64,000 nt of DNA. Origin: Candidatus Tectimicrobiota bacterium (GTDB taxonomy: Bacteria; Tectomicrobia; Entotheonellia; Entotheonellales; Entotheonellaceae). Shown one piece after another: positions 1 to 64,000 of this stretch (position 1 is the first letter of the stretch; each line of letters starts with the position of its first letter). A program made the translations under genes and the position numbers. The notes under the pieces are model-generated. The model was not told the DNA's origin and did no database searches. It saw nothing but the letters and a program-made list of their open reading frames with translations. The stretch is from positions 156,501-220,500 of the forward strand of contig BPKO01000002.1 in NCBI GenBank assembly GCA_026005175.1. Direction: 5' to 3'.

Positions 1-443
1 GCGCCGGGGCCTTCAAGCTCGACAGCCAAGGACGGATTGTCAACTCCGATGGCTATCCCCTGGAACCGGAAATCGTCATTCCGACCGACGCCACCAGCAT
101 CACCATTGGTGCCGACGGCGTGGTGTCGGTGCTGCGCCCCGGCGACCGCAACCCGCAACAGATCGGGCAGATTCAGCTGGTGAATTTTGCCAATCCCGCC
201 GGCTTGCTGGGCCTGGGACGGGGGCTGTTCCAGGCCACCACCGCTTCCGGGGAGCCGCTGGTCGGCATTCCGGGGCAGGATGGCCTGGGGTCGCTGTCGC
301 AGGGCTTCTTGGAGGTGTCCAACGTTAGCGTGGTGGAAGAGCTGGTCAACCTCATTGCCGGCCAGCGAGCGTACGAAATCAACTCGCGCGCCATCCAGGC
401 CGCCGATGAGATGTTGCAAACGGCTGTCAACTTGAGGCGGTAA
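1..443 (+). CDS. flgG: Flagellar distal rod protein FlgG, C-terminal part
   Basis: The gene enters the window already open; about 147 codons are visible, read in the frame whose codons start at position 3. FlgG forms the distal rod of the flagellar axle in the periplasm. The visible part has the family's hook-basal-body central region ([12 protein letters not shown]) and the typical C-terminal signature [20 protein letters not shown] followed by a helix ending NLRR. It heads a co-directional run flgG-flgA-flgH-flgI-flgJ, the usual order in polar-flagellate proteobacteria. The stop lies three bases before flgA. The start and N-terminal half are outside the window. Confidence 0.95.
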
Positions 444-446
444 CGT

Positions 447-1411
447 ATGGGATGGCTGCTGCTCGCCCTGTGGGGCATCGTGCTGCTCGGCAGCCCGGCG
501 CTAGGGCAAGCGCCGGCGATGACGATCACCGTCCAGCGCGCCACGGTGGTGGAAGGGCCGGAGATCACGCTTGGCGACCTCGCTCGCATCGAAGGCCCTG
601 CCCCGCTGGTAGACGCGCTGCGTCGGGTGGTGATTGCTCCGGCACCGCCGGCCGGGGAAGAGCGGCTCCTCTACGGCACTGCCGTGCGTACCCGCTTGCT
701 GCAGGAAGGCTTTGAGCCCGACCGGTTTCATCTCGAGGTGCCCGAGGAACTGCGCGTCGAGCGGGCAGCGCAGCACATCGACGTGCGCACCCTGGAAAGG
801 GTGGTGCGCGAGGCCCTGCGCCGCCGCCTGCCTTGGCCGGCCGAGCGCAGCACGGTACGCGACATTCGCGGCCTCAGGGCCCTGCGGGTGCCTCGCGGGC
901 CGCTACAGTACCGGGTGCTGTTTTCGCCCCAGGCCGATTTTCTTGGCCCCACCGCGTTTTCCCTCCACGTCCTGGTGGCGGGCAACGTGGAAAAGCGCCT
1001 GCACGGGACGGCGTACATCGAAGTACAGCAGCGCCTTGTCACCTTGCGCCGCCCCCTGGCCCGGGGAGAAATCATCCAGGCTGAGGACCTGCAGCTGATG
1101 CCGGTGCGCCTGCACCACCTGCCGCGCCGCGTCCTCACGCGCCCTGAAGACGCCATCGGCATGCGGGCGCGCCGGCCACTGGCGGCCAACACCCCCCCTG
1201 CGCGCCACCGACCTCGAGCCGCAGCCGCCGGTGCAGAAAGGCGACCTGGTGCTTATCAAAGTCGAAAGCTCCCCTGCTGCGCATCACCACCCTGGGGGAA
1301 GCCCTGGAAAGCGGCCAGCAGGGAGAGACCATTCGCGTGCGCAACAGCACCTCGGGACGGGAAATCCGCGCCGTGGTGGTAGGAAAAAAAGTGGTGCAGG
1401 TGCCGTTCTAA
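447..1411 (+). CDS. flgA: P-ring assembly chaperone FlgA (two frameshifts)
   Basis: FlgA is the periplasmic chaperone that helps FlgI polymerise into the P ring. The protein starts with a signal peptide (MGWLLLALWGIVLLGSPALG) and carries the SAF-type beta-clip region (LRRPLARGEIIQAEDLQL). The first frame leaves the family after LAANTP. The expected continuation is found one frame on (PPVQKGDLVLIKVES), then another frame on (LRITTLGEALESGQQG, ending GKKVVQVPF at 1411). Each change needs one base less: in the C run at 1192-1198 and in the C run at 1271-1274. Both look like homopolymer length errors rather than true decay, because the tail is perfectly conserved. The restored length, about 320 residues, is on the long side for FlgA. 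Confidence 0.88.
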
Positions 1412-1426
1412 GGGGCAAAGAAGGCG

Positions 1427-2124
1427 ATGAGGCTGCGTTTGTGGCTTGTGATCCTCAGCGTGAGCGCGCTTCTGGGCTGCGCGGCCCTGCAGCCCAAGCC
1501 CACGCCGGTAAACCGGGAGGTGTTTCGCACCCCACCCCCGGCACCGCCAGCCGACCGGGCGGTGACGCACGGCTCGCTGTTTCCCGGGGAAACCGCCCGC
1601 AACCTCTTCTTTGTCGACCGCCGCGCTCGCCACCTCAACGACATCGTCACCGTGCGCATCGTCGAATCGGCCAGCGCCTCGGGGGAAGCCACCACGGCCG
1701 CACGGGGCGCGGCTCGGCGGTGGCCGGCAGCCTCACCGGGCTGTTTGGGTTTGAGCGCACCCTGCGCAACAACGGCGTTGACCCCAGCGCCGCGGTGGAA
1801 GCGAGCCTGGAAAACACCTTTGACGGCAAAGGGAGCACCGAGCGCAAGAACTCCGTCACCGCCACCCTTACCGCGGTGGTGCGCGAGGTCTTCCCCAACG
1901 GCAACCTCTACATCGAGGGCACCAAAGAGGTGATCATCAACAACGAACGCCAGTACCTCATCCTCTCGGGCGTCATTCGCCCTGAAGATATCCGGCCCGA
2001 CAACAGCATTACTTCGGACCAGATCGCCGACGTGCGCATCGTCTACTCCGGCAGCGGCGTGGTGTCGGATAAGCAGCGGCCGGGCTGGCTGGGGCGCCTC
2101 CTCGACGTCGTCTGGCCCTTCTAG
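1427..2124 (+). CDS. flgH: Flagellar L-ring lipoprotein FlgH (one frameshift)
   Basis: FlgH forms the outer-membrane L ring around the rod. The start at 1427 gives a lipoprotein signal with lipobox LLGC, then the conserved core ([31 protein letters not shown]). Between about 1690 and 1705 the frame must change; beyond it the family sequence continues without a break ([18 protein letters not shown], then [17 protein letters not shown] and [14 protein letters not shown]) to the stop at 2124. Here one base seems to be missing, unlike the insertions in neighbouring genes. The restored product is about 232 residues, normal for FlgH. The gene sits 15 bases after flgA and 14 bases before flgI. Confidence 0.92.
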
Positions 2125-2138
2125 CAGGAGGCGCAGCG

Positions 2139-3249
2139 GTGCGGGGTCGCTGGCGTTTGATCGCGGGTCTCCTTGGTGCCTGGCTCGTCTGGCTGGGTAG
2201 CAGCAGCGAGGCGGCGCGCCTTAAGGACATCACCAGCATCGCTGGGGTGCGCGACAACCAGCTCATTGGCTACGGCTTGGTCGTTGGCCTCAACGGTACG
2301 GGCGACGGCGCCAGCACGACGTTCACCGTGCAGAGCCTGGCCAACATGCTGCGCAGCCTGGGCATCACCCTCGACCCCGAAGACGTCCGGGTGCGCAACG
2401 TCGCCGCCGTCATGGTCACCGCCACCCTGCCACCCTTTGCCCGCGTGGGCAGCCGCATCGACGTGCTGGTTTCCTCCCTGGGCGATGCCAAAAGCCTGCA
2501 GGGGGGAACGCTGCTGCTGACGCCGCTGCGCGCCGCCGACGGCCAGATCTACGCCGTGGCCCAGGGGACCGGTATCCATCGGCGGCTTTAGCGTGGGCGG
2601 CGCCGCCGGCGGCGGAGTGCAGAAAAACCACCCCACCGTGGGGACTATTGCCGGCGGGGCGTTGGTGGAGCGCGAAGTGCCTTGGCCCTTTTCCCCCCGC
2701 GACCGCCTCACCCTGGTGCTGCACCACCCCGATTTTACGACCAGCGCCCGCCTGGCCGAGACCATCAACGCCCACCTGGGCGCGGCCCTGGCGCGGGCAC
2801 GCGACAGCAGCACCGTGGAAGTTCAGATCCCCGAAGCCTATCGCCAGGATCTGGTGGCTTTCGTGGCCCGCCTGGAAGGTCTCGAAGTCACCCCCGATCA
2901 GGTGGCCAAAGTCATCCTCGACGAGCGGACCGGCACGGTGGTGATTGGCGAAAACGTGCGCCTTGCCACGGTGGCCATTGCCCACGGCAACCTGAGCATC
3001 GAGATCAAAGAAAACCTCAACGTCTCGCAGCCGCCGCCGTTTTCGCAAGGCGAGACGGTGGTGACGCCGGACTCTGACGTGCAAGTGCGCGAGGAGCAGG
3101 CCAACCTCTTGCTGTTGCCGCAGGCGGTGACCATCCGCGACTTGGTGCGCGCCCTCAACAGCATCGGCGTGACACCGCGCGACCTAATCGCCATTTTCCA
3201 GGCTATCAAGGCTGCCGGTGCCCTGCAGGCAGAACTGGAGATCCGCTAG
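2139..3249 (+). CDS. flgI: Flagellar P-ring protein FlgI (one frameshift)
   Basis: FlgI builds the periplasmic P ring. It starts with GTG at 2139, preceded by an AGGAG site, and has an N-terminal signal peptide, then [20 protein letters not shown] and the long conserved VGLNGTGD region. The expected family motif [10 protein letters not shown] is broken: an extra A at 2568 turns the frame to a stop at 2591, while the other frame runs on ([20 protein letters not shown]) to the C terminus. Removing that one base restores about 369 residues, the usual FlgI size. Given the exact motif repair, this is most likely a consensus error. Confidence 0.93.
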
Positions 3250-3252
3250 CGA

Positions 3253-4053
3253 ATGTCAATGGAAGCCACGGCCCTGACCCGCTTTGTCTTGCAGCAACAA
3301 CCCTATGCCGGCTTGCACGCACGGCATGGCGGGCAGGACGCCGCGCCTTCACGCGCTGTGGTGGCCGAGCTGGTGGCGCTGTTTCTTTTCCAGGTGGTGC
3401 AGGCCATGCGACGCACCGTGCCCGAAACCGGCCTGCTGGGCCAGGGCTTTGCCCACGAGCTCTACACTGCCTGGTTCGACCAGGAAGTGGCCCGCGTGCT
3501 GGCACACCGCGACGAGCTGGGTCTGACGGCGCTTTTGCAACGGCAACTCGAGCCTTCGCGTGCCTTCCGACCAGCTGTCCCGCGGCCAGCCGCGGCTCTG
3601 GCGGCTTACCGCCGGCAGCTCGCCACCCCACCCCCTCCACTCGTTTGGCCGGTGGCGGGTACCCTGTCGTCGCCGTTTGGCTGGCGCCACCATCCCCTCC
3701 TCGGCACGCCCCACCATCACACCGGGATCGACCTTGCGGCGCCGGCAGGGACGCTGGTGCGCGCTGCCGCACCCGGGCGTGTGGTCTTCAGCGGCGTCGA
3801 AGCGGGCTACGGCCACCTGGTGATCCTGGCGCACGAGGACGGCTACCAGACGTACTACGCCCACAACGCCGAGAACCTGGTGGCGGTGGGCGAAGAAGTG
3901 GCGCGGGGGCAGCCCATCGCCCGCGTGGGCAGCACGGGCAGAAGCTCGGGGCCGCACCTGCACTTTGAGCTGCGCCAGCACGGGCAGCCGCGCGACCCGC
4001 TGCCGTGGCTGGCGGCAAAAAGGAGTCAAGTTGGCGCTGCTTCTGGTCGATAA
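3253..4053 (+). CDS. flgJ: FlgJ-like rod-binding protein fused to an M23 endopeptidase
   Basis: The position after flgI and the N-terminal part (residues about 25-85: VAELVALFLFQVVQAMRRT, then GLLGQGFAHELYTAWFDQ) match the FlgJ rod-cap domain. FlgJ of enteric bacteria carries a glucosaminidase domain at the C terminus. Here residues about 130-255 are instead a LytM/M23 zinc metallopeptidase, with the two metal-binding motifs HHTGIDLA (HxxxD) and HLHF (HxH), and the usual SSPFGWRHHPLLGTP entry. The likely role is to cap the growing rod and open peptidoglycan by cutting cross-links rather than glycan strands. All zinc ligands are present, so it should be active. The last 28 bases overlap a sigma-28-like promoter. 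Confidence 0.85.
   Translation: MSMEATALTRFVLQQQPYAGLHARHGGQDAAPSRAVVAELVALFLFQVVQAMRRTVPETGLLGQGFAHELYTAWFDQEVARVLAHRDELGLTALLQRQLEPSRAFRPAVPRPAAALAAYRRQLATPPPPLVWPVAGTLSSPFGWRHHPLLGTPHHHTGIDLAAPAGTLVRAAAPGRVVFSGVEAGYGHLVILAHEDGYQTYYAHNAENLVAVGEEVARGQPIARVGSTGRSSGPHLHFELRQHGQPRDPLPWLAAKRSQVGAASGR
4026..4053 (+). promoter_or_regulatory. Sigma-28 (FliA) type promoter for flgM-flgN-flgK-flgL
   Basis: TCAAGTTG at 4026-4033, a 12-base spacer, then GTCGATAA at 4046-4053. The second box differs at one of eight positions from the known GCCGATAA element. It lies inside the 3' end of flgJ, 43 bases before the flgM start. The same TCAAG-N12-CCGAT pattern occurs before flaG and fliC. Sigma-28 control of flgM is well known as autogenous feedback in other flagellates. 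Confidence 0.7.
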
Positions 4054-4095
4054 ATACGCTAAAATGGGGTCTCCACGAGTGGAGGGTGGTGAACC

Positions 4096-4411
4096 ATGCG
4101 TATTACCGGCCAGGAGTTACCGCCCGCCGTGCAACCCGAGCACGGCGTGCGCAACAGTCATCAAGTCGAGCAAGCCGCGGCCCCCAAATCCCGTGAAGGG
4201 CCGCAGCACGAAGCGACGGATCGAGTGGAGCTCACCCCGCTGGCGCGCCAAGTGCAGCGTGCCCGCGAGGCGATTGAAGCGGCACCTGACGTGCGCCAGG
4301 ACCGCATTGAGGCCGCACGACAGGCGCTGGAAAACGGCGCTCTCCCCCCTGCCGGGGTCGGTGCTGGCCGACAAGCTCCTCAGCGATCCGCTACACGGCG
4401 CGGGGTCCTAA
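4096..4411 (+). CDS. flgM: Anti-sigma-28 factor FlgM (one frameshift)
   Basis: FlgM holds sigma-28 inactive until the hook is complete, then is exported. The product begins MRITGQE, with a strong GGAGG site just upstream, and has the C-terminal sigma-binding region: DRVELTPLARQVQRAREAI, then PDVRQDRIEAARQALENG. The usual end of the family, an ADKLL helix, appears in the next frame (LADKLLSDPLHGAGS, stop at 4411) if one C is removed from the six-C run at 4344-4349. As written, the frame runs to 4434 with an unrelated tail. The restored length of about 104 residues is typical. Confidence 0.85.
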
Positions 4412-4446
4412 AGACGAGGCCTCGCGCTGGCTGAGAAGGACACGAT

Positions 4447-4977
4447 ATGCCGGATCGTCAGCGTGAGGCGCCCTGCGCCTGTGATCCTCGTGTGCTGGCG
4501 GCGCTGGACCGCCTGCTTGGTGAGGAAAGCGACGCTTACCAGCAGCTGCTCGCCTTCCAGCAAGCCCTCCATGATCGCCTGGTAACCCGCGCCTTTGGCG
4601 ACGTGCTGCCGCACCTTCCGGCGCTCGAAGGCGGCGTGCGGCACATCCAGGCCCTTGGCCAGCAGCGGCAGGCACTGCTGGCAACCCTGGCCGCGCAGCT
4701 CGGCACGCCTCCAGAAACCCTCACCTTGCGCCGGCTGGCGGCCCTGTGCCCCTCTCCCTACGATACCAGATTCCGCGCCCACCGCCGCGCCCTGCGCCAA
4801 CACCTGCGCGCCTTACAGCAGCTTGGCCGCACCAACGCGGCTTTGCTGCGGCAAGCCCTGGCCCTGGTGGGCGGCGCCCTGGCCCTGGTGGGCAGCCTGG
4901 TACCAACGCTGACTTACCAAGAAAGTGGCACGCGGCCGGCACCTTTGCAAGGGCGGCTGCTGTCACAGAGGGCGTAA
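4447..4977 (+). CDS. flgN: FlgN-like export chaperone
   Basis: FlgN is the cytoplasmic chaperone that delivers FlgK and FlgL to the export gate. This 176-residue, almost wholly helical protein lies exactly where flgN is expected, between flgM and flgK. It shows the family pattern: an N-terminal helix (LAALDRLLGEESDAYQQLLA), a middle helix pair (LGQQRQALLATLAAQLG) and a weak TLRRLAAL segment. Sequence conservation in FlgN is low, so the call rests on size, predicted helix content and position. The start at 4447 follows an AAGGA site. It ends three bases before flgK. Confidence 0.75.
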   Translation: MPDRQREAPCACDPRVLAALDRLLGEESDAYQQLLAFQQALHDRLVTRAFGDVLPHLPALEGGVRHIQALGQQRQALLATLAAQLGTPPETLTLRRLAALCPSPYDTRFRAHRRALRQHLRALQQLGRTNAALLRQALALVGGALALVGSLVPTLTYQESGTRPAPLQGRLLSQRA

Positions 4978-4980
4978 GCG

Positions 4981-6660
4981 ATGGGCACTTCGGCCATTCT
5001 GTACACCGGCCTGCGGGCCCTGCTGGCCCAACAGACGGCCATCCACGTGGCGGGACAGAACATCGCCAACGTCAATACCCCCGGCTACTCGCGCCAGCGC
5101 GTGCACCTCGTTGCCGACCAGATCCCGCAGCGCGGCGCCCTGCTGACCGCTGGCGTCTCGGTGGCGGAAATCACCCGTGTGGTGGATCGCTTTCTCACCG
5201 CGCAGCTCACCGCCACCAGCGCTGCCGCGGCCAGCACCCAGGCGCAGGCCGATTTCTTGAATCACATCGAGGCCTTGTTCAACGAGCTGCCGCTTGAGGA
5301 CGCTGGCCTTGCCGGCTTGCTCGATCGCTTCTTCCAGGCCTTCCACGACCTGGCAGCACGGCCGCAGGGACTGCCAGAGCGCACCGTGGTGCGCGAGCAG
5401 GGCCAGGCTTTGGCCGAAGCCTTCCAGCAACTGGCACAAGGGCTTGCCGACACGCAGCGCGCGCTCACCACCGCCATTGCCGCCGAGGTGACGCAAATCA
5501 ACCGGCTGGCCGGCCGCCTGGCCGAGCTGAACCTCGAGATTCAGCGCGTCGAGGTCGATCCCACGCAGCACGCCAATACCCTGCGCGACGAACGCGACCA
5601 GGTGCTCAGGCAGCTGGCCGAGCGGGTGCAGGTCACGGCGTTTGAGACCGCCGGCGGCCTGACGGTGCTGCTGGGCGGCGGGCGGCCGCTGGTGGAAGGC
5701 GCCCGCGCCAGCACGCTGGTGACCCAGGCCGATGCCGACGATCCGCAGCAGGTGCACGTCTTGCTGCAAGACCCGCAGGGACACCGGGTGGCAGTGGACG
5801 ACCGCATTCTCGGCGGGCGGCTGCACGGCCTGCTGCAGCTCAAGGCGGGCTTTCGTGCCCGAGGTGGCAGCCAGCCTCGATCGCCTGGCCGCGCAGCTGA
5901 CCGGCGCCGTCAATGCCTTGCACCGCAGCGGCTACGGCCTTGACGGCAGCACCGAGGTGCCGTTTTTCGTGCCCCGCCAGGTGCACACGCAGGCCCTGGC
6001 CGCCAACGCGGGGGGCGCCCGCATCGAGAGCGCCAGCGTGGTGGACCCGGCGCAACTGACGCTAGACACTTACCACCTTGTGTTTACCGCCGACGGGCCC
6101 GCCGCCGCAGTTTGACGTCGTCAACGCCACCACCGGCGAGACGGTGCTTGGCGGCCAGACGTACGTCTCAGGGGCCACCGTGGCCTTTGACGGCCTGGCC
6201 TTGGTGCTGGCCGACAGCGGCCAGCCGCCGCGCCGCGGCGACACGTTCGTCATCGACACCACGCGCGGCGCTGCTCAGGCCATGGCGGTGAACCCGGAAG
6301 TGGTGGCCGACGTGCGCAAAATCGCCGCTGCCCAGACCCCCCGAGGCGGGCGATAACGCCAACGCCCTGGCGATTGCCGCTCTGGCCGAGGCGGAGCTGC
6401 TCGACGGCGAGACCCTCGGCGCTTTCTATGCTGCCCTCCTCAGCCGCGTCGGGGCCGAGAAGCAGCACACCGACAGCCTCGCCGAGCAGCAGCAGCTCCT
6501 GCTCACCGAGCTCGAAACCCGGCGCGAAACGGTTTCCGGGGTCTCCCTGGACGAAGAACAGGTCGACCTTCTTCGCTTCCAGCAGGCCTACAGCGCGGCT
6601 GCTCAGCTCATCGCCATTGCCGACGACATGACGCGCACCGTAATGGACTTGCTGCGCTGA
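4981..6660 (+). CDS. flgK: Hook-filament junction protein FlgK (three frameshifts)
   Basis: FlgK (HAP1) joins hook to filament outside the cell. The N terminus is classical (LYTGLRALLAQQTAIHVAGQ, then NIANVNTPGYSRQRV) and the C terminus is the D0 helix (QQAYSAAAQLIAIADDM ending MDLLR). Three single-base insertions break the frame: an extra T at 5851, one base in the GC-rich run near 6095-6109, and one C in the run at 6337-6342. After the third, the family motif GDNANALAIA appears intact. The restored protein is about 559 residues, normal for FlgK. Conserved sequence on both sides of each break argues for sequencing error. Confidence 0.92.
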
Positions 6661-6670
6661 GGACCCCGCG

Positions 6671-8770
6671 ATGCGTGTGACGACGACCCTCCTGTTCAAC
6701 ACGGCCATTTCCTACCTGCACCGGCAGCAAGCACGGCTGGCACGGGCCCACGAGCAGGCGGCGTCGGGCAAGCAGGTGCTGCGTCCTGCCGACGACCCGG
6801 TGGGCGCGCGCCGCATCCTGGAACTGCGCGGCACGCTGCGGGGCCCCCTGGCGCAGTTTGCCGACAACCGCGCCACCGCCTCGACGCTGCTTGCCAGCGC
6901 CGACAGCACCCTGGCCGAGATGGAAACGCTGCTGCTGCGGGCCAAGAGCCTGGCCCTGAGTGCCGCCAACGCCACGGCCTCCCCGCAAACGCGCGCCGCC
7001 ATGGCCGTAGAAGTCGGCGACTTGCTGCATCAGCTGGTGGCTCTGGGCAACACCCGCGTGGCCGGTCACTTCCTCTTTGCTGGGCGGGCGCAAACCGAGG
7101 CGCCTTTTTCGCTGCAAGCCGCCACCCAGAGTACCCCTGGCGGTCTGGTGGTAGCGGGGAGTCTCACGCCGCTGGAAGAAAACGACCTTCTGATCAACGG
7201 CACGGCCATCCGCCCCACCCAGGAAGCGGACGATCCGGTGTCGACCAGCGACAATGCTGCCAGCGCCTTGGCCCTGGCCACCGCCATCAACGAAGCCGCA
7301 GCAGTGACTGGTGTCAAAGCCAGCGCCACCACGACGCTGGCGCTTACCGCCAGCAGCTTTGGTGACCTCAGCGCCGGCAACCTGGTCATCAACGGGGTGC
7401 CCGTCACCGGCGCCATTGCCAGCATGGACGACCTGGTGGTGGCGATCAATGCTGCCGGTGTGCCGGGGGTAGTGGCCAGCGCGGCTTCGGCCACGACGCT
7501 GGTCCTCACTGCGGCCGACGGGCGCAACATCCAGCTCGAAACCGATGGCCAGGCCAGCAGCGGCATGACGTTTGTCGAGTTCGACCTTGGCGGTGGCGCG
7601 GCACTGAACCAAGTGGCCCGTGGCACCCTTACCCTGAGCGCCTCTCAAGCCTTCACCCTCAGCGGTCTGGCCCCTGGCCATGCCGACCTCCGCGCCGGGG
7701 CCGTTAACCCGGTGGCCCGCTACGGCGGCGATGCCGGCGCGATGCAGGTGGCCATTGCGCCAGGGCAGACGCTGGCGGTGACGCAGGCCGGCTCGCGCGT
7801 TTTAGGTGCCCACCTCCACCCCGCCCTCGATCGCCAGACGCCCCTTAGCAGCCTGCGCCAGGGACAGGGGATTGCCCCCGGTGCGCTGGTCATCACCGAC
7901 CGTGCGGGCAACAGCGCCACCGTGGACCTGTCGGGGGCAGTGACGGTGGGGGACGTGCTCGATGCCATTTCGGCAGCGCCGGGCATCAACGTCACGGCCG
8001 CTATTAGCGACGATGGCCGCAGCCTGGTGCTCCGCGACGACAACCCTCAGCCCCTTTACCCCCTTACGGTGGCCGATGCGGCAGGAAGCACGACGGCCAG
8101 CGACTTGGGGCTGGCCGCCGCGCGCCCCGGGGACATTGTCGGCGCGCCGCTGCGGCCCTTGCTCACCCCCGCCACGCCCATTGGCTTACTTGGCGAAGGC
8201 CGGGGACGCACGCTGACGGCAATTCGCATCCACAATGGCGACACCACGGTAGACGTCGACTTGAGCACCGCGCAGACCATCGATGACGTCATTGCCGCCA
8301 TCAACGCGGCCGGCGCCAACGTCACCGCCCGTCTCAATGCTGCCGGCACCGCGCTGGAGGTGCGCTCCAACGATCCCCAAACGGTGGCGGTGGTGACCGA
8401 AGTGGATGGCGGTACCAACGCCGCCGACCTCGGCCTTCAGAGCCTGCTCGGAACGCTGAGCCTGCTGCAGGAGGCGCTGCAAAAAGACGACACCGGGGCC
8501 ATCGGTGCCCTGCTGGAGAGCCTCGACGCCGGTCTTTCTGGCCTCCTCAGCCTGCGCGCCGAAACCGGAGCGGGGATGCAGCGGCTCGAGCGCGTCGAGG
8601 CGCAGCTGGCCGAGCGCGAGCTGCACCTGCGCACGCTGCTGTCGGACACCGAAGACGCCGACGTGGTGGAGGTCTTTTCGCAGCTGTCGCAGCTCACCGC
8701 CGGGTTGGAGGCGCTGCTGGCAGCCACGGCGCGCATCGTGCAGCCCACGCTGCTTGACTTCTTACGCTAG
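6671..8770 (+). CDS. flgL: Hook-filament junction protein FlgL, enlarged
   Basis: FlgL (HAP3) is the second junction protein. The N terminus (TLLFNTAISYLHRQQARLAR, EQAASGKQVLRPADDPVGA) and the C-terminal coiled coil (MQRLERVEAQLAERELHLRT, DADVVEVFSQLSQL) are typical. At 699 residues it is more than twice the usual length (about 300-400). The extra part, residues about 150-600, is a Thr/Ala/Gly-rich beta domain with flagellin-hook-IN-like repeats (LVINGVPVTGAIASMDDLVV and similar). Unlike its neighbours, the gene has no frame break in 2.1 kb. The enlarged outer domain parallels the giant flagellin in the same locus and suggests that the two surfaces fit together. Confidence 0.92.
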   Translation: MRVTTTLLFNTAISYLHRQQARLARAHEQAASGKQVLRPADDPVGARRILELRGTLRGPLAQFADNRATASTLLASADSTLAEMETLLLRAKSLALSAANATASPQTRAAMAVEVGDLLHQLVALGNTRVAGHFLFAGRAQTEAPFSLQAATQSTPGGLVVAGSLTPLEENDLLINGTAIRPTQEADDPVSTSDNAASALALATAINEAAAVTGVKASATTTLALTASSFGDLSAGNLVINGVPVTGAIASMDDLVVAINAAGVPGVVASAASATTLVLTAADGRNIQLETDGQASSGMTFVEFDLGGGAALNQVARGTLTLSASQAFTLSGLAPGHADLRAGAVNPVARYGGDAGAMQVAIAPGQTLAVTQAGSRVLGAHLHPALDRQTPLSSLRQGQGIAPGALVITDRAGNSATVDLSGAVTVGDVLDAISAAPGINVTAAISDDGRSLVLRDDNPQPLYPLTVADAAGSTTASDLGLAAARPGDIVGAPLRPLLTPATPIGLLGEGRGRTLTAIRIHNGDTTVDVDLSTAQTIDDVIAAINAAGANVTARLNAAGTALEVRSNDPQTVAVVTEVDGGTNAADLGLQSLLGTLSLLQEALQKDDTGAIGALLESLDAGLSGLLSLRAETGAGMQRLERVEAQLAERELHLRTLLSDTEDADVVEVFSQLSQLTAGLEALLAATARIVQPTLLDFLR

Positions 8771-8817
8771 GATGGCCGGCGCTGCGGCTGCCGGCGCAGT
8801 GCCAAAGGAGACAAACG

Positions 8818-9054
8818 GTGCTGGTCCTGACACGGAAGTTGGGCGAGAGCATTACCATTGACGACCGCATCCGGGTAACGGTGGTGGCCATTAAAGGGCA
8901 GCAGGTCAAGCTTGGCGTAGAGGCACCGCCCGAAACGCGCGTCTACCGGCAAGAAGTCTACGACCGCATTCTGGAAGAAAACCGGCGTGCTGCCGCTGCT
9001 CAGCCTGGCGACTTGGCGGCGCTGCGCGCCTGGTGGCAGCGCTCGCAGCGGTGA
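8818..9054 (+). CDS. csrA: Carbon storage regulator CsrA
   Basis: CsrA is a small RNA-binding dimer that blocks ribosome binding on target mRNAs, among them flagellin mRNA in many flagellates. The 78-residue product starts with GTG at 8818 behind AAAGGAG and has the family core MLVLTRKLGESITIDDRI, then VTVVAIKGQQVKLGVEAP and a RQEVYDRI helix. The C-terminal tail is slightly longer than in E. coli CsrA (61 residues). It is followed directly by fliW, whose product sequesters CsrA in other bacteria. The pair therefore probably couples flagellin translation to filament assembly. Confidence 0.96.
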   Translation: MLVLTRKLGESITIDDRIRVTVVAIKGQQVKLGVEAPPETRVYRQEVYDRILEENRRAAAAQPGDLAALRAWWQRSQR

Positions 9055-9068
9055 AAAGGAGCCTGGCC

Positions 9069-9506
9069 GTGCCCGCACAGCTTGTGCCTTTTGCGCGCGT
9101 CGAACCCGCGGTCCCCGCGGTGTGGCACTTCCCCGCCGGCATCCTGGGTTTCCCCGAAGTCAAGGCGTACCGCTTTCTCGCGGCGGCGCCGGGACCGTTT
9201 CGCTGGCTCCAGGCGCACGAAGTCCCCCTGGCCTTCGTGGTCGTCGATCCCTGGCTGGTGGTGCCCGACTACCACGTGGCGCTCGACGCCAGCGCCCTGC
9301 ACACGCTCAACGCGCACGCAGAGAGCACCTTGACGGCAGTGGCCATCGTGACTTTGCCCTCCCAGCCTGCCGATCCTCCCACGGTGAACCTGCAGGGCCC
9401 GCTGGTGCTCAACCTCGATACCGGCCTGGCAATGCAGCTGGTGCTGGCGCACGGCCCCTACCATACCCGCCATCCGCTCGTGGCCCCGCCCGTTCCGGCA
9501 CCCTGA
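9069..9506 (+). CDS. fliW: Flagellar assembly factor FliW
   Basis: FliW binds CsrA or free flagellin and so relieves CsrA repression when flagellin is exported. The 145-residue product has the family features VWHFPAGILGFPEVKAYRFL, then PLAFVVVDPWLVVPDY and the C-terminal LQGPLVLNLDTGLAMQLVL. I chose the GTG at 9069 because an AAAAGGAG site sits just before it. An in-frame start at 9033 would overlap csrA by 22 bases. The csrA-fliW arrangement is widely conserved near flagellin genes. Confidence 0.93.
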   Translation: MPAQLVPFARVEPAVPAVWHFPAGILGFPEVKAYRFLAAAPGPFRWLQAHEVPLAFVVVDPWLVVPDYHVALDASALHTLNAHAESTLTAVAIVTLPSQPADPPTVNLQGPLVLNLDTGLAMQLVLAHGPYHTRHPLVAPPVPAP

Positions 9507-9548
9507 AGCTTCATCTGTCCCTGGCGGAAGCGCCACCGCACTTGCTTC

Positions 9549-9576
9549 TCAAGCGTGACGCGCGAGCTGCCGATAG
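9549..9576 (+). promoter_or_regulatory. Sigma-28 type promoter for flaG
   Basis: TCAAGCGT at 9549-9556, 12 bases, then GCCGATAG at 9569-9576, seven of eight positions of the known sigma-28 -10 element. It lies in the only gap between fliW and flaG, 56 bases before the flaG start. Spacing and boxes agree with the flgM and fliC promoters here. Confidence 0.72.
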
Positions 9577-9631
9577 AGTGGGTGGCGCATGTGCGTCGAT
9601 GCTGTGGTGGATGCAGCGAGGAGACTGCCGT

Positions 9632-10033
9632 ATGGACGTTGCGTTGTCAGGCTTGACTTCTGCCTCAGCGTCCACGCCGCCGGGACTCCCTTCCCGCGTG
9701 GCGCCGGAAGGCCCTAGCGCCGCGGGGCAGAAGCCGTCGGGCGAGCCTGCACCGCCAGAGACGTCCGCTCCCCGGGAGGTCGAGACCCCTGGCAAAGAAC
9801 CGGTCACGGAACCCGTGCTGCGTCGGGAACTGTCCTTTGCCAATGCGGTAATGCAGCTTCTCGACAAGAAAATTGCCTTTAACTACGACGAGCGCATCGA
9901 CCGCGTGGTGGTGAAAGTGGTGCGTGACAGCACGGAAGAGGTGATCCGCCAGATCCCGCCGGAAGAGATGATCGAGCTGGTGGCCAGGTTTCGCACCGAG
10001 CTCCGTGGCCTGCTGTTTAACTCTCAGGGGTGA
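9632..10033 (+). CDS. flaG: FlaG family flagellar protein
   Basis: FlaG proteins influence filament length in several bacteria; the exact role is unclear. This 133-residue product has a Pro/Ala-rich variable N-terminal half and the conserved C-terminal half FANAVMQLLDKKIAFNYDER, then VVVKVVRDSTEEVIRQIPPE and MIELVARF. The start at 9632 has a GAGGAG site 9 bases upstream. It has its own sigma-28-like promoter. Its 3' end overlaps by 17 bases the 3' end of a small gene on the opposite strand. Confidence 0.9.
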   Translation: MDVALSGLTSASASTPPGLPSRVAPEGPSAAGQKPSGEPAPPETSAPREVETPGKEPVTEPVLRRELSFANAVMQLLDKKIAFNYDERIDRVVVKVVRDSTEEVIRQIPPEEMIELVARFRTELRGLLFNSQG

Positions 10034-10235
10034 TTTCCCCGGCTGCGGCAGGGGACTCGGGAGGCGGCGAGGACTTGGGTGCAAAGGCCAGGCAGCGGTG
10101 GCCGCTGACGCGCCAGACGACAAGAGCCGGTTCAACGGCAGCTTTGAAGCCTAGCTTCCGGCAGCCGTAGGGCCGCTGTCGATCCCAAGTAATGTAGTAG
10201 TAACGACAGGCACGGCAGCGGGGAGACGACGACAT
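10017..10235 (-). CDS. Small four-cysteine protein of unknown function
   Basis: A 72-residue product starting MSSSPRCRACRYYYITWD, with cysteines in the pattern CRAC ... GCRK ... HRCLAF. This looks like a small zinc-binding ribbon. It has a good AGGAGG site at 10243-10249 and a perfect TATAAT on the minus strand at 10266-10271, though no clear -35 box. Similar short Cys-rich proteins occur beside flagellar genes in some proteobacteria, but I know of no assigned function. A single-stranded nucleic-acid or protein-binding role is possible. It converges on flaG. Confidence 0.6.
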   Translation of the reverse strand: MSSSPRCRACRYYYITWDRQRPYGCRKLGFKAAVEPALVVWRVSGHRCLAFAPKSSPPPESPAAAGEITPES

Positions 10236-10326
10236 CGGCGGCCCTCCTGGTACAAGGTTTGGTTCATTATAGCCTGAAGGGCTGCCCGCTGGCGGCAAGA
10301 AAGGCACCCTTTCGGGAAAGAGGCGC

Positions 10327-10902
10327 ATGCCCGAGGTCTCCCTTTCTGCAGTCGTACCCGCGCTTGTGGGGTTTTCGCTGCCGGCTCAGGTCTCGGCCGT
10401 CGCGGCAAGGGGAGAGCGCGGCGAGAGCGCCCAGCCCCTACGGCAGCTCGAGCCATCGCAGCTGCGCCTCCTGCGGGAGTTGCAGCGGCGCGACCGCGCT
10501 GTGCGGGCACACGAGCAGGCACACCTGCTTGCTGCCGGACCCCTGGCACAAGGCGGGGCACGCTTTGTGTATCGCGTGGGCCCCGATGGCAAACGCTACG
10601 CCGTAGAAGGCGAGGTGCCCATCGATACCCGTCCTGTGCCTGGCAACCCGCAGGCCACGAAGCAAAAAGCGGCGCGCATCCGGCGGGCCGCGCTGGCGCC
10701 ACTGCATCCCTCGGCCGCTGATCTGGCCATTGCCATGAAGGCCACGGCGATGATGGCTCAGGCCCAGCTCGAGCTCATCCGGCAGCAGGGGCAAGAAACG
10801 CCGGACCGTGGCCTGGCTTCGCCCCTTCCCTCCGCCGCGCGCGGAATCGAGGCGTACCGGCACCCGCCGGCGGTGGCGGCTTCGGTGTCGCGGCGCGTGT
10901 AA
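10327..10902 (+). CDS. SprA-related putative zinc metalloprotease
   Basis: The 191-residue product matches the SprA-related (putative metalloprotease CJM1_0395) family. It has LRELQRRDRAVRAHEQAHLL, where HEQAH is an HExxH-type zinc motif. This is followed by GGARFVYRVGPDGKRYAVEG, then EVPIDTRPVPGNP and a KAARIRRAALAPLHPSAADL helix. No signal peptide or membrane helix is evident. It sits between flaG and the glycosyltransferase operon, so a role in processing a flagellar or exported protein is possible, but this is inference from position. Substrate and catalytic activity are unknown for the family. Confidence 0.75.
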   Translation: MPEVSLSAVVPALVGFSLPAQVSAVAARGERGESAQPLRQLEPSQLRLLRELQRRDRAVRAHEQAHLLAAGPLAQGGARFVYRVGPDGKRYAVEGEVPIDTRPVPGNPQATKQKAARIRRAALAPLHPSAADLAIAMKATAMMAQAQLELIRQQGQETPDRGLASPLPSAARGIEAYRHPPAVAASVSRRV

Positions 10903-10905
10903 CAG

Positions 10906-10921
10906 TGGCATACATCTTGCT
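10906..10921 (+). promoter_or_regulatory. Sigma-54 type -24/-12 promoter for the TPR-glycosyltransferase operon
   Basis: TGGCAT, five bases, TTGCT: the GG at 10907-10908 and the GC at 10919-10920 are separated by exactly 10 bases, as sigma-54 requires. It lies in the 54-base gap before the GTG start at 10957. Sigma-54 control of middle flagellar genes is well known in polar flagellates. No activator site is visible. Confidence 0.6.
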
Positions 10922-10956
10922 CTCCGTAAGGTAAGCAAGGCGTAAAGGAGACGACG

Positions 10957-12741
10957 GTGCAGGCTTCTGTATCCACGCCATCCCCTTCGCTTGAGCTGGC
11001 GCGTGCTTACGCGCGGGCCGGTGACTTGCGCCAGGCGGAGATGGTGTGCTGTCAAATTCTGCAAGACGACGTTCAAAATGCTGACGCGTTGCACTTGCTG
11101 GGGCAGGTGGCCCACCGCATGGGCCGCTATCATTTTGCTCTGATTTGCCTGGGCAAGGCCATCGCGCTGCAGCCGCTCGAGCCGCGCCTGCACCACCTCC
11201 TGGGCCAGGTCTACCGGGACCTGGGACGCCTCGACGACGCCATCAGCTGCTACCAGCAAGCCATTCGCCTTGCCCCACAGGAGGCGGACCCCTATGCGGA
11301 CCTGGGCGTTGCCTTGCAGCTGCGCGGGCGCTCGCCAGAAGCCGTTGCCAGCTACCACCGCGCCTTGCAGCTGCGCCCCGGCTGGGCCGAGGTCTATGTC
11401 AATCTGGCGGTGGCCTTGCGGGCACAGGGGCAGCTGGCAGAGGCGGCCGCACACTTGCGCCACGCCATGCAGCTTGCCCCCGATAATCCCATGATTTACA
11501 ACAACTTGGGCGTAGTTTGCCAGCTGCAGGGCCAGCTTGACGTCGCCAGCAGCCACTACCGGCAGGCAATTGCCATCGATCCCACCTATGTCAAGGCGTA
11601 CAACAACCTGGGCACGGTGCTGCGCTTGCAAGATCGGCTCGAGGAAGCCACCGCCGCCTTGCAGCAAGCGCTGGCCCTGGACCCCGAGTATGCCGACGCC
11701 TACAGCAACCTGGGGCTGGTGCTGCAGGACCAGGGCCGGCTCGATGAGGCGCTGTGGTGCTTTGAGCAGGCCTTGCAGCGCCGGGAAGACCACGTCGAGG
11801 CACACTGGAACCGGGCGTTGCTGTGGTTGGCGGTGGGCAACTATGCCCAGGGCTGGCCAGAGTATGAATGGCGCTGGCGGCGTTCGGTCTCGCCGCCACC
11901 TCCCCTGAGGCAGCCGCGCTGGGACGGCTCGCCGCTGCACGGCCAGACTATTTTTGTCTATGCAGAGCAGGGTCTTGGCGACACCCTTCAGTTCGTGCGC
12001 TACTTGCCGCTCGTGGCGGCCCTTGGAGGCCGCATTCTGTTTGCCTGCCAGCCGCCACTGGCCCGCTTGCTCCAGCGCCTGCCGGCCATCGCCCATCTCA
12101 TCGTGGCCAATGGTATCCCGGTGCCCGAGGAGCCCTTTGACGTGCACGCGCCGCTGCTGAGCTTGCCAGGACTCCTGCACACCACGGAAGCTACCATTCC
12201 GGCCGCCGTGCCTTACCTCACCCCCGATCCCGAGCTGGTAGAAAAGTGGCGGCCGCACCTAGCGCCGCTGCCTGGCTACAAGGTGGGACTGGTATGGGCC
12301 GGCAATGCCCGCCACCCCAACGACCGCCGCCGTTCCTGCACCCTCGCGCAGCTGGCGCCGCTGGCTCAAGTGCCGGGGGTTACCCTGGTGAGCTTGCAAA
12401 AAGGCCCGGCCGCACAGCAGGTGGCGCTGCTGTCCGCGCTGCCGCTAGTGGATTACAGCCACGAGCTGCACGATTTTGCCGACACCGCCGCCCTGGTTGC
12501 CCATCTCGACCTCGTCATCAGCGTCGATACCGCTGTGGCCCACCTCGCCGGCGCCATGGGCAAGCCGGTCTGGACCCTGCTGCCTTTTTCCCCTGACTGG
12601 CGCTGGCAGTGGCACCGCCCGCAGACGCCGTGGTACCCCACCATGCGGCTGTTTCGCCAGCCGCGCCCCGGCGACTGGCCGGCGGTGGTGCAGCAGGTGG
12701 TCGCAGCGCTCGCCACTCAGGTCCGTGCCCGGCATGGCTAG
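10957..12741 (+). CDS. TPR protein with GT-B type glycosyltransferase domain (copy 1)
   Basis: A 594-residue protein: residues about 10-290 form eight or so tetratricopeptide repeats (units such as AYNNLGTVLRLQDRLEEATA). Residues about 300-590 form a GT9/GT41-like glycosyltransferase domain with YAEQGLGDTLQFVRYLPLV, then YKVGLVWAGNARHPNDRR and a nucleotide-sugar pocket region VISVDTAVAHLAGAMGKPVW. The start is GTG at 10957 behind AAAGGAG. It is the first of four co-directional paralogs and the most divergent in the catalytic half. In O-GlcNAc-transferase-like enzymes TPRs hold the protein substrate; position next to flagellin and its chaperones suggests flagellin as the target. This is inferred. 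Confidence 0.82.
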   Translation: MQASVSTPSPSLELARAYARAGDLRQAEMVCCQILQDDVQNADALHLLGQVAHRMGRYHFALICLGKAIALQPLEPRLHHLLGQVYRDLGRLDDAISCYQQAIRLAPQEADPYADLGVALQLRGRSPEAVASYHRALQLRPGWAEVYVNLAVALRAQGQLAEAAAHLRHAMQLAPDNPMIYNNLGVVCQLQGQLDVASSHYRQAIAIDPTYVKAYNNLGTVLRLQDRLEEATAALQQALALDPEYADAYSNLGLVLQDQGRLDEALWCFEQALQRREDHVEAHWNRALLWLAVGNYAQGWPEYEWRWRRSVSPPPPLRQPRWDGSPLHGQTIFVYAEQGLGDTLQFVRYLPLVAALGGRILFACQPPLARLLQRLPAIAHLIVANGIPVPEEPFDVHAPLLSLPGLLHTTEATIPAAVPYLTPDPELVEKWRPHLAPLPGYKVGLVWAGNARHPNDRRRSCTLAQLAPLAQVPGVTLVSLQKGPAAQQVALLSALPLVDYSHELHDFADTAALVAHLDLVISVDTAVAHLAGAMGKPVWTLLPFSPDWRWQWHRPQTPWYPTMRLFRQPRPGDWPAVVQQVVAALATQVRARHG

Positions 12742-14800
12742 GCAAAAAGCCGCAAGCGCGGCCGCGCGGCCCACGCGGCGGCTCCCCCCGCCTGCGATTC
12801 AGGCCTGCCTGGCGCAGGCGCTGCAGGCCTACCAGAGCGGCAACTGGCAGCAGGTTGCGCACTTCTGCGAAGCGCTGCTGGCGCAGGACCCGGCCAACGC
12901 CGACGCCTGGCACCTTCTTGGACTCGTGGCCTGCCAGCAGCAGGATTACCGCCGTGCCGAGTCATGCCTGCGCCGAGCGGTGGCCTGCCAACCCACGCTG
13001 GCTGCGTTCCAGCACAACCTCGGCCTTGTGCTGCACGCCCAGGGGCGGCTGGAGGAAGCTGTGGCCTGCTACGAGGCGGCATTGCACGTCCAGCCCGACG
13101 CCGCCATCACCCGCATGCGGCTGAGCAAAGCGCTGTGGGCCCTGGGACGGCTTGCCGAAGCCACTGCCCACTACCGGGAAGTTGTCCGCCACCATCCCGA
13201 AGCCACCGCCTTTGCCGATCTCGGAGATCTCTTGCAGCTCCAGGGCCACTATGGCGAAGCGGTTGCCTGTTACCAGGAAGCCCTACGCCGGCAGCCGGCG
13301 ACCGCCAACCTCTACAACAACCTGGGCGGGGCCTACCACGCCCTGGGCCGCTATGGCGAAGCGATCGCCTGTTACCAGGAGGCCTTGCGCTTGCAGCCTG
13401 CCTGCGCCACGGTACACCACAACTTGGGCCTGGCGCACCAGGCGTGCGGGGCGCTTGCCGAGGCTGCCGCCTGCTACGAGCGCGCCCTGGCTTTGCAGCC
13501 CGACTATACCGAGGCGCACAACCACCTCGGCTTTGTCCTGCTCCAGCAAGGCGAGGTGGAACGCGCCCTGCGCCACTGCCGGGAGGCCTTGCGCCTGCGC
13601 CCCGACTATGCCGAAGCGTATAACCATCTCGGCGCGGCCCTGGCCCGCTGCGGCGACTTCGCTGCGGCCAAGCAGGCGTACGAGACGGCCCTGCGCTTGC
13701 AGCCTACCCTGGCCCAGGCGTATGCCAACTTGGGGACGCTCTACCGCGACCAGGGGGCGCTTGCCGAGGCCGTGCCGTATTACCGCCAGGCCCTGGCCCA
13801 TGCCCCCCAGCTGGCCGAGGCCCACTTTGGTCTGGCCTTGGTGCACTTGCAGCAGGGGCGGCTGGCCGAAGGCTGGCAAGGCTACGAGTGGCGCCGGCAG
13901 CTGCCCGACTACCGCCCCCGAAGCTTTCCTTTTGTGCCTTGGCAAGGCGAGCGCTTTGAGCGGGGCACGCTGGTGGTCAGTGCCGAACAGGGCCTGGGCG
14001 ACGAGCTGCTCTTTGCCAGCTGCCTGCCCGATGCCCTCGAGCAGGTAGGGCACCTGGTGCTGGAATGCGACCCGCGCCTGGCCCCGCTGTTGGCCCGCAG
14101 CCTGCCGCGGGTGACCGTGGTGGGACAGGGGCGCCACCACACGGGCTGGACAAAGCGCCTGCCTGCGGGGACGCGGCACTGTCCGGCGGGCTCCTTGCCG
14201 CGCTGGCTGCGGCCGACGCTGGAAGCCTTTTTTCCGCAGCGGCTGCGGTTGCGTGCGGCGCCAAAGCAGGTGAGGCGCTGGCGGGGCTGGCTCGAAGGGT
14301 TAGGGCCAGGGCTCAAAGTGGGGCTGAGCTGGCGCAGCCTGCGCCGGCGCACGGCCACGCCCTATTACCCGCCCGTGGCGCTGTGGCAGCCGGTGCTACG
14401 GGTTTGCGGGGTGCACTTTGTCAGCCTGCAATATGACGAAGCCGAAGCCGACTTGCCCGAGCTGGTGGCCGGCACGGGGGCGCAGGTCCACGTGTGTCCT
14501 GGCCTTGACTTGTTCAACGACCTAGAAGGCACCGCCGGCTTGCTGGCTGCTTTGGACCTGGTGATTGCGCCGAGCAACTCGACGGCGGTGCTGGCGGCCA
14601 GTTTGGGCAGGCCGGTGTGGTGCGTGCTGCGCCACGCTGGCGAGTGGGACCAGCTGGGCACGGCGCACTCGCCGTGGTTTTCGACGCTGCGGGTCTTTCG
14701 CCAGCCGCGCCCTGGCGACTGGCAGCCGGTGCTGGAGGCCATGGCCCAGGAACTGGCTGCCTGGAGCCAGGGCGGGGAAAGCGCCGGAAGGGAGCCCTAA
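12734..14800 (+). CDS. TPR-glycosyltransferase (copy 2), mosaic catalytic domain
   Basis: The 688-residue product starts inside the stop of copy 1 (ATGGCTAG overlap). About eleven TPR units occupy residues 20-390, followed by the glycosyltransferase domain beginning FPFVPWQGERFERGTLVV and VSAEQGLGDELLFASCLPDA. The first part of that domain (13931 to about 14347) is nearly the same DNA as in copies 3, 4 and 5. The rest is different and resembles copy 1 instead (NSTAVLAASLGRPVW, RVFRQPRPGDWQPVL). This half-and-half layout suggests recombination between paralogs. Likely a protein O-glycosyltransferase acting on flagellin. Confidence 0.82.
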   Translation: MARQKAASAAARPTRRLPPPAIQACLAQALQAYQSGNWQQVAHFCEALLAQDPANADAWHLLGLVACQQQDYRRAESCLRRAVACQPTLAAFQHNLGLVLHAQGRLEEAVACYEAALHVQPDAAITRMRLSKALWALGRLAEATAHYREVVRHHPEATAFADLGDLLQLQGHYGEAVACYQEALRRQPATANLYNNLGGAYHALGRYGEAIACYQEALRLQPACATVHHNLGLAHQACGALAEAAACYERALALQPDYTEAHNHLGFVLLQQGEVERALRHCREALRLRPDYAEAYNHLGAALARCGDFAAAKQAYETALRLQPTLAQAYANLGTLYRDQGALAEAVPYYRQALAHAPQLAEAHFGLALVHLQQGRLAEGWQGYEWRRQLPDYRPRSFPFVPWQGERFERGTLVVSAEQGLGDELLFASCLPDALEQVGHLVLECDPRLAPLLARSLPRVTVVGQGRHHTGWTKRLPAGTRHCPAGSLPRWLRPTLEAFFPQRLRLRAAPKQVRRWRGWLEGLGPGLKVGLSWRSLRRRTATPYYPPVALWQPVLRVCGVHFVSLQYDEAEADLPELVAGTGAQVHVCPGLDLFNDLEGTAGLLAALDLVIAPSNSTAVLAASLGRPVWCVLRHAGEWDQLGTAHSPWFSTLRVFRQPRPGDWQPVLEAMAQELAAWSQGGESAGREP
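13931..14347 (+). repeat. Shared catalytic block, partial copy in gene copy 2
   Basis: Closely matches the first half of the blocks at 15858, 17891 and 25413, then diverges near 14330-14347. It shares with the copy at 25413 the variant segment that encodes DALEQVGHLVLE, whereas copies 3 and 4 encode DALERTGHLVLE. Confidence 0.75.
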
Positions 14801-14803
14801 CGC

Positions 14804-16757
14804 ATGACGGCAACCAGCCTGGCGCCTGAGGCAGCTCGCCGTGCGGCGGCTTGCCACCGGGCCGGCGACCTAGCCCAGGCCGAGACGCTTTACCGCGGCG
14901 TGCTTGCCCGCTGGCCGCAGCATCCCGAAGCCCTCTACGGGCTCGGGGTGCTGCTGTATGAAACGGGGCGTCGCGCCGAGGCTGCCACTTGCCTGGCCCA
15001 AGCCCTGCGGCAGCGCCCGCAGTGGGCCGCGTGCCGGCTCTACCTGGGTGGCGCCTTGCTGGCCGAGGGCCGGTACCAGGAAGCCATCGTTCAGCTCCAG
15101 GAGGTTCTGCGCCTGCGGCCTGCCGACGTTCTCGCCCATCGCTTGCTGGGCGATGCCTACCGCGCCCGGGGCGAGCTTGCGGGCCGCCGTGGCCTGCTAC
15201 CGGCGGGCCGTGCAGCTTCAGCCCGAGGCGGCCGAGCTGCACAACAACCTGGGTATCTTGCTCAAAGCTCAGGGGCAATACGCCGCTGCCCGGCAACACT
15301 ACGAGCGGGCCATCGCGCTGCGTCCGGACTGGGGCGTGGCTTACGCCAACCTGGGGCATCTGTGCTGGCAGCAGGGAGAGCGTTCTCAGGCCATCCAATA
15401 CTACCAGCAGGCCTTAGCCTGCGACCCTACCTTGCCGGAGGTCTACAATAACCTCGGCCTTGCTTACCTGGAGCAACGGCAGTGGGAAGCTGCCCGCGCC
15501 TGCCTGCAGCAAGCCCTGGCCTACCGACCCGATTATGCCGAGGCGCACAACAACCTTGGTCTGGTCTATCTGGAGCACGAAGAATTTGCCGCGGCACTGG
15601 CCCACTTGCAGCAGGCCTTGCGCCTGCGCCCCGACTATGCCGAGGCGTACCTCAACCTCGGGGCAGTCCTGGAGCGGCTTGGCCGGCTGGAAGCCGCCCT
15701 GAGGACTTACGAGGCGTGCTTGCAGCTCCAGCCCGCACGTGCCAAAGCCCACTGGAACCGGGCGCTGGTGCACTTGCAGCAGGGGCGGCTGGGGGAAGGG
15801 TGGGCGGGCTACGAGTGGCGCTGGCAGCTGCCCGAACACCGCCCCCGAAGCTTTCCTTTTGTGCCCTGGCAAGGCGAGCGCTTTGAGCGGGGCACGCTGG
15901 TGGTCAGTGCCGAACAGGGCCTGGGCGACGAGCTGCTCTTTGCCAGCTGCCTGCCCGATGCCCTGGAGCGCACCGGGCACCTGGTGCTGGAATGCGACCC
16001 GCGCCTGGCCCCGCTGTTGGCCCGCAGCCTGCCGCGGGTGACCGTGGTGGGACAGGGGCGCCACCACACGGGCTGGACAAAGCGCCTGCCTGCGGGGACG
16101 CGGCACTGTCCGGCGGGGTCTTTGCCGCGCTGGCTGCGGCCGACGCTAGAAGCCTTTTTTCCGCAGCGGCTGCGGTTGCGTGCGGCGCCAAATCAGATAA
16201 GGCGCTGGCGGAGCTGGCTTGCGGGGCTGGGGCCAGGGCTCAAAGTGGGGGTGTTGTGGCGCAGTCTGCGGCAGCGGGCCCAGCAGGGGCACTATGCGCC
16301 CGTTGGGCAGTGGCAGCGGCTATGGGCGCTAGAGGGCATTTGGTGGGTGAGCTTGCAGTATGACGGGGGAAAAGAAGAGCTCGAGGCGCTGGGGGAAACG
16401 CGGGTGGTGGTGCCCGAGCTCGATGTATGGGGGGACCTTGAGGGGGTAGCGGGGCTTTTGGCGGGGTTAGACCTGGTGGTGGGACCGGAGACGGCGCTAG
16501 TGCAGCTTGGGGGAGCGCTGGGGCGGCGGGTGTGGTGTGTGGTGGCCTATCCTGGCAGCTGGCCGCAGCTGGGCACGGGGGGGATGCCGTGGTGGGAAGG
16601 GGTGCGCTACTGGGTGGCGCCGGGGCCTGGGCGGTGGGAGGAGCTGTTTTCGGCCATGGCCCAGGAACTGACCCAGCTCGCCCAGCAGGCGACGACCGAT
16701 TCCTATGCCCCCGATCTTGCAGGAGAACACATGCCATGCGGAGTTCGCAGAGCGTAG
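14804..16757 (+). CDS. TPR-glycosyltransferase (copy 3, one frameshift)
   Basis: It starts at 14804, after a GGGAG site and three bases past the stop of copy 2, with TPR units such as AETLYRGVLARWPQHPEALY. Around 15174-15182 the frame must change by one base; beyond it TPR sequence continues without loss (AAVACYRRAVQLQPEAAELH). The catalytic domain begins FPFVPWQGERFERG and ends AMAQELTQLAQQAT. The restored protein is about 650 residues. From 15858 to 16690 its DNA appears base-for-base identical to copy 4, including third codon positions. The 3' end overlaps the start of copy 4 by 22 bases. Confidence 0.78.
15858..16690 (+). repeat. 833-bp near-identical catalytic block (gene copy 3)
   Basis: Encodes the glycosyltransferase half from the FVPWQGERF motif to the LAQQA tail. 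By eye it is identical to 17891-18723 (offset 2033). The sequence on each side diverges at once, which fits recent gene conversion. Confidence 0.85.
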
Positions 16758-18769
16758 AGCGGTTACTTGCCCAGGGGTGGCAGCAGCACCAGAATGGGGC
16801 CCTGGCAGAGGCAGAGGCCCTCTACCGGCACCTCCTCCAGCAGCAGCCGCACCATCCCGACGCCCTGCACCTGCTGGGAGTGTTGCTGCACCAGAGCGGC
16901 CGCTCGCCCGCCGCCATCCCGCTGCTGCGCCAGGCCATCGGCCAGCGCCCTGACAACTGGGTGTATTACCACAACCTGGGCGAGGCGTACCGCGTCTTGG
17001 GCCGCTGGCACGAAGCCATGCTCTGTTTTCAGGCCGCTTTGCGCATGCAGCCCCAGGCTGCCGAAAGCTACAGCAGCCTGGGCGCCACGTTGCAGGCCCA
17101 GGGTCAGCTTGCCGCTGCATGCCAGTGTTACCACCAGGCCCTCCGCCTGCGGCCTGACCTGGTGGCAGCTCACATCAATCTTGGCACCCTCTACGAGGCC
17201 CAGGGCCAGCTCGCCGCAGCCGCCGCGCACTACGCCCAGGCCTTGCACTTGCAGCCTCAGGCCGCAGAAGCCCACTTCAATCTGGCCAACGTTCTGCGCG
17301 CCCAGGGCAAGAAAGCCGAGGCCCTCGCCCACTACCGTACCGCCTTGCGCCTGCGACCGGGCTGGCTCGATGTCTATAACAACCTGGGCATGCTGCTCAA
17401 AGAGGAAGGGCAGCTGGAGGCAGCGCGCGCCTGTTATGAGCAGGCCCTGCATCTTGAGCCCGGCGCCGCCGAGCTGCACAGCAACCTAGGCGTAGTCCTC
17501 AAAGATCTGCGGCAGTTCGAAGCGGCCATCCATCACTATCGGGAAGCCCTGCGCTTGCAACCCGCCCTCGTGGAAGCTCATGCCAACCTGGGCAACGTGT
17601 ACAAGGAGCTCGGAGACTACGAGGCGGCGGTGCGCCACTACCGGCAAGCCCTGGCGCAACGCCCGCACTGGAGCGAGGTGCTGTGCAATCTCGGCCACGC
17701 CTACCAGGCTCTGGGACAGTTTGCCGAGGCCCACCAGTCTTACGCGCGTGCCCTTGCTTGCCGTCCCGATTACGTCGAAGCCCACATCAGCGAGGCCCTC
17801 CTCCTGCTGGTCCAGGGGCGGCTGGAGGAAGGCTGGGAGGGCTACGAGTGGCGCCTGCGCCTCGATGCCGGCCGCTTGCAGGCCTTTCCCTTTGTGCCCT
17901 GGCAAGGCGAGCGCTTTGAGCGGGGCACGCTGGTGGTCAGTGCCGAACAGGGCCTGGGCGACGAGCTGCTCTTTGCCAGCTGCCTGCCCGATGCCCTGGA
18001 GCGCACCGGGCACCTGGTGCTGGAATGCGACCCGCGCCTGGCCCCGCTGTTGGCCCGCAGCCTGCCGCGGGTGACCGTGGTGGGACAGGGGCGCCACCAC
18101 ACGGGCTGGACAAAGCGCCTGCCTGCGGGGACGCGGCACTGTCCGGCGGGGTCTTTGCCGCGCTGGCTGCGGCCGACGCTAGAAGCCTTTTTTCCGCAGC
18201 GGCTGCGGTTGCGTGCGGCGCCAAATCAGATAAGGCGCTGGCGGAGCTGGCTTGCGGGGCTGGGGCCAGGGCTCAAAGTGGGGGTGTTGTGGCGCAGTCT
18301 GCGGCAGCGGGCCCAGCAGGGGCACTATGCGCCCGTTGGGCAGTGGCAGCGGCTATGGGCGCTAGAGGGCATTTGGTGGGTGAGCTTGCAGTATGACGGG
18401 GGAAAAGAAGAGCTCGAGGCGCTGGGGGAAACGCGGGTGGTGGTGCCCGAGCTCGATGTATGGGGGGACCTTGAGGGGGTAGCGGGGCTTTTGGCGGGGT
18501 TAGACCTGGTGGTGGGACCGGAGACGGCGCTAGTGCAGCTTGGGGGAGCGCTGGGGCGGCGGGTGTGGTGTGTGGTGGCCTATCCTGGCAGCTGGCCGCA
18601 GCTGGGCACGGGGGGGATGCCGTGGTGGGAAGGGGTGCGCTACTGGGTGGCGCCGGGGCCTGGGCGGTGGGAGGAGCTGTTTTCGGCCATGGCCCAGGAA
18701 CTGACCCAGCTCGCCCAGCAGGCCGCCGGGAGCGCTACGGCGCCAGCCGCTGCTACACAGCACGATTGA
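16736..18769 (+). CDS. TPR-glycosyltransferase (copy 4)
   Basis: A 677-residue protein. I chose the ATG at 16736 because an AGGAGA site lies at 16721-16726; the open frame extends further upstream only through copy 3. About eleven TPR units (for example YNNLGMLLKEEGQLEAARAC) precede the shared catalytic block FPFVPWQGERFERG to AMAQELTQLAQQA. The N-terminal repeats differ from the other copies, while the C-terminal half is identical to copy 3. If TPRs select the acceptor and the C-terminal half selects the sugar, copies 3 and 4 may attach the same sugar to different sites. It converges on fliT with a 17-base overlap. Confidence 0.82.
   Translation: MRSSQSVERLLAQGWQQHQNGALAEAEALYRHLLQQQPHHPDALHLLGVLLHQSGRSPAAIPLLRQAIGQRPDNWVYYHNLGEAYRVLGRWHEAMLCFQAALRMQPQAAESYSSLGATLQAQGQLAAACQCYHQALRLRPDLVAAHINLGTLYEAQGQLAAAAAHYAQALHLQPQAAEAHFNLANVLRAQGKKAEALAHYRTALRLRPGWLDVYNNLGMLLKEEGQLEAARACYEQALHLEPGAAELHSNLGVVLKDLRQFEAAIHHYREALRLQPALVEAHANLGNVYKELGDYEAAVRHYRQALAQRPHWSEVLCNLGHAYQALGQFAEAHQSYARALACRPDYVEAHISEALLLLVQGRLEEGWEGYEWRLRLDAGRLQAFPFVPWQGERFERGTLVVSAEQGLGDELLFASCLPDALERTGHLVLECDPRLAPLLARSLPRVTVVGQGRHHTGWTKRLPAGTRHCPAGSLPRWLRPTLEAFFPQRLRLRAAPNQIRRWRSWLAGLGPGLKVGVLWRSLRQRAQQGHYAPVGQWQRLWALEGIWWVSLQYDGGKEELEALGETRVVVPELDVWGDLEGVAGLLAGLDLVVGPETALVQLGGALGRRVWCVVAYPGSWPQLGTGGMPWWEGVRYWVAPGPGRWEELFSAMAQELTQLAQQAAGSATAPAAATQHD
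17891..18723 (+). repeat. 833-bp near-identical catalytic block (gene copy 4)
   Basis: Second member of the identical pair with 15858-16690. The block ends within the last 16 codons of the gene. Confidence 0.85.
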
Positions 18770-19178
18770 CGTGGTGGCGGGGGCTGCTCTGGCAGGCGCT
18801 GCCGTAGCCGCGCAGCGCTCGCTGTCCTTGCCTCACGCAGGCCAGCTGCGCTTCCAAAGTCTGTCGATACCCGTCGAGCTGCTCGCGCAAGGCCGCCTCG
18901 GCAGCAAGCAGGGCCAGCAGGCGCTGGCGTAGCGTCTCCCGCAGTGCCGGCAGGCGGCGCTCTTGCTGCAGCCGGCGCACCGTACTCAGCAACCGGTTTT
19001 TGAACTCGGCAAAGGCCCGGGCGCGCTCGAAAGCGAGGCGGGCCAGATCGGGCTGTTTCTCGCGTTGCAGGCGCTGGCGGTGCGCTTCCTGAAGGGCCTG
19101 CAAGGCATCGCAGGCCTGCCAGAGGGCGGCAAGGGCATCGTGTTCGCGGGTGGCCGGGGCCATTGGCAGACGCCTCAT
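18753..19178 (-). CDS. fliT: FliT-like flagellar chaperone
   Basis: A 141-residue, highly helical, Arg/Gln/Leu-rich protein (LQALQEAHRQRLQREKQPDL, ALREQLDGYRQTLEAQLA). It starts in an ATGA overlap with the fliS stop. Position at the end of fliD-fliS, size and helix content suggest FliT, the FliD chaperone. Similarity to FliT cannot be shown from sequence alone because this family is poorly conserved. Its 3' end overlaps glycosyltransferase copy 4 on the other strand. Confidence 0.6.
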   Translation of the reverse strand: MRRLPMAPATREHDALAALWQACDALQALQEAHRQRLQREKQPDLARLAFERARAFAEFKNRLLSTVRRLQQERRLPALRETLRQRLLALLAAEAALREQLDGYRQTLEAQLACVRQGQRALRGYGSACQSSPRHHVNRAV

Positions 19179-19678
19179 GAGACAGAAAGGAGGCGGCCGC
19201 GGGCCTGGGCCAGCGCCGCATAGCCAGAGCGCAGAGAGGCAAAAGGCAAAGGCGCTGCCGCCTGGGGCGGGGAGGTATCCTTGGCGGCGGCGTTTGCTGC
19301 GTCCGGTTTGCCCATCACCTCGTGCTGCCAGATGTCGCGCAGGCGCTCCAGGTACCTGGCGGCGCGCTCCAGGGTCTCCACGTCGTGGGTGACCGCCACC
19401 CGGCTCAGCGCCAGCATCATAGAGACGTACAGACCGCGCAGGAATTCGATAGGCTCGTCGCGCACCTTTTCGTCCAGGGCGGCATGCAGGGCAGAGATGA
19501 TAGCGATGGCGCGGCTTAGGTTTTCGCCGCGCTGGCGGGCGTTCTTGGCCAGGATGCCCTCTTTGGCCAGGCGCACGTGCTTGAGAGCGCCCTCGTAAAG
19601 CATGAGGATGAGCTTTTTGGGGTCGTGTTCCTGCTGCACTGCGGCCTGCAAGTAGGCTTTGCTGGCATAAGCGCTCAC
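19175..19678 (-). CDS. fliS: Flagellin export chaperone FliS
   Basis: FliS binds newly made flagellin and prevents premature polymerisation. I set the start at the GTG at 19678 (product VSAYASKAYLQAAVQQ), with a GAGGAG site seven bases before it. Family features are DPKKLILMLYEGALKHVRLA, then RGENLSRAIAIISALHAALD and LRGLYVSMMLALSRVAV. The 167-residue length is slightly above the usual 125-150 because of an Ala/Pro-rich tail. It follows fliD by 19 bases and is probably co-transcribed with it. Confidence 0.93.
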   Translation of the reverse strand: MSAYASKAYLQAAVQQEHDPKKLILMLYEGALKHVRLAKEGILAKNARQRGENLSRAIAIISALHAALDEKVRDEPIEFLRGLYVSMMLALSRVAVTHDVETLERAARYLERLRDIWQHEVMGKPDAANAAAKDTSPPQAAAPLPFASLRSGYAALAQARGRLLSVS

Positions 19679-19697
19679 CGGGCTTCTCCTCGTGCGG

Positions 19698-21074
19698 TTA
19701 GGCGTTTTGCGGGTTGAGGCTGTTGATGAAGTTGCTGAGAAACGTGGCCTGCTGCTCCATCTGTCTCGACAGCACGTCGAGGGCGGCAAACTGTTTGGCC
19801 AGCACCTCGAAGCGGCGGTCGAGGCGGGCTTGCGTCTCTTCGATGCGCGTCTCCAGACGGTCGAGCTCCCCTTGCGCTGCCTCTTTCTCGGCGGCGAGGA
19901 GCCCGGTGGACTTGGTGATCTGGAGCAGACGGTCGTTGAGCAGCTCGCCCAGGCCGGTAATCCCCGCTTCCTCGTCACCGGCAAAAAGCGTCTGTACGTC
20001 TTCCAGATTGCTGGCCAGAGCGGCGTCGAGAATCGCCTCATCGATGCGGATGGTGCCGTCGCGGTCAATGCTCAGCCCCAGGTCAAAGAGGCTGGTATAG
20101 GTCCCGCCCGTCTCGATACGCGAGCCCAGGAGCACGGTGAGCTCGCCGTCCAGGTTGCGGATGGTGGTGGCCGCAGCCAGCGGCCCAAAGGTGCCCGTCT
20201 CTTCGTCAAAGCCGCTGTTGGCGCGAATTTCCTGCACGATGTCATTAAACGTCGAGACGAGCTCGGTGATCGCCGTTTTTATCCCCGTGGTGTCGGTGGT
20301 CACCTGTACCGTGGTGGTCCCGGTGCTCTGAAGGGTAAGGGTGACGCCTTGCAGCACGTCGGTAAGATCGGTGTTGCGCTGGCGCTCGTAAGTGATGCCA
20401 TCGACTTTGAGCTCGGCGTTAAGCGAGGTGCCGGCCCCCTGCACTTCGGTAAAGGCCAAATCGGCCAGGGGGGTATCGATGGTGATACGGTTGTCCTCGC
20501 CGGGGTCATTGGCGCGCAAGACCAGCCGGTAGGGGGTGCTGCCCGTGCCGTCGTCGATCACGGTGGCGGTGACGCCGGGGTTGTTGGGGTCGTCGTTGAT
20601 GAGGGCGGCGAGCTGGTTAAGGGTGGTGCCAGCAGCCACCTCGAGGCTAATAGTCTCCCCGGTAGCGCCCAGGTGGTAAGCAAAGGTGCTATCGGCGGTG
20701 ACGAGGGCGGCATCGGGGTCGCTTACGCCGTCGGACTGGAAAGTGCTGCGGCTGGCCAGGCGCACCACTTCCACGGTGGCGGTGAAAGGGGTGGTGCCGG
20801 CGGCCACCGTGGCGGTCAAGACGGCGCTGTCGCCCACGGTGACCTGGCGCTCGAGGAAGCTCGAAGCCAAAGAGAGGGTGAGGGCATGAGACTTCATGTC
20901 CAGGAACTTGGCTTCGAGAACGTCGAACTCGGCCAGCTGCGCTTCGACTTGGGCTTTCTGGTTTTCCAGCGGCGTCAGGGCCGCTTCTTCTTCTACTTCG
21001 CGCAGCTGGTCGAGAATGCCTTGCAGGTCCAGCGAAGAGCCAGCACCCAAGCTGGTAATACTACCCAGCGCCAT
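19698..21074 (-). CDS. fliD: Filament cap protein FliD
   Basis: FliD caps the filament tip and guides flagellin insertion. The 458-residue protein has the N-terminal SITSLGAGSSLDLQGILDQL, the FliD N domain with ASRSTFQSDG, and the C-terminal coiled coil (LDRLETRIEETQARLDRRFE, then LAKQFAALDVLSRQMEQQ, ending LSNFINSLNPQNA). A GAGGAGG site precedes the ATG at 21074. Length is typical. A consensus sigma-28 -10 box lies 46 bases upstream. Confidence 0.96.
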   Translation of the reverse strand: MALGSITSLGAGSSLDLQGILDQLREVEEEAALTPLENQKAQVEAQLAEFDVLEAKFLDMKSHALTLSLASSFLERQVTVGDSAVLTATVAAGTTPFTATVEVVRLASRSTFQSDGVSDPDAALVTADSTFAYHLGATGETISLEVAAGTTLNQLAALINDDPNNPGVTATVIDDGTGSTPYRLVLRANDPGEDNRITIDTPLADLAFTEVQGAGTSLNAELKVDGITYERQRNTDLTDVLQGVTLTLQSTGTTTVQVTTDTTGIKTAITELVSTFNDIVQEIRANSGFDEETGTFGPLAAATTIRNLDGELTVLLGSRIETGGTYTSLFDLGLSIDRDGTIRIDEAILDAALASNLEDVQTLFAGDEEAGITGLGELLNDRLLQITKSTGLLAAEKEAAQGELDRLETRIEETQARLDRRFEVLAKQFAALDVLSRQMEQQATFLSNFINSLNPQNA

Positions 21075-21120
21075 GGCTACGCCTCCTCATGCGTGGCGAT
21101 GCGAGCGACTTGCCATTTCC

Positions 21121-21147
21121 TTATCGGCATGGCGCCCAAAAACATAA
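21121..21147 (-). promoter_or_regulatory. Sigma-28 type promoter for fliD-fliS-fliT
   Basis: On the minus strand: TTATGTTT (21140-21147), 11 bases, then GCCGATAA (21121-21128), a perfect match to the known -10 element. The -35 side overlaps the T-rich tail of the flagellin terminator. Confidence 0.72.
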
Positions 21148-21169
21148 AGCCCCGGCCAGCGGCCGGGGC
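21138..21169 (-). terminator. Rho-independent terminator of fliC
   Basis: On the minus strand: CCCCGGCC, loop GCT, GGCCGGGG, then a T-rich tail ending in five Ts. An eight-pair GC stem with a U tract is a classical intrinsic terminator. It lies about 50 bases after the flagellin stop. Confidence 0.8.
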
Positions 21170-21184
21170 GTGCGGGCCCTGGAA

Positions 21185-21212
21185 GCCGGCAGGGGCGAGA
21201 ACCCCTGCCGGC
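21185..21212 (-). terminator. Stable hairpin just after fliC
   Basis: An 11-pair perfect inverted repeat (GCCGGCAGGGG against CCCCTGCCGGC, six-base loop) starts eight bases after the fliC stop. There is no T run, so it may protect the mRNA 3' end or assist the terminator just downstream. Confidence 0.55.
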
Positions 21213-21219
21213 CCGTCGC

Positions 21220-24117
21220 TTATCCACCGAGGAGCGACAGCACCAGCTGCGCCTGGGCGTTGGCCTGGGCCAGGGCAAAGGAGCCGGCCTGGGCCAGCAC
21301 TTGCAGCCTAGCGAAGTTGCCGGCCTCGGCGGCAAAGTCGACGTCACGGATGGCCGACTCGGCGGCCTGTACGTTGGTCAGGGTCACCGACAGGCTGGCC
21401 ACAGTAGACGTCATCTGGTTCTGCACCGAGCCCAAAAGCGAGCGGGTGTTGTCCAGATCCTTGAGCGCCGCGTCGGCGATGTCAATGGCCAACTGCGCTC
21501 CTTCGGCGGTGAGCACGCTGAGGTCCGACAGTCGCTGCAGGGCCTTGTCGCTCAACCCCACGGTGCCTGCGTCGGCAGTGTTGGTGGCCAGCTCGCTATT
21601 GGCCTTGATGACGCTGTCTTTCTTAAGCGTCATGTCGGCCGACAGCGTGGTGTCCGCATCCACGTAGAGGTCGGTGCTCAGCACGTCGCCAGCCTTTACC
21701 GACACCTCGGTCGACGAGCCGCCACCGGTGGTGGTGTTCAGGGTCATGTCCTGGGCCATCACCGTCCCTGCTTTGAGCAAGGTGTCCTGCTTAAGCAGCG
21801 AACCGGCTTTGACCGTCATGTCCGAGGTCAGGGTGGTGTCCGAGTTCACCGTGACCCGGGCGCCCAGGGTAGACCCTTCAGCCAGCACCGAGCTGGCTTC
21901 GAGCTGCGAGCCGGCCTTTAGCTGGGTAGTCTGATAGGTAGTGATGTCACCACCGCTGCCTAGCGACCCGCCGTAGACGTAGGTGTTGGAGCCCAGGATG
22001 CTGCCGGCCAGAAGCTGTGAGCCGCCTTGCAGCGTCGAGCTGCTCTTGAGGGTCATGTCATCAGCCAAAATGGCGTCTTTGAAGGTGACGGTCACTGCCT
22101 GGCCCTGCGAGGCGGAGATGCCCGAAGTGGCAAAACCCTGCTTGAGCAGTGACCCCGTCTTGATGACGATCTGGCCGGTGGTACTCGCTGCCAGCAGGTC
22201 GAGGTCTTGGGCCAGCACCTGGGCGCCGCTGAGGGTGACCACCAAGCCCTCGGTGATGCTGTCGCCGCGCTCCAGGGTGCCGCCGCTGTGGATGAGGGTG
22301 GGCCCGTTGTACGTGCCCAGCGCACCGATGGTGGTGGTGCCTGAGGCGTCGAGGCGCAGGACGGTGCCGTCAGCAAGCAGGCTGCCGCCTTTGATGGTGG
22401 CGTCGAAATCGCTGGAGCCGGTGATGGTCACCGTCACGTAGAGGTCGCTGGTGGTGGTCACGATGCTCGTGGTGAACGAGGTTTCGGTGCTGGTTGAATC
22501 GTAGGTGTAGCCGATTTCGATTTTGGCGCCCAGCTGACTGCCCTTGTTGATGGTACTTGCCGCAGCGAGCTTGGAATTGTCGGTGCTGGTGGCACTGTAC
22601 TTGAGGGTCATATCGGCGGTCAGGGTGAGGTCATTGCTCAGGGTCACCGCCGAGGAGAGCGTTTGCCCGACAGTGTACGTCGTGCTGCCTTCTGTGAACT
22701 GGGTAGTGACCACCGTGCCTTTGCCCAGCACCGTGCCGGCCTTAAGCACGCTGCCCGAGGTGACGAACATGTCCTGGGTCAGCGGCGTGGTGCTCACGCT
22801 GCCGCTCTTGGTATCCCCGGCGACGGTAATGGTGCCACCCAGCACTGTGCCGGCCGCCAGCTTGGTGCCGGCATAGAGGGAAGAGCCCGACTTGAGCGTG
22901 CTGTCAAGCTGGGTGGAACTCACCACGCCTTCGACCCGCATGTCGCCGCCGATCACCGTGCCAGCCGCCATCATGGAGCCGGCTTTGATCGTCGAGCTGG
23001 CCGCCAGCACCGAGTCTTCGACCGTGGTAATGTCGCTCTTGATGGTGATGTCAGCGCCGGTGGCACCCGCTCCGATGCCGCTGATCTGAAACTCGGTTAC
23101 CCCATTCTGCACCAGCTGGATGTAGCCCAGGGTGCTCAGCTGCGTTGCCGTGCTGCCGGTAACCCCGGAGACGTCACCACTGACCTTGATGGCACGGCCG
23201 TCGAGGGAGGTAAGCACCAGCTTGCCGTCGGCGGTGGTGCTGGCCACTACCCCGGTTTCGGCTTGCTTGGCGTTGATGGCCTTGGTCAGGGCGCCGTCGG
23301 CGTCGTTGGCCTGTACCGTCACAGCACCGATGGTGATGCCGTTGATGGCAAAATCGCTGCCCGTGGTGCCGGCCTTGATCGCCGTCGTGGAGGTGACGCT
23401 CACCACCGCGGTGGCTTTGATACCGGTGGTTGACGTGTAGCGGTTGATTTCGTCGGCCAGGGCGCCGATGCCGTTTTCGGCTTTGTTGTTGTACTGGATA
23501 TCGACAGTATTAAGGGTGAGCTGGGCCCCGGTGATGGAGCTGGTGATGGTGAGCTGCACTTGGCCGCCGTCGTCGCTGGCCAGCGACAGCTTGGCGGTAC
23601 TGATGTGCCCTACCTTGGTCGACTCCGCCGAGGCAATGGAGACGCTGAAGGTCTGGTTGGAGTTGGGGCCGATCTGGAAAGCCTTGTTGACAAAGCTGCC
23701 CGAAAGCAGCTTCTGGCCGTTGAACGAGGTGTTCTTGGCGATCTCGTCGAGTTCTTCGAGCAAACGGTCGATGTCGTTCTGGATCAGCCGCCGTGTCTCG
23801 GTGGTCTGCCCGTCGGTGGCCGCCTGCACCGCTTTGGTGCGGATGGTGTTGACGATGTTGATGGCCTCTTCCAGGGCGCCGTCGGCAATCTGGATAAGGG
23901 AAATAGCGTCGGTGGCGTTCTTGATCGCCTGGCCGATGCCCAGTGCCTGCGCCTTGAAGGTATCGGCAATGGCCATGCCCGAAGCGTCGTCGGCCGCCTT
24001 GTTGATGCGCAGCCCGGTGGACAGCCGCTCCAGGCTGGCACTTAAGGCCTTGTCGGTCTTGGTGAGGTTGCGGTGCGCGTTTAAGGCTGCCAGGTTGGTG
24101 TTGATGCTGAAAGCCAT
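21220..24117 (-). CDS. fliC: Giant flagellin
   Basis: Filament subunit of 965 residues, against about 280-500 in most bacteria. The start at 24117 has an AAGGAGG site (24125-24131). Residues 1-170 are a canonical D0/D1 domain (FSINTNLAALNAHRNLTKTD, ERLSTGLRINKAADDASGMA), and the last 110 are the matching C-terminal D0/D1 (VQAAESAIRDVDFAAEAGNF ending LSLLGG). Residues about 250-330 carry a flagellin-hook-IN-like motif. Residues about 370-840 are Thr/Ser-rich repeats of the form AGS-L--GT-L-, probably stacked beta turns exposed on the filament surface. No frame breaks occur. Many Ser/Thr residues offer sites for the TPR glycosyltransferases nearby. Confidence 0.95.
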   Translation of the reverse strand: MAFSINTNLAALNAHRNLTKTDKALSASLERLSTGLRINKAADDASGMAIADTFKAQALGIGQAIKNATDAISLIQIADGALEEAINIVNTIRTKAVQAATDGQTTETRRLIQNDIDRLLEELDEIAKNTSFNGQKLLSGSFVNKAFQIGPNSNQTFSVSIASAESTKVGHISTAKLSLASDDGGQVQLTITSSITGAQLTLNTVDIQYNNKAENGIGALADEINRYTSTTGIKATAVVSVTSTTAIKAGTTGSDFAINGITIGAVTVQANDADGALTKAINAKQAETGVVASTTADGKLVLTSLDGRAIKVSGDVSGVTGSTATQLSTLGYIQLVQNGVTEFQISGIGAGATGADITIKSDITTVEDSVLAASSTIKAGSMMAAGTVIGGDMRVEGVVSSTQLDSTLKSGSSLYAGTKLAAGTVLGGTITVAGDTKSGSVSTTPLTQDMFVTSGSVLKAGTVLGKGTVVTTQFTEGSTTYTVGQTLSSAVTLSNDLTLTADMTLKYSATSTDNSKLAAASTINKGSQLGAKIEIGYTYDSTSTETSFTTSIVTTTSDLYVTVTITGSSDFDATIKGGSLLADGTVLRLDASGTTTIGALGTYNGPTLIHSGGTLERGDSITEGLVVTLSGAQVLAQDLDLLAASTTGQIVIKTGSLLKQGFATSGISASQGQAVTVTFKDAILADDMTLKSSSTLQGGSQLLAGSILGSNTYVYGGSLGSGGDITTYQTTQLKAGSQLEASSVLAEGSTLGARVTVNSDTTLTSDMTVKAGSLLKQDTLLKAGTVMAQDMTLNTTTGGGSSTEVSVKAGDVLSTDLYVDADTTLSADMTLKKDSVIKANSELATNTADAGTVGLSDKALQRLSDLSVLTAEGAQLAIDIADAALKDLDNTRSLLGSVQNQMTSTVASLSVTLTNVQAAESAIRDVDFAAEAGNFARLQVLAQAGSFALAQANAQAQLVLSLLGG

Positions 24118-24227
24118 GGAACATCCTCCTTGATTTGGGGCCGCAGGCGTTCCCTGCCCGCGGACGCTTTTTGCCTCTCGCTCGCCTCTCCGCCCCTGCG
24201 GGCCTGCGCTACCAGGCTCGCGGTATT

Positions 24228-24255
24228 CCATCGGTACCCTCCTGGTAAAACTTGA
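24228..24255 (-). promoter_or_regulatory. Sigma-28 type promoter for fliC
   Basis: On the minus strand: TCAAGTTT (24248-24255), 12 bases, then ACCGATGG (24228-24235). The core CCGAT and TCAAGTTT agree with the other promoters here. It leaves a leader of about 100 bases before the start codon. The 305-base gap 24118-24422 holds this promoter and the start region of copy 5; nothing else is evident in it. Confidence 0.65.
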
Positions 24256-24422
24256 GCGGTTTTCTGCCAGGCGCTTGACGGACCGTGTCAAGAATCGAGA
24301 CGCCTGCGCCGCTACGCGCCGCGCCGCCGCACTGCCCTCCCGCGGCGATTCCCCTGCCGAGGCCGCTGGCCTCGATTTTGCATCCCCGGCAGCGCGGTAA
24401 CGTCTCCGGCGAGGCCAAGCAG

Positions 24423-26288
24423 ATGAACCGCAAGCACACCGCACCTGCTCCTGACCCTGCACGCGCTTCCAGGCCTTCCCTGGCCGCCACCCTCCAGGCC
24501 GCCCTGCAGGCCCACCAGCGCGGCGACCTGCCCCAGGCCGAGCGCCTCTACCGGCAGGTCCTGCAGCAGCAGCCGCGCCACGCCGATGCCCTGCACCTGC
24601 TCGGGCTGCTTGCCCACCAGGCGGGCAATACGCCGCAGGCTCTGACATTGCTGCGCCAAGCCATCGCCTGCAACGGCCGCGTGGCCAGCTACCACAACAA
24701 CCTCGGCAGCGTGCTTACCGCGCTAGGGCAGCTCGACGAAGCGGCGGCCTGCTACCGGCAGGCGCTACGCCTCGACCCCGCGTGTCCGGAGGCCCACTAC
24801 AACCTCGGCAACCTGCTCTACCGGCAGGGACGCTTCGCGGCAGCCTGCGAGCACTACCGCGCTGCCCTGCGCCTGCGCCCCGATTACGCCGAGGCCCACA
24901 GCAACCTGGGGCTGGCCCTGAAGGAACTCGGCGACCTCCCCGCTGCCCGCTACCACGGCCAGGCGGCGGTGCGCCTACAACCCGGCTGCGCCGAAATGCA
25001 CTACAACCTGGGCACCGTCTGCCAGCAGCAAGGAGACCTCGAGGCGGCCACGCGGGCCTACCAGACGGCAGTGCGCCTGCAGCCCGGCAATGCCCGGGCC
25101 CACAACAACCTGGGGACGCTGTTTTACCAGCAGTACCGGCTCGAAGAAGCGCTGCGGTGCTTCCAGACCGCCTTGCGCCTCGACCCGCACGATGCCGAAA
25201 CCCTGGCCAATCTCGGTCTGGTCCTGCAAGCACGCGGAGACTGGGAAGGGGCACTGGTCTACTACGAGCAGGCCCTGCGCTTGCAGCCCGACTTTGCCGA
25301 GGCCCGCTTCAGCCGCGGCTTGCTGCTGCTGGCCCAGGGGCGGCTGGCCGAAGGCTGGCAAGGCTACGAGTGGCGCTACCGGCGTCCGGGCCACGCCCTG
25401 CGCCCTTTCCCTTTTGTGCCCTGGCAAGGCGAGCGCTTTGAGCGGGGCACGCTGGTGGTCAGTGCCGAACAGGGCCTGGGCGACGAGCTGCTCTTTGCCA
25501 GCTGCCTGCCCGATGCCCTCGAGCAGGTAGGGCACCTGGTGCTGGAATGCGACCCGCGCCTGGCCCCGCTTTTGGCCCGCAGCCTGCCGCGGGTGACCGT
25601 GGTGGGACAAGCGCGCAGCCACACGGGCTGGACAAAGCGCCTGCCTGCGGGGACGCGGCACTCTCCGGCGGGCTCCTTGCCGCGCTGGCTGCGGCCGACG
25701 CTAGAAGCCTTTTTTCCGCAGCGGCTGCGGTTGCGTGCGGCGCCAAATCAGATAAGGCGCTGGCGGAGCTGGCTTGCGGGGCTGGGGTCAGGGCTCAAAG
25801 TGGGGGTGTTGTGGCGCAGTCTGCGGCAGCGGGCCCATCAGGGGCACTATGCGCCCGTTGGGCAGTGGCAGCGGCTGTGGGCGCTAGAGGGCATTTGGTG
25901 GGTGAGCTTGCAGTATGACGGGGGAAAAGAAGAGCTCGAGGCGCTAGGGGAAACGCGGGTGGTGGTGCCCGAGCTCGATGTGTGGGGGGACCTTGAGGGG
26001 GTAGCGGGGCTTTTGGCGGGGTTAGACCTGGTGGTGGGACCGGAGACGGCGCTGGTGCAGTTGGGGGGAGCGCTGGGGCGGCGGGTGTGGTGTGTGGTGG
26101 CCTATCCTGGCAGCTGGCCGCAGCTGGGCACGGGGGGGATGCCGTGGTGGGAAGGGGTGCGCTACTGGGTGGCGCCGGGGCCTGGGCGATGGGAGGAGCT
26201 ATTTTCGGCCATGGCCCAGGAACTAACCCTGCTCGCCCAGCAGGCCACCGGGAGCGCTACGGCGCCGGGAGGGGTCCAGTCGGGATGA
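24423..26288 (+). CDS. TPR-glycosyltransferase (copy 5)
   Basis: A 621-residue protein with about nine TPR units (for example YNLGNLLYRQGRFAAACEHY), then the shared catalytic block starting FPFVPWQGERFERGTLV. I set the start at the ATG at 24423 (MNRKHT), where TPR-like sequence begins soon after; the upstream open frame reaches 24285 but overlaps the fliC promoter region. No strong ribosome site is visible. It is divergent from fliC and separated from copies 1-4 by the reversed fliT-fliS-fliD-fliC block. The stop overlaps the next gene start (ATGA), so it is probably the first gene of the sugar operon. Confidence 0.8.
   Translation: MNRKHTAPAPDPARASRPSLAATLQAALQAHQRGDLPQAERLYRQVLQQQPRHADALHLLGLLAHQAGNTPQALTLLRQAIACNGRVASYHNNLGSVLTALGQLDEAAACYRQALRLDPACPEAHYNLGNLLYRQGRFAAACEHYRAALRLRPDYAEAHSNLGLALKELGDLPAARYHGQAAVRLQPGCAEMHYNLGTVCQQQGDLEAATRAYQTAVRLQPGNARAHNNLGTLFYQQYRLEEALRCFQTALRLDPHDAETLANLGLVLQARGDWEGALVYYEQALRLQPDFAEARFSRGLLLLAQGRLAEGWQGYEWRYRRPGHALRPFPFVPWQGERFERGTLVVSAEQGLGDELLFASCLPDALEQVGHLVLECDPRLAPLLARSLPRVTVVGQARSHTGWTKRLPAGTRHSPAGSLPRWLRPTLEAFFPQRLRLRAAPNQIRRWRSWLAGLGSGLKVGVLWRSLRQRAHQGHYAPVGQWQRLWALEGIWWVSLQYDGGKEELEALGETRVVVPELDVWGDLEGVAGLLAGLDLVVGPETALVQLGGALGRRVWCVVAYPGSWPQLGTGGMPWWEGVRYWVAPGPGRWEELFSAMAQELTLLAQQATGSATAPGGVQSG
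25413..26245 (+). repeat. 833-bp catalytic block, diverged copy (gene copy 5)
   Basis: Same length and same end points as the blocks in copies 3 and 4, with roughly twenty scattered base differences. The stretch near 25519-25535 follows the copy 2 variant. Confidence 0.82.
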
Positions 26289-27007
26289 GCGCTGACGGTT
26301 GCCAAGCAGAAGGAACCACAGAGGTGGCGCCGCAAGGGAAATGCGCAGGCATGCCGCTGGTGCGGGCCTTCGTGCAGGCGCGCATGTCCTCGCAGCGCTT
26401 TCCGGGCAAGGTGCTGGCGCCTTTTCGCGGCCGGCCGCTCATCTGGCACGTGGTCAGCGCGGTGCAGCAGGCACTGCCGGCGGTGCCGCTGGTGGTGGTA
26501 ACCAGCGAGGCAGCCAGCGACGATCCCCTGGTGGCTTACGTGCAGAGCCTGGGCCTTGAGGTCTTCCGCGGCCCGCTGGCCAACGTCTTTGCCCGCTTCC
26601 GCGCTTGCCTGGCGCGTTACCCCTGTGCCTGGATCCTGCGCGTCAGCGGTGACAGCCCGCTGCTCGATGGGCGCGTGCTGCGGCGCGTGGTGCACACCGC
26701 TCTGCACACGCCGTGTGACGTGGCCACCACGGTGTTTCCGCGCACGTTTCCAAGCGGGCACAACGCCGAGATGATCCGTGCCGCCACGTTCTTGCGCCTT
26801 GACCAGGCGGCGCTCACCGCCGAGGAGCAGGAGCACGTGACGCTGCACTTTTACCGCCATGCCGAGCGCTTTCGCCTCGTCAACGTGGCCTCTGGCAACC
26901 CGGCCCTGGCCCGCCTGCACCTGGCCGTAGACACCCTTGACGACCTGCGCCGGCTGGAGACCAGCGCGCCGTTCGATCTGGCAGAGTACGAGGCGCTGGT
27001 GGGGTAG
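26285..27007 (+). CDS. SpsF-like cytidylyltransferase
   Basis: A 240-residue nucleotidyltransferase of the SpsF / CMP-nonulosonate synthetase type. It shows FVQARMSSQRFPGKVLAPFR, then GRPLIWHVVSAV and the RVSGDSPLLDGRVLRRVV segment with an Asp likely to bind metal. Members activate acidic sugars as CMP derivatives in spore-coat or flagellin decoration pathways. An ATGA overlap with copy 5 and a GGAGGGG site support the start at 26285; a shorter product from the ATG at 26351 is possible. With the NeuB-like gene downstream it may supply the CMP-sugar donor, as no NeuA is present in the window. Confidence 0.78.
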   Translation: MSADGCQAEGTTEVAPQGKCAGMPLVRAFVQARMSSQRFPGKVLAPFRGRPLIWHVVSAVQQALPAVPLVVVTSEAASDDPLVAYVQSLGLEVFRGPLANVFARFRACLARYPCAWILRVSGDSPLLDGRVLRRVVHTALHTPCDVATTVFPRTFPSGHNAEMIRAATFLRLDQAALTAEEQEHVTLHFYRHAERFRLVNVASGNPALARLHLAVDTLDDLRRLETSAPFDLAEYEALVG

Positions 27008-27018
27008 GGGAGAAGGCC

Positions 27019-28053
27019 ATGGGAGAGGCCGAGCGCTTGCCGACAGTGCCTTCTCTAGGCGTGGCAGTGGTGGGGCTGGGGGTAGGGGAGGCGCACGCCG
27101 AGGCCTACGTGCAGAGCGGTTGCTGCCGGCTGCGCTGGGTGTACGACCTTGATGCTGCGCGCATGCAGCAAGTCGTCGCCCGGCTGCGTCAGGGGACTCC
27201 GGCCAGCAGCCTGCAGGACATCCTGGCCGATCCGCAGGTGGACCTGGTGTCGATTGCCTCCTACGACGACGCCCACAGCGCCCAGGTGCTGGCGGCGCTG
27301 TCGGCCGGCAAGCACGTCTTTGTGGAAAAGCCGCTGTGCCGCTCGCTGCGCGAGCTGCAGGCCATCAAGCGCGCCTGGCAGGAACACGGCTACCGCTTGC
27401 TGCGCTGCAACCTGGTACTGCGCGCTGCCCCCCTATACCGGTGGCTCAAGCAGGCCATTGCCGCCGGCGAGCTGGGGGAGATCTATGCCTTTGACGGCGA
27501 TTATCTCTACGGCCGCCTGCACAAGCTCACCCAGGGCTGGCGCCGGGACGTGCGCGCTTACTCGGTGATGCAGGGCGGCGGCATCCACCTGGTGGACCTC
27601 ATGCTCTGGCTGACGGGCCAGAGGCCGCAGCGCGTCAGCGCAGTGGGCAACCGCCTGTGCACGCGCCACACCGCCTTTCGCTACCTCGACTACGTGGCGG
27701 CGACGTTTTGCTTTCCCTCGGGACTGGTGGGGCGCATCACCGCCAATTTTGGCTGCGTGCACCGCCACCAGCACGTGGTGCGCGTCTTTGGCACCCGCGC
27801 CACCTTTGTGTACGACGACGCCGGGGCGCGCCTGCACCGCGGCCGCGACGCGGCGCCGGCCACCTGTCCGGTGCCCCTGGCGCCGCTGCCGGCGAGCAAG
27901 GGTGCCCTCATTCCCGAGGTGGTGGCCAGCCTCCTGGCCGGTGCCGACACGCGGGCACAGACGCAGGACGACTTTGCCACCATGTGTGCCTGCCTGGCCG
28001 CCGACGAGGCGCTTGCCAGCGGGGAACCCGAGACCATTTCGTACCTTGCTTGA
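27019..28053 (+). CDS. Gfo/Idh/MocA family NAD(P)-dependent oxidoreductase
   Basis: A 344-residue protein with an N-terminal Rossmann fold (VAVVGLGVGEAHAEAYVQSG) and the family signature HVFVEKPLCRSLRELQAIKR, where EKP contains the catalytic lysine. The C-terminal part has the expected GGGIHLVDLMLWLTG substrate-binding segment. Such enzymes oxidise or reduce nucleotide sugars at C3 or C4. It stands before a DegT aminotransferase, a pairing that often makes amino-sugar intermediates. The start at 27019 follows a GGGAGAAGG site. Confidence 0.88.
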   Translation: MGEAERLPTVPSLGVAVVGLGVGEAHAEAYVQSGCCRLRWVYDLDAARMQQVVARLRQGTPASSLQDILADPQVDLVSIASYDDAHSAQVLAALSAGKHVFVEKPLCRSLRELQAIKRAWQEHGYRLLRCNLVLRAAPLYRWLKQAIAAGELGEIYAFDGDYLYGRLHKLTQGWRRDVRAYSVMQGGGIHLVDLMLWLTGQRPQRVSAVGNRLCTRHTAFRYLDYVAATFCFPSGLVGRITANFGCVHRHQHVVRVFGTRATFVYDDAGARLHRGRDAAPATCPVPLAPLPASKGALIPEVVASLLAGADTRAQTQDDFATMCACLAADEALASGEPETISYLA

Positions 28054-28066
28054 GAAGGAAACGCCC

Positions 28067-29233
28067 ATGGCCCTAGCCACCCGCCGCATTCCCTTTGCCC
28101 GCCCCTGCCTTGAAGCCGAGGACCGCCAGGCGGTGCTTGAGGTCCTGCAAGGGTCTCTCCTCACCCACGGCCCGCAGGGTGCCGCCTTTGAAGCCGAGTT
28201 TGCCGCGTTTATCGGCACCGAGGCGGCGCACTGCGTGGCGGTGAGCTCCTGCACCGCCGCCCTCCACCTGGCCTGCCTGCAGCTGGGCCTTGGCCCCGGC
28301 GACGAGGTGCTGGTGCCGGCGCAGACGCACACCGCCACCGCGCACGTGGTGGAAGTGGTGGGCGCCAGGCCGGTGTTTGTCGACTGCGATCCGGCAAGCG
28401 GCAACGTCACCGCCGAGCGCCTGGCGGCCGCGTGCACGCCCCGCACCCGGGCGGTGATCGTCGTGCACTTCATCGGCATCCCCTGCGACATGCCCGCCAT
28501 TGCCGCCTTTGCCCGCGCCCGCCGCCTGTTTCTCATCGAAGACTGCGCCACCGCCTTGGGGGCGCGGGTGCAGGGCCGGCACGTGGGGCTCTTTGGCGAC
28601 GCCGCCGCCTTTTCGTTTTATCCCGCCAAGCACCTTACCACCGGCGAGGGAGGCATGTTCGTCAGCCAGGACGCCGCGCTGGCCGCCGCCGTGCGCTACC
28701 GCCGCGCCTTTGGCGTCGACCGCAGCCACCACGAGCGTGCCCTTCCCGGCCAGTACGACGTCTTCTGCCTGGGACTCAACTACCGCCTGAGCGAGCTGCA
28801 AGCGGCGCTGGGCCGCGGCCAGCTGCGCCGCCTGCCGGCCACCCTGGCCCGCCGCCACGCCAACTACGCGCAGCTGGCCGCAGGACTGCGCGAGGTGCCC
28901 GGAGTGCGCCTGCTGGCGCCGGGACAGCCCGAAGCAGAGCACGCCGCGTACTGCGCCAGCGTGGTGCTCGAGGGACAGCTGGCGGCGCAGCGCGACGCCC
29001 TCATCGCCCGCCTCAACGCTGCCGGCGTGGGCACCAGCATTTACTATCCCCATCCCGTGCCCCGGCTGCGCTACTACCGCCAGAAGTACGGCTATGACGC
29101 GGCCCGCTTCCCGCACGCCACCACCCTCAGCGACGCCTCCCTGGCCCTGCCCGTGGGGCCCCATCTCGATGCCGAAGACGTGGCCTACCTGGTAGCCACC
29201 TTTCGCACGCTGGTAGAGGAGATGCAGCCATGA
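28067..29233 (+). CDS. DegT/DnrJ/EryC1/StrS sugar aminotransferase
   Basis: A 388-residue PLP enzyme that transaminates keto-sugars. It shows the cofactor-binding regions VAVSSCTAALHLACLQLGLG and LFLIEDCATALGA, the Schiff-base lysine in AFSFYPAKHLTTGEGGMF, and GLNYRLSELQAALG. The start at 28067 follows an AGAAGGAA site 14 bases after the previous stop, and the stop overlaps the next start. With the preceding oxidoreductase it likely installs an amino group that the GNAT protein later acetylates. Confidence 0.92.
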   Translation: MALATRRIPFARPCLEAEDRQAVLEVLQGSLLTHGPQGAAFEAEFAAFIGTEAAHCVAVSSCTAALHLACLQLGLGPGDEVLVPAQTHTATAHVVEVVGARPVFVDCDPASGNVTAERLAAACTPRTRAVIVVHFIGIPCDMPAIAAFARARRLFLIEDCATALGARVQGRHVGLFGDAAAFSFYPAKHLTTGEGGMFVSQDAALAAAVRYRRAFGVDRSHHERALPGQYDVFCLGLNYRLSELQAALGRGQLRRLPATLARRHANYAQLAAGLREVPGVRLLAPGQPEAEHAAYCASVVLEGQLAAQRDALIARLNAAGVGTSIYYPHPVPRLRYYRQKYGYDAARFPHATTLSDASLALPVGPHLDAEDVAYLVATFRTLVEEMQP

Positions 29234-30249
29234 GCGGTCTGCAGCGACGCATCGCGCTCATCGGAGGCGCCGGCTTCATCGGCCACCACCTCGCCCTGGC
29301 CCTGGCCCGCCGCGGCGCCTGCGTGGCGGTGATCGACAGCCTGCAGGTGAACAACCTGCTCACCTTTGCTTCTAGCGCCGACGACATGCCCAACCGCCAG
29401 CTCTACTTGCGCTTTGTCAGCGAGCGGCTCGACTTGCTGCGGCAAGCCGGCATCCCCGTGCAGGTGCAGGACGCCCGCGACTACCACGCCCTGTCGCGCG
29501 TCCTGACGCGCTTTGCGCCGCAGGTGATCGTGCACCTGGCCGCCGTGGCCCACGCCGGCCGCTCCAACAAAGACCCCTACAGCACCTTCGACCACAGCCT
29601 GCGCACCCTGGAAAACGCCCTCGACTGGGCCCGTGGGCAGGTGGAGCAATTCGTCTTCATCTCCTCGAGCATGGTCTACGGCCACTTCATCACGGACAAA
29701 GTGGACGAAGAGCACCCCCTCAACCCGGTGGGCATTTACGGGGCGCTGAAAGTCGCCGGGGAGAAAATCGTCATTGCCTACCACCAGGTCTTTGGCCTGC
29801 CCTACACCATCATCCGTCCTTCGGCCCTCTACGGCCCGCGCTGCGTTAGCCGGCGCGTGGGCCAGGTGTTCATCGAAAGCGCCCTGGCCGGCCAGCCCCT
29901 GGAAGTGGCCGGCGACGGCAGCGACCGGCTCGATTTTACTTACATCGACGACCTGGTGGAGGGCATCTGCCTCGCCATCGCGCAGCCGGCAGCGCGCAAC
30001 CAGATCTTCAACCTGACTTACGGCCAGGCGCGCTCGATCAACGACTTGGTGGCGGTGGTACGGCAGCACTTCCCGGCCGTGGCGGTGACGTACACGGCGC
30101 GCGATCGGCTGCAGCCGTGGCGCGGCACGCTGTGCATCGACAAGGCGGTGCGCCTGCTGGGCTACGCGCCGCGCTACCCGCTCGAGGAAGGCTTTGCCCG
30201 CTACATCGCCTGGTACAAAACGCGCGTGCCCGCTGCTGCCGGAGCCTAA
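29230..30249 (+). CDS. NAD-dependent sugar epimerase/dehydratase
   Basis: A 339-residue extended short-chain dehydrogenase. It has the nucleotide motif GGAGFIGHHLA, the active-site SSSMVYG and YGALK (YxxxK), and RPSALYGPRCVSRRVGQVF. Such enzymes act on UDP- or dTDP-sugars as 4,6-dehydratases, 4-epimerases or reductases; the exact reaction cannot be read from sequence. The start overlaps the previous stop by four bases. Confidence 0.9.
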   Translation: MSGLQRRIALIGGAGFIGHHLALALARRGACVAVIDSLQVNNLLTFASSADDMPNRQLYLRFVSERLDLLRQAGIPVQVQDARDYHALSRVLTRFAPQVIVHLAAVAHAGRSNKDPYSTFDHSLRTLENALDWARGQVEQFVFISSSMVYGHFITDKVDEEHPLNPVGIYGALKVAGEKIVIAYHQVFGLPYTIIRPSALYGPRCVSRRVGQVFIESALAGQPLEVAGDGSDRLDFTYIDDLVEGICLAIAQPAARNQIFNLTYGQARSINDLVAVVRQHFPAVAVTYTARDRLQPWRGTLCIDKAVRLLGYAPRYPLEEGFARYIAWYKTRVPAAAGA

Positions 30250-30253
30250 CGCC

Positions 30254-30985
30254 GTGGCGCTGCACCCCGATCCGTGGCTCTCTGCCGTACTGGCGCGGCC
30301 GGTGTTTGCCGTGACGCTGCCGCCGGCGGCCAGCGAAGCGCAGCTGGCCGCTCGCTGCCGGCAGCTCGAGCAGCACGCCCGGCAGCAGGCCGCGGCGCTT
30401 TACTTTGCCAAAGTGGACACCACCGCCGTGGCCGCGGTGCGCGCCCTCAGCCGCCTGGGGTTTTTCGTCGTCGACGTCAACCTGACCCTGGCCGTTACCC
30501 GCGAGCGCTGGCTCCACCTGCCGGCCGATGGCGGCTGCGTGGTGCAGGAGGCCGCTGCCGAGCACCACGCAGCGCTGCTCCACATCGCCGAGACCTGCTT
30601 TCGCTACTCCCGCTTCCATCTCGACCCGCTGCTGCCGCCGGCGCTGGCCCACCGCCTCAAGCGCTGCTGGGTGCAGAGCTACTGCGAGGGGAAGCGGGGC
30701 GAGCGGCTGTTCGTGGCCCTGGCGGCGGGGCAGCCGGTGGGCTTCCTGGCAGCGCTGCGCGCTGCCCCGCACACCGGCGTCATCGACTTGGTGGGCGTGC
30801 ACCCGGCGCACCAGCGCCGCGGCGTGGGCCAGGCCCTGGTGCGCCATGCCCTGGCGTACTACCGCGACACCTGCAGCGAGGTGCAGGTGGGGACGCAGGC
30901 GGCCAACATCCCGTCGGTGCGCCTCTATGAGCGCCTCGGCTTTACCCTGGTGCGCTCGGCGTACGTCATGCACTGGCACGTCTAG
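30254..30985 (+). CDS. GNAT family N-acetyltransferase
   Basis: A 243-residue protein whose C-terminal half is a GNAT fold: IDLVGVHPAHQRRGVGQALV contains the acetyl-CoA pyrophosphate-binding QRRGVG motif, followed by NIPSVRLYERLGFTLVRSAY. The layout resembles dTDP-fucosamine acetyltransferase (WecD) and PseH-type enzymes, which acetylate the amino group of nucleotide amino-sugars. I chose the GTG at 30254 with a GGAG site upstream; it follows the previous stop by four bases. Confidence 0.8.
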   Translation: MALHPDPWLSAVLARPVFAVTLPPAASEAQLAARCRQLEQHARQQAAALYFAKVDTTAVAAVRALSRLGFFVVDVNLTLAVTRERWLHLPADGGCVVQEAAAEHHAALLHIAETCFRYSRFHLDPLLPPALAHRLKRCWVQSYCEGKRGERLFVALAAGQPVGFLAALRAAPHTGVIDLVGVHPAHQRRGVGQALVRHALAYYRDTCSEVQVGTQAANIPSVRLYERLGFTLVRSAYVMHWHV

Positions 30986-30998
30986 AGGGAGGAAGGCG

Positions 30999-32024
30999 AT
31001 GCGGATTGGCAGGCACTGTCTTGGCGAGCGGGTGCTCCTTGTGGCCGAAATCGGCAACAACCACGAAGGCGACTTCACCCTGGCCCGGCGCCTGGTGGAG
31101 GCCGCTGCCGCCTGCGGCGTCGATGCCGTGAAGTTTCAGACCTTCCGCACCGAGCACTTCGTGAGCCGAACCGACGCGGCGCGCTTTGAGCGGCTCAAGG
31201 CCTTCGAGCTTTCTCCTGACGACTTTGCCCGCCTTGCCGAGCTGGCGCACGCCCTGGGCCTGCTCTTTATCTCAACGCCGCTTGATCTGGGCAGCGCCGA
31301 GGTGCTTGAGCCCCTCGTCGATGCCTACAAAATCGCCTCCGGCGACATTACTTTCTACCCGCTCATCGCGCGCGTGGTGCGCAGCGGCAAGCCGGTCATC
31401 CTCTCCACCGGCGCCAGCGACTGGCCGCAAGTCGCGCGCACCGTGGGCTTTGTGCGCCGCCTGTGGCGGCGCTACCGCCTAGCACCGCAGCTGGCGGTGC
31501 TGCACTGCGTGAGCAGCTACCCGGTGCCGCCGGCGCAGGCCAACCTGCGCGCCATTGCCACGCTGGCGGCGCGCCTGCGGCCGCCCCTCGTGGTGGGCTA
31601 CTCCGACCACACCCTGGGCCTTGACGCCGCGCTGCTGGCCGTGGCCCTGGGGGCGCGCCTCATCGAGAAGCACTTTACCCTCGACAAGCAGTTTTCCGAC
31701 TTTCGCGACCACCACCTGGCGGCCGACCCGCCCGAGATGCGCGAGTTAGTAAAGCGCCTGCGCCAGGCCGAGGCACTGCTAGGGACGGGAGAGAAAACCG
31801 TGCAGCCGGCCGAAGCGGCGATGGTGGGCGCCATCCGGCGCTCCATCGTGGCGGCCGCCGACTTGCCGCCGGGGCACCGGCTCACCTGGGCCGACCTGAG
31901 CTGGACGCGACCGGCTGGCGGTTTGCCCCCCGGCGAGGAGCGGCGCCTGCTGGGCAAGGTGCTGCGCCGCCCCGTGCGCCAGGGCGAGCCGCTGCGAGAA
32001 ACCGACGTCGGGCAAGTGGCCTGA
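30999..32024 (+). CDS. NeuB/SpsE-type nonulosonic acid synthase
   Basis: A 341-residue enzyme that condenses phosphoenolpyruvate with a six-carbon amino-sugar to give a nine-carbon acidic sugar (sialic, legionaminic or pseudaminic type). Motifs: VAEIGNNHEGD, AVKFQTF, KIASGDITFYPLI, STGASDW, HCVSSYPVPP, GYSDHTLGLD and EKHFTLDK, then a C-terminal SAF (antifreeze-like) domain ending LRETDVGQVA. A GGAGGAAGG site precedes the ATG at 30999. It is the best indicator that the operon makes a nonulosonic-acid-like sugar for flagellin. Confidence 0.92.
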   Translation: MRIGRHCLGERVLLVAEIGNNHEGDFTLARRLVEAAAACGVDAVKFQTFRTEHFVSRTDAARFERLKAFELSPDDFARLAELAHALGLLFISTPLDLGSAEVLEPLVDAYKIASGDITFYPLIARVVRSGKPVILSTGASDWPQVARTVGFVRRLWRRYRLAPQLAVLHCVSSYPVPPAQANLRAIATLAARLRPPLVVGYSDHTLGLDAALLAVALGARLIEKHFTLDKQFSDFRDHHLAADPPEMRELVKRLRQAEALLGTGEKTVQPAEAAMVGAIRRSIVAAADLPPGHRLTWADLSWTRPAGGLPPGEERRLLGKVLRRPVRQGEPLRETDVGQVA

Positions 32025-32034
32025 GAGGGACGCC

Positions 32035-33870
32035 ATGTGCGGTATTGCCGGGTACATTGGCCCTGACTGCCTGCCGCCTGCGCGGCTGCAAGCCTGCCTG
32101 CGCCTGATGCGCCGCCGCGGCCCTGACCACCAGGCCTGCCGCCACTGGCGTACGCGCCACGGGCAGCACGTCTACTTGCTGCACAGCCGGCTGCGCATCA
32201 TCGACCTCGACGACCGCGCCAACCAGCCCATGCGCCTGGGCCGCAAGTGGCTGATCTACAACGGCGAGCTCTACAACTACCTGGAACTGCGCCCGCTGCT
32301 GGCTGCGCGGGGCTACCGCTTCACCACCCACAGCGATACCGAGGTCTTCCTGGCTGCCCTGGACAGCTGGGGCTGGCAAGAAGGCCTGGAGCACTGCGAG
32401 GGCATGTGGGCGTTTGCCCTTTACGACGAGGACAGCGAGACCCTCACCCTGGGGCGCGACCGCTTTGGCGAAAAGCCCCTTTACCTCTTGCGCCACGGCG
32501 GCGGGCTCTACTTTGGCTCGGAGGTCAAGTTCCTCCAAGCCCTCTGCGGCCACCGCCTGCGCCCCAACCTCACCCACCTCTACCGCTACCTGGTCAACGG
32601 CTACAAGGCCCTGTACAAGACCCCGCAGACGTTTTTCCACGGCGTCGAGGCCCTGCCCAGCGCCACCTTGCTGCACCGCACCGCCGATGGCCAGGAAACG
32701 CCGCAGCGCTACTGGCAGCCGGCTTATCGCCCCGACGAGGCGCTGTCGTACGCAGATGCCGTAGCGGGGGTGCGCGAGCGGCTGCTGCGCACTGTCGAGC
32801 TGCGGCTGCGCGCCGACGTGCCCCTGGCCTTTTGCATGAGCGGCGGCGTGGACTCCAACGCCCTCATCAGCATCGCCAAGCGCGTCTTTGGCTATGACGT
32901 GCACGGCTTTACCATCGTCAACACCGACGCGCGCTACGACGAGCAGGCCCTCGTGGCGCACGTGGTTGGCGAGCTGGGCCTTCGCCACACCGCCGTCCCC
33001 TTGCAAACCGCCGACTTCCTGCCGCGCCTGCGCACTTTGGTGCGCCAGCACGACGCTCCCGTTTACACCCTCGCTTACTACACCCACTGGCTGCTCATGG
33101 AGCAGGTGGCCGCCGCCGGCTACCGCATTGCGGTAAGCGGCACGGGAGCCGACGAGCTCTTCAGCGGCTACTACGACCACCACCTGGCCTACCTCTACGA
33201 AGTCCACGACGAGCCCGCCCTCTACGCCGCGGCGCGCCGCGCCTGGGAAGAGCAGGTGCGGCCGTGGGTGCGCAACCCTTACCTGCGCAACCCCGACCTC
33301 TTTCTCGAAGATCCTGGCTTTCGCGACCATCTCTACTTCCAGGCCGAGGCCTTTGCCGGCTACTTGGTTCGCCCCTGGCACGAACCGTTTCAGGAGCAGC
33401 GCTTTACTTCTTGTTTGCTGCGCAACCGCATGCTCAACGAGCTTTTTTACGAGGCAGTGCCCGTCATCTTGCACGAGGACGACCTCAACGCCATGTACTT
33501 CTCACTGGAAAACCGCTCCCCGTACCTCGACCGCTCGCTCTTTGACTTCTGCTTTTGCATTCCCACCCGCTACCTCATCCGCCAGGGGCGGGCCAAGGCG
33601 GTGCTGCGCGACGCCGTACGCGGCATCGTGCCGCAGCCGGTGCTCGACAACCCGCGCAAGGTGGGCTTTAACGCCCCCATCCACGCCTTGCTCGACGTGC
33701 GCGACCCGGCGGTGCGCGCCGCCCTCCTCGACGACAGCCCCATCTTCGAGCACGTGCGCCGCGACCGCATCGCGGCGCTGCTGGATAAGCCCTATTTGCC
33801 CAACAGCGAGAGCAAGTTTCTCTTTTCTTTTCTCGCCAGCAAGCTGTTTCTGGAGGAGGTTGCCGCGTGA
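32035..33870 (+). CDS. Asparagine-synthase-like glutamine amidotransferase
   Basis: A 611-residue AsnB-family protein. The N-terminal class II glutaminase starts MCGIAGYIGP, so the Cys nucleophile is present. The C-terminal synthase domain has the ATP PP-loop CMSGGVDSNALISIAK and GTGADELFSGYYDHHL. In sugar clusters such proteins transfer glutamine-derived nitrogen to carboxyl groups rather than making asparagine. Its location four bases inside the next gene, a WbpG/PseA-type amidotransferase without HisH or HisF partners, suggests it might help supply ammonia or amidate the sugar. That is inference. Confidence 0.9.
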   Translation: MCGIAGYIGPDCLPPARLQACLRLMRRRGPDHQACRHWRTRHGQHVYLLHSRLRIIDLDDRANQPMRLGRKWLIYNGELYNYLELRPLLAARGYRFTTHSDTEVFLAALDSWGWQEGLEHCEGMWAFALYDEDSETLTLGRDRFGEKPLYLLRHGGGLYFGSEVKFLQALCGHRLRPNLTHLYRYLVNGYKALYKTPQTFFHGVEALPSATLLHRTADGQETPQRYWQPAYRPDEALSYADAVAGVRERLLRTVELRLRADVPLAFCMSGGVDSNALISIAKRVFGYDVHGFTIVNTDARYDEQALVAHVVGELGLRHTAVPLQTADFLPRLRTLVRQHDAPVYTLAYYTHWLLMEQVAAAGYRIAVSGTGADELFSGYYDHHLAYLYEVHDEPALYAAARRAWEEQVRPWVRNPYLRNPDLFLEDPGFRDHLYFQAEAFAGYLVRPWHEPFQEQRFTSCLLRNRMLNELFYEAVPVILHEDDLNAMYFSLENRSPYLDRSLFDFCFCIPTRYLIRQGRAKAVLRDAVRGIVPQPVLDNPRKVGFNAPIHALLDVRDPAVRAALLDDSPIFEHVRRDRIAALLDKPYLPNSESKFLFSFLASKLFLEEVAA

Positions 33871-34985
33871 GGTACTGCTGCCGCTGCATCCTGCCCGAAA
33901 CCAGACCCCACCTTCGGTTCGACGCCCGCGGCGTGTGCAACGCCTGCACCGCCCACGAGCTCAAGGGGCGCATCGACTGGCAAGCGCGCGAGCGCGCCTT
34001 CCGCGAGGTGGTGCAGCACGCCAAGGCGCGCCGCAAGCGCTACGACTGCGTCATTCCAGTCAGCGGAGGCAAAGACAGCACCTGGCAGGTGGTCACCTGC
34101 CTGCGCTACGGGCTGCATCCCCTGGCGGTGACGTGGAAGTCGCCGGCGCGCACCGAGCTGGGAGCGCGCAACCTGGCCAACCTGGTCAGCCTGGGGGTGG
34201 ACCACCTCGACTTTCAGGTCAACCCGCGGGTAGAAAAAACCTTCATGTACCAGGCCTTTGTGCGCTGCGGCGACCCCGCCATCCCCATGCACCTGGCCCT
34301 CTTTAACCTCCCCTTGCGGATTGCCGTGGCCTTTGACATCCCCCTGGTGGTGTGGGGGGAGAACTCGGCCTTCGAGTACGGCGGCCGCGAAGAGGAGCGC
34401 TACGGCTTTCGCCTCGACGGCCACTGGATCCGCACTTACGGGGCCACCCACGGCACCACGGCGCAGGACTGGGTCTCGGAGGCGCTGTCGCCACAAGACC
34501 TCACCCCCTATACGGGGCCCAGCGACGAGGAGCTGGCGCGCCACGGCGTGCTGGCCATCTTTCTGGGCTACTACTTCCCCTGGGATCCCGCCGCTACCCT
34601 GGCGGTGGCACAAGCCCACGGCTTTACGCCGCGCGCCGAGGGGCCCAAGACGGGCTACTATGCCTACGCCGACATCGACGACGACTTTATCTCCATCCAC
34701 CACTACCTCAAGTGGTACAAGTTTGGCTTCACGCGCACCTTCGACAACCTGTCGCTCGAGATCCGCCACGGGCGCCTGAGCCGCGAGCAGGCCCTGGCCA
34801 TCCTGCGCCAGCGTGGCGAGGAGATCCCGCACGACGATATCGCCCGCTTCTGCGCCTATGTGGGGATCCGCCCGGAAGCGTTCTGGGCCATTGCCGAGCG
34901 CTTCCGCAACCGCGACATCTGGGTGTACGAAGACGGCGTGTGGAAAATCAAGGACTTTCTCATTCCGGACTGGCCCTGGCGATGA
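33867..34985 (+). CDS. N-acetyl sugar amidotransferase (WbpG/PseA type)
   Basis: A 372-residue PP-loop enzyme that turns an acetamido group into an acetamidino group on lipopolysaccharide or flagellin sugars. It has an N-terminal zinc-like cluster (CCRCILPETRPHLRFDARG, VCNACTAHE), the ATP motif IPVSGGKDSTWQVVTCLRYG and the family segments NLVSLGVDHLDFQV and VVWGENSAFEYGG. In Pseudomonas and Campylobacter the partner genes are hisH/hisF-like; none is seen here. The start overlaps the previous stop by four bases. Confidence 0.9.
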   Translation: MRYCCRCILPETRPHLRFDARGVCNACTAHELKGRIDWQARERAFREVVQHAKARRKRYDCVIPVSGGKDSTWQVVTCLRYGLHPLAVTWKSPARTELGARNLANLVSLGVDHLDFQVNPRVEKTFMYQAFVRCGDPAIPMHLALFNLPLRIAVAFDIPLVVWGENSAFEYGGREEERYGFRLDGHWIRTYGATHGTTAQDWVSEALSPQDLTPYTGPSDEELARHGVLAIFLGYYFPWDPAATLAVAQAHGFTPRAEGPKTGYYAYADIDDDFISIHHYLKWYKFGFTRTFDNLSLEIRHGRLSREQALAILRQRGEEIPHDDIARFCAYVGIRPEAFWAIAERFRNRDIWVYEDGVWKIKDFLIPDWPWR

Positions 34986-35365
34986 ACGTCTACCCGCTTG
35001 ATCCCCCACGCCTGTTCCGCGTGGGCTTCGAAACACCGGTGCTGCTCAAAGACTGCGCCCGCCTCGCCCTGGCACCCGACGAGCAGGTGACGTTTATTAC
35101 CGAAAGCGGCAAAGAGTACGACGTGGTGCGCAAGGACTGGGGGTTTTACGCCACCCCCTCGCTCAACGGCCGCCTGCTGCAGTTCGGGCTGCACGCCGCC
35201 CTGGTGGCCAACCGCCAGGGGCGGTTTTACCTGGTGCTGGTAGAACGCGAGCAGGAAGCCGCCTTCTGGCGCTATCTGGCGCAGGAGAGACTCCAGCTGG
35301 TGAGCTGGCTGGACAGCACCGCGGCGTTGGCCCGGCTGGCGCGCCGCCTTTGGGAGGCCAGGTGA
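34982..35365 (+). CDS. Conserved hypothetical protein of the sugar operon
   Basis: A 127-residue cytoplasmic-looking protein (LFRVGFETPVLLKDCARLAL, FITESGKEYDVVRKDWGFYA). There is no signal peptide, membrane helix or motif I can name. It starts in an ATGA overlap with the amidotransferase and ends in a TGATG overlap with a methyltransferase. Translational coupling on both sides makes it a real gene. It may be a small partner of the amidotransferase, but this is only position-based. Confidence 0.7.
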   Translation: MNVYPLDPPRLFRVGFETPVLLKDCARLALAPDEQVTFITESGKEYDVVRKDWGFYATPSLNGRLLQFGLHAALVANRQGRFYLVLVEREQEAAFWRYLAQERLQLVSWLDSTAALARLARRLWEAR

Positions 35366-36246
35366 TGGCCGGTCCGCTTCACTGCCCCTGCCAGGGGGCG
35401 TGGCTGGCGCCGCTGTTTGTCTACACGGCGCCACCCGCGGGAGAGACCCGCTTTGCTCCTCCGTCGGCGCCTTACCGCCGCACCGTGTGGCGCTGCCGCC
35501 TGTGTGGCCACTGCGTGTCGCAGCACGCCATGGACCCGGCAGCCCTTTACGCCGGGGCCTACGTGGAGGCCACCTACGGCGACGAGGGCCTGCGCCGCGC
35601 CTTCGCGCGCATCGTCTCCCTGCCGCCGGCGCGCTCGGACAACGCCGGGCGGGTGCGCCGCCTGCTGGCCTTTGCCGCCGCCCACTTTGGCCCTGCCGCG
35701 CCGCCGCCCACCCTGCTCGACGTGGGCTCGGGCCTTGGCGTCTTCGTGCACGCCATGCGCGCTGCCGGCTGGCGCTGCACCGCCCTCGACCCCGATCCCC
35801 GCGCCGTGCGCCACGCCCGCGACGTGGTGGGGGTGGCGGCCGTCTGCGGCGATTTCCTCCAGGTGCGCGACCTGGGGCGCTTCGACGTCGTCACCTTTAA
35901 CAAAGTCCTCGAGCACGTGGCCGATCCCGTCGCCATGCTGGCCAAGAGCGCCTGTCACCTTCAGCCGGGCGGCTTTGTCTACGTCGAGGTGCCCGACGCC
36001 GACGCCGCGCGGCGCGAAGGACCCGAGCGGGAAGAATTCTTCATCGAGCACCTGCACGTTTTCAGCGCCGCCTCGCTGGCCTTGCTGGCGCAGCGTGCCG
36101 GCTTCTGGGTGCGCCAGCTGGCGCGGCTGCACGAGCCAAGCGGCAAGTACACCCTCTATGCCTTTCTTACCCCTGAGGCCGAGCAGGAGACCGCCCATGC
36201 TGGATGTTGCCAATCCCCTGTGGAACCCGTGGGCCCACGCCAGTGA
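35365..36246 (+). CDS. SAM-dependent methyltransferase with N-terminal zinc ribbon
   Basis: A 293-residue class I methyltransferase. The N-terminal cysteines (CPC, then CRLCGHC) resemble the zinc-binding part of sugar C-methyltransferases. The SAM site is PTLLDVGSGLGVFVHAMRAA and LDPDPRAVRHARDVV, with FNKVLEHVADPVAML at the acidic loop. A GTG at 35362 directly before the ATG could be used instead. The last 50 bases overlap the next gene. Likely to methylate a sugar of this pathway. Confidence 0.82.
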   Translation: MAGPLHCPCQGAWLAPLFVYTAPPAGETRFAPPSAPYRRTVWRCRLCGHCVSQHAMDPAALYAGAYVEATYGDEGLRRAFARIVSLPPARSDNAGRVRRLLAFAAAHFGPAAPPPTLLDVGSGLGVFVHAMRAAGWRCTALDPDPRAVRHARDVVGVAAVCGDFLQVRDLGRFDVVTFNKVLEHVADPVAMLAKSACHLQPGGFVYVEVPDADAARREGPEREEFFIEHLHVFSAASLALLAQRAGFWVRQLARLHEPSGKYTLYAFLTPEAEQETAHAGCCQSPVEPVGPRQ

Positions 36247-36898
36247 GACGCTGGCCCTCTACCGCCGGCGCTGCCGCCAGGAGGCAGAAGAGATGACCTG
36301 TGCCGCGCAGGTGGCAGAGATCCTGGCGGCGCGGGTGACGCCCGGCGAGACGCTGCTCGACGCCGGCTGCGGCGGCGGCTACTACTACTGGTCGTTTCAC
36401 AAGCGCCAGGTGCCCATCGTCTACTTTGGCCTCGACTACACCCCGGAAATGATTGCCCTGGCGCGCAGCGAGCTGTGCCCGCGCGCCGGCCTGCCGCCGG
36501 AGCGCTTCCTGTTGGGCGCCATCGAGAACCTGCAAGGGGTGTTTGACAACGTGCTTTGCTTTAACGTGCTCACCAACAGCCCCCACTACGCCCGCCCCCT
36601 CGAGCGGCTCCTGCACTGCACCCGCAAGCGCCTGGTGCTGCGCGAAAGCCTGGGCGACACCCTCTGCATTCGCTACGTGCCCGACCCCTACCTCGATCCC
36701 GGCTGGCGGCACCTGCGCACCTACTTCAATACCTACCCGCTGTCCGAGGTGGTGGCGTTTATCGAGTCGTACGGCTTTCGCGTGACGCGCTTTCCCGACT
36801 GGCGCACCCGGGACGGGGTGGAGATGGTGGTTGACGTGCCGCACTTCTGGCGCATTTTGCTGGCCGAGCGCCGGGAGGAAGTGCCGTGTCGCGCTTAG
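36197..36898 (+). CDS. Class I SAM-dependent methyltransferase
   Basis: A 233-residue protein with SAM motif ETLLDAGCGGGYYYWSFHKR, then FGLDYTPEMIALARSEL and NVLCFNVLTNSPHYARPLER. The start at 36197 gives a 50-base overlap with the upstream methyltransferase gene, longer than is usual here, but the SAM domain needs residues encoded soon after, so no later start fits. Its end overlaps the next start by 13 bases. The acceptor is unknown, probably a sugar or lipid-linked intermediate. Confidence 0.82.
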   Translation: MLDVANPLWNPWAHASETLALYRRRCRQEAEEMTCAAQVAEILAARVTPGETLLDAGCGGGYYYWSFHKRQVPIVYFGLDYTPEMIALARSELCPRAGLPPERFLLGAIENLQGVFDNVLCFNVLTNSPHYARPLERLLHCTRKRLVLRESLGDTLCIRYVPDPYLDPGWRHLRTYFNTYPLSEVVAFIESYGFRVTRFPDWRTRDGVEMVVDVPHFWRILLAERREEVPCRA

Positions 36899-38742
36899 CC
36901 GGGCTGTGGACGGCGGCGCCCTCGCGCCACGCCGCCCTCGAGGGCATGCTGGCGGTGCTGCGCCACCCCGCCTGGGGCACGGTGTGGCGCCACGCCTGCG
37001 GGCACGCCGCCCTGGGGTGGTGCGGCTGGCGCCCGGCCAGCGCCGCCGTGGCCGGGCCGCTGGTGGTGGTGCTGGACGGGTACTTTTACGACGCCCCCCG
37101 GGCGGCGGGGGATGCCGCGGTGGTCCTCGACCTGTACGCGCGCGGTGGCCTGCCTCGCGCCCTGGCCCAGCTCGATGGCGACTTTGCCCTGGCGCTGTAC
37201 GACGCCCGCTGCGACACCCTGTGGCTGGCCCGCGACCGCTTTGGCGTGCGGCCGCTGTACTACACGGCCAGCCCCGAGCGCCTGGCCTTTGCCTCGCAGC
37301 CGCGTGCCCTGCTCGCGCTTCCCGGGGTGTCGCCGCGCGTACACCGCCACTTCGTGGCTCTTTACGCCGCCTCGCACTACCGCTACGTGGACCACAACCC
37401 TGCGCAGTCGCCTTACGTGGACATCGCCCAGCTGCCGGCCGCCCACCTGCTGTGCTACCGCCAGGGGCACGTCACCGTGACTTCGTACTGGTCGCTGCAG
37501 GAAGCGCCGGAGCTTACCACCCCGGAAGAAGACCTGGCCGCCGAGCTGCGGGCGCGCCTGCTCGACGCCGTCTCCCGGCGCCTGGCGCGCACCCGCCACC
37601 CCGCCTTTACCCTCTCTGGTGGTATGGACTCGGCCTCGGTGCTGGCCTGTGCCGCCCACCTGCGCGGCCACAAGCAGGCGGCCTTTTCCGCCGTGTACGA
37701 CGACCCCACCTACGACGAGTCCGAGGGCATGGCCAGCACCGCGGCGGCGCACGCCGCGCCCTGGTACCGGGTGGCCATCACCACCCCCGATGTGCCCGCC
37801 CTGGTGGCGCAGCTGGTGGCCTTACACGACCAGCCGGTGGCCACCGTCACCTGGCTGGCCCACTACCTGCTGTGCCAGCAAGTGCGGGCACGGGGCTTTG
37901 ACAGCCTCTTTGGCGGCCTGGGCGGCGACGAGCTCAACGCCGGCGAGTACGAGTACTTCGTCTTTTTCTTTGCTGACCTGGCCCGCCAGGGGTGGCACGC
38001 GCGCCTGCAGGACGAGGTGGCGCAGTGGATTGCCCACCATGACCACCCTGTCTACCGCAAGAGCCTGGCGGTGGCCGAAGAAGGGCTGCGGCGGCTCGTC
38101 GACCTCTCGCAGCCCGGCCGCTGCCTTCCCGACCTGCAGCGCCTGCGCCGCTACGCGCGCCTCCTGCATCCCGACTACTTCCGCCTCGAAGACTTTATCC
38201 CGCCCATGCCGCACCCGTTTCGCAGCTACCTGCACAACCGGGCCTATCAGGACCTCTTTCAGGAAACGCTGCCTTGCTGCCTGCGGGCCGAAGAGCGGCA
38301 GAGCACTGCCCTGGGCCTGGACCCTTTTCACCCCTTTCTCGACCGCCGCCTGGTGGAGTTCCTGTTCCGGGTGCCAGCGCACCTCAAGATTCGCCGCGGC
38401 ATCACCAAGCACCTGCTGCGCCGGGCCATGGCCGGGCTGGTTCCCGAAGCCACCCGCCAGCGCATCAAAAAAATGGGCTGGAACGCCCCGGCACACTTGT
38501 GGTTTGCCGATAGCGCCCGCGAGAGCCTGCTCGACCTCGTGCACAGCCAGCGCTTTCGCCAGCGGGGCATTTACAACCTCCAGGAAGTCGAGCGCCTCAT
38601 CGCCGAGCACGCGCGCATCGTCACTGCCGGCCTGCCGGTCGAAAACCACATGATGGTGCTCTGGCAACTGCTCAACCTCGAGCTCTGGCTGCGCTGGCTC
38701 GACGCCCGCGGCTATGCGCGCCCGCTGGGCGAGGGGGTTTAA
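36886..38742 (+). CDS. Asparagine-synthase-like protein lacking the glutaminase cysteine
   Basis: A 618-residue AsnB-family protein starting at the GTG at 36886 behind a GGGAGG site. The N terminus reads MSRLAGLW, so the Cys required right after Met for glutamine hydrolysis is replaced by Ser; later glutaminase-fold features remain (LDGYFYD, DGDFALALYDARCDTLWLAR, DRFGVRPLYY). The synthase domain is intact: PP-loop TLSGGMDSASVLACAA and GGLGGDELNAGEYEY. It may use free ammonia, take ammonia from the other AsnB-like protein, or form an amide or lactam with an amine, as beta-lactam synthetases do. Its 3' end overlaps the convergent cyclase gene by four bases. Confidence 0.85.
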   Translation: MSRLAGLWTAAPSRHAALEGMLAVLRHPAWGTVWRHACGHAALGWCGWRPASAAVAGPLVVVLDGYFYDAPRAAGDAAVVLDLYARGGLPRALAQLDGDFALALYDARCDTLWLARDRFGVRPLYYTASPERLAFASQPRALLALPGVSPRVHRHFVALYAASHYRYVDHNPAQSPYVDIAQLPAAHLLCYRQGHVTVTSYWSLQEAPELTTPEEDLAAELRARLLDAVSRRLARTRHPAFTLSGGMDSASVLACAAHLRGHKQAAFSAVYDDPTYDESEGMASTAAAHAAPWYRVAITTPDVPALVAQLVALHDQPVATVTWLAHYLLCQQVRARGFDSLFGGLGGDELNAGEYEYFVFFFADLARQGWHARLQDEVAQWIAHHDHPVYRKSLAVAEEGLRRLVDLSQPGRCLPDLQRLRRYARLLHPDYFRLEDFIPPMPHPFRSYLHNRAYQDLFQETLPCCLRAEERQSTALGLDPFHPFLDRRLVEFLFRVPAHLKIRRGITKHLLRRAMAGLVPEATRQRIKKMGWNAPAHLWFADSARESLLDLVHSQRFRQRGIYNLQEVERLIAEHARIVTAGLPVENHMMVLWQLLNLELWLRWLDARGYARPLGEGV

Positions 38743-39836
38743 GCGGAAGCCACAGGATCGGGGAGCTGCTGTTCGTGCACGACGCGGTTTTTGCCCAGCG
38801 CTTTGGCCTGGGCCAGGGCCTGCGCGGCGCGTGCCACCAGGGTTTCGGCAGTGTCGTCGGCGTGCACGCTGCTGACGCCGATGCTTACGGTAAATGCCAG
38901 GCGGGGCAGGGTGGCCTCCTCCTCGATCCGGTAGCGGGCGGCCGCCACGGCACGGCAGAGCCGCCGCGCCGTCTTTACCCCATGGCGCAGCGAGGCCCCG
39001 GGCAGCACGAGAGCAAATTCCTCGCCGCCGTAGCGAGCCAGGAAGTCGTCTTGCCGGATGAACTCGCGGCACAGGCGCACCAGGGCGACGAGGACGCGGT
39101 CGCCGATGCGCGAGCCAAAGCGCTGGTTGAGGCGCTCGAAGTCGTCGAGGTCGAGCAGCAGCAGGGCAAAAGAGCGGCCCTGCAGGTGGTAGCGGGTGAG
39201 CCGGTGCTGCAGGTAGCGCTCCAGCGTGGCGCGGTCGTAGGCGCCGGTAAGGGGGTCGGTGGTGGCAGCGGGCGGCGCCGGGCCGCGTTGCAGCTCGGGC
39301 ACCTGGCGCGCCAGCGCCGCGGCGCGCTGCGCGTCGCGCGCCTGCTTTGCGCGCAAGTGGTGCCGCAGCTCGGTAACCTGCCGTTGCAACTCGGCTTGCA
39401 AGCGGCGCAGGTCGTCGAGGTAAGCCAGCTGTTCGAGGGCCTGGCTGTGCTGGTAGAGCTGGAGCTGGAAGGCCTCGTTGTCCTCGGCGAGGCTGGCAAA
39501 GCTGTCGGTGAGAAAGGCGATGAGGCGTTTGAACTCCGCCTCGCGCGCTTCGAGGTAGGCTTTTTCGCGGCCGAGGTAGTGGTCGATGACCTCGCGGTAG
39601 CGCTCAAAAAGCCGCTGCAGCCTGGGGCGCTCGTCGAGGCGGGTCAGGTACTGCGCCAGCTCGTCCATGCGCGCTTTGAAGCCGTCGGCGTCGATTTCGG
39701 CCAGGTCAAGAGAAAACGCCTTAATGGCGCTCAGCAGCACGCGCAGGGCGCGGCGATAGAAAACCACCAGCTCCTGGGCGGCTTCAGGGGAAAGGGCAGG
39801 GCTTGTCGCTTCCGCTTTCCTGGCAAAAAGACCCAT
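38739..39836 (-). CDS. Diguanylate cyclase with helical N-terminal region
   Basis: A 365-residue cytoplasmic protein. Residues about 20-175 are helical and coiled-coil rich (ALEQLAYLDDLRRLQAELQR) and carry no recognised sensor domain. Residues about 190-355 are a GGDEF domain with the active-site GGEEF in RYGGEEFALVLPGAS. RQDD lies five residues before it, a complete inhibitory I-site. It should therefore make cyclic di-GMP and be product-inhibited. A sigma-28-like promoter lies upstream, which would place it in the flagellar regulon. Confidence 0.9.
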   Translation of the reverse strand: MGLFARKAEATSPALSPEAAQELVVFYRRALRVLLSAIKAFSLDLAEIDADGFKARMDELAQYLTRLDERPRLQRLFERYREVIDHYLGREKAYLEAREAEFKRLIAFLTDSFASLAEDNEAFQLQLYQHSQALEQLAYLDDLRRLQAELQRQVTELRHHLRAKQARDAQRAAALARQVPELQRGPAPPAATTDPLTGAYDRATLERYLQHRLTRYHLQGRSFALLLLDLDDFERLNQRFGSRIGDRVLVALVRLCREFIRQDDFLARYGGEEFALVLPGASLRHGVKTARRLCRAVAAARYRIEEEATLPRLAFTVSIGVSSVHADDTAETLVARAAQALAQAKALGKNRVVHEQQLPDPVASA

Positions 39837-39878
39837 CGCCTTCTCCCATTTGGGACGCTGCGGGCGCCAACGAAAGTC

Positions 39879-39906
39879 TTATCGGCAAGGAACACCGGGA
39901 GGTTTA
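39879..39906 (-). promoter_or_regulatory. Sigma-28 type promoter for the diguanylate cyclase gene
   Basis: On the minus strand: TAAACCTC (39899-39906), 12 bases, then GCCGATAA (39879-39886), a perfect -10 element. It sits in the 87-base gap after tlpA and 43 bases before the start codon. Confidence 0.65.
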
Positions 39907-39923
39907 CCCGGCGGGCCGGCAGG

Positions 39924-40526
39924 TTAAGGCGAGGCAGGGGAGGGGGCGGCGGCGAGGCGCTCGAAGAGGGCCAGCATCTGCGGATGAGCCCAGTCACGCG
40001 GGCCGACGATTTTCTGCACCAGGCGCCCCTCCTTGTCGATGATAAAGCTCTCCGGCACGCCGGTGGTGCGGTAGAGACGCTCGATGGTCCCCCGCGGGTC
40101 AAGCAGGATGGGAAACGTCAGCCGGTACTGGCGGGCAAACGGCGCCACCACCTGCTCGCCCAAGGCGTCGATGCTCACCGCCAGCACCTCCACCCCACGG
40201 CCGTGCAGGCGGTCGTAAAGCTGCTGGAGGGTGGGCATTTCATCGACGCAAGGCGGGCACCAGGTGGCCCAGACGTTGAGGAGCACCACGCGGCCGCGCA
40301 GCGCCGAAAGCCGCACCGGCCGCCCCGCCAGGTCGGGGAGGGTAAAATCCGGCACCGGCTTGCCCACCTGCGGCCCGCTGTCCTGCCCGGCGGTGGGGGT
40401 GCGGGTCAGCACGCCGTAAACGACGACGGCAGCCATGAAGAGCAGGGGGGCAAGCCACAGCAGGGTGAGGCCCCAAGCACGGCGCTTGCGCGGCGGCGCC
40501 GCTGCGGCGGTGGAGTCAGTGGCCAC
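39924..40526 (-). CDS. TlpA/ResA-family membrane-anchored thioredoxin
   Basis: A 200-residue protein with one N-terminal membrane helix (LLWLAPLLFMAAVVVYGVL) and a periplasmic thioredoxin fold. The redox motif WCPPC lies in LNVWATWCPPCVDEMPTLQQ, preceded by VPDFTLPDLAGRPVRLSALR. TlpA proteins reduce disulfides in the periplasm, often for cytochrome c maturation. CcdA, the membrane reductant such proteins need, is encoded at 59139. It is probably co-transcribed with or just after the small membrane protein at 40554. Confidence 0.92.
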   Translation of the reverse strand: MATDSTAAAAPPRKRRAWGLTLLWLAPLLFMAAVVVYGVLTRTPTAGQDSGPQVGKPVPDFTLPDLAGRPVRLSALRGRVVLLNVWATWCPPCVDEMPTLQQLYDRLHGRGVEVLAVSIDALGEQVVAPFARQYRLTFPILLDPRGTIERLYRTTGVPESFIIDKEGRLVQKIVGPRDWAHPQMLALFERLAAAPSPASP

Positions 40527-40553
40527 GGGGCATTCCTCCTCTGGGGTGCCGCC

Positions 40554-40823
40554 TCACCGCTTCTGGCAGCTCACCTGTATCGGCGGCGTTTGCCGGCAGA
40601 GGATGCCTTCGGTTTTGCTGCTTACCAGAAACGCGCAGGCGTTGTCGTGGGCGGTGCTCGTCGCCGTGCGCGCATCGGCCCCCGAAGCGCTGCGGCACTG
40701 GGTGCGGCCGTTAAACGTGACGCACACCTCGCACTCGTACTGGCTCAGGCCCAGCGACAAGTAGACGATGGCCCCCACCAGGAGCACCCCAAAAATGCCG
40801 CCCACGATCACCGACTTGGGCAT
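40554..40823 (-). CDS. Small membrane-anchored Cys-containing protein
   Basis: An 89-residue protein, MPKSVIVGGIFGVLLVGAIV, with a single N-terminal membrane helix. A short external domain carries five cysteines, including CEVCVTFNGRTQCRSASG and LCRQTPPIQVSC. The start at 40823 follows an AAGGAA site. I do not recognise the family. Cysteines outside the membrane next to a TlpA thioredoxin suggest a disulfide-bearing partner, but this is inference. Confidence 0.65.
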   Translation of the reverse strand: MPKSVIVGGIFGVLLVGAIVYLSLGLSQYECEVCVTFNGRTQCRSASGADARTATSTAHDNACAFLVSSKTEGILCRQTPPIQVSCQKR

Positions 40824-40871
40824 GGCAACAGTTCCTTTCGCGCACAACTGTACCGCGCGGCGCCCGCAGGG

Positions 40872-41919
40872 TCAAGGCGTGATGGCACGGGTCACGGAGC
40901 GCGTGGCGCCAAAGGTAGGCACGCACGAGGAGTGCTTGCCGGCGCCACCGGCCACCACGATCACCATGTCCTGCCAGCGCCGCACCACGGGGATCGTTGC
41001 CTCGTCGTGCAGCGCCTGCCACTTGGGCCAGGCCTGCATGCCCCACATGCCGCCAAGGCGGGCGCGCCGCACCGGCACGCGGGCGTGTTCGAAGAGAAAC
41101 TGCTGCACGTCGGCTTTCGACCAGCCCTCGGCAGCCAGGGTGGCGGCGTGCTCGGGGCCGAGCACGATGAGCATTTCGGTGTCGTTGAGGTAGAGGTTGT
41201 TCATGCCCATGGTGGCAGCGGCATCGGCAATGGTCATGAGCAGGTTTTCGCCTCGCTGGCTGACGTGGTCGTTGATGTTGTGCGGTGCCTCACCGCCCCA
41301 CACGGTCACCGTGCTCGTCTCGGGGGAAAAGCCGCGCTCGACGTGCAGGGGCGTCCAGGGGTTGCGGGCTTCGTTTTCGGCAATGCAGTAAGTGTACTTG
41401 GCCGGGCTGCCCTGGGTGCTGCGGTCGCCTTCCCCCGGGAGGGCCGCCGCCGATGTTGAGCAGAATCAGGCGCAGGGCCCTGCCCAGGGTAGCGTTGGCT
41501 CGCCAGCCCGGACCATAGGCGTTGTAGCCGCTGTTGACTTCGAGCTGTCTGGCCAGTGGGCCGTTGAGGATGAGCAGCGGCGCCACCGGGTGGGTGGTGG
41601 CCTGGATGCCAAAGAGGTTGAACTCTGGGGCCAGCATTGCCTCCACCGCGGTAAGGAGCACCGGCAAGTATTCCGGCAAGCAGCCGGCCATCACCGCGTT
41701 GATGGCGATTTTCTCCACTGTGGCCTCGCCCCAGCGCGGCGGAATGCGCCCCAGCACCTCGTGGGGGGCACGCCGCGTGGCGGCCAGCATGCGCTGCACG
41801 CGCGCTTCCGTCGGCGGAATAATGGGCAGGCCGTCGGTCCAGCCGCGGCGGTAAAACTCGTCGAAGATCTGCTCGGGGTCGTCGGGCAGCTCCAGCGCCT
41901 CGGAGACCAGCGTCGCCAT
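40872..41919 (-). CDS. Conserved hypothetical protein next to the UGSC selenoprotein (one frameshift)
   Basis: An AAGGAGG site precedes the ATG at 41919. The first frame gives DPEQIFDEFYRRGWTDGLPI, then PHEVLGRIPPRWGEATVEKI and NAYGPGWRANATLGRALRLI. At the five-base C run 41432-41436 (G on the coding strand) one base must be removed; the next frame then continues GDRSTQGSPAKYTYCIAENE and ends SVTRAITP at 40872. The restored product is about 349 residues with no signal peptide. I cannot name an enzyme family. Its start lies 12 bases from the selenoprotein stop, and both are on the same strand, so they are likely one operon and may act together. Confidence 0.75.
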
Positions 41920-41931
41920 AGCGGCGCCTCC

Positions 41932-42477
41932 TTAAGCACCGGCGGCGGCGGTGAGCAGCTTGCGCACTTGCTCCAGGGCCGCTTCTGCCTTGCTGAGCAC
42001 CTGCTCGCGCGTCTGCCCGCCCAGAGGGTGAGGGACTTGCGCCAGGGGCAGGGCCGGCATGCCCAGGCTGGCCGCTTCGCTGCGGCCCAGCTGCAAGAAC
42101 TCGTCGGTGCACAGGGTCACGGTAGGAATGCCCCGCTTTTCCAGCTCCACGGCGTCGTGGACACTCCACGACGTGCAGGAGCCTCAGTCGCCCGAGGCAA
42201 GGAGCACGGCGTCGCAGGCGGCGGCCAGCTCGGCCAGCGTCGTCTCATCGGCGCCGGTAGCGGCGTGGGCCTTGCGCCGGTGCACCACCGTATTTACCCC
42301 GTCGTGCCGGCACAGCAACGCGGCCAGGTGGTGCAAGAGCACGTCGGCGTTGGGCTTGGTGTTGTCAAGCAGGCCCAGGCGCTTGCCGCGCAACTCGCGC
42401 AGGCGCGGCGCCAGGGGGAGCTGGTGCGGGCGCGGCGCCGCCACCGGCACCAGGACGCGAACCGTGGAAACGGCCAT
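41932..42477 (-). CDS. UGSC family selenoprotein (in-frame TGA read as selenocysteine)
   Basis: The frame from the ATG at 42477 (GAGGAG site upstream) runs through RLGLLDNTKPNADVLLHHLA and CDAVLLASGD to a TGA at 42184-42186. It continues in the same frame as GSCTSWSVHDAVELEKRGIP, TVTLCTDEFLQLGRSEAASL and a final AAGA at 41932. Reading TGA as selenocysteine gives the motif U-G-S-C, the signature of the UGSC selenoprotein family. The result is one 181-residue product. A SECIS-like hairpin begins 11 bases after the TGA. The U-x-x-C pair suggests a redox role; the true function of the family is not established to my knowledge. SelA/B/D and tRNA-Sec would be needed elsewhere. Confidence 0.88.
42154..42172 (-). 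promoter_or_regulatory. SECIS-like hairpin after the UGA codon
   Basis: On the minus strand: GTCGTGG, loop AGTGT, CCACGAC, a seven-pair perfect stem whose five-base loop holds GU. Outer CAC/GTG pairs can extend it past a small bulge. The loop lies about 19-23 bases after the UGA, within the range of bacterial SECIS elements read by SelB. Confidence 0.75.
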
Positions 42478-42614
42478 AGGCAGACGCTCCTCGCTGTATG
42501 GGTCACGCCGCCCCGTGCAAATCGGCGGCAACGGAGCCAGGCTTGCTCATCCGGGCAGGGCCTGGTATCCTCAAGCACTAGCATGCCCGCAGCGCCGGTG
42601 TCAAGAGAAGACGC

Positions 42615-44381
42615 GTGTCTCCCATGTCCCGCATCGCCATGCCCAACCACCTGCGACGGATGGCCTCGGTAAAGCTCTCACGCCTGCTGCGCGACCACCC
42701 CGTGCTGCAGTCCGAAGTCCTGCTGCTGGTGGCCATTTTCATCAGCCTTGTCTGCGGCAGCGCTGCTGTAGCGTTGCACCGTGCCATCGACCTGGTGGCA
42801 CAGCTCGTACACACCGGCGGCGTGGGGATCAGTGGGCCGTGGCGCCCCTGGGTGGTGGTGCTCACCCCGGCGGCGGGTGGGTTGGTAGCTGGCCTCATCC
42901 TTTACTTCTTTGTACCGGCGGCCCGCGGCAGCGGCATTCCCCAGGTGAAACTCGACCTGATCATGAACCGCGGCGTCATTCCTTTCAAGGTCGCCCTGGG
43001 CAAGTTTATCACCACCGCCATTGCCGTGGGTAGCGGCGGCTCGGTGGGCCGCGAAGGCCCGACGGTGCAGATCTGCGCCAGCCTGGGCTCGACGATTGCC
43101 CGCTGGTTTCCCATGACCACGGCGCAAGTGCGCATCATGGTGCATGCTGCCTGCGTCTCGGGGCTGGCGGCGGCCTTCAACACCCCCATTGCCGGCATGA
43201 CGTTTGTCATGGAAGAGGTGATCGGCGACCTCAACGCCCGCCACCTCAGCTACTTGATTCTGGCTGCCGTAGGGGCCACGATGATTTCGCGCTTCTGGCT
43301 GGGCGACGAGCCCATTTTCCTGGTGCCCAAGTACGCCCTGGGGCGGCCCGTTGAGCTGGGAATTTACCTGCTGCTGGGGGTGCTGGCGGCGCTGGTGGCG
43401 GTGGCCTTCATCCGCCTCTTGGTATGGAGCATCGGCCGCTTCCAGCGCCTGCCCCTGCCCGAGTACTTTAAGCCGGCGCTGGGCGGCTTGCTGGTTGGCC
43501 TCATCGCCCTTTGGCTGCCGCAGGTGCTGGGCATTGGCTACGGGACGGTCACCGAGGCGATGCAGAACCACCTGCCCTGGAAGCTGATGGCGCTGCTGAC
43601 GGTGGGCAAGTTCCTGACCACCATCATCAGTTACAGCTCGGGCACCGCGGGCGGGCTGTTTGCCCCCTCGCTCTTTATCGGCGCCATGCTGGGCGGCAGC
43701 CTGGCGGGATTCCTCGACGACATCGCCAACATGGCCCTCCTTACGCCGGGGGCCTTTGCCCTGGTAGGCATGGGCGCCGTGTTTGTGGGCGTCATCCGCA
43801 CCCCCATCACCTCGATCCTCATCATTTTTGAGATGACCAACGACTACGCCCTCATCTTGCCGCTGATGCTGGCCAACATGACCAGCTACGTGCTGGCGCG
43901 GGCGCTGGAGCCCCACAACGTCTACGACGCCATCCTGGCGGCCAACAACGTGCACCTCCCCTCGCCCCAGGATCACTATATCCTTGAAGACCTCACTGCC
44001 GGAGAGGCCATGAACCGCCAGCCGCTCACCGTCTCGCCCGATACGCCGGTGGCCGAGGTGGCGGCGCTGCTTGAGCGCTCGCCGGCACCCGGTTTTCCCA
44101 TTGTCACGGCCGACCAGCGGCTGGTGGGCGTGGTCACTTTTACCGACGTGCGCCGGGCGCTGGGCAAGGGGCTGCGCGACGTGCCGGTGCTCAGCATTGC
44201 CACCAAGAACGTGGTCACCGTGTACCCGGACCACACCCTCAACTGGGTGATGCAGCAGCTGGGCGAGCACGAGCTGAGCTTTGTGCCGGTGGTGACGCGT
44301 GGCAATCCCTCGCGGCTCATCGGCATCCTTACCATGTCGGACATCGTGCGCGCCTTTGCGCGTAGCAAAGCGGTGCGCTGA
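42615..44381 (+). CDS. ClC family chloride channel/transporter with two CBS domains
   Basis: A 588-residue membrane protein. The ClC core (residues about 20-440) has the selectivity motifs GSGIPQVKLDL, SVGREGPTVQ (with the gating glutamate) and GTAGGLFAPSLFIGAMLGG. The C-terminal part has two CBS domains (AGEAMNRQPLTVSPDTPVAE, VVGVVTFTDVRRALGKG-like segments and PVLSIATKNVVTVYPDHT). CBS pairs usually bind nucleotides and tune gating. The start is GTG at 42615 with a GAGAAG site; ATG at 42624 is an alternative. The stop overlaps the next start. Confidence 0.93.
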   Translation: MSPMSRIAMPNHLRRMASVKLSRLLRDHPVLQSEVLLLVAIFISLVCGSAAVALHRAIDLVAQLVHTGGVGISGPWRPWVVVLTPAAGGLVAGLILYFFVPAARGSGIPQVKLDLIMNRGVIPFKVALGKFITTAIAVGSGGSVGREGPTVQICASLGSTIARWFPMTTAQVRIMVHAACVSGLAAAFNTPIAGMTFVMEEVIGDLNARHLSYLILAAVGATMISRFWLGDEPIFLVPKYALGRPVELGIYLLLGVLAALVAVAFIRLLVWSIGRFQRLPLPEYFKPALGGLLVGLIALWLPQVLGIGYGTVTEAMQNHLPWKLMALLTVGKFLTTIISYSSGTAGGLFAPSLFIGAMLGGSLAGFLDDIANMALLTPGAFALVGMGAVFVGVIRTPITSILIIFEMTNDYALILPLMLANMTSYVLARALEPHNVYDAILAANNVHLPSPQDHYILEDLTAGEAMNRQPLTVSPDTPVAEVAALLERSPAPGFPIVTADQRLVGVVTFTDVRRALGKGLRDVPVLSIATKNVVTVYPDHTLNWVMQQLGEHELSFVPVVTRGNPSRLIGILTMSDIVRAFARSKAVR

Positions 44382-45354
44382 TGCGGCTGGGGTGGGCCTT
44401 GCTCGCCGTTTTGCTTGCCGCGGTGCGCCCGGGCCCCTGGGAGCGCCGCTCCGGGTGGTGACCACGGTGGCGCCGCTCACCGACTTGGTGCGGCAGGTAA
44501 GCGGCGACGACGCCCGCGTCCACGGGCTTATTCCCGAAGGGGTCAACGCCCACACCTTCCAGCCCACCCCGGGGGACGTGCGCTTTCTGGCCAGTGCAGA
44601 CCTCATTGTTCTCAACGGCCTTTTCCTCGAAGAAGCCATCGAGCGGCTGGTGCGCGCCAGCGCCCGCCCCGGGGTGCGCGTCTTGAAGCTGGCCGAGGCC
44701 ACGCTCGGCGAGGCAGAATGGATCTTTGACTTCAGCTTTCCGCGAGCGCAGGGGCGGCCCAACCCGCACCTGTGGCTCGATGTGGTCTATGCCCAGCGCT
44801 ACGTCACGCTGGTGCGCGAGCAGCTGGCGGCGCTAGATCCGGCGCATGCCGAGGCTTACGAGCGCCGCGCCGCCGCCTACCTGGCGCAACTGGCGCAGCT
44901 GCACGACTGCATTACCGCCGCCGTGGCCACCATTCCGCCCGCGCAGCGGGTGCTGCTCACCTACCACGACGCCTGGCCGTACTTTGCCCGCCGCTATGGC
45001 CTGCGGGTGCTGGGGGCCATCCAGCCGGCCAACTTCTTTGAACCCTCCCCACGCGAGGTGGCGCGCCTGATCGCCCAGATCCGCCAGGCGCAGGTGCCGG
45101 CCATTTTCGGCGCGGCGGTCTTTCCCAGCAAAGTGCTGGCCCAGATCGCTGCCGAAACCGGGGTGCGCTACGTCAGCACCTTGCGCGACGACACGTTGCC
45201 CGGCGCACCCGGCGAGCCGCAGCACAGCTACCTCGGCATGATGCTGGCCAACGCTACCGCCATGGTTGAGGCCTTGGGAGGCGAGGCCGCGGGCCTGGCG
45301 GCGTGCCGGGCCCGGCTGCTTCCTGGAGAGCGCCATGAGCCGGCCGCTCGTTGA
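44381..45354 (+). CDS. ZnuA/TroA-type metal-binding lipoprotein or periplasmic protein (one frameshift)
   Basis: Solute-binding protein of a zinc/manganese ABC importer. The ATG at 44381, within the ClC stop (TGATG), begins a signal sequence MRLGWALLAVLLAAV; the mature protein, however, lies in another frame (PLRVVTTVAPLTDLVRQVSG onward). The frame must change between about 44420 and 44440, where one base seems missing. Metal-ligand histidines are present in NAHTFQPTPGD, NPHLWLDVVYA and YHDAWPYFARRYGL, with an acidic LRDDTLPG near the end. The His-rich loop typical of zinc-specific ZnuA is absent, so manganese is as likely as zinc. Confidence 0.85.
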
Positions 45355-46136
45355 ACTGCGCCGCGTCACGGCCGGCTACGACCGCCAGCCGCTGTGGCGC
45401 GCGCTCGACTTTGCCCTGTGGCCCGGGCAGTTTGCCGCCCTGGTGGGCCCCACCGGAGCAGGCAAGAGCGCCCTGCTCAAAGTGCTCGTAGGCCTGCTGC
45501 CGGTCATGACTGGCAGCGTGCAGCGGGCGCCGCACCTTGCCATTGGCTACGTGCCTCAAGGCGAGGCCATCGACGGCCACCTGCCGCTCACCGTCGAGCA
45601 GATGGTGTGCTTGGGGGGCTACCGGCAGACGCGACCTTGGCCGTGGTTTAACAAGCAGGAGCGACGCCAGGCCGCCGCCTGGCTGGAGCGCCTTGGCCTT
45701 GGCGCTTACCGCGGGCGCCACCTCAGCCAGCTCTCGGGCGGCCAGCAGCAGCGCGTCTTGCTGGCGCGGGCGCTGATGGGGCAGCCGCAGCTGCTGGTGC
45801 TCGACGAGCCCACCACCGGCGTCGACTTGCACACCCAGCACACCATTTTGCACCTGCTGCGCGACCTCCACGGCGAGGGGCTGAGCGTGCTCTTGGCGTC
45901 CCACGACCTCAACACGGTGGCCAGCCACGTGCCGTGGCTGGTCTGCTTCAACCGCGGCCTGGTGGCCCAGGGGCCCGCCTGGCACCGTGCTCACCCCGGC
46001 GGTGCTGCGCCAGACCTATCACGCCGACATGGCGGTGGTGCGCCACGAGGGGCTAACCCTGGTGGCCAACCGCACGCTGGTCCACCGCCACGGCAGCGGC
46101 GTGCCGCAGGCAGCCGGCGATGGCACCCCTGCTTGA
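45335..46136 (+). CDS. Metal ABC transporter ATP-binding protein (one frameshift)
   Basis: The nucleotide-binding subunit, ZnuC/MntB type. Walker A is GPTGAGKSALLKVLVGLLPV, the signature is LSGGQQQRVLLARAL, Walker B is LLVLDEPTTGVDLHTQ, and the switch histidine is in LLASHDLNTVASH. Near 45969-45982 (GGGGCCC run) one extra base shifts the frame. Restored, the family tail VLTPAVLRQTYHADM follows to the stop at 46136. The start at 45335 overlaps znuA by 20 bases, and the restored end overlaps the permease start by 17 bases. Confidence 0.88.
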
Positions 46137-46935
46137 ACCCCTGCACTACCGCTTTTTCCTTCACGGCCTGCTGGCTGCCGTGCTGGTAGGCGGCCTGTGC
46201 GGCCTGCTCAGCGTGTACGTGGTGCTGCGCCGCATGAGCTACATCGGCCACGGGCTGGCGCATGCGGTGTTTGGTGGCGCGGTGGCCAGCTACGCCCTGC
46301 ACCTCGACTTCTACCTCGGCGCCGGCCTCTGGGGCGGGCTGGTGGTGTTGGCCATCGACGGCATTGCCGCACAGCGCCGCCTCCATGCCGATGCCGCCAT
46401 CGGGGTGGTGACCACCGCCAGCTTTGCCTTCGGCGTGGCCCTCATGAGCCGCATGCGCCGCTTTGTGCGCGACTTCGAGGCGGTGCTCTTTGGCAACGTC
46501 CTGGGAGTGTCGGCGCGCGACTTGGTGGTCATTGCCGCGGTCACCGCCTGCACTGTAGCAGCCCTGGCGGTGCTGCACAAGCCGCTGCTGCTGAGCACCG
46601 TCAGTGAGGACGTGGCGCAGGTAGCAGGGGTGCCGACGCGGCGCGTGCGCCGCGGCTTTGCCGTGGTTCTGGCCCTGGCCATGCTGGCCGCCCTGCAGGT
46701 GCTGGGGGTCACGCTGGTGGCAGCAGGCCTGGTCATTCCGGCGGCTACGGCGCGCCTGCTCACCCACAGCATTGCCACCATGCTGTGGCTCTCGCCGCTG
46801 CTGGGCGCCCTGGCCGCCCTGGTGGGCATGTACCTGAGCTACTACCTCGACGTGGCCTCTGGAGCCGGCATCGTGCTGGTTGCCACGCTGGGCTTTGCGG
46901 TGGCCCTGGCCTGGCGCCGCGCCACCGCGCCCTAA
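46120..46935 (+). CDS. Metal ABC transporter permease (ZnuB/MntC type)
   Basis: A 271-residue integral membrane protein with about eight helices. It has the ABC-3 family segments RRMSYIGHGLAHAVFGGAVA, then AAIGVVTTASFAFGVALMSR and GLVIPAATARLLTH. It completes the importer begun by the two genes upstream. Whether the substrate is zinc or manganese cannot be told; a manganese exporter (MntP) is also encoded in the window at 58578. It ends four bases inside the convergent dehalogenase gene. Confidence 0.93.
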   Translation: MAPLLEPLHYRFFLHGLLAAVLVGGLCGLLSVYVVLRRMSYIGHGLAHAVFGGAVASYALHLDFYLGAGLWGGLVVLAIDGIAAQRRLHADAAIGVVTTASFAFGVALMSRMRRFVRDFEAVLFGNVLGVSARDLVVIAAVTACTVAALAVLHKPLLLSTVSEDVAQVAGVPTRRVRRGFAVVLALAMLAALQVLGVTLVAAGLVIPAATARLLTHSIATMLWLSPLLGALAALVGMYLSYYLDVASGAGIVLVATLGFAVALAWRRATAP

Positions 46936-47606
46936 GGGGAGGAAGCCAGGCGGGCCGGGAGCTCGTCGAGGCGCTGGATCTCGAAGTCGGGGACAAAGCC
47001 CAGCTCGTCGAGCGGCGCCCCGCTGCGGTTGATCCAGGCCACCTGGAAGCCAAAGGCCTTGGCGCCGATGGCGTCAAAGGCATTCGACGACACAAAAAGC
47101 AGGGCTGTTTTGGGAATGCTCAGGTGGCGCGGCGCCAGCTCGTAAACCGCGGGGTGGGGCTTGTAGGTGCGCACCGCGTCGGCGCTGAGCACCTGGGTGA
47201 AGATCTCTTGCAGGCGGTTGTGGGCGATGACTGCCTGCAGCATGGCGGGCGAGCCGTTGGAGAGGATGGCCAGGGGGTAGCGCTGGCGCAGCTGCTGTAA
47301 CGCCGCCGGCACCTCGGGGTAGGTGTCGAGGCGGTAGTAAGCCTCGAGCAGGCGCTGCTGCTGCGCCGGCGCCAGGCGGAGGCCATGGCGGCGCAGCGCA
47401 TAGCGCAGCGCCGCTTCGGTGATCACCCAAAAGTCCTCGTAGTGACCCATGAGGGCGCGCAGCCAGGTATACTCGAGCTGCTTGGCGCGCCAGGTTTCGC
47501 TCAGGGCCGGGGCGTCGGGGGCCACTTCCCGGCAAGCGGCGATCACCGAGTGAACGTCAAACAGCGTGCCGTAGGCGTCGAAGACGCATCCCTGCACCGC
47601 GGGCAT
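46932..47606 (-). CDS. Haloacid dehalogenase, type II
   Basis: A 224-residue HAD hydrolase. The nucleophile Asp lies in CVFDAYGTLFDVHS, the second motif in LAILSNGSPAMLQAVI, the lysine in RTYKPHPAVYELA, and the last motif in FVSSNAFDAIGAKAFGFQ. This set is typical of (S)-2-haloacid dehalogenases, which hydrolyse the halogen of 2-haloacids, although related phosphatases share it. The start at 47606 follows a GGGAGGA site, 55 bases after the truncated cytidylyltransferase gene. Confidence 0.87.
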   Translation of the reverse strand: MPAVQGCVFDAYGTLFDVHSVIAACREVAPDAPALSETWRAKQLEYTWLRALMGHYEDFWVITEAALRYALRRHGLRLAPAQQQRLLEAYYRLDTYPEVPAALQQLRQRYPLAILSNGSPAMLQAVIAHNRLQEIFTQVLSADAVRTYKPHPAVYELAPRHLSIPKTALLFVSSNAFDAIGAKAFGFQVAWINRSGAPLDELGFVPDFEIQRLDELPARLASSP

Positions 47607-47661
47607 AGGGGTTCCTCCCTGCTGGGGGTTGCTGCGGTAAAGAACCTGCGGTGGCGCCGCC

Positions 47662-48582
47662 TTATTCCCCGCCGCTGGGTGCTAGGGCCAGGAGGCCTGC
47701 GGCGGCCAGGGAAAGCAGGCTGCTTAGCAGGGTGAGGTGGTTGGGGTGCAGCGGCGTGCGGGCCAGGTAGCGTGACAGGTGGCGCGACAGCGGGCGGTTG
47801 AGGTGGCGCGCCACCGGGCCGTCTTCCTGGGGTTTGGTCAGGGTAGCAAGAAGCTGCCGCTCGGCGTGGCGCAAGTCGGCCGGGGTGTCCACATCGATCC
47901 AGAAGCGCTCGCCGATGTCTACGGCGCGGATCTGCCGCCCGCCAATCAGCTGCCGCACGCCGCCCGTGAGCGAGGCGTCGCCGGCAGCGCGCGCCTGGGC
48001 CAGGGCGGCAAACAGCACCGGGCGGCAGAAAAAAAGCCCGGTATCCACGGCGTCAAAGGACGCCAGCGTCTTGCCGATGGCGGTGAGGGTGCTGCCCTCG
48101 AGGCGGACTTTAGTGGCTTCGGCAAGGTCGAAAACGGCGTGCAGGCGGCGGTCCACGGCCAGCAGACACGCCTCGCTCTGGGCAGCCGCCGCGCACAGCT
48201 GACGCAGGATGTCGGGATCAAAGAGATGGTCGCCCATCACCAGCAGGAACGGTCCCTGCACGTAAGGCCGCACGGCGAGCACGGAGGTGCCGTTGCCTTC
48301 CTCCCAGTGGGGGTTGACCACGGCGTGGAGGGGTATCTGGTAGCGGGCGGCCAGCTGCGCGATGTAGGGCGTCAGGCAGTGGTGCGCGTAGCCCACCACC
48401 ACGTAGCAAGCGGTAACGCCGGCCTGCCGGCACGAAAGCACGGCGCGCTCCAGCAGCGACAGCCCGAGCAAGGGCGTAAGGGGCTTGGGCAGGTCGCGCT
48501 GCTGCAGGCGCGCTCCCCTGCCGGCAGCCAAAATCACCGCCGGTATCCCTGGGGGGACGGGCGGAAAGCCGCACTGCGCCAC
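47662..48582 (-). CDS. Inositol-1-phosphate cytidylyltransferase-like protein with truncated CDP-alcohol transferase domain
   Basis: A 306-residue protein. Residues about 14-245 form a sugar-nucleotidyltransferase fold (AVILAAGRGARLQQRDLPKP, NPHWEEGNGTSVLAVRPYV, LLVMGDHLFDPDILRQL). Residues about 255-300 (RHLNRPLSRHLSRYLARTPL, HPNHLTLLSSLLSLAAAG) match the start of the CDP-alcohol phosphatidyltransferase domain found in bifunctional IPCT-DIPPS enzymes, which make the thermophile solute di-myo-inositol phosphate. The domain stops after about 45 residues, before the metal-binding Asp motifs, and no remainder fits in the 55 bases downstream. It can therefore only have the cytidylyltransferase activity. 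Confidence 0.8.
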   Translation of the reverse strand: MAQCGFPPVPPGIPAVILAAGRGARLQQRDLPKPLTPLLGLSLLERAVLSCRQAGVTACYVVVGYAHHCLTPYIAQLAARYQIPLHAVVNPHWEEGNGTSVLAVRPYVQGPFLLVMGDHLFDPDILRQLCAAAAQSEACLLAVDRRLHAVFDLAEATKVRLEGSTLTAIGKTLASFDAVDTGLFFCRPVLFAALAQARAAGDASLTGGVRQLIGGRQIRAVDIGERFWIDVDTPADLRHAERQLLATLTKPQEDGPVARHLNRPLSRHLSRYLARTPLHPNHLTLLSSLLSLAAAGLLALAPSGGE

Positions 48583-48692
48583 AGGGACATCCTCCTCTGC
48601 TCATCTTCACTGGCCGTGCCAGTGGCTTCGCCCTGGCCATCCGTGCGCTGAATGGTAGCATCCCGCCGGCGGGTCCGACAACGGGCTTCCCC

Positions 48693-48721
48693 TTGACGCC
48701 AGGCCCGGCGCGTGCTACACT
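48693..48721 (+). promoter_or_regulatory. Sigma-70 promoter P1 upstream of rpoD
   Basis: TTGACG (48693-48698), 17 bases, TACACT (48716-48721). Good -35 box, fair -10 box, ideal spacing. It faces the rpoD gene. Confidence 0.6.
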
Positions 48722-48760
48722 CCGCCCCATCTAGGGTTTCCAGCCCCCGGCCGAAACACA

Positions 48761-48789
48761 TTGACAAAAAAGGCCATGCGGCCTATATT
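48761..48789 (+). promoter_or_regulatory. Sigma-70 promoter P2 upstream of rpoD
   Basis: TTGACA (48761-48766), exactly 17 bases, TATATT (48784-48789): a near-consensus strong promoter. Transcription should start near 48795, at the first base of the structured leader. Confidence 0.8.
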
Positions 48790-48795
48790 AAAGAG

Positions 48796-48971
48796 GGCCG
48801 GTGCGCCAGGTGTGCGCCTGCAAGACCGGGGCCTGTTGCAGATGCCAGAAGGCCCTTCTGCGTGTGAGACCTAACGGCCGGGATTGCGACACGTCTTCAA
48901 ATTTTCCCATGTAGCACCACAAGGGTGTGGTGTGTTTCTCATCCATCCGGGCAAGGATGAGGTAACCGGCC
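48796..48971 (+). ncRNA. Structured RNA: rpoD leader or independent small RNA
   Basis: The first transcribed bases from P2, GGCCGGT (48796-48802), are an exact complement of ACCGGCC at 48965-48971, which closes a 176-base domain. Inside are several perfect short hairpins: CTGCAA/TTGCAG, CAGAAG/CTTCTG, CACCAC/GTGGTG and TCATCC/GGATGA. Size and start fit a 6S-like RNA, but the open central bubble of 6S is not clear. It could equally be a cis-acting leader of rpoD, whose start codon is 62 bases further on. No riboswitch class is recognised. Confidence 0.45.
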
Positions 48972-49033
48972 GTTTCTGTCGGGTGGGGTGACGGTATCCA
49001 GGCTGGACTTGAGGGAGAGTGAGCGGGGTGCCG

Positions 49034-50531
49034 ATGAAGAACAAGGGCAAAGAGTCGCGTCTGGAGGCGATGTCCGAAGAAGTGGATTTCCCGCAGGAGT
49101 TGCCGCTTGGCGAGCTCGACGACATAGCGGCAGTGTCAGAGGAGGCCCGACGACCTCTACCTGCTCTTTGAGCAAAAGGACCTGGAGGCAGAGGCTACTC
49201 TGGGGGAAATCGAAGACGGAGAGGACGAGCTGGCGGCAGAGCGCACGGCGGAAGCCGAGGCGAGCTACGAAGAGCGCAGCGACGAGCCGGTGCTGGTGTA
49301 CTTTCAGGAGATTCGCGCTGTCCCGCTGCTGGACCGCAAGGGCGAAGTAGAGATCGCCAAGCGCATCGAGGAAGCCGACACGGCGCGGCTGGTCTGCGCT
49401 TTGCAAAGCCCGGTGATCGCGCGCGTGGTGGCCACTCTGCATCGGCGGCTGGAGGCGGGGGAGCTGACGCTGGAGGCGGTGAGCGAGCCGGGCAGCAAGG
49501 GCGGCGAGGTGGCCGCCGAGCGGCGGCAGCAGCTACTTGCCGCCCTGGCGGCTTACGTGCAGCAGGTATGGCCAGAGGGGCCGCAGCAGCCGGCGCACCG
49601 GCTGACGGCAGAAGCGGCCCAGGCCTTTTTGCAGCAGCTGCAGCGTTGCCACTTCCGGCTGGGACTGCTGCACGAGGCCATCGAAGAGGCCCGCGCTGCC
49701 TACGAACGCCTGCGCCAGGGCTCGCCCCGCGTGTCGTCTTCCCTGGAGGCCAGCCTGGAAGAGTTGCAGCCGCTTATTGCCGAGCTCGATCCCATTGAGG
49801 AGCGGCTCAAGCAGGCCAAAAAGGAAATGGTGGAGGCAAACCTGCGGCTGGTGGTAAGCATCGCCAAGAAGTACATCAACCGTGGCCTGTCGTTCCTCGA
49901 CCTGATCCAGGAAGGCAATATCGGCTTGATGCGCGCCGTGGACAAGTTCGACTACCACCGCGGCTTCAAGTTCAGCACGTATGCCAGCTGGTGGATCCGG
50001 CAGGCCATCACCCGCGCCATCGCCGAGCAGGGAAAGACGATTCGCATTCCCGTGCACATGATCGAGATCCTCAACAAGGTGGTGCGCTCTTCGCAGACGC
50101 TCACCATGGAGTTGGGGCGCAAGCCAACTCCCGAGGAGATCGCGCGCGACACTGGCCTGCACGTGGAGAAAGTGAAGAATACCCTCAAGGTGGCCAAGCG
50201 TACGGTGTCGCTTGAGCACCACATTGGCGAGGGCGACACCGAGCTCGGGGCCCTCATTGAGGACAAGAAGTCCATTTCTCCTCTTGAGGCGGTGATCAAC
50301 CGCGACCTCAAGGAGAAAATCCACAAGGTGCTCAATACCCTGAGCGAGAAAGAAGAGCGCATCCTGCGCATGCGCTTTGGCCTTGGCGACGAGACGCCGC
50401 ACACCCTAGAGGAAGTGGGCCAAGTCTTTGGCGTGTCGCGCGAGCGCATCCGCCAGATCGAGGCGCAGGCGCTGCGCAAGCTCAAACACCCGAGCCGTAG
50501 CAGCCACTTGCGCAGCTTCCTCGAAAACTGA
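49034..50531 (+). CDS. rpoD: Primary sigma factor RpoD (one frameshift)
   Basis: The housekeeping sigma-70 factor. Region 1.2 is [20 protein letters not shown], regions 2.1-2.4 run [40 protein letters not shown] and [20 protein letters not shown], region 3 is [13 protein letters not shown], and region 4 ends [20 protein letters not shown]. The ATG at 49034 opens an acidic N terminus ([20 protein letters not shown]) that is broken near 49141-49155 by one extra base; the next frame continues [20 protein letters not shown]. The restored length is about 498 residues. Being essential, the gene is surely intact in the cell, so the break is a sequence error. Two tandem sigma-70 promoters precede it. 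Confidence 0.92.
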
Positions 50532-50532
50532 A

Positions 50533-50588
50533 AAAAGGGGACAGGCTACTTTTTGCGCCGGCCATGAAAAAGTAGCCTGTCCCCTTTT
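50533..50588. repeat. REP-like perfect palindrome, probable bidirectional terminator
   Basis: Two 22-base arms, perfectly complementary (left 50533-50554, right 50567-50588), surround a 12-base GC-rich loop. Each arm has an A run outside, a GGGGACAGGCTAC core and a T run inside. It lies between the convergent rpoD and mrp genes; the mrp stop codon falls at its right edge. U runs on both strands fit bidirectional termination. The core resembles REP elements moved by REP-associated tyrosine transposases in other genomes; only one copy is in the window. Confidence 0.75.
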
Positions 50589-51672
50589 AATTGATGATGC
50601 GGAGGGGGGTGGGGCGGGGCCGGGCGGTGAGGGCTTCGAGGACCGCCGCGGCGATGGCCTGAAACGCCTTGCCCACTTTGGAGTCGGGCTGCTCGAGCAC
50701 GATGGGCACGCCGCTGTCGCCGGCCTCGCAGACGGCCGGATCGAGCGGCAGGCGCCCCAGCAGCGGCACCCCCAGCCGCTGGCTTTCTTTTTCTCCCCCG
50801 CCTTTGCGAAAGACTTCCGTTTCGCGGCCGCAGTCCGGACACACAAAGTAGCTCATGTTCTCGACGATGCCCAGCAGCGGGGTGTTCACTTGCTTGAACA
50901 TCTCGGCGCCGCGCTTGACGTCGAGCAGGGCCAGGTCCTGCGGCGTGGTGACCAGGATGGCGCCCGACAGCGGTACCGTCTGCACCAGGGTGAGCTGCAC
51001 GTCGCCCGTGCCCGGCGGCAAGTCGATGACCAGCACGTCGAGCTCGCCCCACTCGGTTTCTTGCAGCAGCTGCTGCACCGCCTTCATCACCATGGGGCCG
51101 CGCCAGATCACCGGAGCGTGGTCGCCGATGAAAAAGCCCAGCGACTGCACTTTGATGCCGTGGCTGATAAAGGGCAGAATGCGGTTGGCGCTGGTGAGGC
51201 GCGGCTGCTCGTTGACCCCCATCATGAGCGGAATGCTCGGGCCGTAGATGTCGGCATCAAGCAGCCCGGTGCGCAGCCCCGCCATGCCCAGCGCCACCGC
51301 CAAGTTGGTGGCCACGGTGCTCTTGCCCACCCCGCCCTTGCCGCTGGCCACGGCGATGACGTGCGTGATCCCCGGCAGTGGCGCCGGCGGGGGCGGCCCC
51401 TGGGCGGCCGCCGGGCGGCTGGGCCCCTGCACCTCGACGGTGACGCCGGCCACCCCGGGCAGGGCACGCAGGGCTTCCTCGACCGCCTGGCGAATGCGGC
51501 CAACGAGGTCTTGCTGCGCGGCCCCCAGCTGCAGGGTGACCCGCACGTGGCCGTCCTGCACCTCGACGCGGCGCACCAGGCCAAAGGCGACAATATCGCG
51601 CTGATACCCGGGGTACTGGACTTGCTTGAGCGCTTCGTAAACCTGGGCTTCGGACACCTTGCGTGATGGCAT
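50587..51672 (-). CDS. mrp: Mrp/NBP35-family iron-sulfur cluster carrier ATPase
   Basis: A 361-residue protein. Residues 1-90 form an N-terminal MIP18/DUF59 domain (KVSEAQVYEALKQVQYPGYQ). The P-loop ATPase has the deviant Walker A HVIAVASGKGGVGKSTVATN, then DADIYGPSIPLMMGV, VLVIDLPPGTGDVQLTLVQT and the cluster-binding CPDC in YFVCPDCGRETEVF. It loads Fe-S clusters onto apo-proteins; endonuclease III and uracil-DNA glycosylase encoded just upstream are such clients. A minus-strand promoter TTGAAG-N18-TATAGG may lie at 51706-51735. The start at 51672 was chosen for the conserved N terminus. Confidence 0.95.
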   Translation of the reverse strand: MPSRKVSEAQVYEALKQVQYPGYQRDIVAFGLVRRVEVQDGHVRVTLQLGAAQQDLVGRIRQAVEEALRALPGVAGVTVEVQGPSRPAAAQGPPPPAPLPGITHVIAVASGKGGVGKSTVATNLAVALGMAGLRTGLLDADIYGPSIPLMMGVNEQPRLTSANRILPFISHGIKVQSLGFFIGDHAPVIWRGPMVMKAVQQLLQETEWGELDVLVIDLPPGTGDVQLTLVQTVPLSGAILVTTPQDLALLDVKRGAEMFKQVNTPLLGIVENMSYFVCPDCGRETEVFRKGGGEKESQRLGVPLLGRLPLDPAVCEAGDSGVPIVLEQPDSKVGKAFQAIAAAVLEALTARPRPTPLRIIN

Positions 51673-51731
51673 GAACGCTTCCTCATCGCGGGCGGTTGTG
51701 CCTAACCTATACCACAGGCCGCGCGCCGGCT

Positions 51732-52409
51732 TCAACCGGAAGCGGACTGCGCGTCGCGGGCCTGGGGATGGTCGTGCAGGCGGCAGGAGGGGCACAGGTG
51801 GTGGATGGGGCACCGGTCGCAGCGCGGGACGCGCGCCTTGCACACGGCACGGCCATGAAAAATGAGCAGGTGGGCAAACAGCGTCCACTCCTGGCGCGGC
51901 AGCAGGCGCATGAGGTCGCGCTCGATTTTTTCGGGATCCCGCGCCTGGGTGAGGCCCAGGCGCTGTGCCAGGCGTTTGACGTGGGTGTCGACCACGATGC
52001 CCTGCGGCTTGTTAAAGGCGTTGCCCAGCACCACGTTGGCCGTCTTGCGCCCTACCCCTGGCAGGCGCACCAGCGCGTCCATCTCGTCGGGCACCTGGCC
52101 GCCGTAGTGCTCGACCAGCGCCGCACAGCAGCGCTGCAGCGTCTGCGCCTTCTGGCGGTAGTACCCGGTAGGCTTGATGGCTTCGGCCAGTTCGTCGGGG
52201 TCGGCGGTGGCGTAGTCGGCGGCGGTGCGGTAGCGCTGAAAGAGGGTACGGGTCACCTGGTTGACGCGCTCGTCGGTACACTGCGCCGAGAGAATCGTCG
52301 CCACCAGCAGCTCCAGCGGGTTGGAAAAATTGAGGGCGCAACGGGCCTCCGGATAGGCCTGCCGCAACAGGGCCAAGATTTCCTGTGCCCGGCGCTGGCG
52401 CGCGTCCAT
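51732..52409 (-). CDS. nth: Endonuclease III
   Basis: A 225-residue bifunctional DNA glycosylase/AP lyase that removes oxidised pyrimidines. It has the helix-hairpin-helix and catalytic lysine in RLPGVGRKTANVVLGNAF, the catalytic Asp in VDTHVKRLAQRLGL, and four cluster cysteines in CKARVPRCDRCPIHHLC (C-x6-C-x2-C-x5-C). Length is typical. It lies on the same strand as mrp, 59 bases upstream of it, and 11 bases downstream of the LLM oxidoreductase gene. Confidence 0.96.
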   Translation of the reverse strand: MDARQRRAQEILALLRQAYPEARCALNFSNPLELLVATILSAQCTDERVNQVTRTLFQRYRTAADYATADPDELAEAIKPTGYYRQKAQTLQRCCAALVEHYGGQVPDEMDALVRLPGVGRKTANVVLGNAFNKPQGIVVDTHVKRLAQRLGLTQARDPEKIERDLMRLLPRQEWTLFAHLLIFHGRAVCKARVPRCDRCPIHHLCPSCRLHDHPQARDAQSASG

Positions 52410-52420
52410 GGGCGCTTCCG

Positions 52421-53389
52421 TTAGAGGCGAGCCACCTGCGGCAGCAGGGTCTCGGTGCAGATTTGCAGCTGCTCGAGCTGCCGCGGCGTGGCAAAGCGCA
52501 CGATCACCGTCCGCACCCCCAGGCGTACATATGCGGCCAGGCGCTCGAGCACCTCCGCGGGGCTGCCGAACTGGCAGATGAGGTCGGCTTCCACTTCGGC
52601 GGCCGGCTTCTTATAGTAACTTTCCAGGAAGCTTCGCCCTTCGCGCCGTGCCACGTCGCCATCGGGGTGCACGTTGACGGTGAGGTAAAGGCAGCGCTCA
52701 AGCTGCTGCGGGTCGCGGCCGTGCTGCTCGGCCACCGCCGCGATGCGCTCCCAGCAGCGGCGGTAGACTTCAGGCGAGGTGACGTTGGTGATCCAGCCGT
52801 CGCCCAGCCGCCCCACGCGCTCGAGTCCCTGGGCGATAAAGTTGCTGGCGATCCACAGTGGCGGCCCTCCAGGCTGCACGGGGCGCGGCTCCAGCACCAC
52901 CTCGCTGAGGCGATAGTACGTGCCCTGGTACGTCAGCGGCTCTCCCTGCCACAGGCGGCGGCAGATCTGCAGCAGCTCGCTGAGGCGCGGGCCGCGCTCG
53001 CCAAAGGGCACGCCGCAGTTTTCGAACTCGGCGGCCAGGATCTGGCGCCCGCCGCGGCCGGCTCCCACCCCGAGAATGAGGCGGCCGCCAGCCAGCACGT
53101 CCAGTGAGGCCACGGCGTGGGCCAGCACCAGCGGCGGCCGCAGGGCAGCCAGCAGTACCGCCGTGCCCAGGCGAATGCGCTGGGTGCGCGCGGCCAGCGC
53201 CGCCAGCGTGGTCAGCGCTTCCAGGCGCGGCTTGGCCGTAATGCTGTCGCCCACCCACAGGCTGTGGTAGCCGGCAGCTTCGGCCTGCGCGGCCATGGTG
53301 TAAATGGGGCTCAAGTCCGGCGCCCCTTCGCCGGCAAACAGCACCCCTCGGGTGGGAAGCAAGATCCCGAGCTGGACCTTAGCGCTCAT
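52421..53389 (-). CDS. LLM-class flavin (F420-type) oxidoreductase
   Basis: A 322-residue luciferase-like TIM barrel. It shows YHSLWVGDSITAKPRLEALT, RIRLGTAVLLAALRPPLVLA, ASLDVLAGGRLILGVGAGRG and PPLWIASNFIAQGLERVGRL. These enzymes use F420 or FMN for redox steps on diverse substrates; the substrate cannot be told here. The start at 53389 overlaps the endonuclease V stop by 11 bases, so translation is probably coupled, although a role in repair is not obvious. Confidence 0.88.
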   Translation of the reverse strand: MSAKVQLGILLPTRGVLFAGEGAPDLSPIYTMAAQAEAAGYHSLWVGDSITAKPRLEALTTLAALAARTQRIRLGTAVLLAALRPPLVLAHAVASLDVLAGGRLILGVGAGRGGRQILAAEFENCGVPFGERGPRLSELLQICRRLWQGEPLTYQGTYYRLSEVVLEPRPVQPGGPPLWIASNFIAQGLERVGRLGDGWITNVTSPEVYRRCWERIAAVAEQHGRDPQQLERCLYLTVNVHPDGDVARREGRSFLESYYKKPAAEVEADLICQFGSPAEVLERLAAYVRLGVRTVIVRFATPRQLEQLQICTETLLPQVARL

Positions 53390-54092
53390 GGGTTGGCTTC
53401 TCCTCTGGGTTCTGGTGGGCGCGGCGCAGCGCCCCCACGTAGTGGTCGGCCAGACGGGTGGGTTCCGGCAGCCGGTAGCCACGGCAGCAGTGAAGCACCA
53501 CCGCCACCGCCTGCTCCAGGTCCACTTTGTGGCCCACGGAAACGAACACCGGCTTGACGTGCGCTTTGGTGCGCACCACGGCGCCGAGCACCTCACCTCT
53601 GGGCCCGTACAGCGGTGAGGTGGCGCCGGCCACGTCGGCCGGCTCGACGTAGCGGCCCATCAGGCGTGACTTGGCACAGCCGATGGTGGGGGCGTCGAGC
53701 CACACCCCGAGGTGGCTGGCCAGCCCCAGGCCACGGGGATGAGCGATGCCCTGACCGTCGACGATGAGGATATCGGGAGGACAAGTCAGCTGCGCCAGCG
53801 CCTGCAGCAGGGCCGGAGCCTCGCGAAACGACAGCAAGCCCGGGATGTACGGAAACGTCGCTTCACAGCACACGCCGCGCCGCTCGACCACCGCGAGGCT
53901 GGTGTAGTCGAGCACTACCACCCCGGCATACAGGGCCGGCGAGGTGCGGGCTGCCGCCACGTCGGCCCCAGCCACGTAGCGGATATCCTGCACGTAGCGG
54001 CCGATGCGCACCCGGTGGCGCAACCGGCGCTGGAGGCAGCGCGCCTCGGCCGGCGTCACCTGCCAGGGGTGCAGGGGTTGCATGGCGTGCAT
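53379..54092 (-). CDS. nfi: Endonuclease V
   Basis: A 237-residue enzyme that nicks DNA near deoxyinosine. Family motifs: RYVAGADVAAARTS (first catalytic Asp), FPYIPGLLSFREAPALLQAL, DILIVDGQGIAHPRGLGLAS (second Asp), TIGCAKSRL and SVGHKVDLEQAVAVV. Two start codons lie nine bases apart; I took the upstream one at 54092. It sits between the uracil-DNA glycosylase and LLM genes on the same strand. Confidence 0.94.
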   Translation of the reverse strand: MHAMQPLHPWQVTPAEARCLQRRLRHRVRIGRYVQDIRYVAGADVAAARTSPALYAGVVVLDYTSLAVVERRGVCCEATFPYIPGLLSFREAPALLQALAQLTCPPDILIVDGQGIAHPRGLGLASHLGVWLDAPTIGCAKSRLMGRYVEPADVAGATSPLYGPRGEVLGAVVRTKAHVKPVFVSVGHKVDLEQAVAVVLHCCRGYRLPEPTRLADHYVGALRRAHQNPEEKPTHER

Positions 54093-54100
54093 GGCGCTTC

Positions 54101-54697
54101 CTAAAGGAGCGGCATCTGCTCGGCCGCCGGCGGCTGCAGACCCTGCGCGAGCAAGGCGCGCAGGCGCTGAAAATCCTCGCGCACCGCCGCCTGCAGCGCC
54201 TCGCGGTGCAGCGCCGCCGCCGGGTGCAGCATGGGCACCACCACAAACCACCGCACCGGGAAAGGCTGGCCGCGCACTTTCATGATCCCCACTTTTTTAC
54301 CCAGCAGCAGCTGCGTGGCCACGTTGCCCAGGGTGCATACCACCCGCGGCCGGATGATCTCCAGCTGGCGCCACAGGTAGGGCTGGCAAGCCGCGATTTC
54401 CTCGGGACGCGGCGTGCGGTTCTGCGGCGGGCGGCACTTCACCACGTTGGCAATGTAGACGTCGGCACGGCGCAAGCCCGCCTCGTGCAGCAGCTGGTCG
54501 AGCAGGCGCCCTGCCGCCCCGACAAACGGCTTGCCCTGACGGTCCTCGTGGTAGCCGGGGGCTTCGCCGATCAGCATCACCTCGGCCCGCGGGTTGCCGC
54601 TGCCAAACACCACCTGGGTGCGGCTGGCGGCCAGCGGGCACTTCTGGCAGTCTTTGATTTCCTCGTAAAACGCCCGCAGCGCTTGCTGCGGCTCCAT
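54101..54697 (-). CDS. udg: Family 4 uracil-DNA glycosylase
   Basis: A 198-residue Fe-S uracil-DNA glycosylase. Cluster cysteines are in CQKCPLA and in VVKCRPPQNRTPRPEEIAAC; the active-site region is MLIGEAPGYHEDRQGKPFVG and the C-terminal motif is MLHPAAALHRE. Family 4 enzymes are found mostly in thermophiles and some other bacteria. It is the first of a co-directional set udg-nfi-LLM-nth-mrp dealing with deaminated and oxidised bases. Confidence 0.95.
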   Translation of the reverse strand: MEPQQALRAFYEEIKDCQKCPLAASRTQVVFGSGNPRAEVMLIGEAPGYHEDRQGKPFVGAAGRLLDQLLHEAGLRRADVYIANVVKCRPPQNRTPRPEEIAACQPYLWRQLEIIRPRVVCTLGNVATQLLLGKKVGIMKVRGQPFPVRWFVVVPMLHPAAALHREALQAAVREDFQRLRALLAQGLQPPAAEQMPLL

Positions 54698-54755
54698 GCC
54701 TGCGGCCCCCCCTTACGGACCGGCCGGCTCCCCGGCGGGCTGGCGCGGCACCAAG

Positions 54756-56711
54756 TTAAAAGCAAAGCTCACCGCAAAGCCCACGTGCACTTGCAGCTCG
54801 CGCCACAGGCAGCCGGCCAGGCGCAGGGAAAGGGGAAAGGCCTGCGCCCAGGGCCCGGCGCAGGTCCTGGCGCGAAGAAAGTAGGCGCAGCGACCACACC
54901 CCCCAGGCTTCTACCCACAGGCGCAGGCGCGAAGGCACGCGCAGCTTGGCCTGCGCGTAGGCCAGCCGCAAGTCGCGCAGGCGCACCGCGTCAAGCACGC
55001 CGCCGCGCAGCTGGCGCAACGCCTCCAGCAGCCGCTGCTCGCGCTCGCTGCGCTTGCGCGTTTGCAGCCACAGCTCTTCCAGCTCGATGAAGAGGCGCAG
55101 CCAGGCACGACCGTAGCGCAGGATCTCCGGCAGCCGCCAGCGCCAGTACGCCCAGTGCCCCAGGATAGGGTAGCCGGGACGGCGCGCTGTGCGCCCTTTG
55201 AGGCGGAAAAAGCCGGTCATCATCGGGTGGTTGCCCTCGATGAGCGCCGCGCTCTTGTACCAGACGAGGTTCTTGAAGACGTTCCAGTACATGGCCGGCG
55301 AGGCCCGCTGCAAAATGGCCCGCAGGTTGTCGAAGCTGTAAAACGACTGCCAGGCTTCCTGGTAAGCCTGGAACCAGGCCTGGCGGGACATGCGCGGGTG
55401 GTCGGTGGTGGCGTGGAAGGAGTCGTAGAGGTTGAGGTCGGGCTCCAGGGGCAGCCCCTGCTGTACGGCGTGGAAGTGGTCCAGGGAGCCGGGAATGGGG
55501 GTGAGCATGAAAAACGAGGCCTGGTCCACCTGGAGCTCGTGCTTGAGCCGCTCGACATCGCAGGCCACGCTTTCCGGGGTGTCAAAGGGAAAGCCGATGA
55601 TGAAGCCCACGTGGGTGGCAATGCCGGCGCTGCGCCAGGCGGCAATGAGCTGGCGGTAGTCGGCGGCCACGTTCTGGCGCTTGTCGGCCGCTTGCAGGTT
55701 GGCAGGGTTGATGCTCTCCATGCCGATGAACACCTGGGTACAGCCGGCGCGCCGCGCCAGCGGGATGAAGTCCTTGATTTTGTACGACAGGGTATCGACC
55801 TGCATGATGAACTCGACGGGGATGCCCTCGCGCTCGCGCAAGTCGATCAGCGCCGTAAAGATGTCGCGCCAGCGCTTGTTGCGGGCAAAGTTGTCGTCGG
55901 TAAAGAAGTAAAACGTAATGCCGGCGCGGCGGTAGTTGTCGCGGATTACCTGGGCGATGGCGGCCGGGTCGCGCATACGCATGGTGCGCCCCTGCACGTT
56001 GATAATCGAGCAGAAGCTGCAGCTAAAGGGACAGCCGCGGCCGCAGTCGATGGTGCCAAACTGCTTGTAAGCAAAGCGGCGGAGGTACTTCTTGTGGATC
56101 ATCGGCACCGGCGGCGTGCGCAGATCTGGGGTGGCGTCCAGAAAGTCGTACAGGGGCTGCAGCTGCCCCTGCAGGGCATCGCGCAGCAGCCGCTCCCACT
56201 GCGTCTCCACTTCGCCAGCCACCACGGTTACCCCCAGGTCGAGGATCTCCTGGATATCGGGGGTAGGGTGGCGAAAGAGGGCCAGCACGCCGCTGACGTG
56301 AAAGCCGCCGATGAGCACGTCGAGGCCGGCGCGGCGAAAGGCGCGCGCCAGGTCCACGGCGCGCGGGTACTGGTTGGTCTGCACCCCCACCAGGCAGACG
56401 ATGGTCTTCCAGCCCGGCCGACGGCTGCGGCGCACGAGCTTGGCCACGTCGATTTTGTGGACTGCCTCGTCGAGCAGCTCCACGCGCAGGTCCAGGTCAG
56501 GTCCCAGGGCGCGGCGGCGCCTGACGTCTTCGGTGAGGGCGTAGAGGCAAGCCAGGGTGTTGCTGGGCAACACGCCACGCCAGTGGCGCAGCACGTAGCC
56601 ATCGTCATCGTACTTGGACGGCTTGAGTAGTACCACGCGCAGCCCTCGCAGGGGGCGCGCTGATCCCGACTGGGGCGAGGGCGCGGGGGGAGAGAGGGAG
56701 AGCAGAGCCAT
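54756..56711 (-). CDS. B12-binding radical SAM protein
   Basis: A 651-residue protein with an N-terminal cobalamin-binding-like region (residues about 20-180; RAFRRAGLDVLIGGFHVSG) and a radical SAM core with the cluster motif GCPFSCSFCSIINVQG (Cx3Cx2C), then FYFFTDDNFARNKRWRDIFT and VFIGMESINPANLQ. The C-terminal 150 residues are helical. Such enzymes do methyl or rearrangement chemistry on lipids or natural products; the substrate is unknown. The last 30 residues look unlike protein, whereas the neighbouring frame reads SLRLAGCLWRELQVHVGFAV to a stop at 54713, so one more single-base error near 54850 is likely. Confidence 0.87.
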   Translation of the reverse strand: MALLSLSPPAPSPQSGSARPLRGLRVVLLKPSKYDDDGYVLRHWRGVLPSNTLACLYALTEDVRRRRALGPDLDLRVELLDEAVHKIDVAKLVRRSRRPGWKTIVCLVGVQTNQYPRAVDLARAFRRAGLDVLIGGFHVSGVLALFRHPTPDIQEILDLGVTVVAGEVETQWERLLRDALQGQLQPLYDFLDATPDLRTPPVPMIHKKYLRRFAYKQFGTIDCGRGCPFSCSFCSIINVQGRTMRMRDPAAIAQVIRDNYRRAGITFYFFTDDNFARNKRWRDIFTALIDLREREGIPVEFIMQVDTLSYKIKDFIPLARRAGCTQVFIGMESINPANLQAADKRQNVAADYRQLIAAWRSAGIATHVGFIIGFPFDTPESVACDVERLKHELQVDQASFFMLTPIPGSLDHFHAVQQGLPLEPDLNLYDSFHATTDHPRMSRQAWFQAYQEAWQSFYSFDNLRAILQRASPAMYWNVFKNLVWYKSAALIEGNHPMMTGFFRLKGRTARRPGYPILGHWAYWRWRLPEILRYGRAWLRLFIELEELWLQTRKRSEREQRLLEALRQLRGGVLDAVRLRDLRLAYAQAKLRVPSRLRLWVEAWGVWSLRLLSSRQDLRRALGAGLSPFPAPGRLPVARAASARGLCGELCF

Positions 56712-56758
56712 GGGCGTTTCCTTACGGATGTTGGGTGCACGGCACGCGGATTTTTCCT

Positions 56759-56787
56759 ACTATACCCGATTTCTTTTCTCCTCCCAA
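56759..56787 (-). promoter_or_regulatory. Sigma-70 promoter for the radical SAM gene
   Basis: On the minus strand: TTGGGA (56782-56787), 17 bases, TATAGT (56759-56764). It lies 48 bases before the start codon in the 118-base gap between the MFS and radical SAM genes. Confidence 0.55.
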
Positions 56788-56829
56788 GCCGCTTGCGGTA
56801 GCCGCCTTACGGTCCGGCGGCGGGAGTGG

Positions 56830-58407
56830 TCAGACGACGCGGGGCGAGGGGACGGCGGCCGCGGCCGCTTCCCGCGAGGCGCGGCGGGGCCGCGGCGGGC
56901 CGGCCAGCCAGGCCGGCAGCAGGGCGGCGAGGAAAATCAGCGAAAGCAGCAGGAAGCAGTCCTGGTAAGCAGCCATACGCACGTGCGCCGCAAACAGTCG
57001 CCCCAGCGCCGCCATGGCCGCTTCGGGCACCAGCGGTGGTGCGTAGCCGGCGTCGCGCAGCACCTCGGCAAAGGCCCCCAGCGCTTCCTGCACCGGCAGG
57101 GCCAAGGGGTCGTGCTGCTGGGCGAGCAGAAGGCTGTGGACGGCCAGGCGCTTGTCGAGCAGCATGCTGCACAGGGCCACGCCAAAGGCCATGGCCACGC
57201 CGCGGTGCACGCCGTGCAGGCCTGAGCCCATGCTGCGCTCTTCGGGCCGCAGAGTGCGCATCACCGCGGTGGTGATCGGCGACTGGATGAGGCCGAAGCT
57301 GCCGCGCTGCACGATGACCAGCAAGGTGACCAGGCCCACCGTGGCCAGCAGGCTCAGGGAAGCAAAGAGGTACATATCGAGGGCGAAGAAGAGCAGCCCG
57401 CAGAGCACCGGCAAGCGCGGGTCGAAGCGGTCGGCCAGCCGCCCGGAAAGCAGGCCCACCCAGCCCATGACCACGGCCCCGGGGGCGAGGATGAGGCCGG
57501 CTTGCAGGGGAGTGAAGTCGAAAACCACCTGCAGCATGAGAGCCACCAGGAAATTGGTGCCCACAAAGCCGGCGTTGTAGAGGAGGACGACCAGCGAGGC
57601 CATGGTGAAGCTGAAGTTGCGGTAAAGCCGCAGCTCCACCACCGGGTGAGGGGTGCGCAGCTCGAGGACGACAAAGAGAGCGCAGAAGACGGCGGCAGTG
57701 GCAAAGAGGCCCAAAATATAGGCCGACGTCCACCCCTGCCGCTGCCCCTGGGTGAGGGCCAAAAGCAGGGCCACGAGAAAGACGGTCATGGTCACCAACC
57801 CGGGCAAATCCACGGTGCGCTCGCCGGCCGGCGGGTCGCGGGGAATGAGGGTCACCAGCAGCAGCAGGCTGGCCACGCCGCTGGGCAAGCCGAGGAAGAA
57901 AATGGCTCGCCAGCTGATTTCCTGCACCAGGTAGCCGCCCAGCGAAGGCCCAATGGTGGGGCCCAGCGAGCCCACCAGCAAGAGGAGGCCCATGGCCAAG
58001 CCGCGCTGGTGTGGCGGGAAGGCCTCGTAGAGAAGCACCATGCCCATGCCCATCGCCGGCGCGCCCAGAGCGCCTTGCAGAATGCGGAAGACGATGAGCG
58101 ACTCGATGTTCCAGGCCAGGCCGCTCAGGAGGGTGCAGAGCGTGGCCCCCAGCACGCCGAGGACGTAGAGGTCGCGCTTGCCCAGCAGGCTGGCCAGCCA
58201 GCCCAAAGCCGGCATGGGCACCGCCCGCGCAATCAGGTAGCCGGTCATCACCCACTGGATGGTGTTGACGTCGGTGCCAAAGGCGGTCATGATCTTGGGC
58301 AAAGCCACCACCACGGCAAACATGCCGAAGGCAAGGGTCAGCTGTCCCGAAAGCACCGCGGTGGCGACCCACCACTTGCCGGGCGGGCGGCTGGGCTGTG
58401 AATCCAT
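56830..58407 (-). CDS. MFS multidrug exporter, DHA2 (EmrB/QacA) family
   Basis: A 525-residue protein with 14 predicted membrane helices. It has the early motif ALPKIMTAFGTDVNTIQWVM, antiporter motif C region LLLVGSLGPTIGPSLGGYLV and a motif A-like LSGRLADRFDPRLPVL. Family members export drugs or other amphipathic compounds using the proton gradient. I chose the start at 58407 (MDSQPSRPPGKWW); the frame is open further upstream but without helix-like sequence. No EmrA partner or regulator is adjacent. Confidence 0.9.
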   Translation of the reverse strand: MDSQPSRPPGKWWVATAVLSGQLTLAFGMFAVVVALPKIMTAFGTDVNTIQWVMTGYLIARAVPMPALGWLASLLGKRDLYVLGVLGATLCTLLSGLAWNIESLIVFRILQGALGAPAMGMGMVLLYEAFPPHQRGLAMGLLLLVGSLGPTIGPSLGGYLVQEISWRAIFFLGLPSGVASLLLLVTLIPRDPPAGERTVDLPGLVTMTVFLVALLLALTQGQRQGWTSAYILGLFATAAVFCALFVVLELRTPHPVVELRLYRNFSFTMASLVVLLYNAGFVGTNFLVALMLQVVFDFTPLQAGLILAPGAVVMGWVGLLSGRLADRFDPRLPVLCGLLFFALDMYLFASLSLLATVGLVTLLVIVQRGSFGLIQSPITTAVMRTLRPEERSMGSGLHGVHRGVAMAFGVALCSMLLDKRLAVHSLLLAQQHDPLALPVQEALGAFAEVLRDAGYAPPLVPEAAMAALGRLFAAHVRMAAYQDCFLLLSLIFLAALLPAWLAGPPRPRRASREAAAAAVPSPRVV

Positions 58408-58577
58408 GGCAAAGGCACCCTTCTTGGGCAGCAGGCGCTTTTTGATTATGGCAGAGGGCCCTGGACGCGACAAGACGGCGGGAAAAGCCGCGGTGGCCTG
58501 CGGCCGTGATGGCTTGCCCTGGCGGGATGCCACCCTTGTGGCATGGTGACCCCGCTCTTGCGAGACGCCTCTGGCCA

Positions 58578-59144
58578 ATGACACTGTGGGAATTGCTGCT
58601 GCTGGCCACCGCTCTGGCCATGGATGCGTTTGCCGTGGCGGTCGCCACCGCCATGCGGCCGGAAGAAGCCCCTCACCGCCTGGCCTGGCGGCTGGCTGGC
58701 CACTTTGGCTTCTTCCAAGCGGCCATGCCGGTGGCCGGTTGGGGAATAGGAGCAGCGGCCCACGCCGTGGTGGCCCCCTTTGACCACTGGCTGGCCTTTG
58801 TCCTGCTTGCCGGCGTGGGCCTGAAGATGATTTACGGCGGGCTCAGCGCCGAAGCCGCGGCGCCACGCGACCCCACGCGCTTTCTAACGCTGCTCGGCCT
58901 GGCCCTGGCCACCAGCCTTGACGCCTTTGCCGCCGGCCTCAGCCTGGCCGCCCTGCGCTTGCCCATTCTCGTGCCGGCAGGGCTCATCGGCCTCATCACC
59001 GCCGCTTGGACCCTGCTGGGGGTACGCCTGGGGCGGTGGGCCGGGGCGCGGCTGCCCCTGGGGCCATATGCCGAGGTCCTCGGCGGCCTGGTGTTGCTTG
59101 CCCTGGGCGGCCGCGTGCTGTACGAGCACGGGGTGTTTTCATAA
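58578..59144 (+). CDS. mntP: Manganese efflux pump MntP
   Basis: A 188-residue protein of six helices with the internal repeat typical of the family: LLLATALAMDAFAVAVATAM in the first half and LALATSLDAFAAGLSLAAL in the second, each with a conserved acidic residue in the membrane. The start at 58578 has no strong ribosome site. I searched the 170 bases upstream for a manganese (yybP-ykoY) riboswitch and saw none. Its end overlaps the convergent ccdA by six bases. Confidence 0.92.
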   Translation: MTLWELLLLATALAMDAFAVAVATAMRPEEAPHRLAWRLAGHFGFFQAAMPVAGWGIGAAAHAVVAPFDHWLAFVLLAGVGLKMIYGGLSAEAAAPRDPTRFLTLLGLALATSLDAFAAGLSLAALRLPILVPAGLIGLITAAWTLLGVRLGRWAGARLPLGPYAEVLGGLVLLALGGRVLYEHGVFS

Positions 59145-59885
59145 GTACCGCCACAGCCAGGCGGGAATGAGCCGCGCCGCATAGGCGTTGAGCACCGTCA
59201 GGTAGCCGGTAAACACCAGCAGCCCCACCAGGATGAGCAGCACTCCGCCGCCGATTTCCACTGCCCGCAGGTAGCGGGCCAGGCGGCCAAAGAGGCGAAA
59301 GAACACCGGCACCGCCAGGGCGCTAAGAAAAAAAGGCAAAGCCAGGCCCAGGGAATAGACCGCCAGCAGCAGCACGCCGCGCTCTACGGCGGCGGCGGTG
59401 CTGGCCAAAAAGAGAATCGAGCCCAGGATCGGCCCTACGCAGGGCGTCCAGCCAATGCCAAAAGACACCCCTACCAGGAAGGCGCCCAGGTAACCGGCCG
59501 GGGAGCGGTGCAGTGGCAGCTGGAAAGAACGCGACAGCAGCGGCAGCCGCAGCACACCCACCAGCACGAGGCCGAAAAATATGATGAGGGCACCGGCCAG
59601 GCGCTGCAAGAGCAGGAGGTGGGCGCGCAGGAAGCTGCCGATGAGGCTAAACGAAGCGCCCAGGGCGATGAAGATAAGGGCAAAGCCAAGGACAAAGCTG
59701 AGAGCGAGGCCCACCACGCGCCGCCGCTGCTGCTGCCATGCTGCGGGGTCGTGCAGCTGCGTGTACGACATGCCGGTAATGAACGACAGATAAGAAGGAA
59801 AGAGGGGCAATACGCACGGCGAAACGAACGACAGCACTCCGGCGCCAAACGCCACCAGCAGCGTCAGTTCCTGTCCGGACTCCAT
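59139..59885 (-). CDS. ccdA: Cytochrome c biogenesis protein CcdA
   Basis: A 248-residue membrane protein with six helices that passes electrons from thioredoxin across the membrane to periplasmic thiol proteins. The paired cysteines lie in VSPCVLPLFPSYLSFITG and GWTPCVGPILGSIL. A start at 59885 (MESGQELT) has a GGAG site; TTG at 59906 is possible. A likely partner is the TlpA protein encoded at 39924, although the two genes are 19 kb apart. Confidence 0.93.
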   Translation of the reverse strand: MESGQELTLLVAFGAGVLSFVSPCVLPLFPSYLSFITGMSYTQLHDPAAWQQQRRRVVGLALSFVLGFALIFIALGASFSLIGSFLRAHLLLLQRLAGALIIFFGLVLVGVLRLPLLSRSFQLPLHRSPAGYLGAFLVGVSFGIGWTPCVGPILGSILFLASTAAAVERGVLLLAVYSLGLALPFFLSALAVPVFFRLFGRLARYLRAVEIGGGVLLILVGLLVFTGYLTVLNAYAARLIPAWLWRYL

Positions 59886-60222
59886 TGGCTTGCCACTCCG
59901 GTGCAAGGGGCTTGACCGTTTACGCTACCAAAACACGCCCGCCGCCGTCTCTATTCCCTCGATCTGGACGTGGTGGTCCGCCGGCATTTTCGGTGCCCCC
60001 GGCGCCTCCAAGGCCGTCCCGACGGCACCCCCGACAAACTCATGAACGTCCGGCCCGCTCTGGGCGCATTGTATCGGACTGCATTGAGCCTATCCCGTTT
60101 TCGTTTTGGAAAAAGACTTGTGCTTTGCGCGGGAATTTGCCACACTCTTGCGCAAGCAGGCACTCTGGATTCTCCGGGACGTGGACGCCGGGGAAGCGGG
60201 TGCCAGGTTGGAGGGAAGAGGG
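59886..60222. other. Intergenic region between ccdA and the His-rich membrane protein gene
   Basis: 337 bases between divergent genes. An open frame from 60106 could extend the downstream gene, but its codons do not look protein-like before 60223. There are AT-richer patches near 60090-60130 that may hold promoters. I found no convincing -35/-10 pair, hairpin terminator or RNA gene. Confidence 0.5.
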
Positions 60223-61281
60223 ATGACGACGCGCAATACGGCCGTAGCCGAGAGAAGGGCGTGGGGACCAGAGCCGCGCGGGCTCTGGTTGCGCAGCCCG
60301 GAGTGGGACCTGGGCTTCCTGACCTTCAGCGGGGCCCTGGTGGTACTGCCGCTGATGCTCTACGAGCTGGCAGGCAACTCGGCGATTTTTGTCAACCTCT
60401 TCATTGCCGGGGTGATCGGCGGCCCGCACATGTATGCTACCTTTTTCCGCACCGCCCTCGATCCTGCCTTCCGCACGCGCCACCCGGCGGTGGTGTGGAG
60501 CTCGCTCTTTATTCCCGCGGCGGTGGTGCTGCTGGCGCTCTGGCACTTCCAGCTCCTTCTTACCCTCTTTTTCTTCTGGGCCTCGCTGCACGTGCTGCAC
60601 CAGATCGCCTACCTCATGGAGTGCTACCAGCGCAAGCAGCCCACCCCGCAGCCGCGTTGGGCGCGCCTTGTCGACTACGCGGTGGTCTTTAGCAGCCTTT
60701 ACCCCTTTGCTACGTACAAGTTCATCCACGACCAGTTCTACATTGGACACACGCCGCTGCTTTACCCCGAGGCACTCAAGACGCCGCTGGTGTTTTACGC
60801 CATCAGTGGCGTCTTTGCTGTGGCCCTGGTGCTTTTTCTGGGCAAAACGGCGGTCGAAATCTGGCGCGGCACGGCCCACTATCCCAAGATCCTGCTTATC
60901 CTGACCACCGTGGTGCTGGCCTTTGTGGTCACCAGCTTCAGCGGCCGCCGCCTGGAGATTGCCTTCCAGGGGTTCAACACCTGGCATTCCTTCCAGTACC
61001 TGGCCCTGACGTGGTACCTCACCCGGCTGCGGCTGGTGCAGGGCCCCCTGCCGGTGCCCGGCCTGCAAGGGTTAGAGAAGCGGGGGTTCGCATACTTCTA
61101 CGGGCTCAACCTGGGGCTGACAGTAGGAGCGCTGGTTCTCATCGGCGTGCTGGTAGGGCTTAGCGGGCTGCCGTTTGAGCGCAGCTACTATATTGTCGTG
61201 CTGTCGTTCCTACTCGTCCATTACTATCACGACCACATTCTGTTTACCGAGTACGATGCCTTGGCGCGCCCGACAGCCTAG
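60223..61281 (+). CDS. Polytopic membrane protein with conserved histidines, unknown function
   Basis: A 352-residue protein with about nine membrane helices. I start it at 60223 behind a GGAGGGAAGAG site. Histidines cluster at membrane borders: GGPHMYATFFRT, WASLHVLHQIAYLME, GFNTWHSFQYLALTWYL and HYYHDHILF. Such sets can bind iron or haem, as in membrane desaturase, hydroxylase or Brp/Blh-type carotenoid-cleaving proteins, but the spacing does not let me name a family. It converges on the CoxM-like gene with a four-base overlap. Confidence 0.7.
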   Translation: MTTRNTAVAERRAWGPEPRGLWLRSPEWDLGFLTFSGALVVLPLMLYELAGNSAIFVNLFIAGVIGGPHMYATFFRTALDPAFRTRHPAVVWSSLFIPAAVVLLALWHFQLLLTLFFFWASLHVLHQIAYLMECYQRKQPTPQPRWARLVDYAVVFSSLYPFATYKFIHDQFYIGHTPLLYPEALKTPLVFYAISGVFAVALVLFLGKTAVEIWRGTAHYPKILLILTTVVLAFVVTSFSGRRLEIAFQGFNTWHSFQYLALTWYLTRLRLVQGPLPVPGLQGLEKRGFAYFYGLNLGLTVGALVLIGVLVGLSGLPFERSYYIVVLSFLLVHYYHDHILFTEYDALARPTA

Positions 61282-62150
61282 ACGGGGTGGGCGCGCGCCG
61301 CAGCTTGCTGCAGGGCGCGACGGGTGAGCACGCCGCTCAAGTGGCGCCGAAACGCGGCCGAGGCATGCAAGTCGCCCTCGGGGTCCACCCCGGCGCGCGC
61401 CGCTTCGGCCACCGCCTCCAGGCGGGTGGCGTCCACTTCCTGCCCCACCAAAATCGCCGGCGCCTCGCGCACCAGGTAAGGGGTGCCGCCCACCCCGGTG
61501 AGGGCCACGGCGACGCGGGTGCAGCGGCGGTCGGCGTCGAGGGTGAGCAGGGCGGCAGCGCCCACCAGGGCAAAGTCGCCGTGGCGGCGGCTGACTTCGA
61601 GGAAGCTCCACCCCGTGCCCGCCGGCCAGCGGGGAAAGCGCACCGCGGTGAGCACCTCGGTGGGCTCTAAAGCGGTGGTAAAGTACGTGAGGAAAAAGTC
61701 CTCGGCAGCAAGCTCGCGCTCGCCTTGCGGGCCCTGCACCCGCACGCTACCGCCGTAGGCCAGCAGCACTGCCGGCAGCTCAGCAGCCGGATCGGCATGG
61801 GCCAGGCTGCCGCCCACGGTGCCGCGGGTGCGGATGGCCGGGTGACCGATAAAGGCAGCGGCTTCGGCCAGCAAGGGGTAGTGCTGCTGCACCAGGGGAT
61901 CGCGCTCCAGGCGCCGCTGGCGCGTCATGGCGCCCACGGTGAGGGCGACGTCGTCGGCTGCCAGGCCGGCAAGACCGGCCACGCGGTTGAGGTCGATCAA
62001 GTAGCGAGGGCGGGCAAGGCGAAAGTTGAGCAGGGGCACCAGGCTCTGGCCGCCAGCCAGGAGCTTGGCCTCGTCGCCATACTCGGCCAGCAGGGCTAAG
62101 GTCTCTTCCAGCGTCTCAGGCGCCGCATAGGCAAAGGGGGCAGGTTTCAT
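61278..62150 (-). CDS. FAD-binding subunit of a xanthine dehydrogenase/CO dehydrogenase-type enzyme (CoxM-like)
   Basis: A 290-residue flavoprotein of the molybdenum hydroxylase family. FAD-binding motifs are AKLLAGGQSLVPLLNFRL and IRTRGTVGGSLAHADPAAEL, and the C-terminal domain has VAVALTGVGGTPYLVREAP. In this family the flavin subunit normally works with a molybdopterin (CoxL) and a 2Fe-2S (CoxS) subunit; neither lies beside it in the window. An AAGGAGAG site supports the start at 62150. Substrate cannot be inferred. Confidence 0.9.
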   Translation of the reverse strand: MKPAPFAYAAPETLEETLALLAEYGDEAKLLAGGQSLVPLLNFRLARPRYLIDLNRVAGLAGLAADDVALTVGAMTRQRRLERDPLVQQHYPLLAEAAAFIGHPAIRTRGTVGGSLAHADPAAELPAVLLAYGGSVRVQGPQGERELAAEDFFLTYFTTALEPTEVLTAVRFPRWPAGTGWSFLEVSRRHGDFALVGAAALLTLDADRRCTRVAVALTGVGGTPYLVREAPAILVGQEVDATRLEAVAEAARAGVDPEGDLHASAAFRRHLSGVLTRRALQQAAARAHPV

Positions 62151-62292
62151 GACGCATCTCTCCTTCCGCGCCGCGGCTTTTCTGGCGGGCTGCCAGGTGC
62201 TACCATACGCCAGCGGCGCGGTGCCGTCAAGCGGACTGGACAGGCGCCGCGCCGTGGCGTACCGTCTTTTCCTCTGGTGACAGGAGACCGCC

Positions 62293-63678
62293 ATGAACCA
62301 GCAGGCGCCGCCAAGCGCTGCATTGTCCACCCCTGAAGCCCTGTGGCAGGCCGGCCACGACCACCTGTGGCTACACGCCTCCCCTTGGCGCGCCCTGGCG
62401 CCGGGGCACAAGCGCATCCTCGTCTCAGGGCGGGGATGCACGGTACGCGACCTTGAGGGCAAAGAATACCTCGACGGCCTGGCCGGCCTGTGGCTGGTCA
62501 ACGTCGGCCACGGCCGCGAGGAAATCGCCGCGGCGATGGCCCGGCAGGCCGCTACTCTGGCCTACGCCAGCGCGACGCAGGCCACCACCCTGCCCGCCAT
62601 CCAGCTCGCTACCCGCCTGGCGGCGCTCGCCCCTGGCGACTTGTCGGTGGCCTTTTTTTGCAGCGGCGGCTCAGAGGCGGTAGAATCGGCACTCAAAATC
62701 GCCCGCCAGTACCACTATCTGCGCGGCGAGCGCAAGCGCTACAAGTTCATCGCCCGCCGCGGCTCCTACCACGGCGCCACGTACGGCGCCATGAGCGTCA
62801 GCGGCACGCGGCAGCTCACCGAGCCTTACTTCAGCCCCCTGCTGCCCGGTACCCTGCACGTGGCACCTCCCTACTGCTACCGTTGCGACTATCGCTATAC
62901 GTATCCGGAGTGCGACGTTTACTGCGCCGACGCCATTGCCCAGCTCATCGAATTCGAGGGGCCGGAAACGGTGGCGGCGGTGATTGCCGAGCCGGTGTCG
63001 GCGTCGGGCGGCGTGGCGGTGCCGCCGCCGGAATACTGGCCGCGCCTGCGCGAGATCTGCGACCGCTACGGGGTGCTGCTCATCGTCGACGAAGTGATCA
63101 CCGGCTTTGGCCGCACCGGCAAGCTCTTTGCCAGCGAGCACTGGAACGTGGCGGGCGACCTCATGACGGTGGCAAAAGGCTTAAGCAGCGGCTACGCCCC
63201 CATCGGCGCCGTGCTCTGCCGCCCCCAGGTGGCCGAGGCCTTTACCGGCGCAGAGCGAAAACTCTCCCACTTGCTCACCTTTGGGGGCCACCCCGTGGCC
63301 TGCGCCGCGGCGCTCGCCAACCTGGACATTTTGGAGCGCGAGAACCTGGTGGCCCACGCCGCGGCCATGGGCGCTTACTTGCTCGAGCAGCTGCAGTCCC
63401 TGCGCGCCCACCCCCTGGTGGGCGACGTGCGCGGCCTGGGGCTGCTGGCGGCGGTGGAGCTGGTGCGCGACCGCAAGACAAAAGAGAAGTTTTCCCCCGA
63501 GGACGAGGCGATGCAGCGGCTGGCGCAGCGGCTGGCCGAAAAAGGCCTGCTTACCCGCGTTACTTCGATGGTTTTTTTGGCCCCGCCGCTGTGCATCACC
63601 CGCCCCGAGGTAGACCGCCTCGTGGCCATCCTCGACAGCGCCCTGCACGAGCTAGAACAGGACCTTGGCTACTGTTGA
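62293..63678 (+). CDS. Class III (omega) aminotransferase
   Basis: A 461-residue PLP enzyme. It has the cofactor-binding FCSGGSEAVESALKIARQYH, YHGATYGAMSVSG, LLIVDEVITGFGRTGKLFAS and the Schiff-base lysine in LMTVAKGLSSGYAPIGAVL. A four-cysteine patch (PYCYRCDYRYTYPECDVYC) occurs in the middle, as in many omega-amino-acid:pyruvate and putrescine-type transaminases. A CAGGAG site precedes the ATG. The hairpin at 63690-63707 after the stop (seven GC pairs) has no U run, so the next gene may be co-transcribed. Confidence 0.92.
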   Translation: MNQQAPPSAALSTPEALWQAGHDHLWLHASPWRALAPGHKRILVSGRGCTVRDLEGKEYLDGLAGLWLVNVGHGREEIAAAMARQAATLAYASATQATTLPAIQLATRLAALAPGDLSVAFFCSGGSEAVESALKIARQYHYLRGERKRYKFIARRGSYHGATYGAMSVSGTRQLTEPYFSPLLPGTLHVAPPYCYRCDYRYTYPECDVYCADAIAQLIEFEGPETVAAVIAEPVSASGGVAVPPPEYWPRLREICDRYGVLLIVDEVITGFGRTGKLFASEHWNVAGDLMTVAKGLSSGYAPIGAVLCRPQVAEAFTGAERKLSHLLTFGGHPVACAAALANLDILERENLVAHAAAMGAYLLEQLQSLRAHPLVGDVRGLGLLAAVELVRDRKTKEKFSPEDEAMQRLAQRLAEKGLLTRVTSMVFLAPPLCITRPEVDRLVAILDSALHELEQDLGYC

Positions 63679-63721
63679 GGCCAGAGAGCGCGGGCGCTGG
63701 CGCCCGCAAGAAGGAGGTACG

Positions 63722-64000
63722 ATGCACGCGATTCCCACCCTGCCGTTTTATCCCCAGGGCTTTCTCAGCCTGGCCAAAAACATTGGCATCAAAGACAGCA
63801 GCCTCGACTTTGCCATTGTGTATTCCACGGTGCGCGCCGCCGCCGCCGGCCTTTTCACCCAGAGCCTCTTTTGCGGTGCGCCCATCGTGGTGGGCCGCGA
63901 GCACTTGGCCGACGGCTACGCCCAGGCGCTGGTGGTCAACAGCAAGAACGCCAACGTGGCCACCGGCCGCCGCGGCCTTGAGGCCGCGCGGGAAATCACC
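63722..64000 (+). CDS. ArgJ-like glutamate/ornithine N-acetyltransferase, N-terminal part
   Basis: The first 93 residues of an ArgJ-family protein: YPQGFLSLAKNIGIKDSSLD, then AAAAGLFTQSLFCGAPIVVG, REHLADGYAQALVVNSKNAN and ATGRRGLEAAREI. ArgJ makes N-acetylglutamate and recycles the acetyl group in arginine synthesis. The family's self-cleavage Thr lies past the window edge, so activity cannot be judged. The usual GV(F)xAAGV opening is altered to GFLSLAKNIGI, so it may be a paralog with another role. A GAAGGAGG site precedes the ATG. Confidence 0.82.
   Translation, partial: MHAIPTLPFYPQGFLSLAKNIGIKDSSLDFAIVYSTVRAAAAGLFTQSLFCGAPIVVGREHLADGYAQALVVNSKNANVATGRRGLEAAREIT

Follow-up and report, generated by a model that had tools for sequence, protein, structure and literature searches.

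The locus at positions 41932..42477 (minus strand) of the stretch of DNA analysed here (64,000 nucleotides from a Candidatus Tectimicrobiota bacterium, called the window below) raises the question of whether an in-frame TGA is a stop or a selenocysteine (Sec) codon and, if Sec is inserted, what the protein might do. A 181-codon frame runs on the minus strand from an ATG at 42477, which is preceded by a GAGGAG ribosome-binding site, to a TAA at 41934-41932. It is broken solely by the TGA at 42186-42184, codon 98, which is followed by GGC TCC TGC (G-S-C). A preliminary description of this DNA had proposed a single frame with one TGA and a following G-S-C, and this was borne out base by base. Default gene calling with table 11 gives two open reading frames, 42184..42531 and 41932..42150. 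Both the split and the loss of the active site had been anticipated, and the gene is an example of how default annotation can miss a selenoprotein.

Sequences on both sides of the TGA belong to one family. The Pfam UGSC model (PF24696) matches continuously across the TGA from residue 8 to residue 176 of 181 (E 9.1e-57; 192.4 bits, cut-off 25), and the NCBIfam model UGSC_fam (NF041046) gives 156.6 bits against an equivalog cut-off of 125. The preliminary description had assigned the protein to a known family whose function is open. The family is indeed known, since a UGSC-containing selenoprotein family was described in marine metagenomes (PMC2398784). The window gene resembles it in full-length sequence, UGSC motif, in-frame TGA and bacterial-type SECIS, and differs from it in nothing essential. 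A literature search found no experiment or functional study on any UGSC protein. A scan of reference genomes together with a scan of 60 relatives yielded 56 copies, each at a locus of its own, which come from Chloroflexota, Actinomycetota, Pseudomonadota, Nitrospinota, Rokubacteria, archaea and the lineage of the window itself. The codon at the Sec position is TGA in 52 of these copies and Cys in 4/56, three of the latter in records titled archaea and one in a record titled Streptosporangiaceae. None of the homologues ends at the TGA; they continue as Sec or Cys. The motif in the window is D-U98-G-S-C101, and U/C98, G99 and C101 are invariant among 34 aligned members.

A hairpin of seven pairs with a GU-containing loop had been claimed 11 bases downstream of the TGA, and exactly this structure is present (GTCGTGG-AGTGT-CCACGAC, 42172-42154, minus strand; loop AGUGU in RNA). 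Bacterial SECIS elements are hairpins close after the UGA with a small apical loop containing G (PMC1088965), a form that the window hairpin shares. An Rfam search of the window at gathering thresholds gave no match, so the hairpin was assessed by comparison of homologues. Folding of the UGA plus 45 nt of the window gene gave -25.2 kcal/mol (z -2.4 relative to synonymous-codon shuffles). The distance between hairpin and UGA is constant among Sec homologues, and the hairpin is absent from the four Cys homologues. Standard pairs fill 90.4% of the pair cells in 49 distinct Sec sequences, and 45 pair cells are altered on both sides, which are compensatory changes. The covariation score was 0.366 compared with a shuffled mean of 0.117, none of 500 shuffles scored as high, and the signal was destroyed when the partner strand was slid. 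The innermost pair is G-C in 26/49 sequences and C-G in 23/49. Because its 5' side lies in a Trp, Cys or Gly codon while its 3' side is mostly a synonymous third base of Val, the covariation goes beyond what protein sequence alone would produce. The loop reads AGUNU in 40 of the 49 sequences. Folding is more stable in the Sec windows than in control windows taken from other parts of the same genes (mean z -1.07 vs -0.01, P 2e-9); the four Cys copies show no folding effect relative to synonymous-codon shuffles. Conservation, compensatory changes and covariation thus support a bacterial SECIS.

Machinery for Sec insertion, on which the preliminary description had made its reading depend, is complete in the host genome: selA, selB, selD and tRNA-Sec are all present. 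SelA matches TIGR00474 at 637.6 bits and its gene adjoins selB. The anticodon of the tRNA-Sec is TCA in the gene (UCA in RNA). The selD gene (G000:C9:120631-121554, L065) has one in-frame TGA and probably encodes a selenoprotein itself. The host has a further candidate selenoprotein, short and GrdB/PrdB-like, whose gene carries an in-frame TGA (G000:C5:119394-119900, L113). Among the 60 genomes, tRNA-Sec was found in 9/9 that bear UGSC compared with 22/51 of the others (hypergeometric P about 0.0014).

The host carries seven UGSC loci, all with TGA and one reported in two pieces. Each of four genomes from the host's family or class has 4-7 UGSC matches, and any match at all was found in only 4/55 other genomes. 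In a tree the paralogues fall in separate subfamilies, so they did not arise by recent local copying. The sister genomes contain no close match to the window copy. A small HIT-like protein adjoins one of the UGSC subfamilies in 5/5 genomes of the lineage (L071, L077, L084, L090, L095).

The family profile across the TGA, the retained hairpin and the Sec machinery indicate that the window gene truly encodes a selenoprotein and belongs to a known family, and we regard a Sec-containing UGSC protein as nearly certain. A TGA that is a true stop, or that arose by sequencing error, with the two frames as separate genes or pieces of a pseudogene, would fit the frame break of the neighbouring partner gene in this assembly and a similar break in a UGSC paralogue on contig 6 (both described below). 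This explanation is contradicted by 52 copies from several phyla that have TGA at exactly the same codon, followed by a covarying hairpin, and by the complete Sec system of the genome. We consider it highly improbable.

UGSC genes have a near-constant companion. Members of a family of ~330 residues with the motifs DGLPxxPPT, TTHP, NGP and GPGxRANATIGRA are encoded no more than 3 kb away from UGSC and on its strand in 53/56 copies, mostly within 300 bases. The partner gene lies before or after UGSC depending on the locus, and at several loci the two are fused into a single open frame of about 550 codons. Two of the three UGSC copies that lack a partner sit near a contig end. No Pfam or NCBIfam family matched the partner. 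A structure search gave no match that could be trusted (the best had Z 6.7 over 81 residues), and a PDB sequence search with the UGSC and partner profiles returned chance-level matches only. That the partner might be a piece of GrdB was rejected on profile comparison (probability 0.1-0.2). The 2008 metagenome paper reports UGSC fused to a second domain, Unknown_1 (PMC2398784), which may be the partner family seen here.

In the window the partner gene (40872..41919, minus strand) is split between two frames, 41919-41290 and about 41447-40872, which match positions 2-161 and 144-330 of the partner profile. The break lies at a short G/C run near 41430 (41425..41447, minus strand). The partner is a single intact frame in all relatives seen. 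A UGSC paralogue of the host (L075, about 6330-6420, G000 contig 6) has a frame shift at a C run. Two breaks in a single draft genome, both in homopolymer-like runs, are most simply read as assembly indels, and the break in the window partner is most probably an indel from assembly or sequencing. True decay of the window copy is a possible but less likely alternative. Programmed frameshifting is unlikely, as the relatives are intact and a similar break occurs elsewhere in the same assembly. With its partner frame-broken, the module in the window may not be functional in the form sequenced.

A lead to the chemistry of UGSC came from profile comparison. The glycine reductase selenoprotein B model TIGR01917 matches 14/34 UGSC proteins over the Sec motif (best E 1.3e-7). 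Profile-profile comparison of UGSC with full-length GrdB from the same genome set gave a probability of 95.5 (P 1.4e-8), and a wider GrdB set without the window's own sequence gave 94.7 (P 5.6e-8). Reversed and column-shuffled controls did not exceed 1.4. The Sec columns of UGSC and GrdB coincide, and a later HP motif is common to both. As in GrdB/F/H and PrdB, a strand, U-G-x-C, a helix, the next strand and a later H-P segment can be aligned. The GrdB match is limited to about 95-116 residues around Sec. UGSC has about 180 residues, whereas GrdB/F/H of glycine, sarcosine and betaine reductases (TIGR01918) have about 430. The window UGSC scores 25.4 bits with TIGR01918, far under the cut-off of 65.45, and is therefore a remote GrdB homologue rather than a member. 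On this sequence comparison, the region around Sec in UGSC is a distant homologue of the GrdB/PrdB Sec domain. The accessible text of published UGSC descriptions holds no statement of a GrdB link. The UGSC family was already known, and the window gene is another of its proteins; the remote GrdB homology, the predicted fold and the extent of the partner linkage are new beyond the UGSC label. The preliminary description had noted neither the partner gene and its frame break nor the GrdB link and the seven paralogues.

The Sec of GrdB and PrdB acts as a nucleophile towards a substrate that a pyruvoyl subunit holds. GrdB/PrdB systems include a GrdE/PrdA-like subunit of this type, none of which was recognised in the UGSC partner, as Pfam and NCBIfam models showed no resemblance of the partner to GrdE/PrdA. 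A GrdB-like fluoroacetate operon of Cloacibacillus, in which a GrdB-type protein with a second linked subunit is implicated in C-F cleavage (PMC10838667), is a precedent for GrdB-type proteins acting on a substrate other than an amino acid. That operon belongs to the GrdB complex family proper.

An AlphaFold model of UGSC (pLDDT 93.5, pTM 0.86) has five strands alternating with helices in a doubly wound, Rossmann-like sheet. Sec98 is predicted to lie at the end of the third strand, where a helix starts. The nearest folds in a structure search were Rossmann- and flavodoxin-like; many Rossmannoid folds were matched, none of them a close relative. Thioredoxin-fold proteins were absent among the matches listed, which is no proof against them. 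The metagenome authors guessed a thioredoxin-like fold in 2008 (PMC2398784). The Rossmann-like arrangement of five strands leaves this guess unsupported, although it does not formally exclude it.

Many UGSC modules lie within catabolic clusters. Their neighbours include CoA transferase, acyl-CoA ligase, enoyl-CoA hydratase, parts of B12-dependent mutases, TctC receptors and hydantoinase. A gene for the catalytic beta chain of ferredoxin-thioredoxin reductase lies 26 bases from one UGSC-partner module (L106 4637-4966, minus strand), and this protein is a possible reductant.

The GrdB-like Sec loop with a nearby Cys, the dedicated partner and the catabolic and ferredoxin-thioredoxin reductase neighbours favour a two-part Sec reductase that acts on small organic substrates with GrdB-like chemistry. 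We advance this reading tentatively, as one that is nearly evenly poised. Computation shows the selenoprotein itself, its SECIS, the Sec machinery, the homology, the partner and the catabolic setting. Host SelA, SelB, SelD and tRNA-Sec decode UGA98 as Sec with the hairpin just downstream. How the two proteins touch, what they act on and by which chemistry is inferred, as is every step that follows here. The partner would bind and activate a small organic substrate, and Sec98 would attack it and take up a carbon fragment or leaving group. Cys101 could then resolve the intermediate as a Se-S bond, which a thioredoxin- or ferredoxin-type reductant would reset. Against a GrdB-like mechanism stand a partner unlike GrdE/PrdA, the shortness of the GrdB match, the broken partner in the window and the non-catabolic neighbours there. 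A wider proposal, that UGSC and partner form a distinct class of two-component Sec reductases, is possible, and we offer it with some reserve. Such a class would pair a GrdB-type Sec domain with a different, previously undescribed activating subunit for carbon-heteroatom cleavage in several catabolic pathways, and a small lineage would hold about four to seven all-Sec modules per genome.

UGSC might alternatively be a general thiol/selenol oxidoreductase in which UxxC, like a CxxC switch, acts on disulfides or peroxides and the partner is a dedicated substrate or reductant protein. The UxxC is invariant apart from the Sec/Cys exchange, further downstream the window encodes a TlpA/ResA-like thioredoxin, the beta chain of ferredoxin-thioredoxin reductase adjoins one relative, and earlier authors assumed a thioredoxin-like redox role (PMC2398784). 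However, the predicted sheet is five-stranded and doubly wound and has the motif following its third strand, UGSC is homologous to GrdB and not to thioredoxins, and the setting differs across catabolic pathways. We think a general oxidoreductase rather unlikely. The module could also bind a metal or cofactor with Sec as a ligand and take part in acyl or amide catabolism as an isomerase, lyase or hydrolase. Nearby genes for amidohydrolase, creatininase and hydantoinase are consistent with such an enzyme, as are weak similarities in fold between the partner and cyclic amide hydrolases, class I fumarases or RidA-like domains (Z 4-7). These fold matches are nevertheless below the level of kinship, and Sec with a following Cys is better suited to nucleophilic or redox use than to metal binding; a metal- or cofactor-dependent enzyme seems improbable. 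To a selenoprotein specialist the gene itself is ordinary. What makes UGSC function a testable question is its homology, its partner and the covarying SECIS. A first hypothesis on its chemistry that can be put to the test comes from the GrdB homology, the near-obligate partner and the catabolic neighbours.

The immediate neighbours of the module in the window are non-catabolic (TlpA-like, GGDEF and ClC). An operon link with the downstream genes for a 97-aa protein and the TlpA-like protein was considered and rejected. Neither has a convincing homologue near other UGSC loci, the TlpA match near one of them being weak (E 0.002, L020), so they are not counted as parts of the module. Further along the window, at 44455-46935 (plus strand), lies a zinc/manganese-type ABC transporter with substrate-binding protein, ATPase and permease, which are AztC/A/B-like at scores below the equivalog cut-offs.
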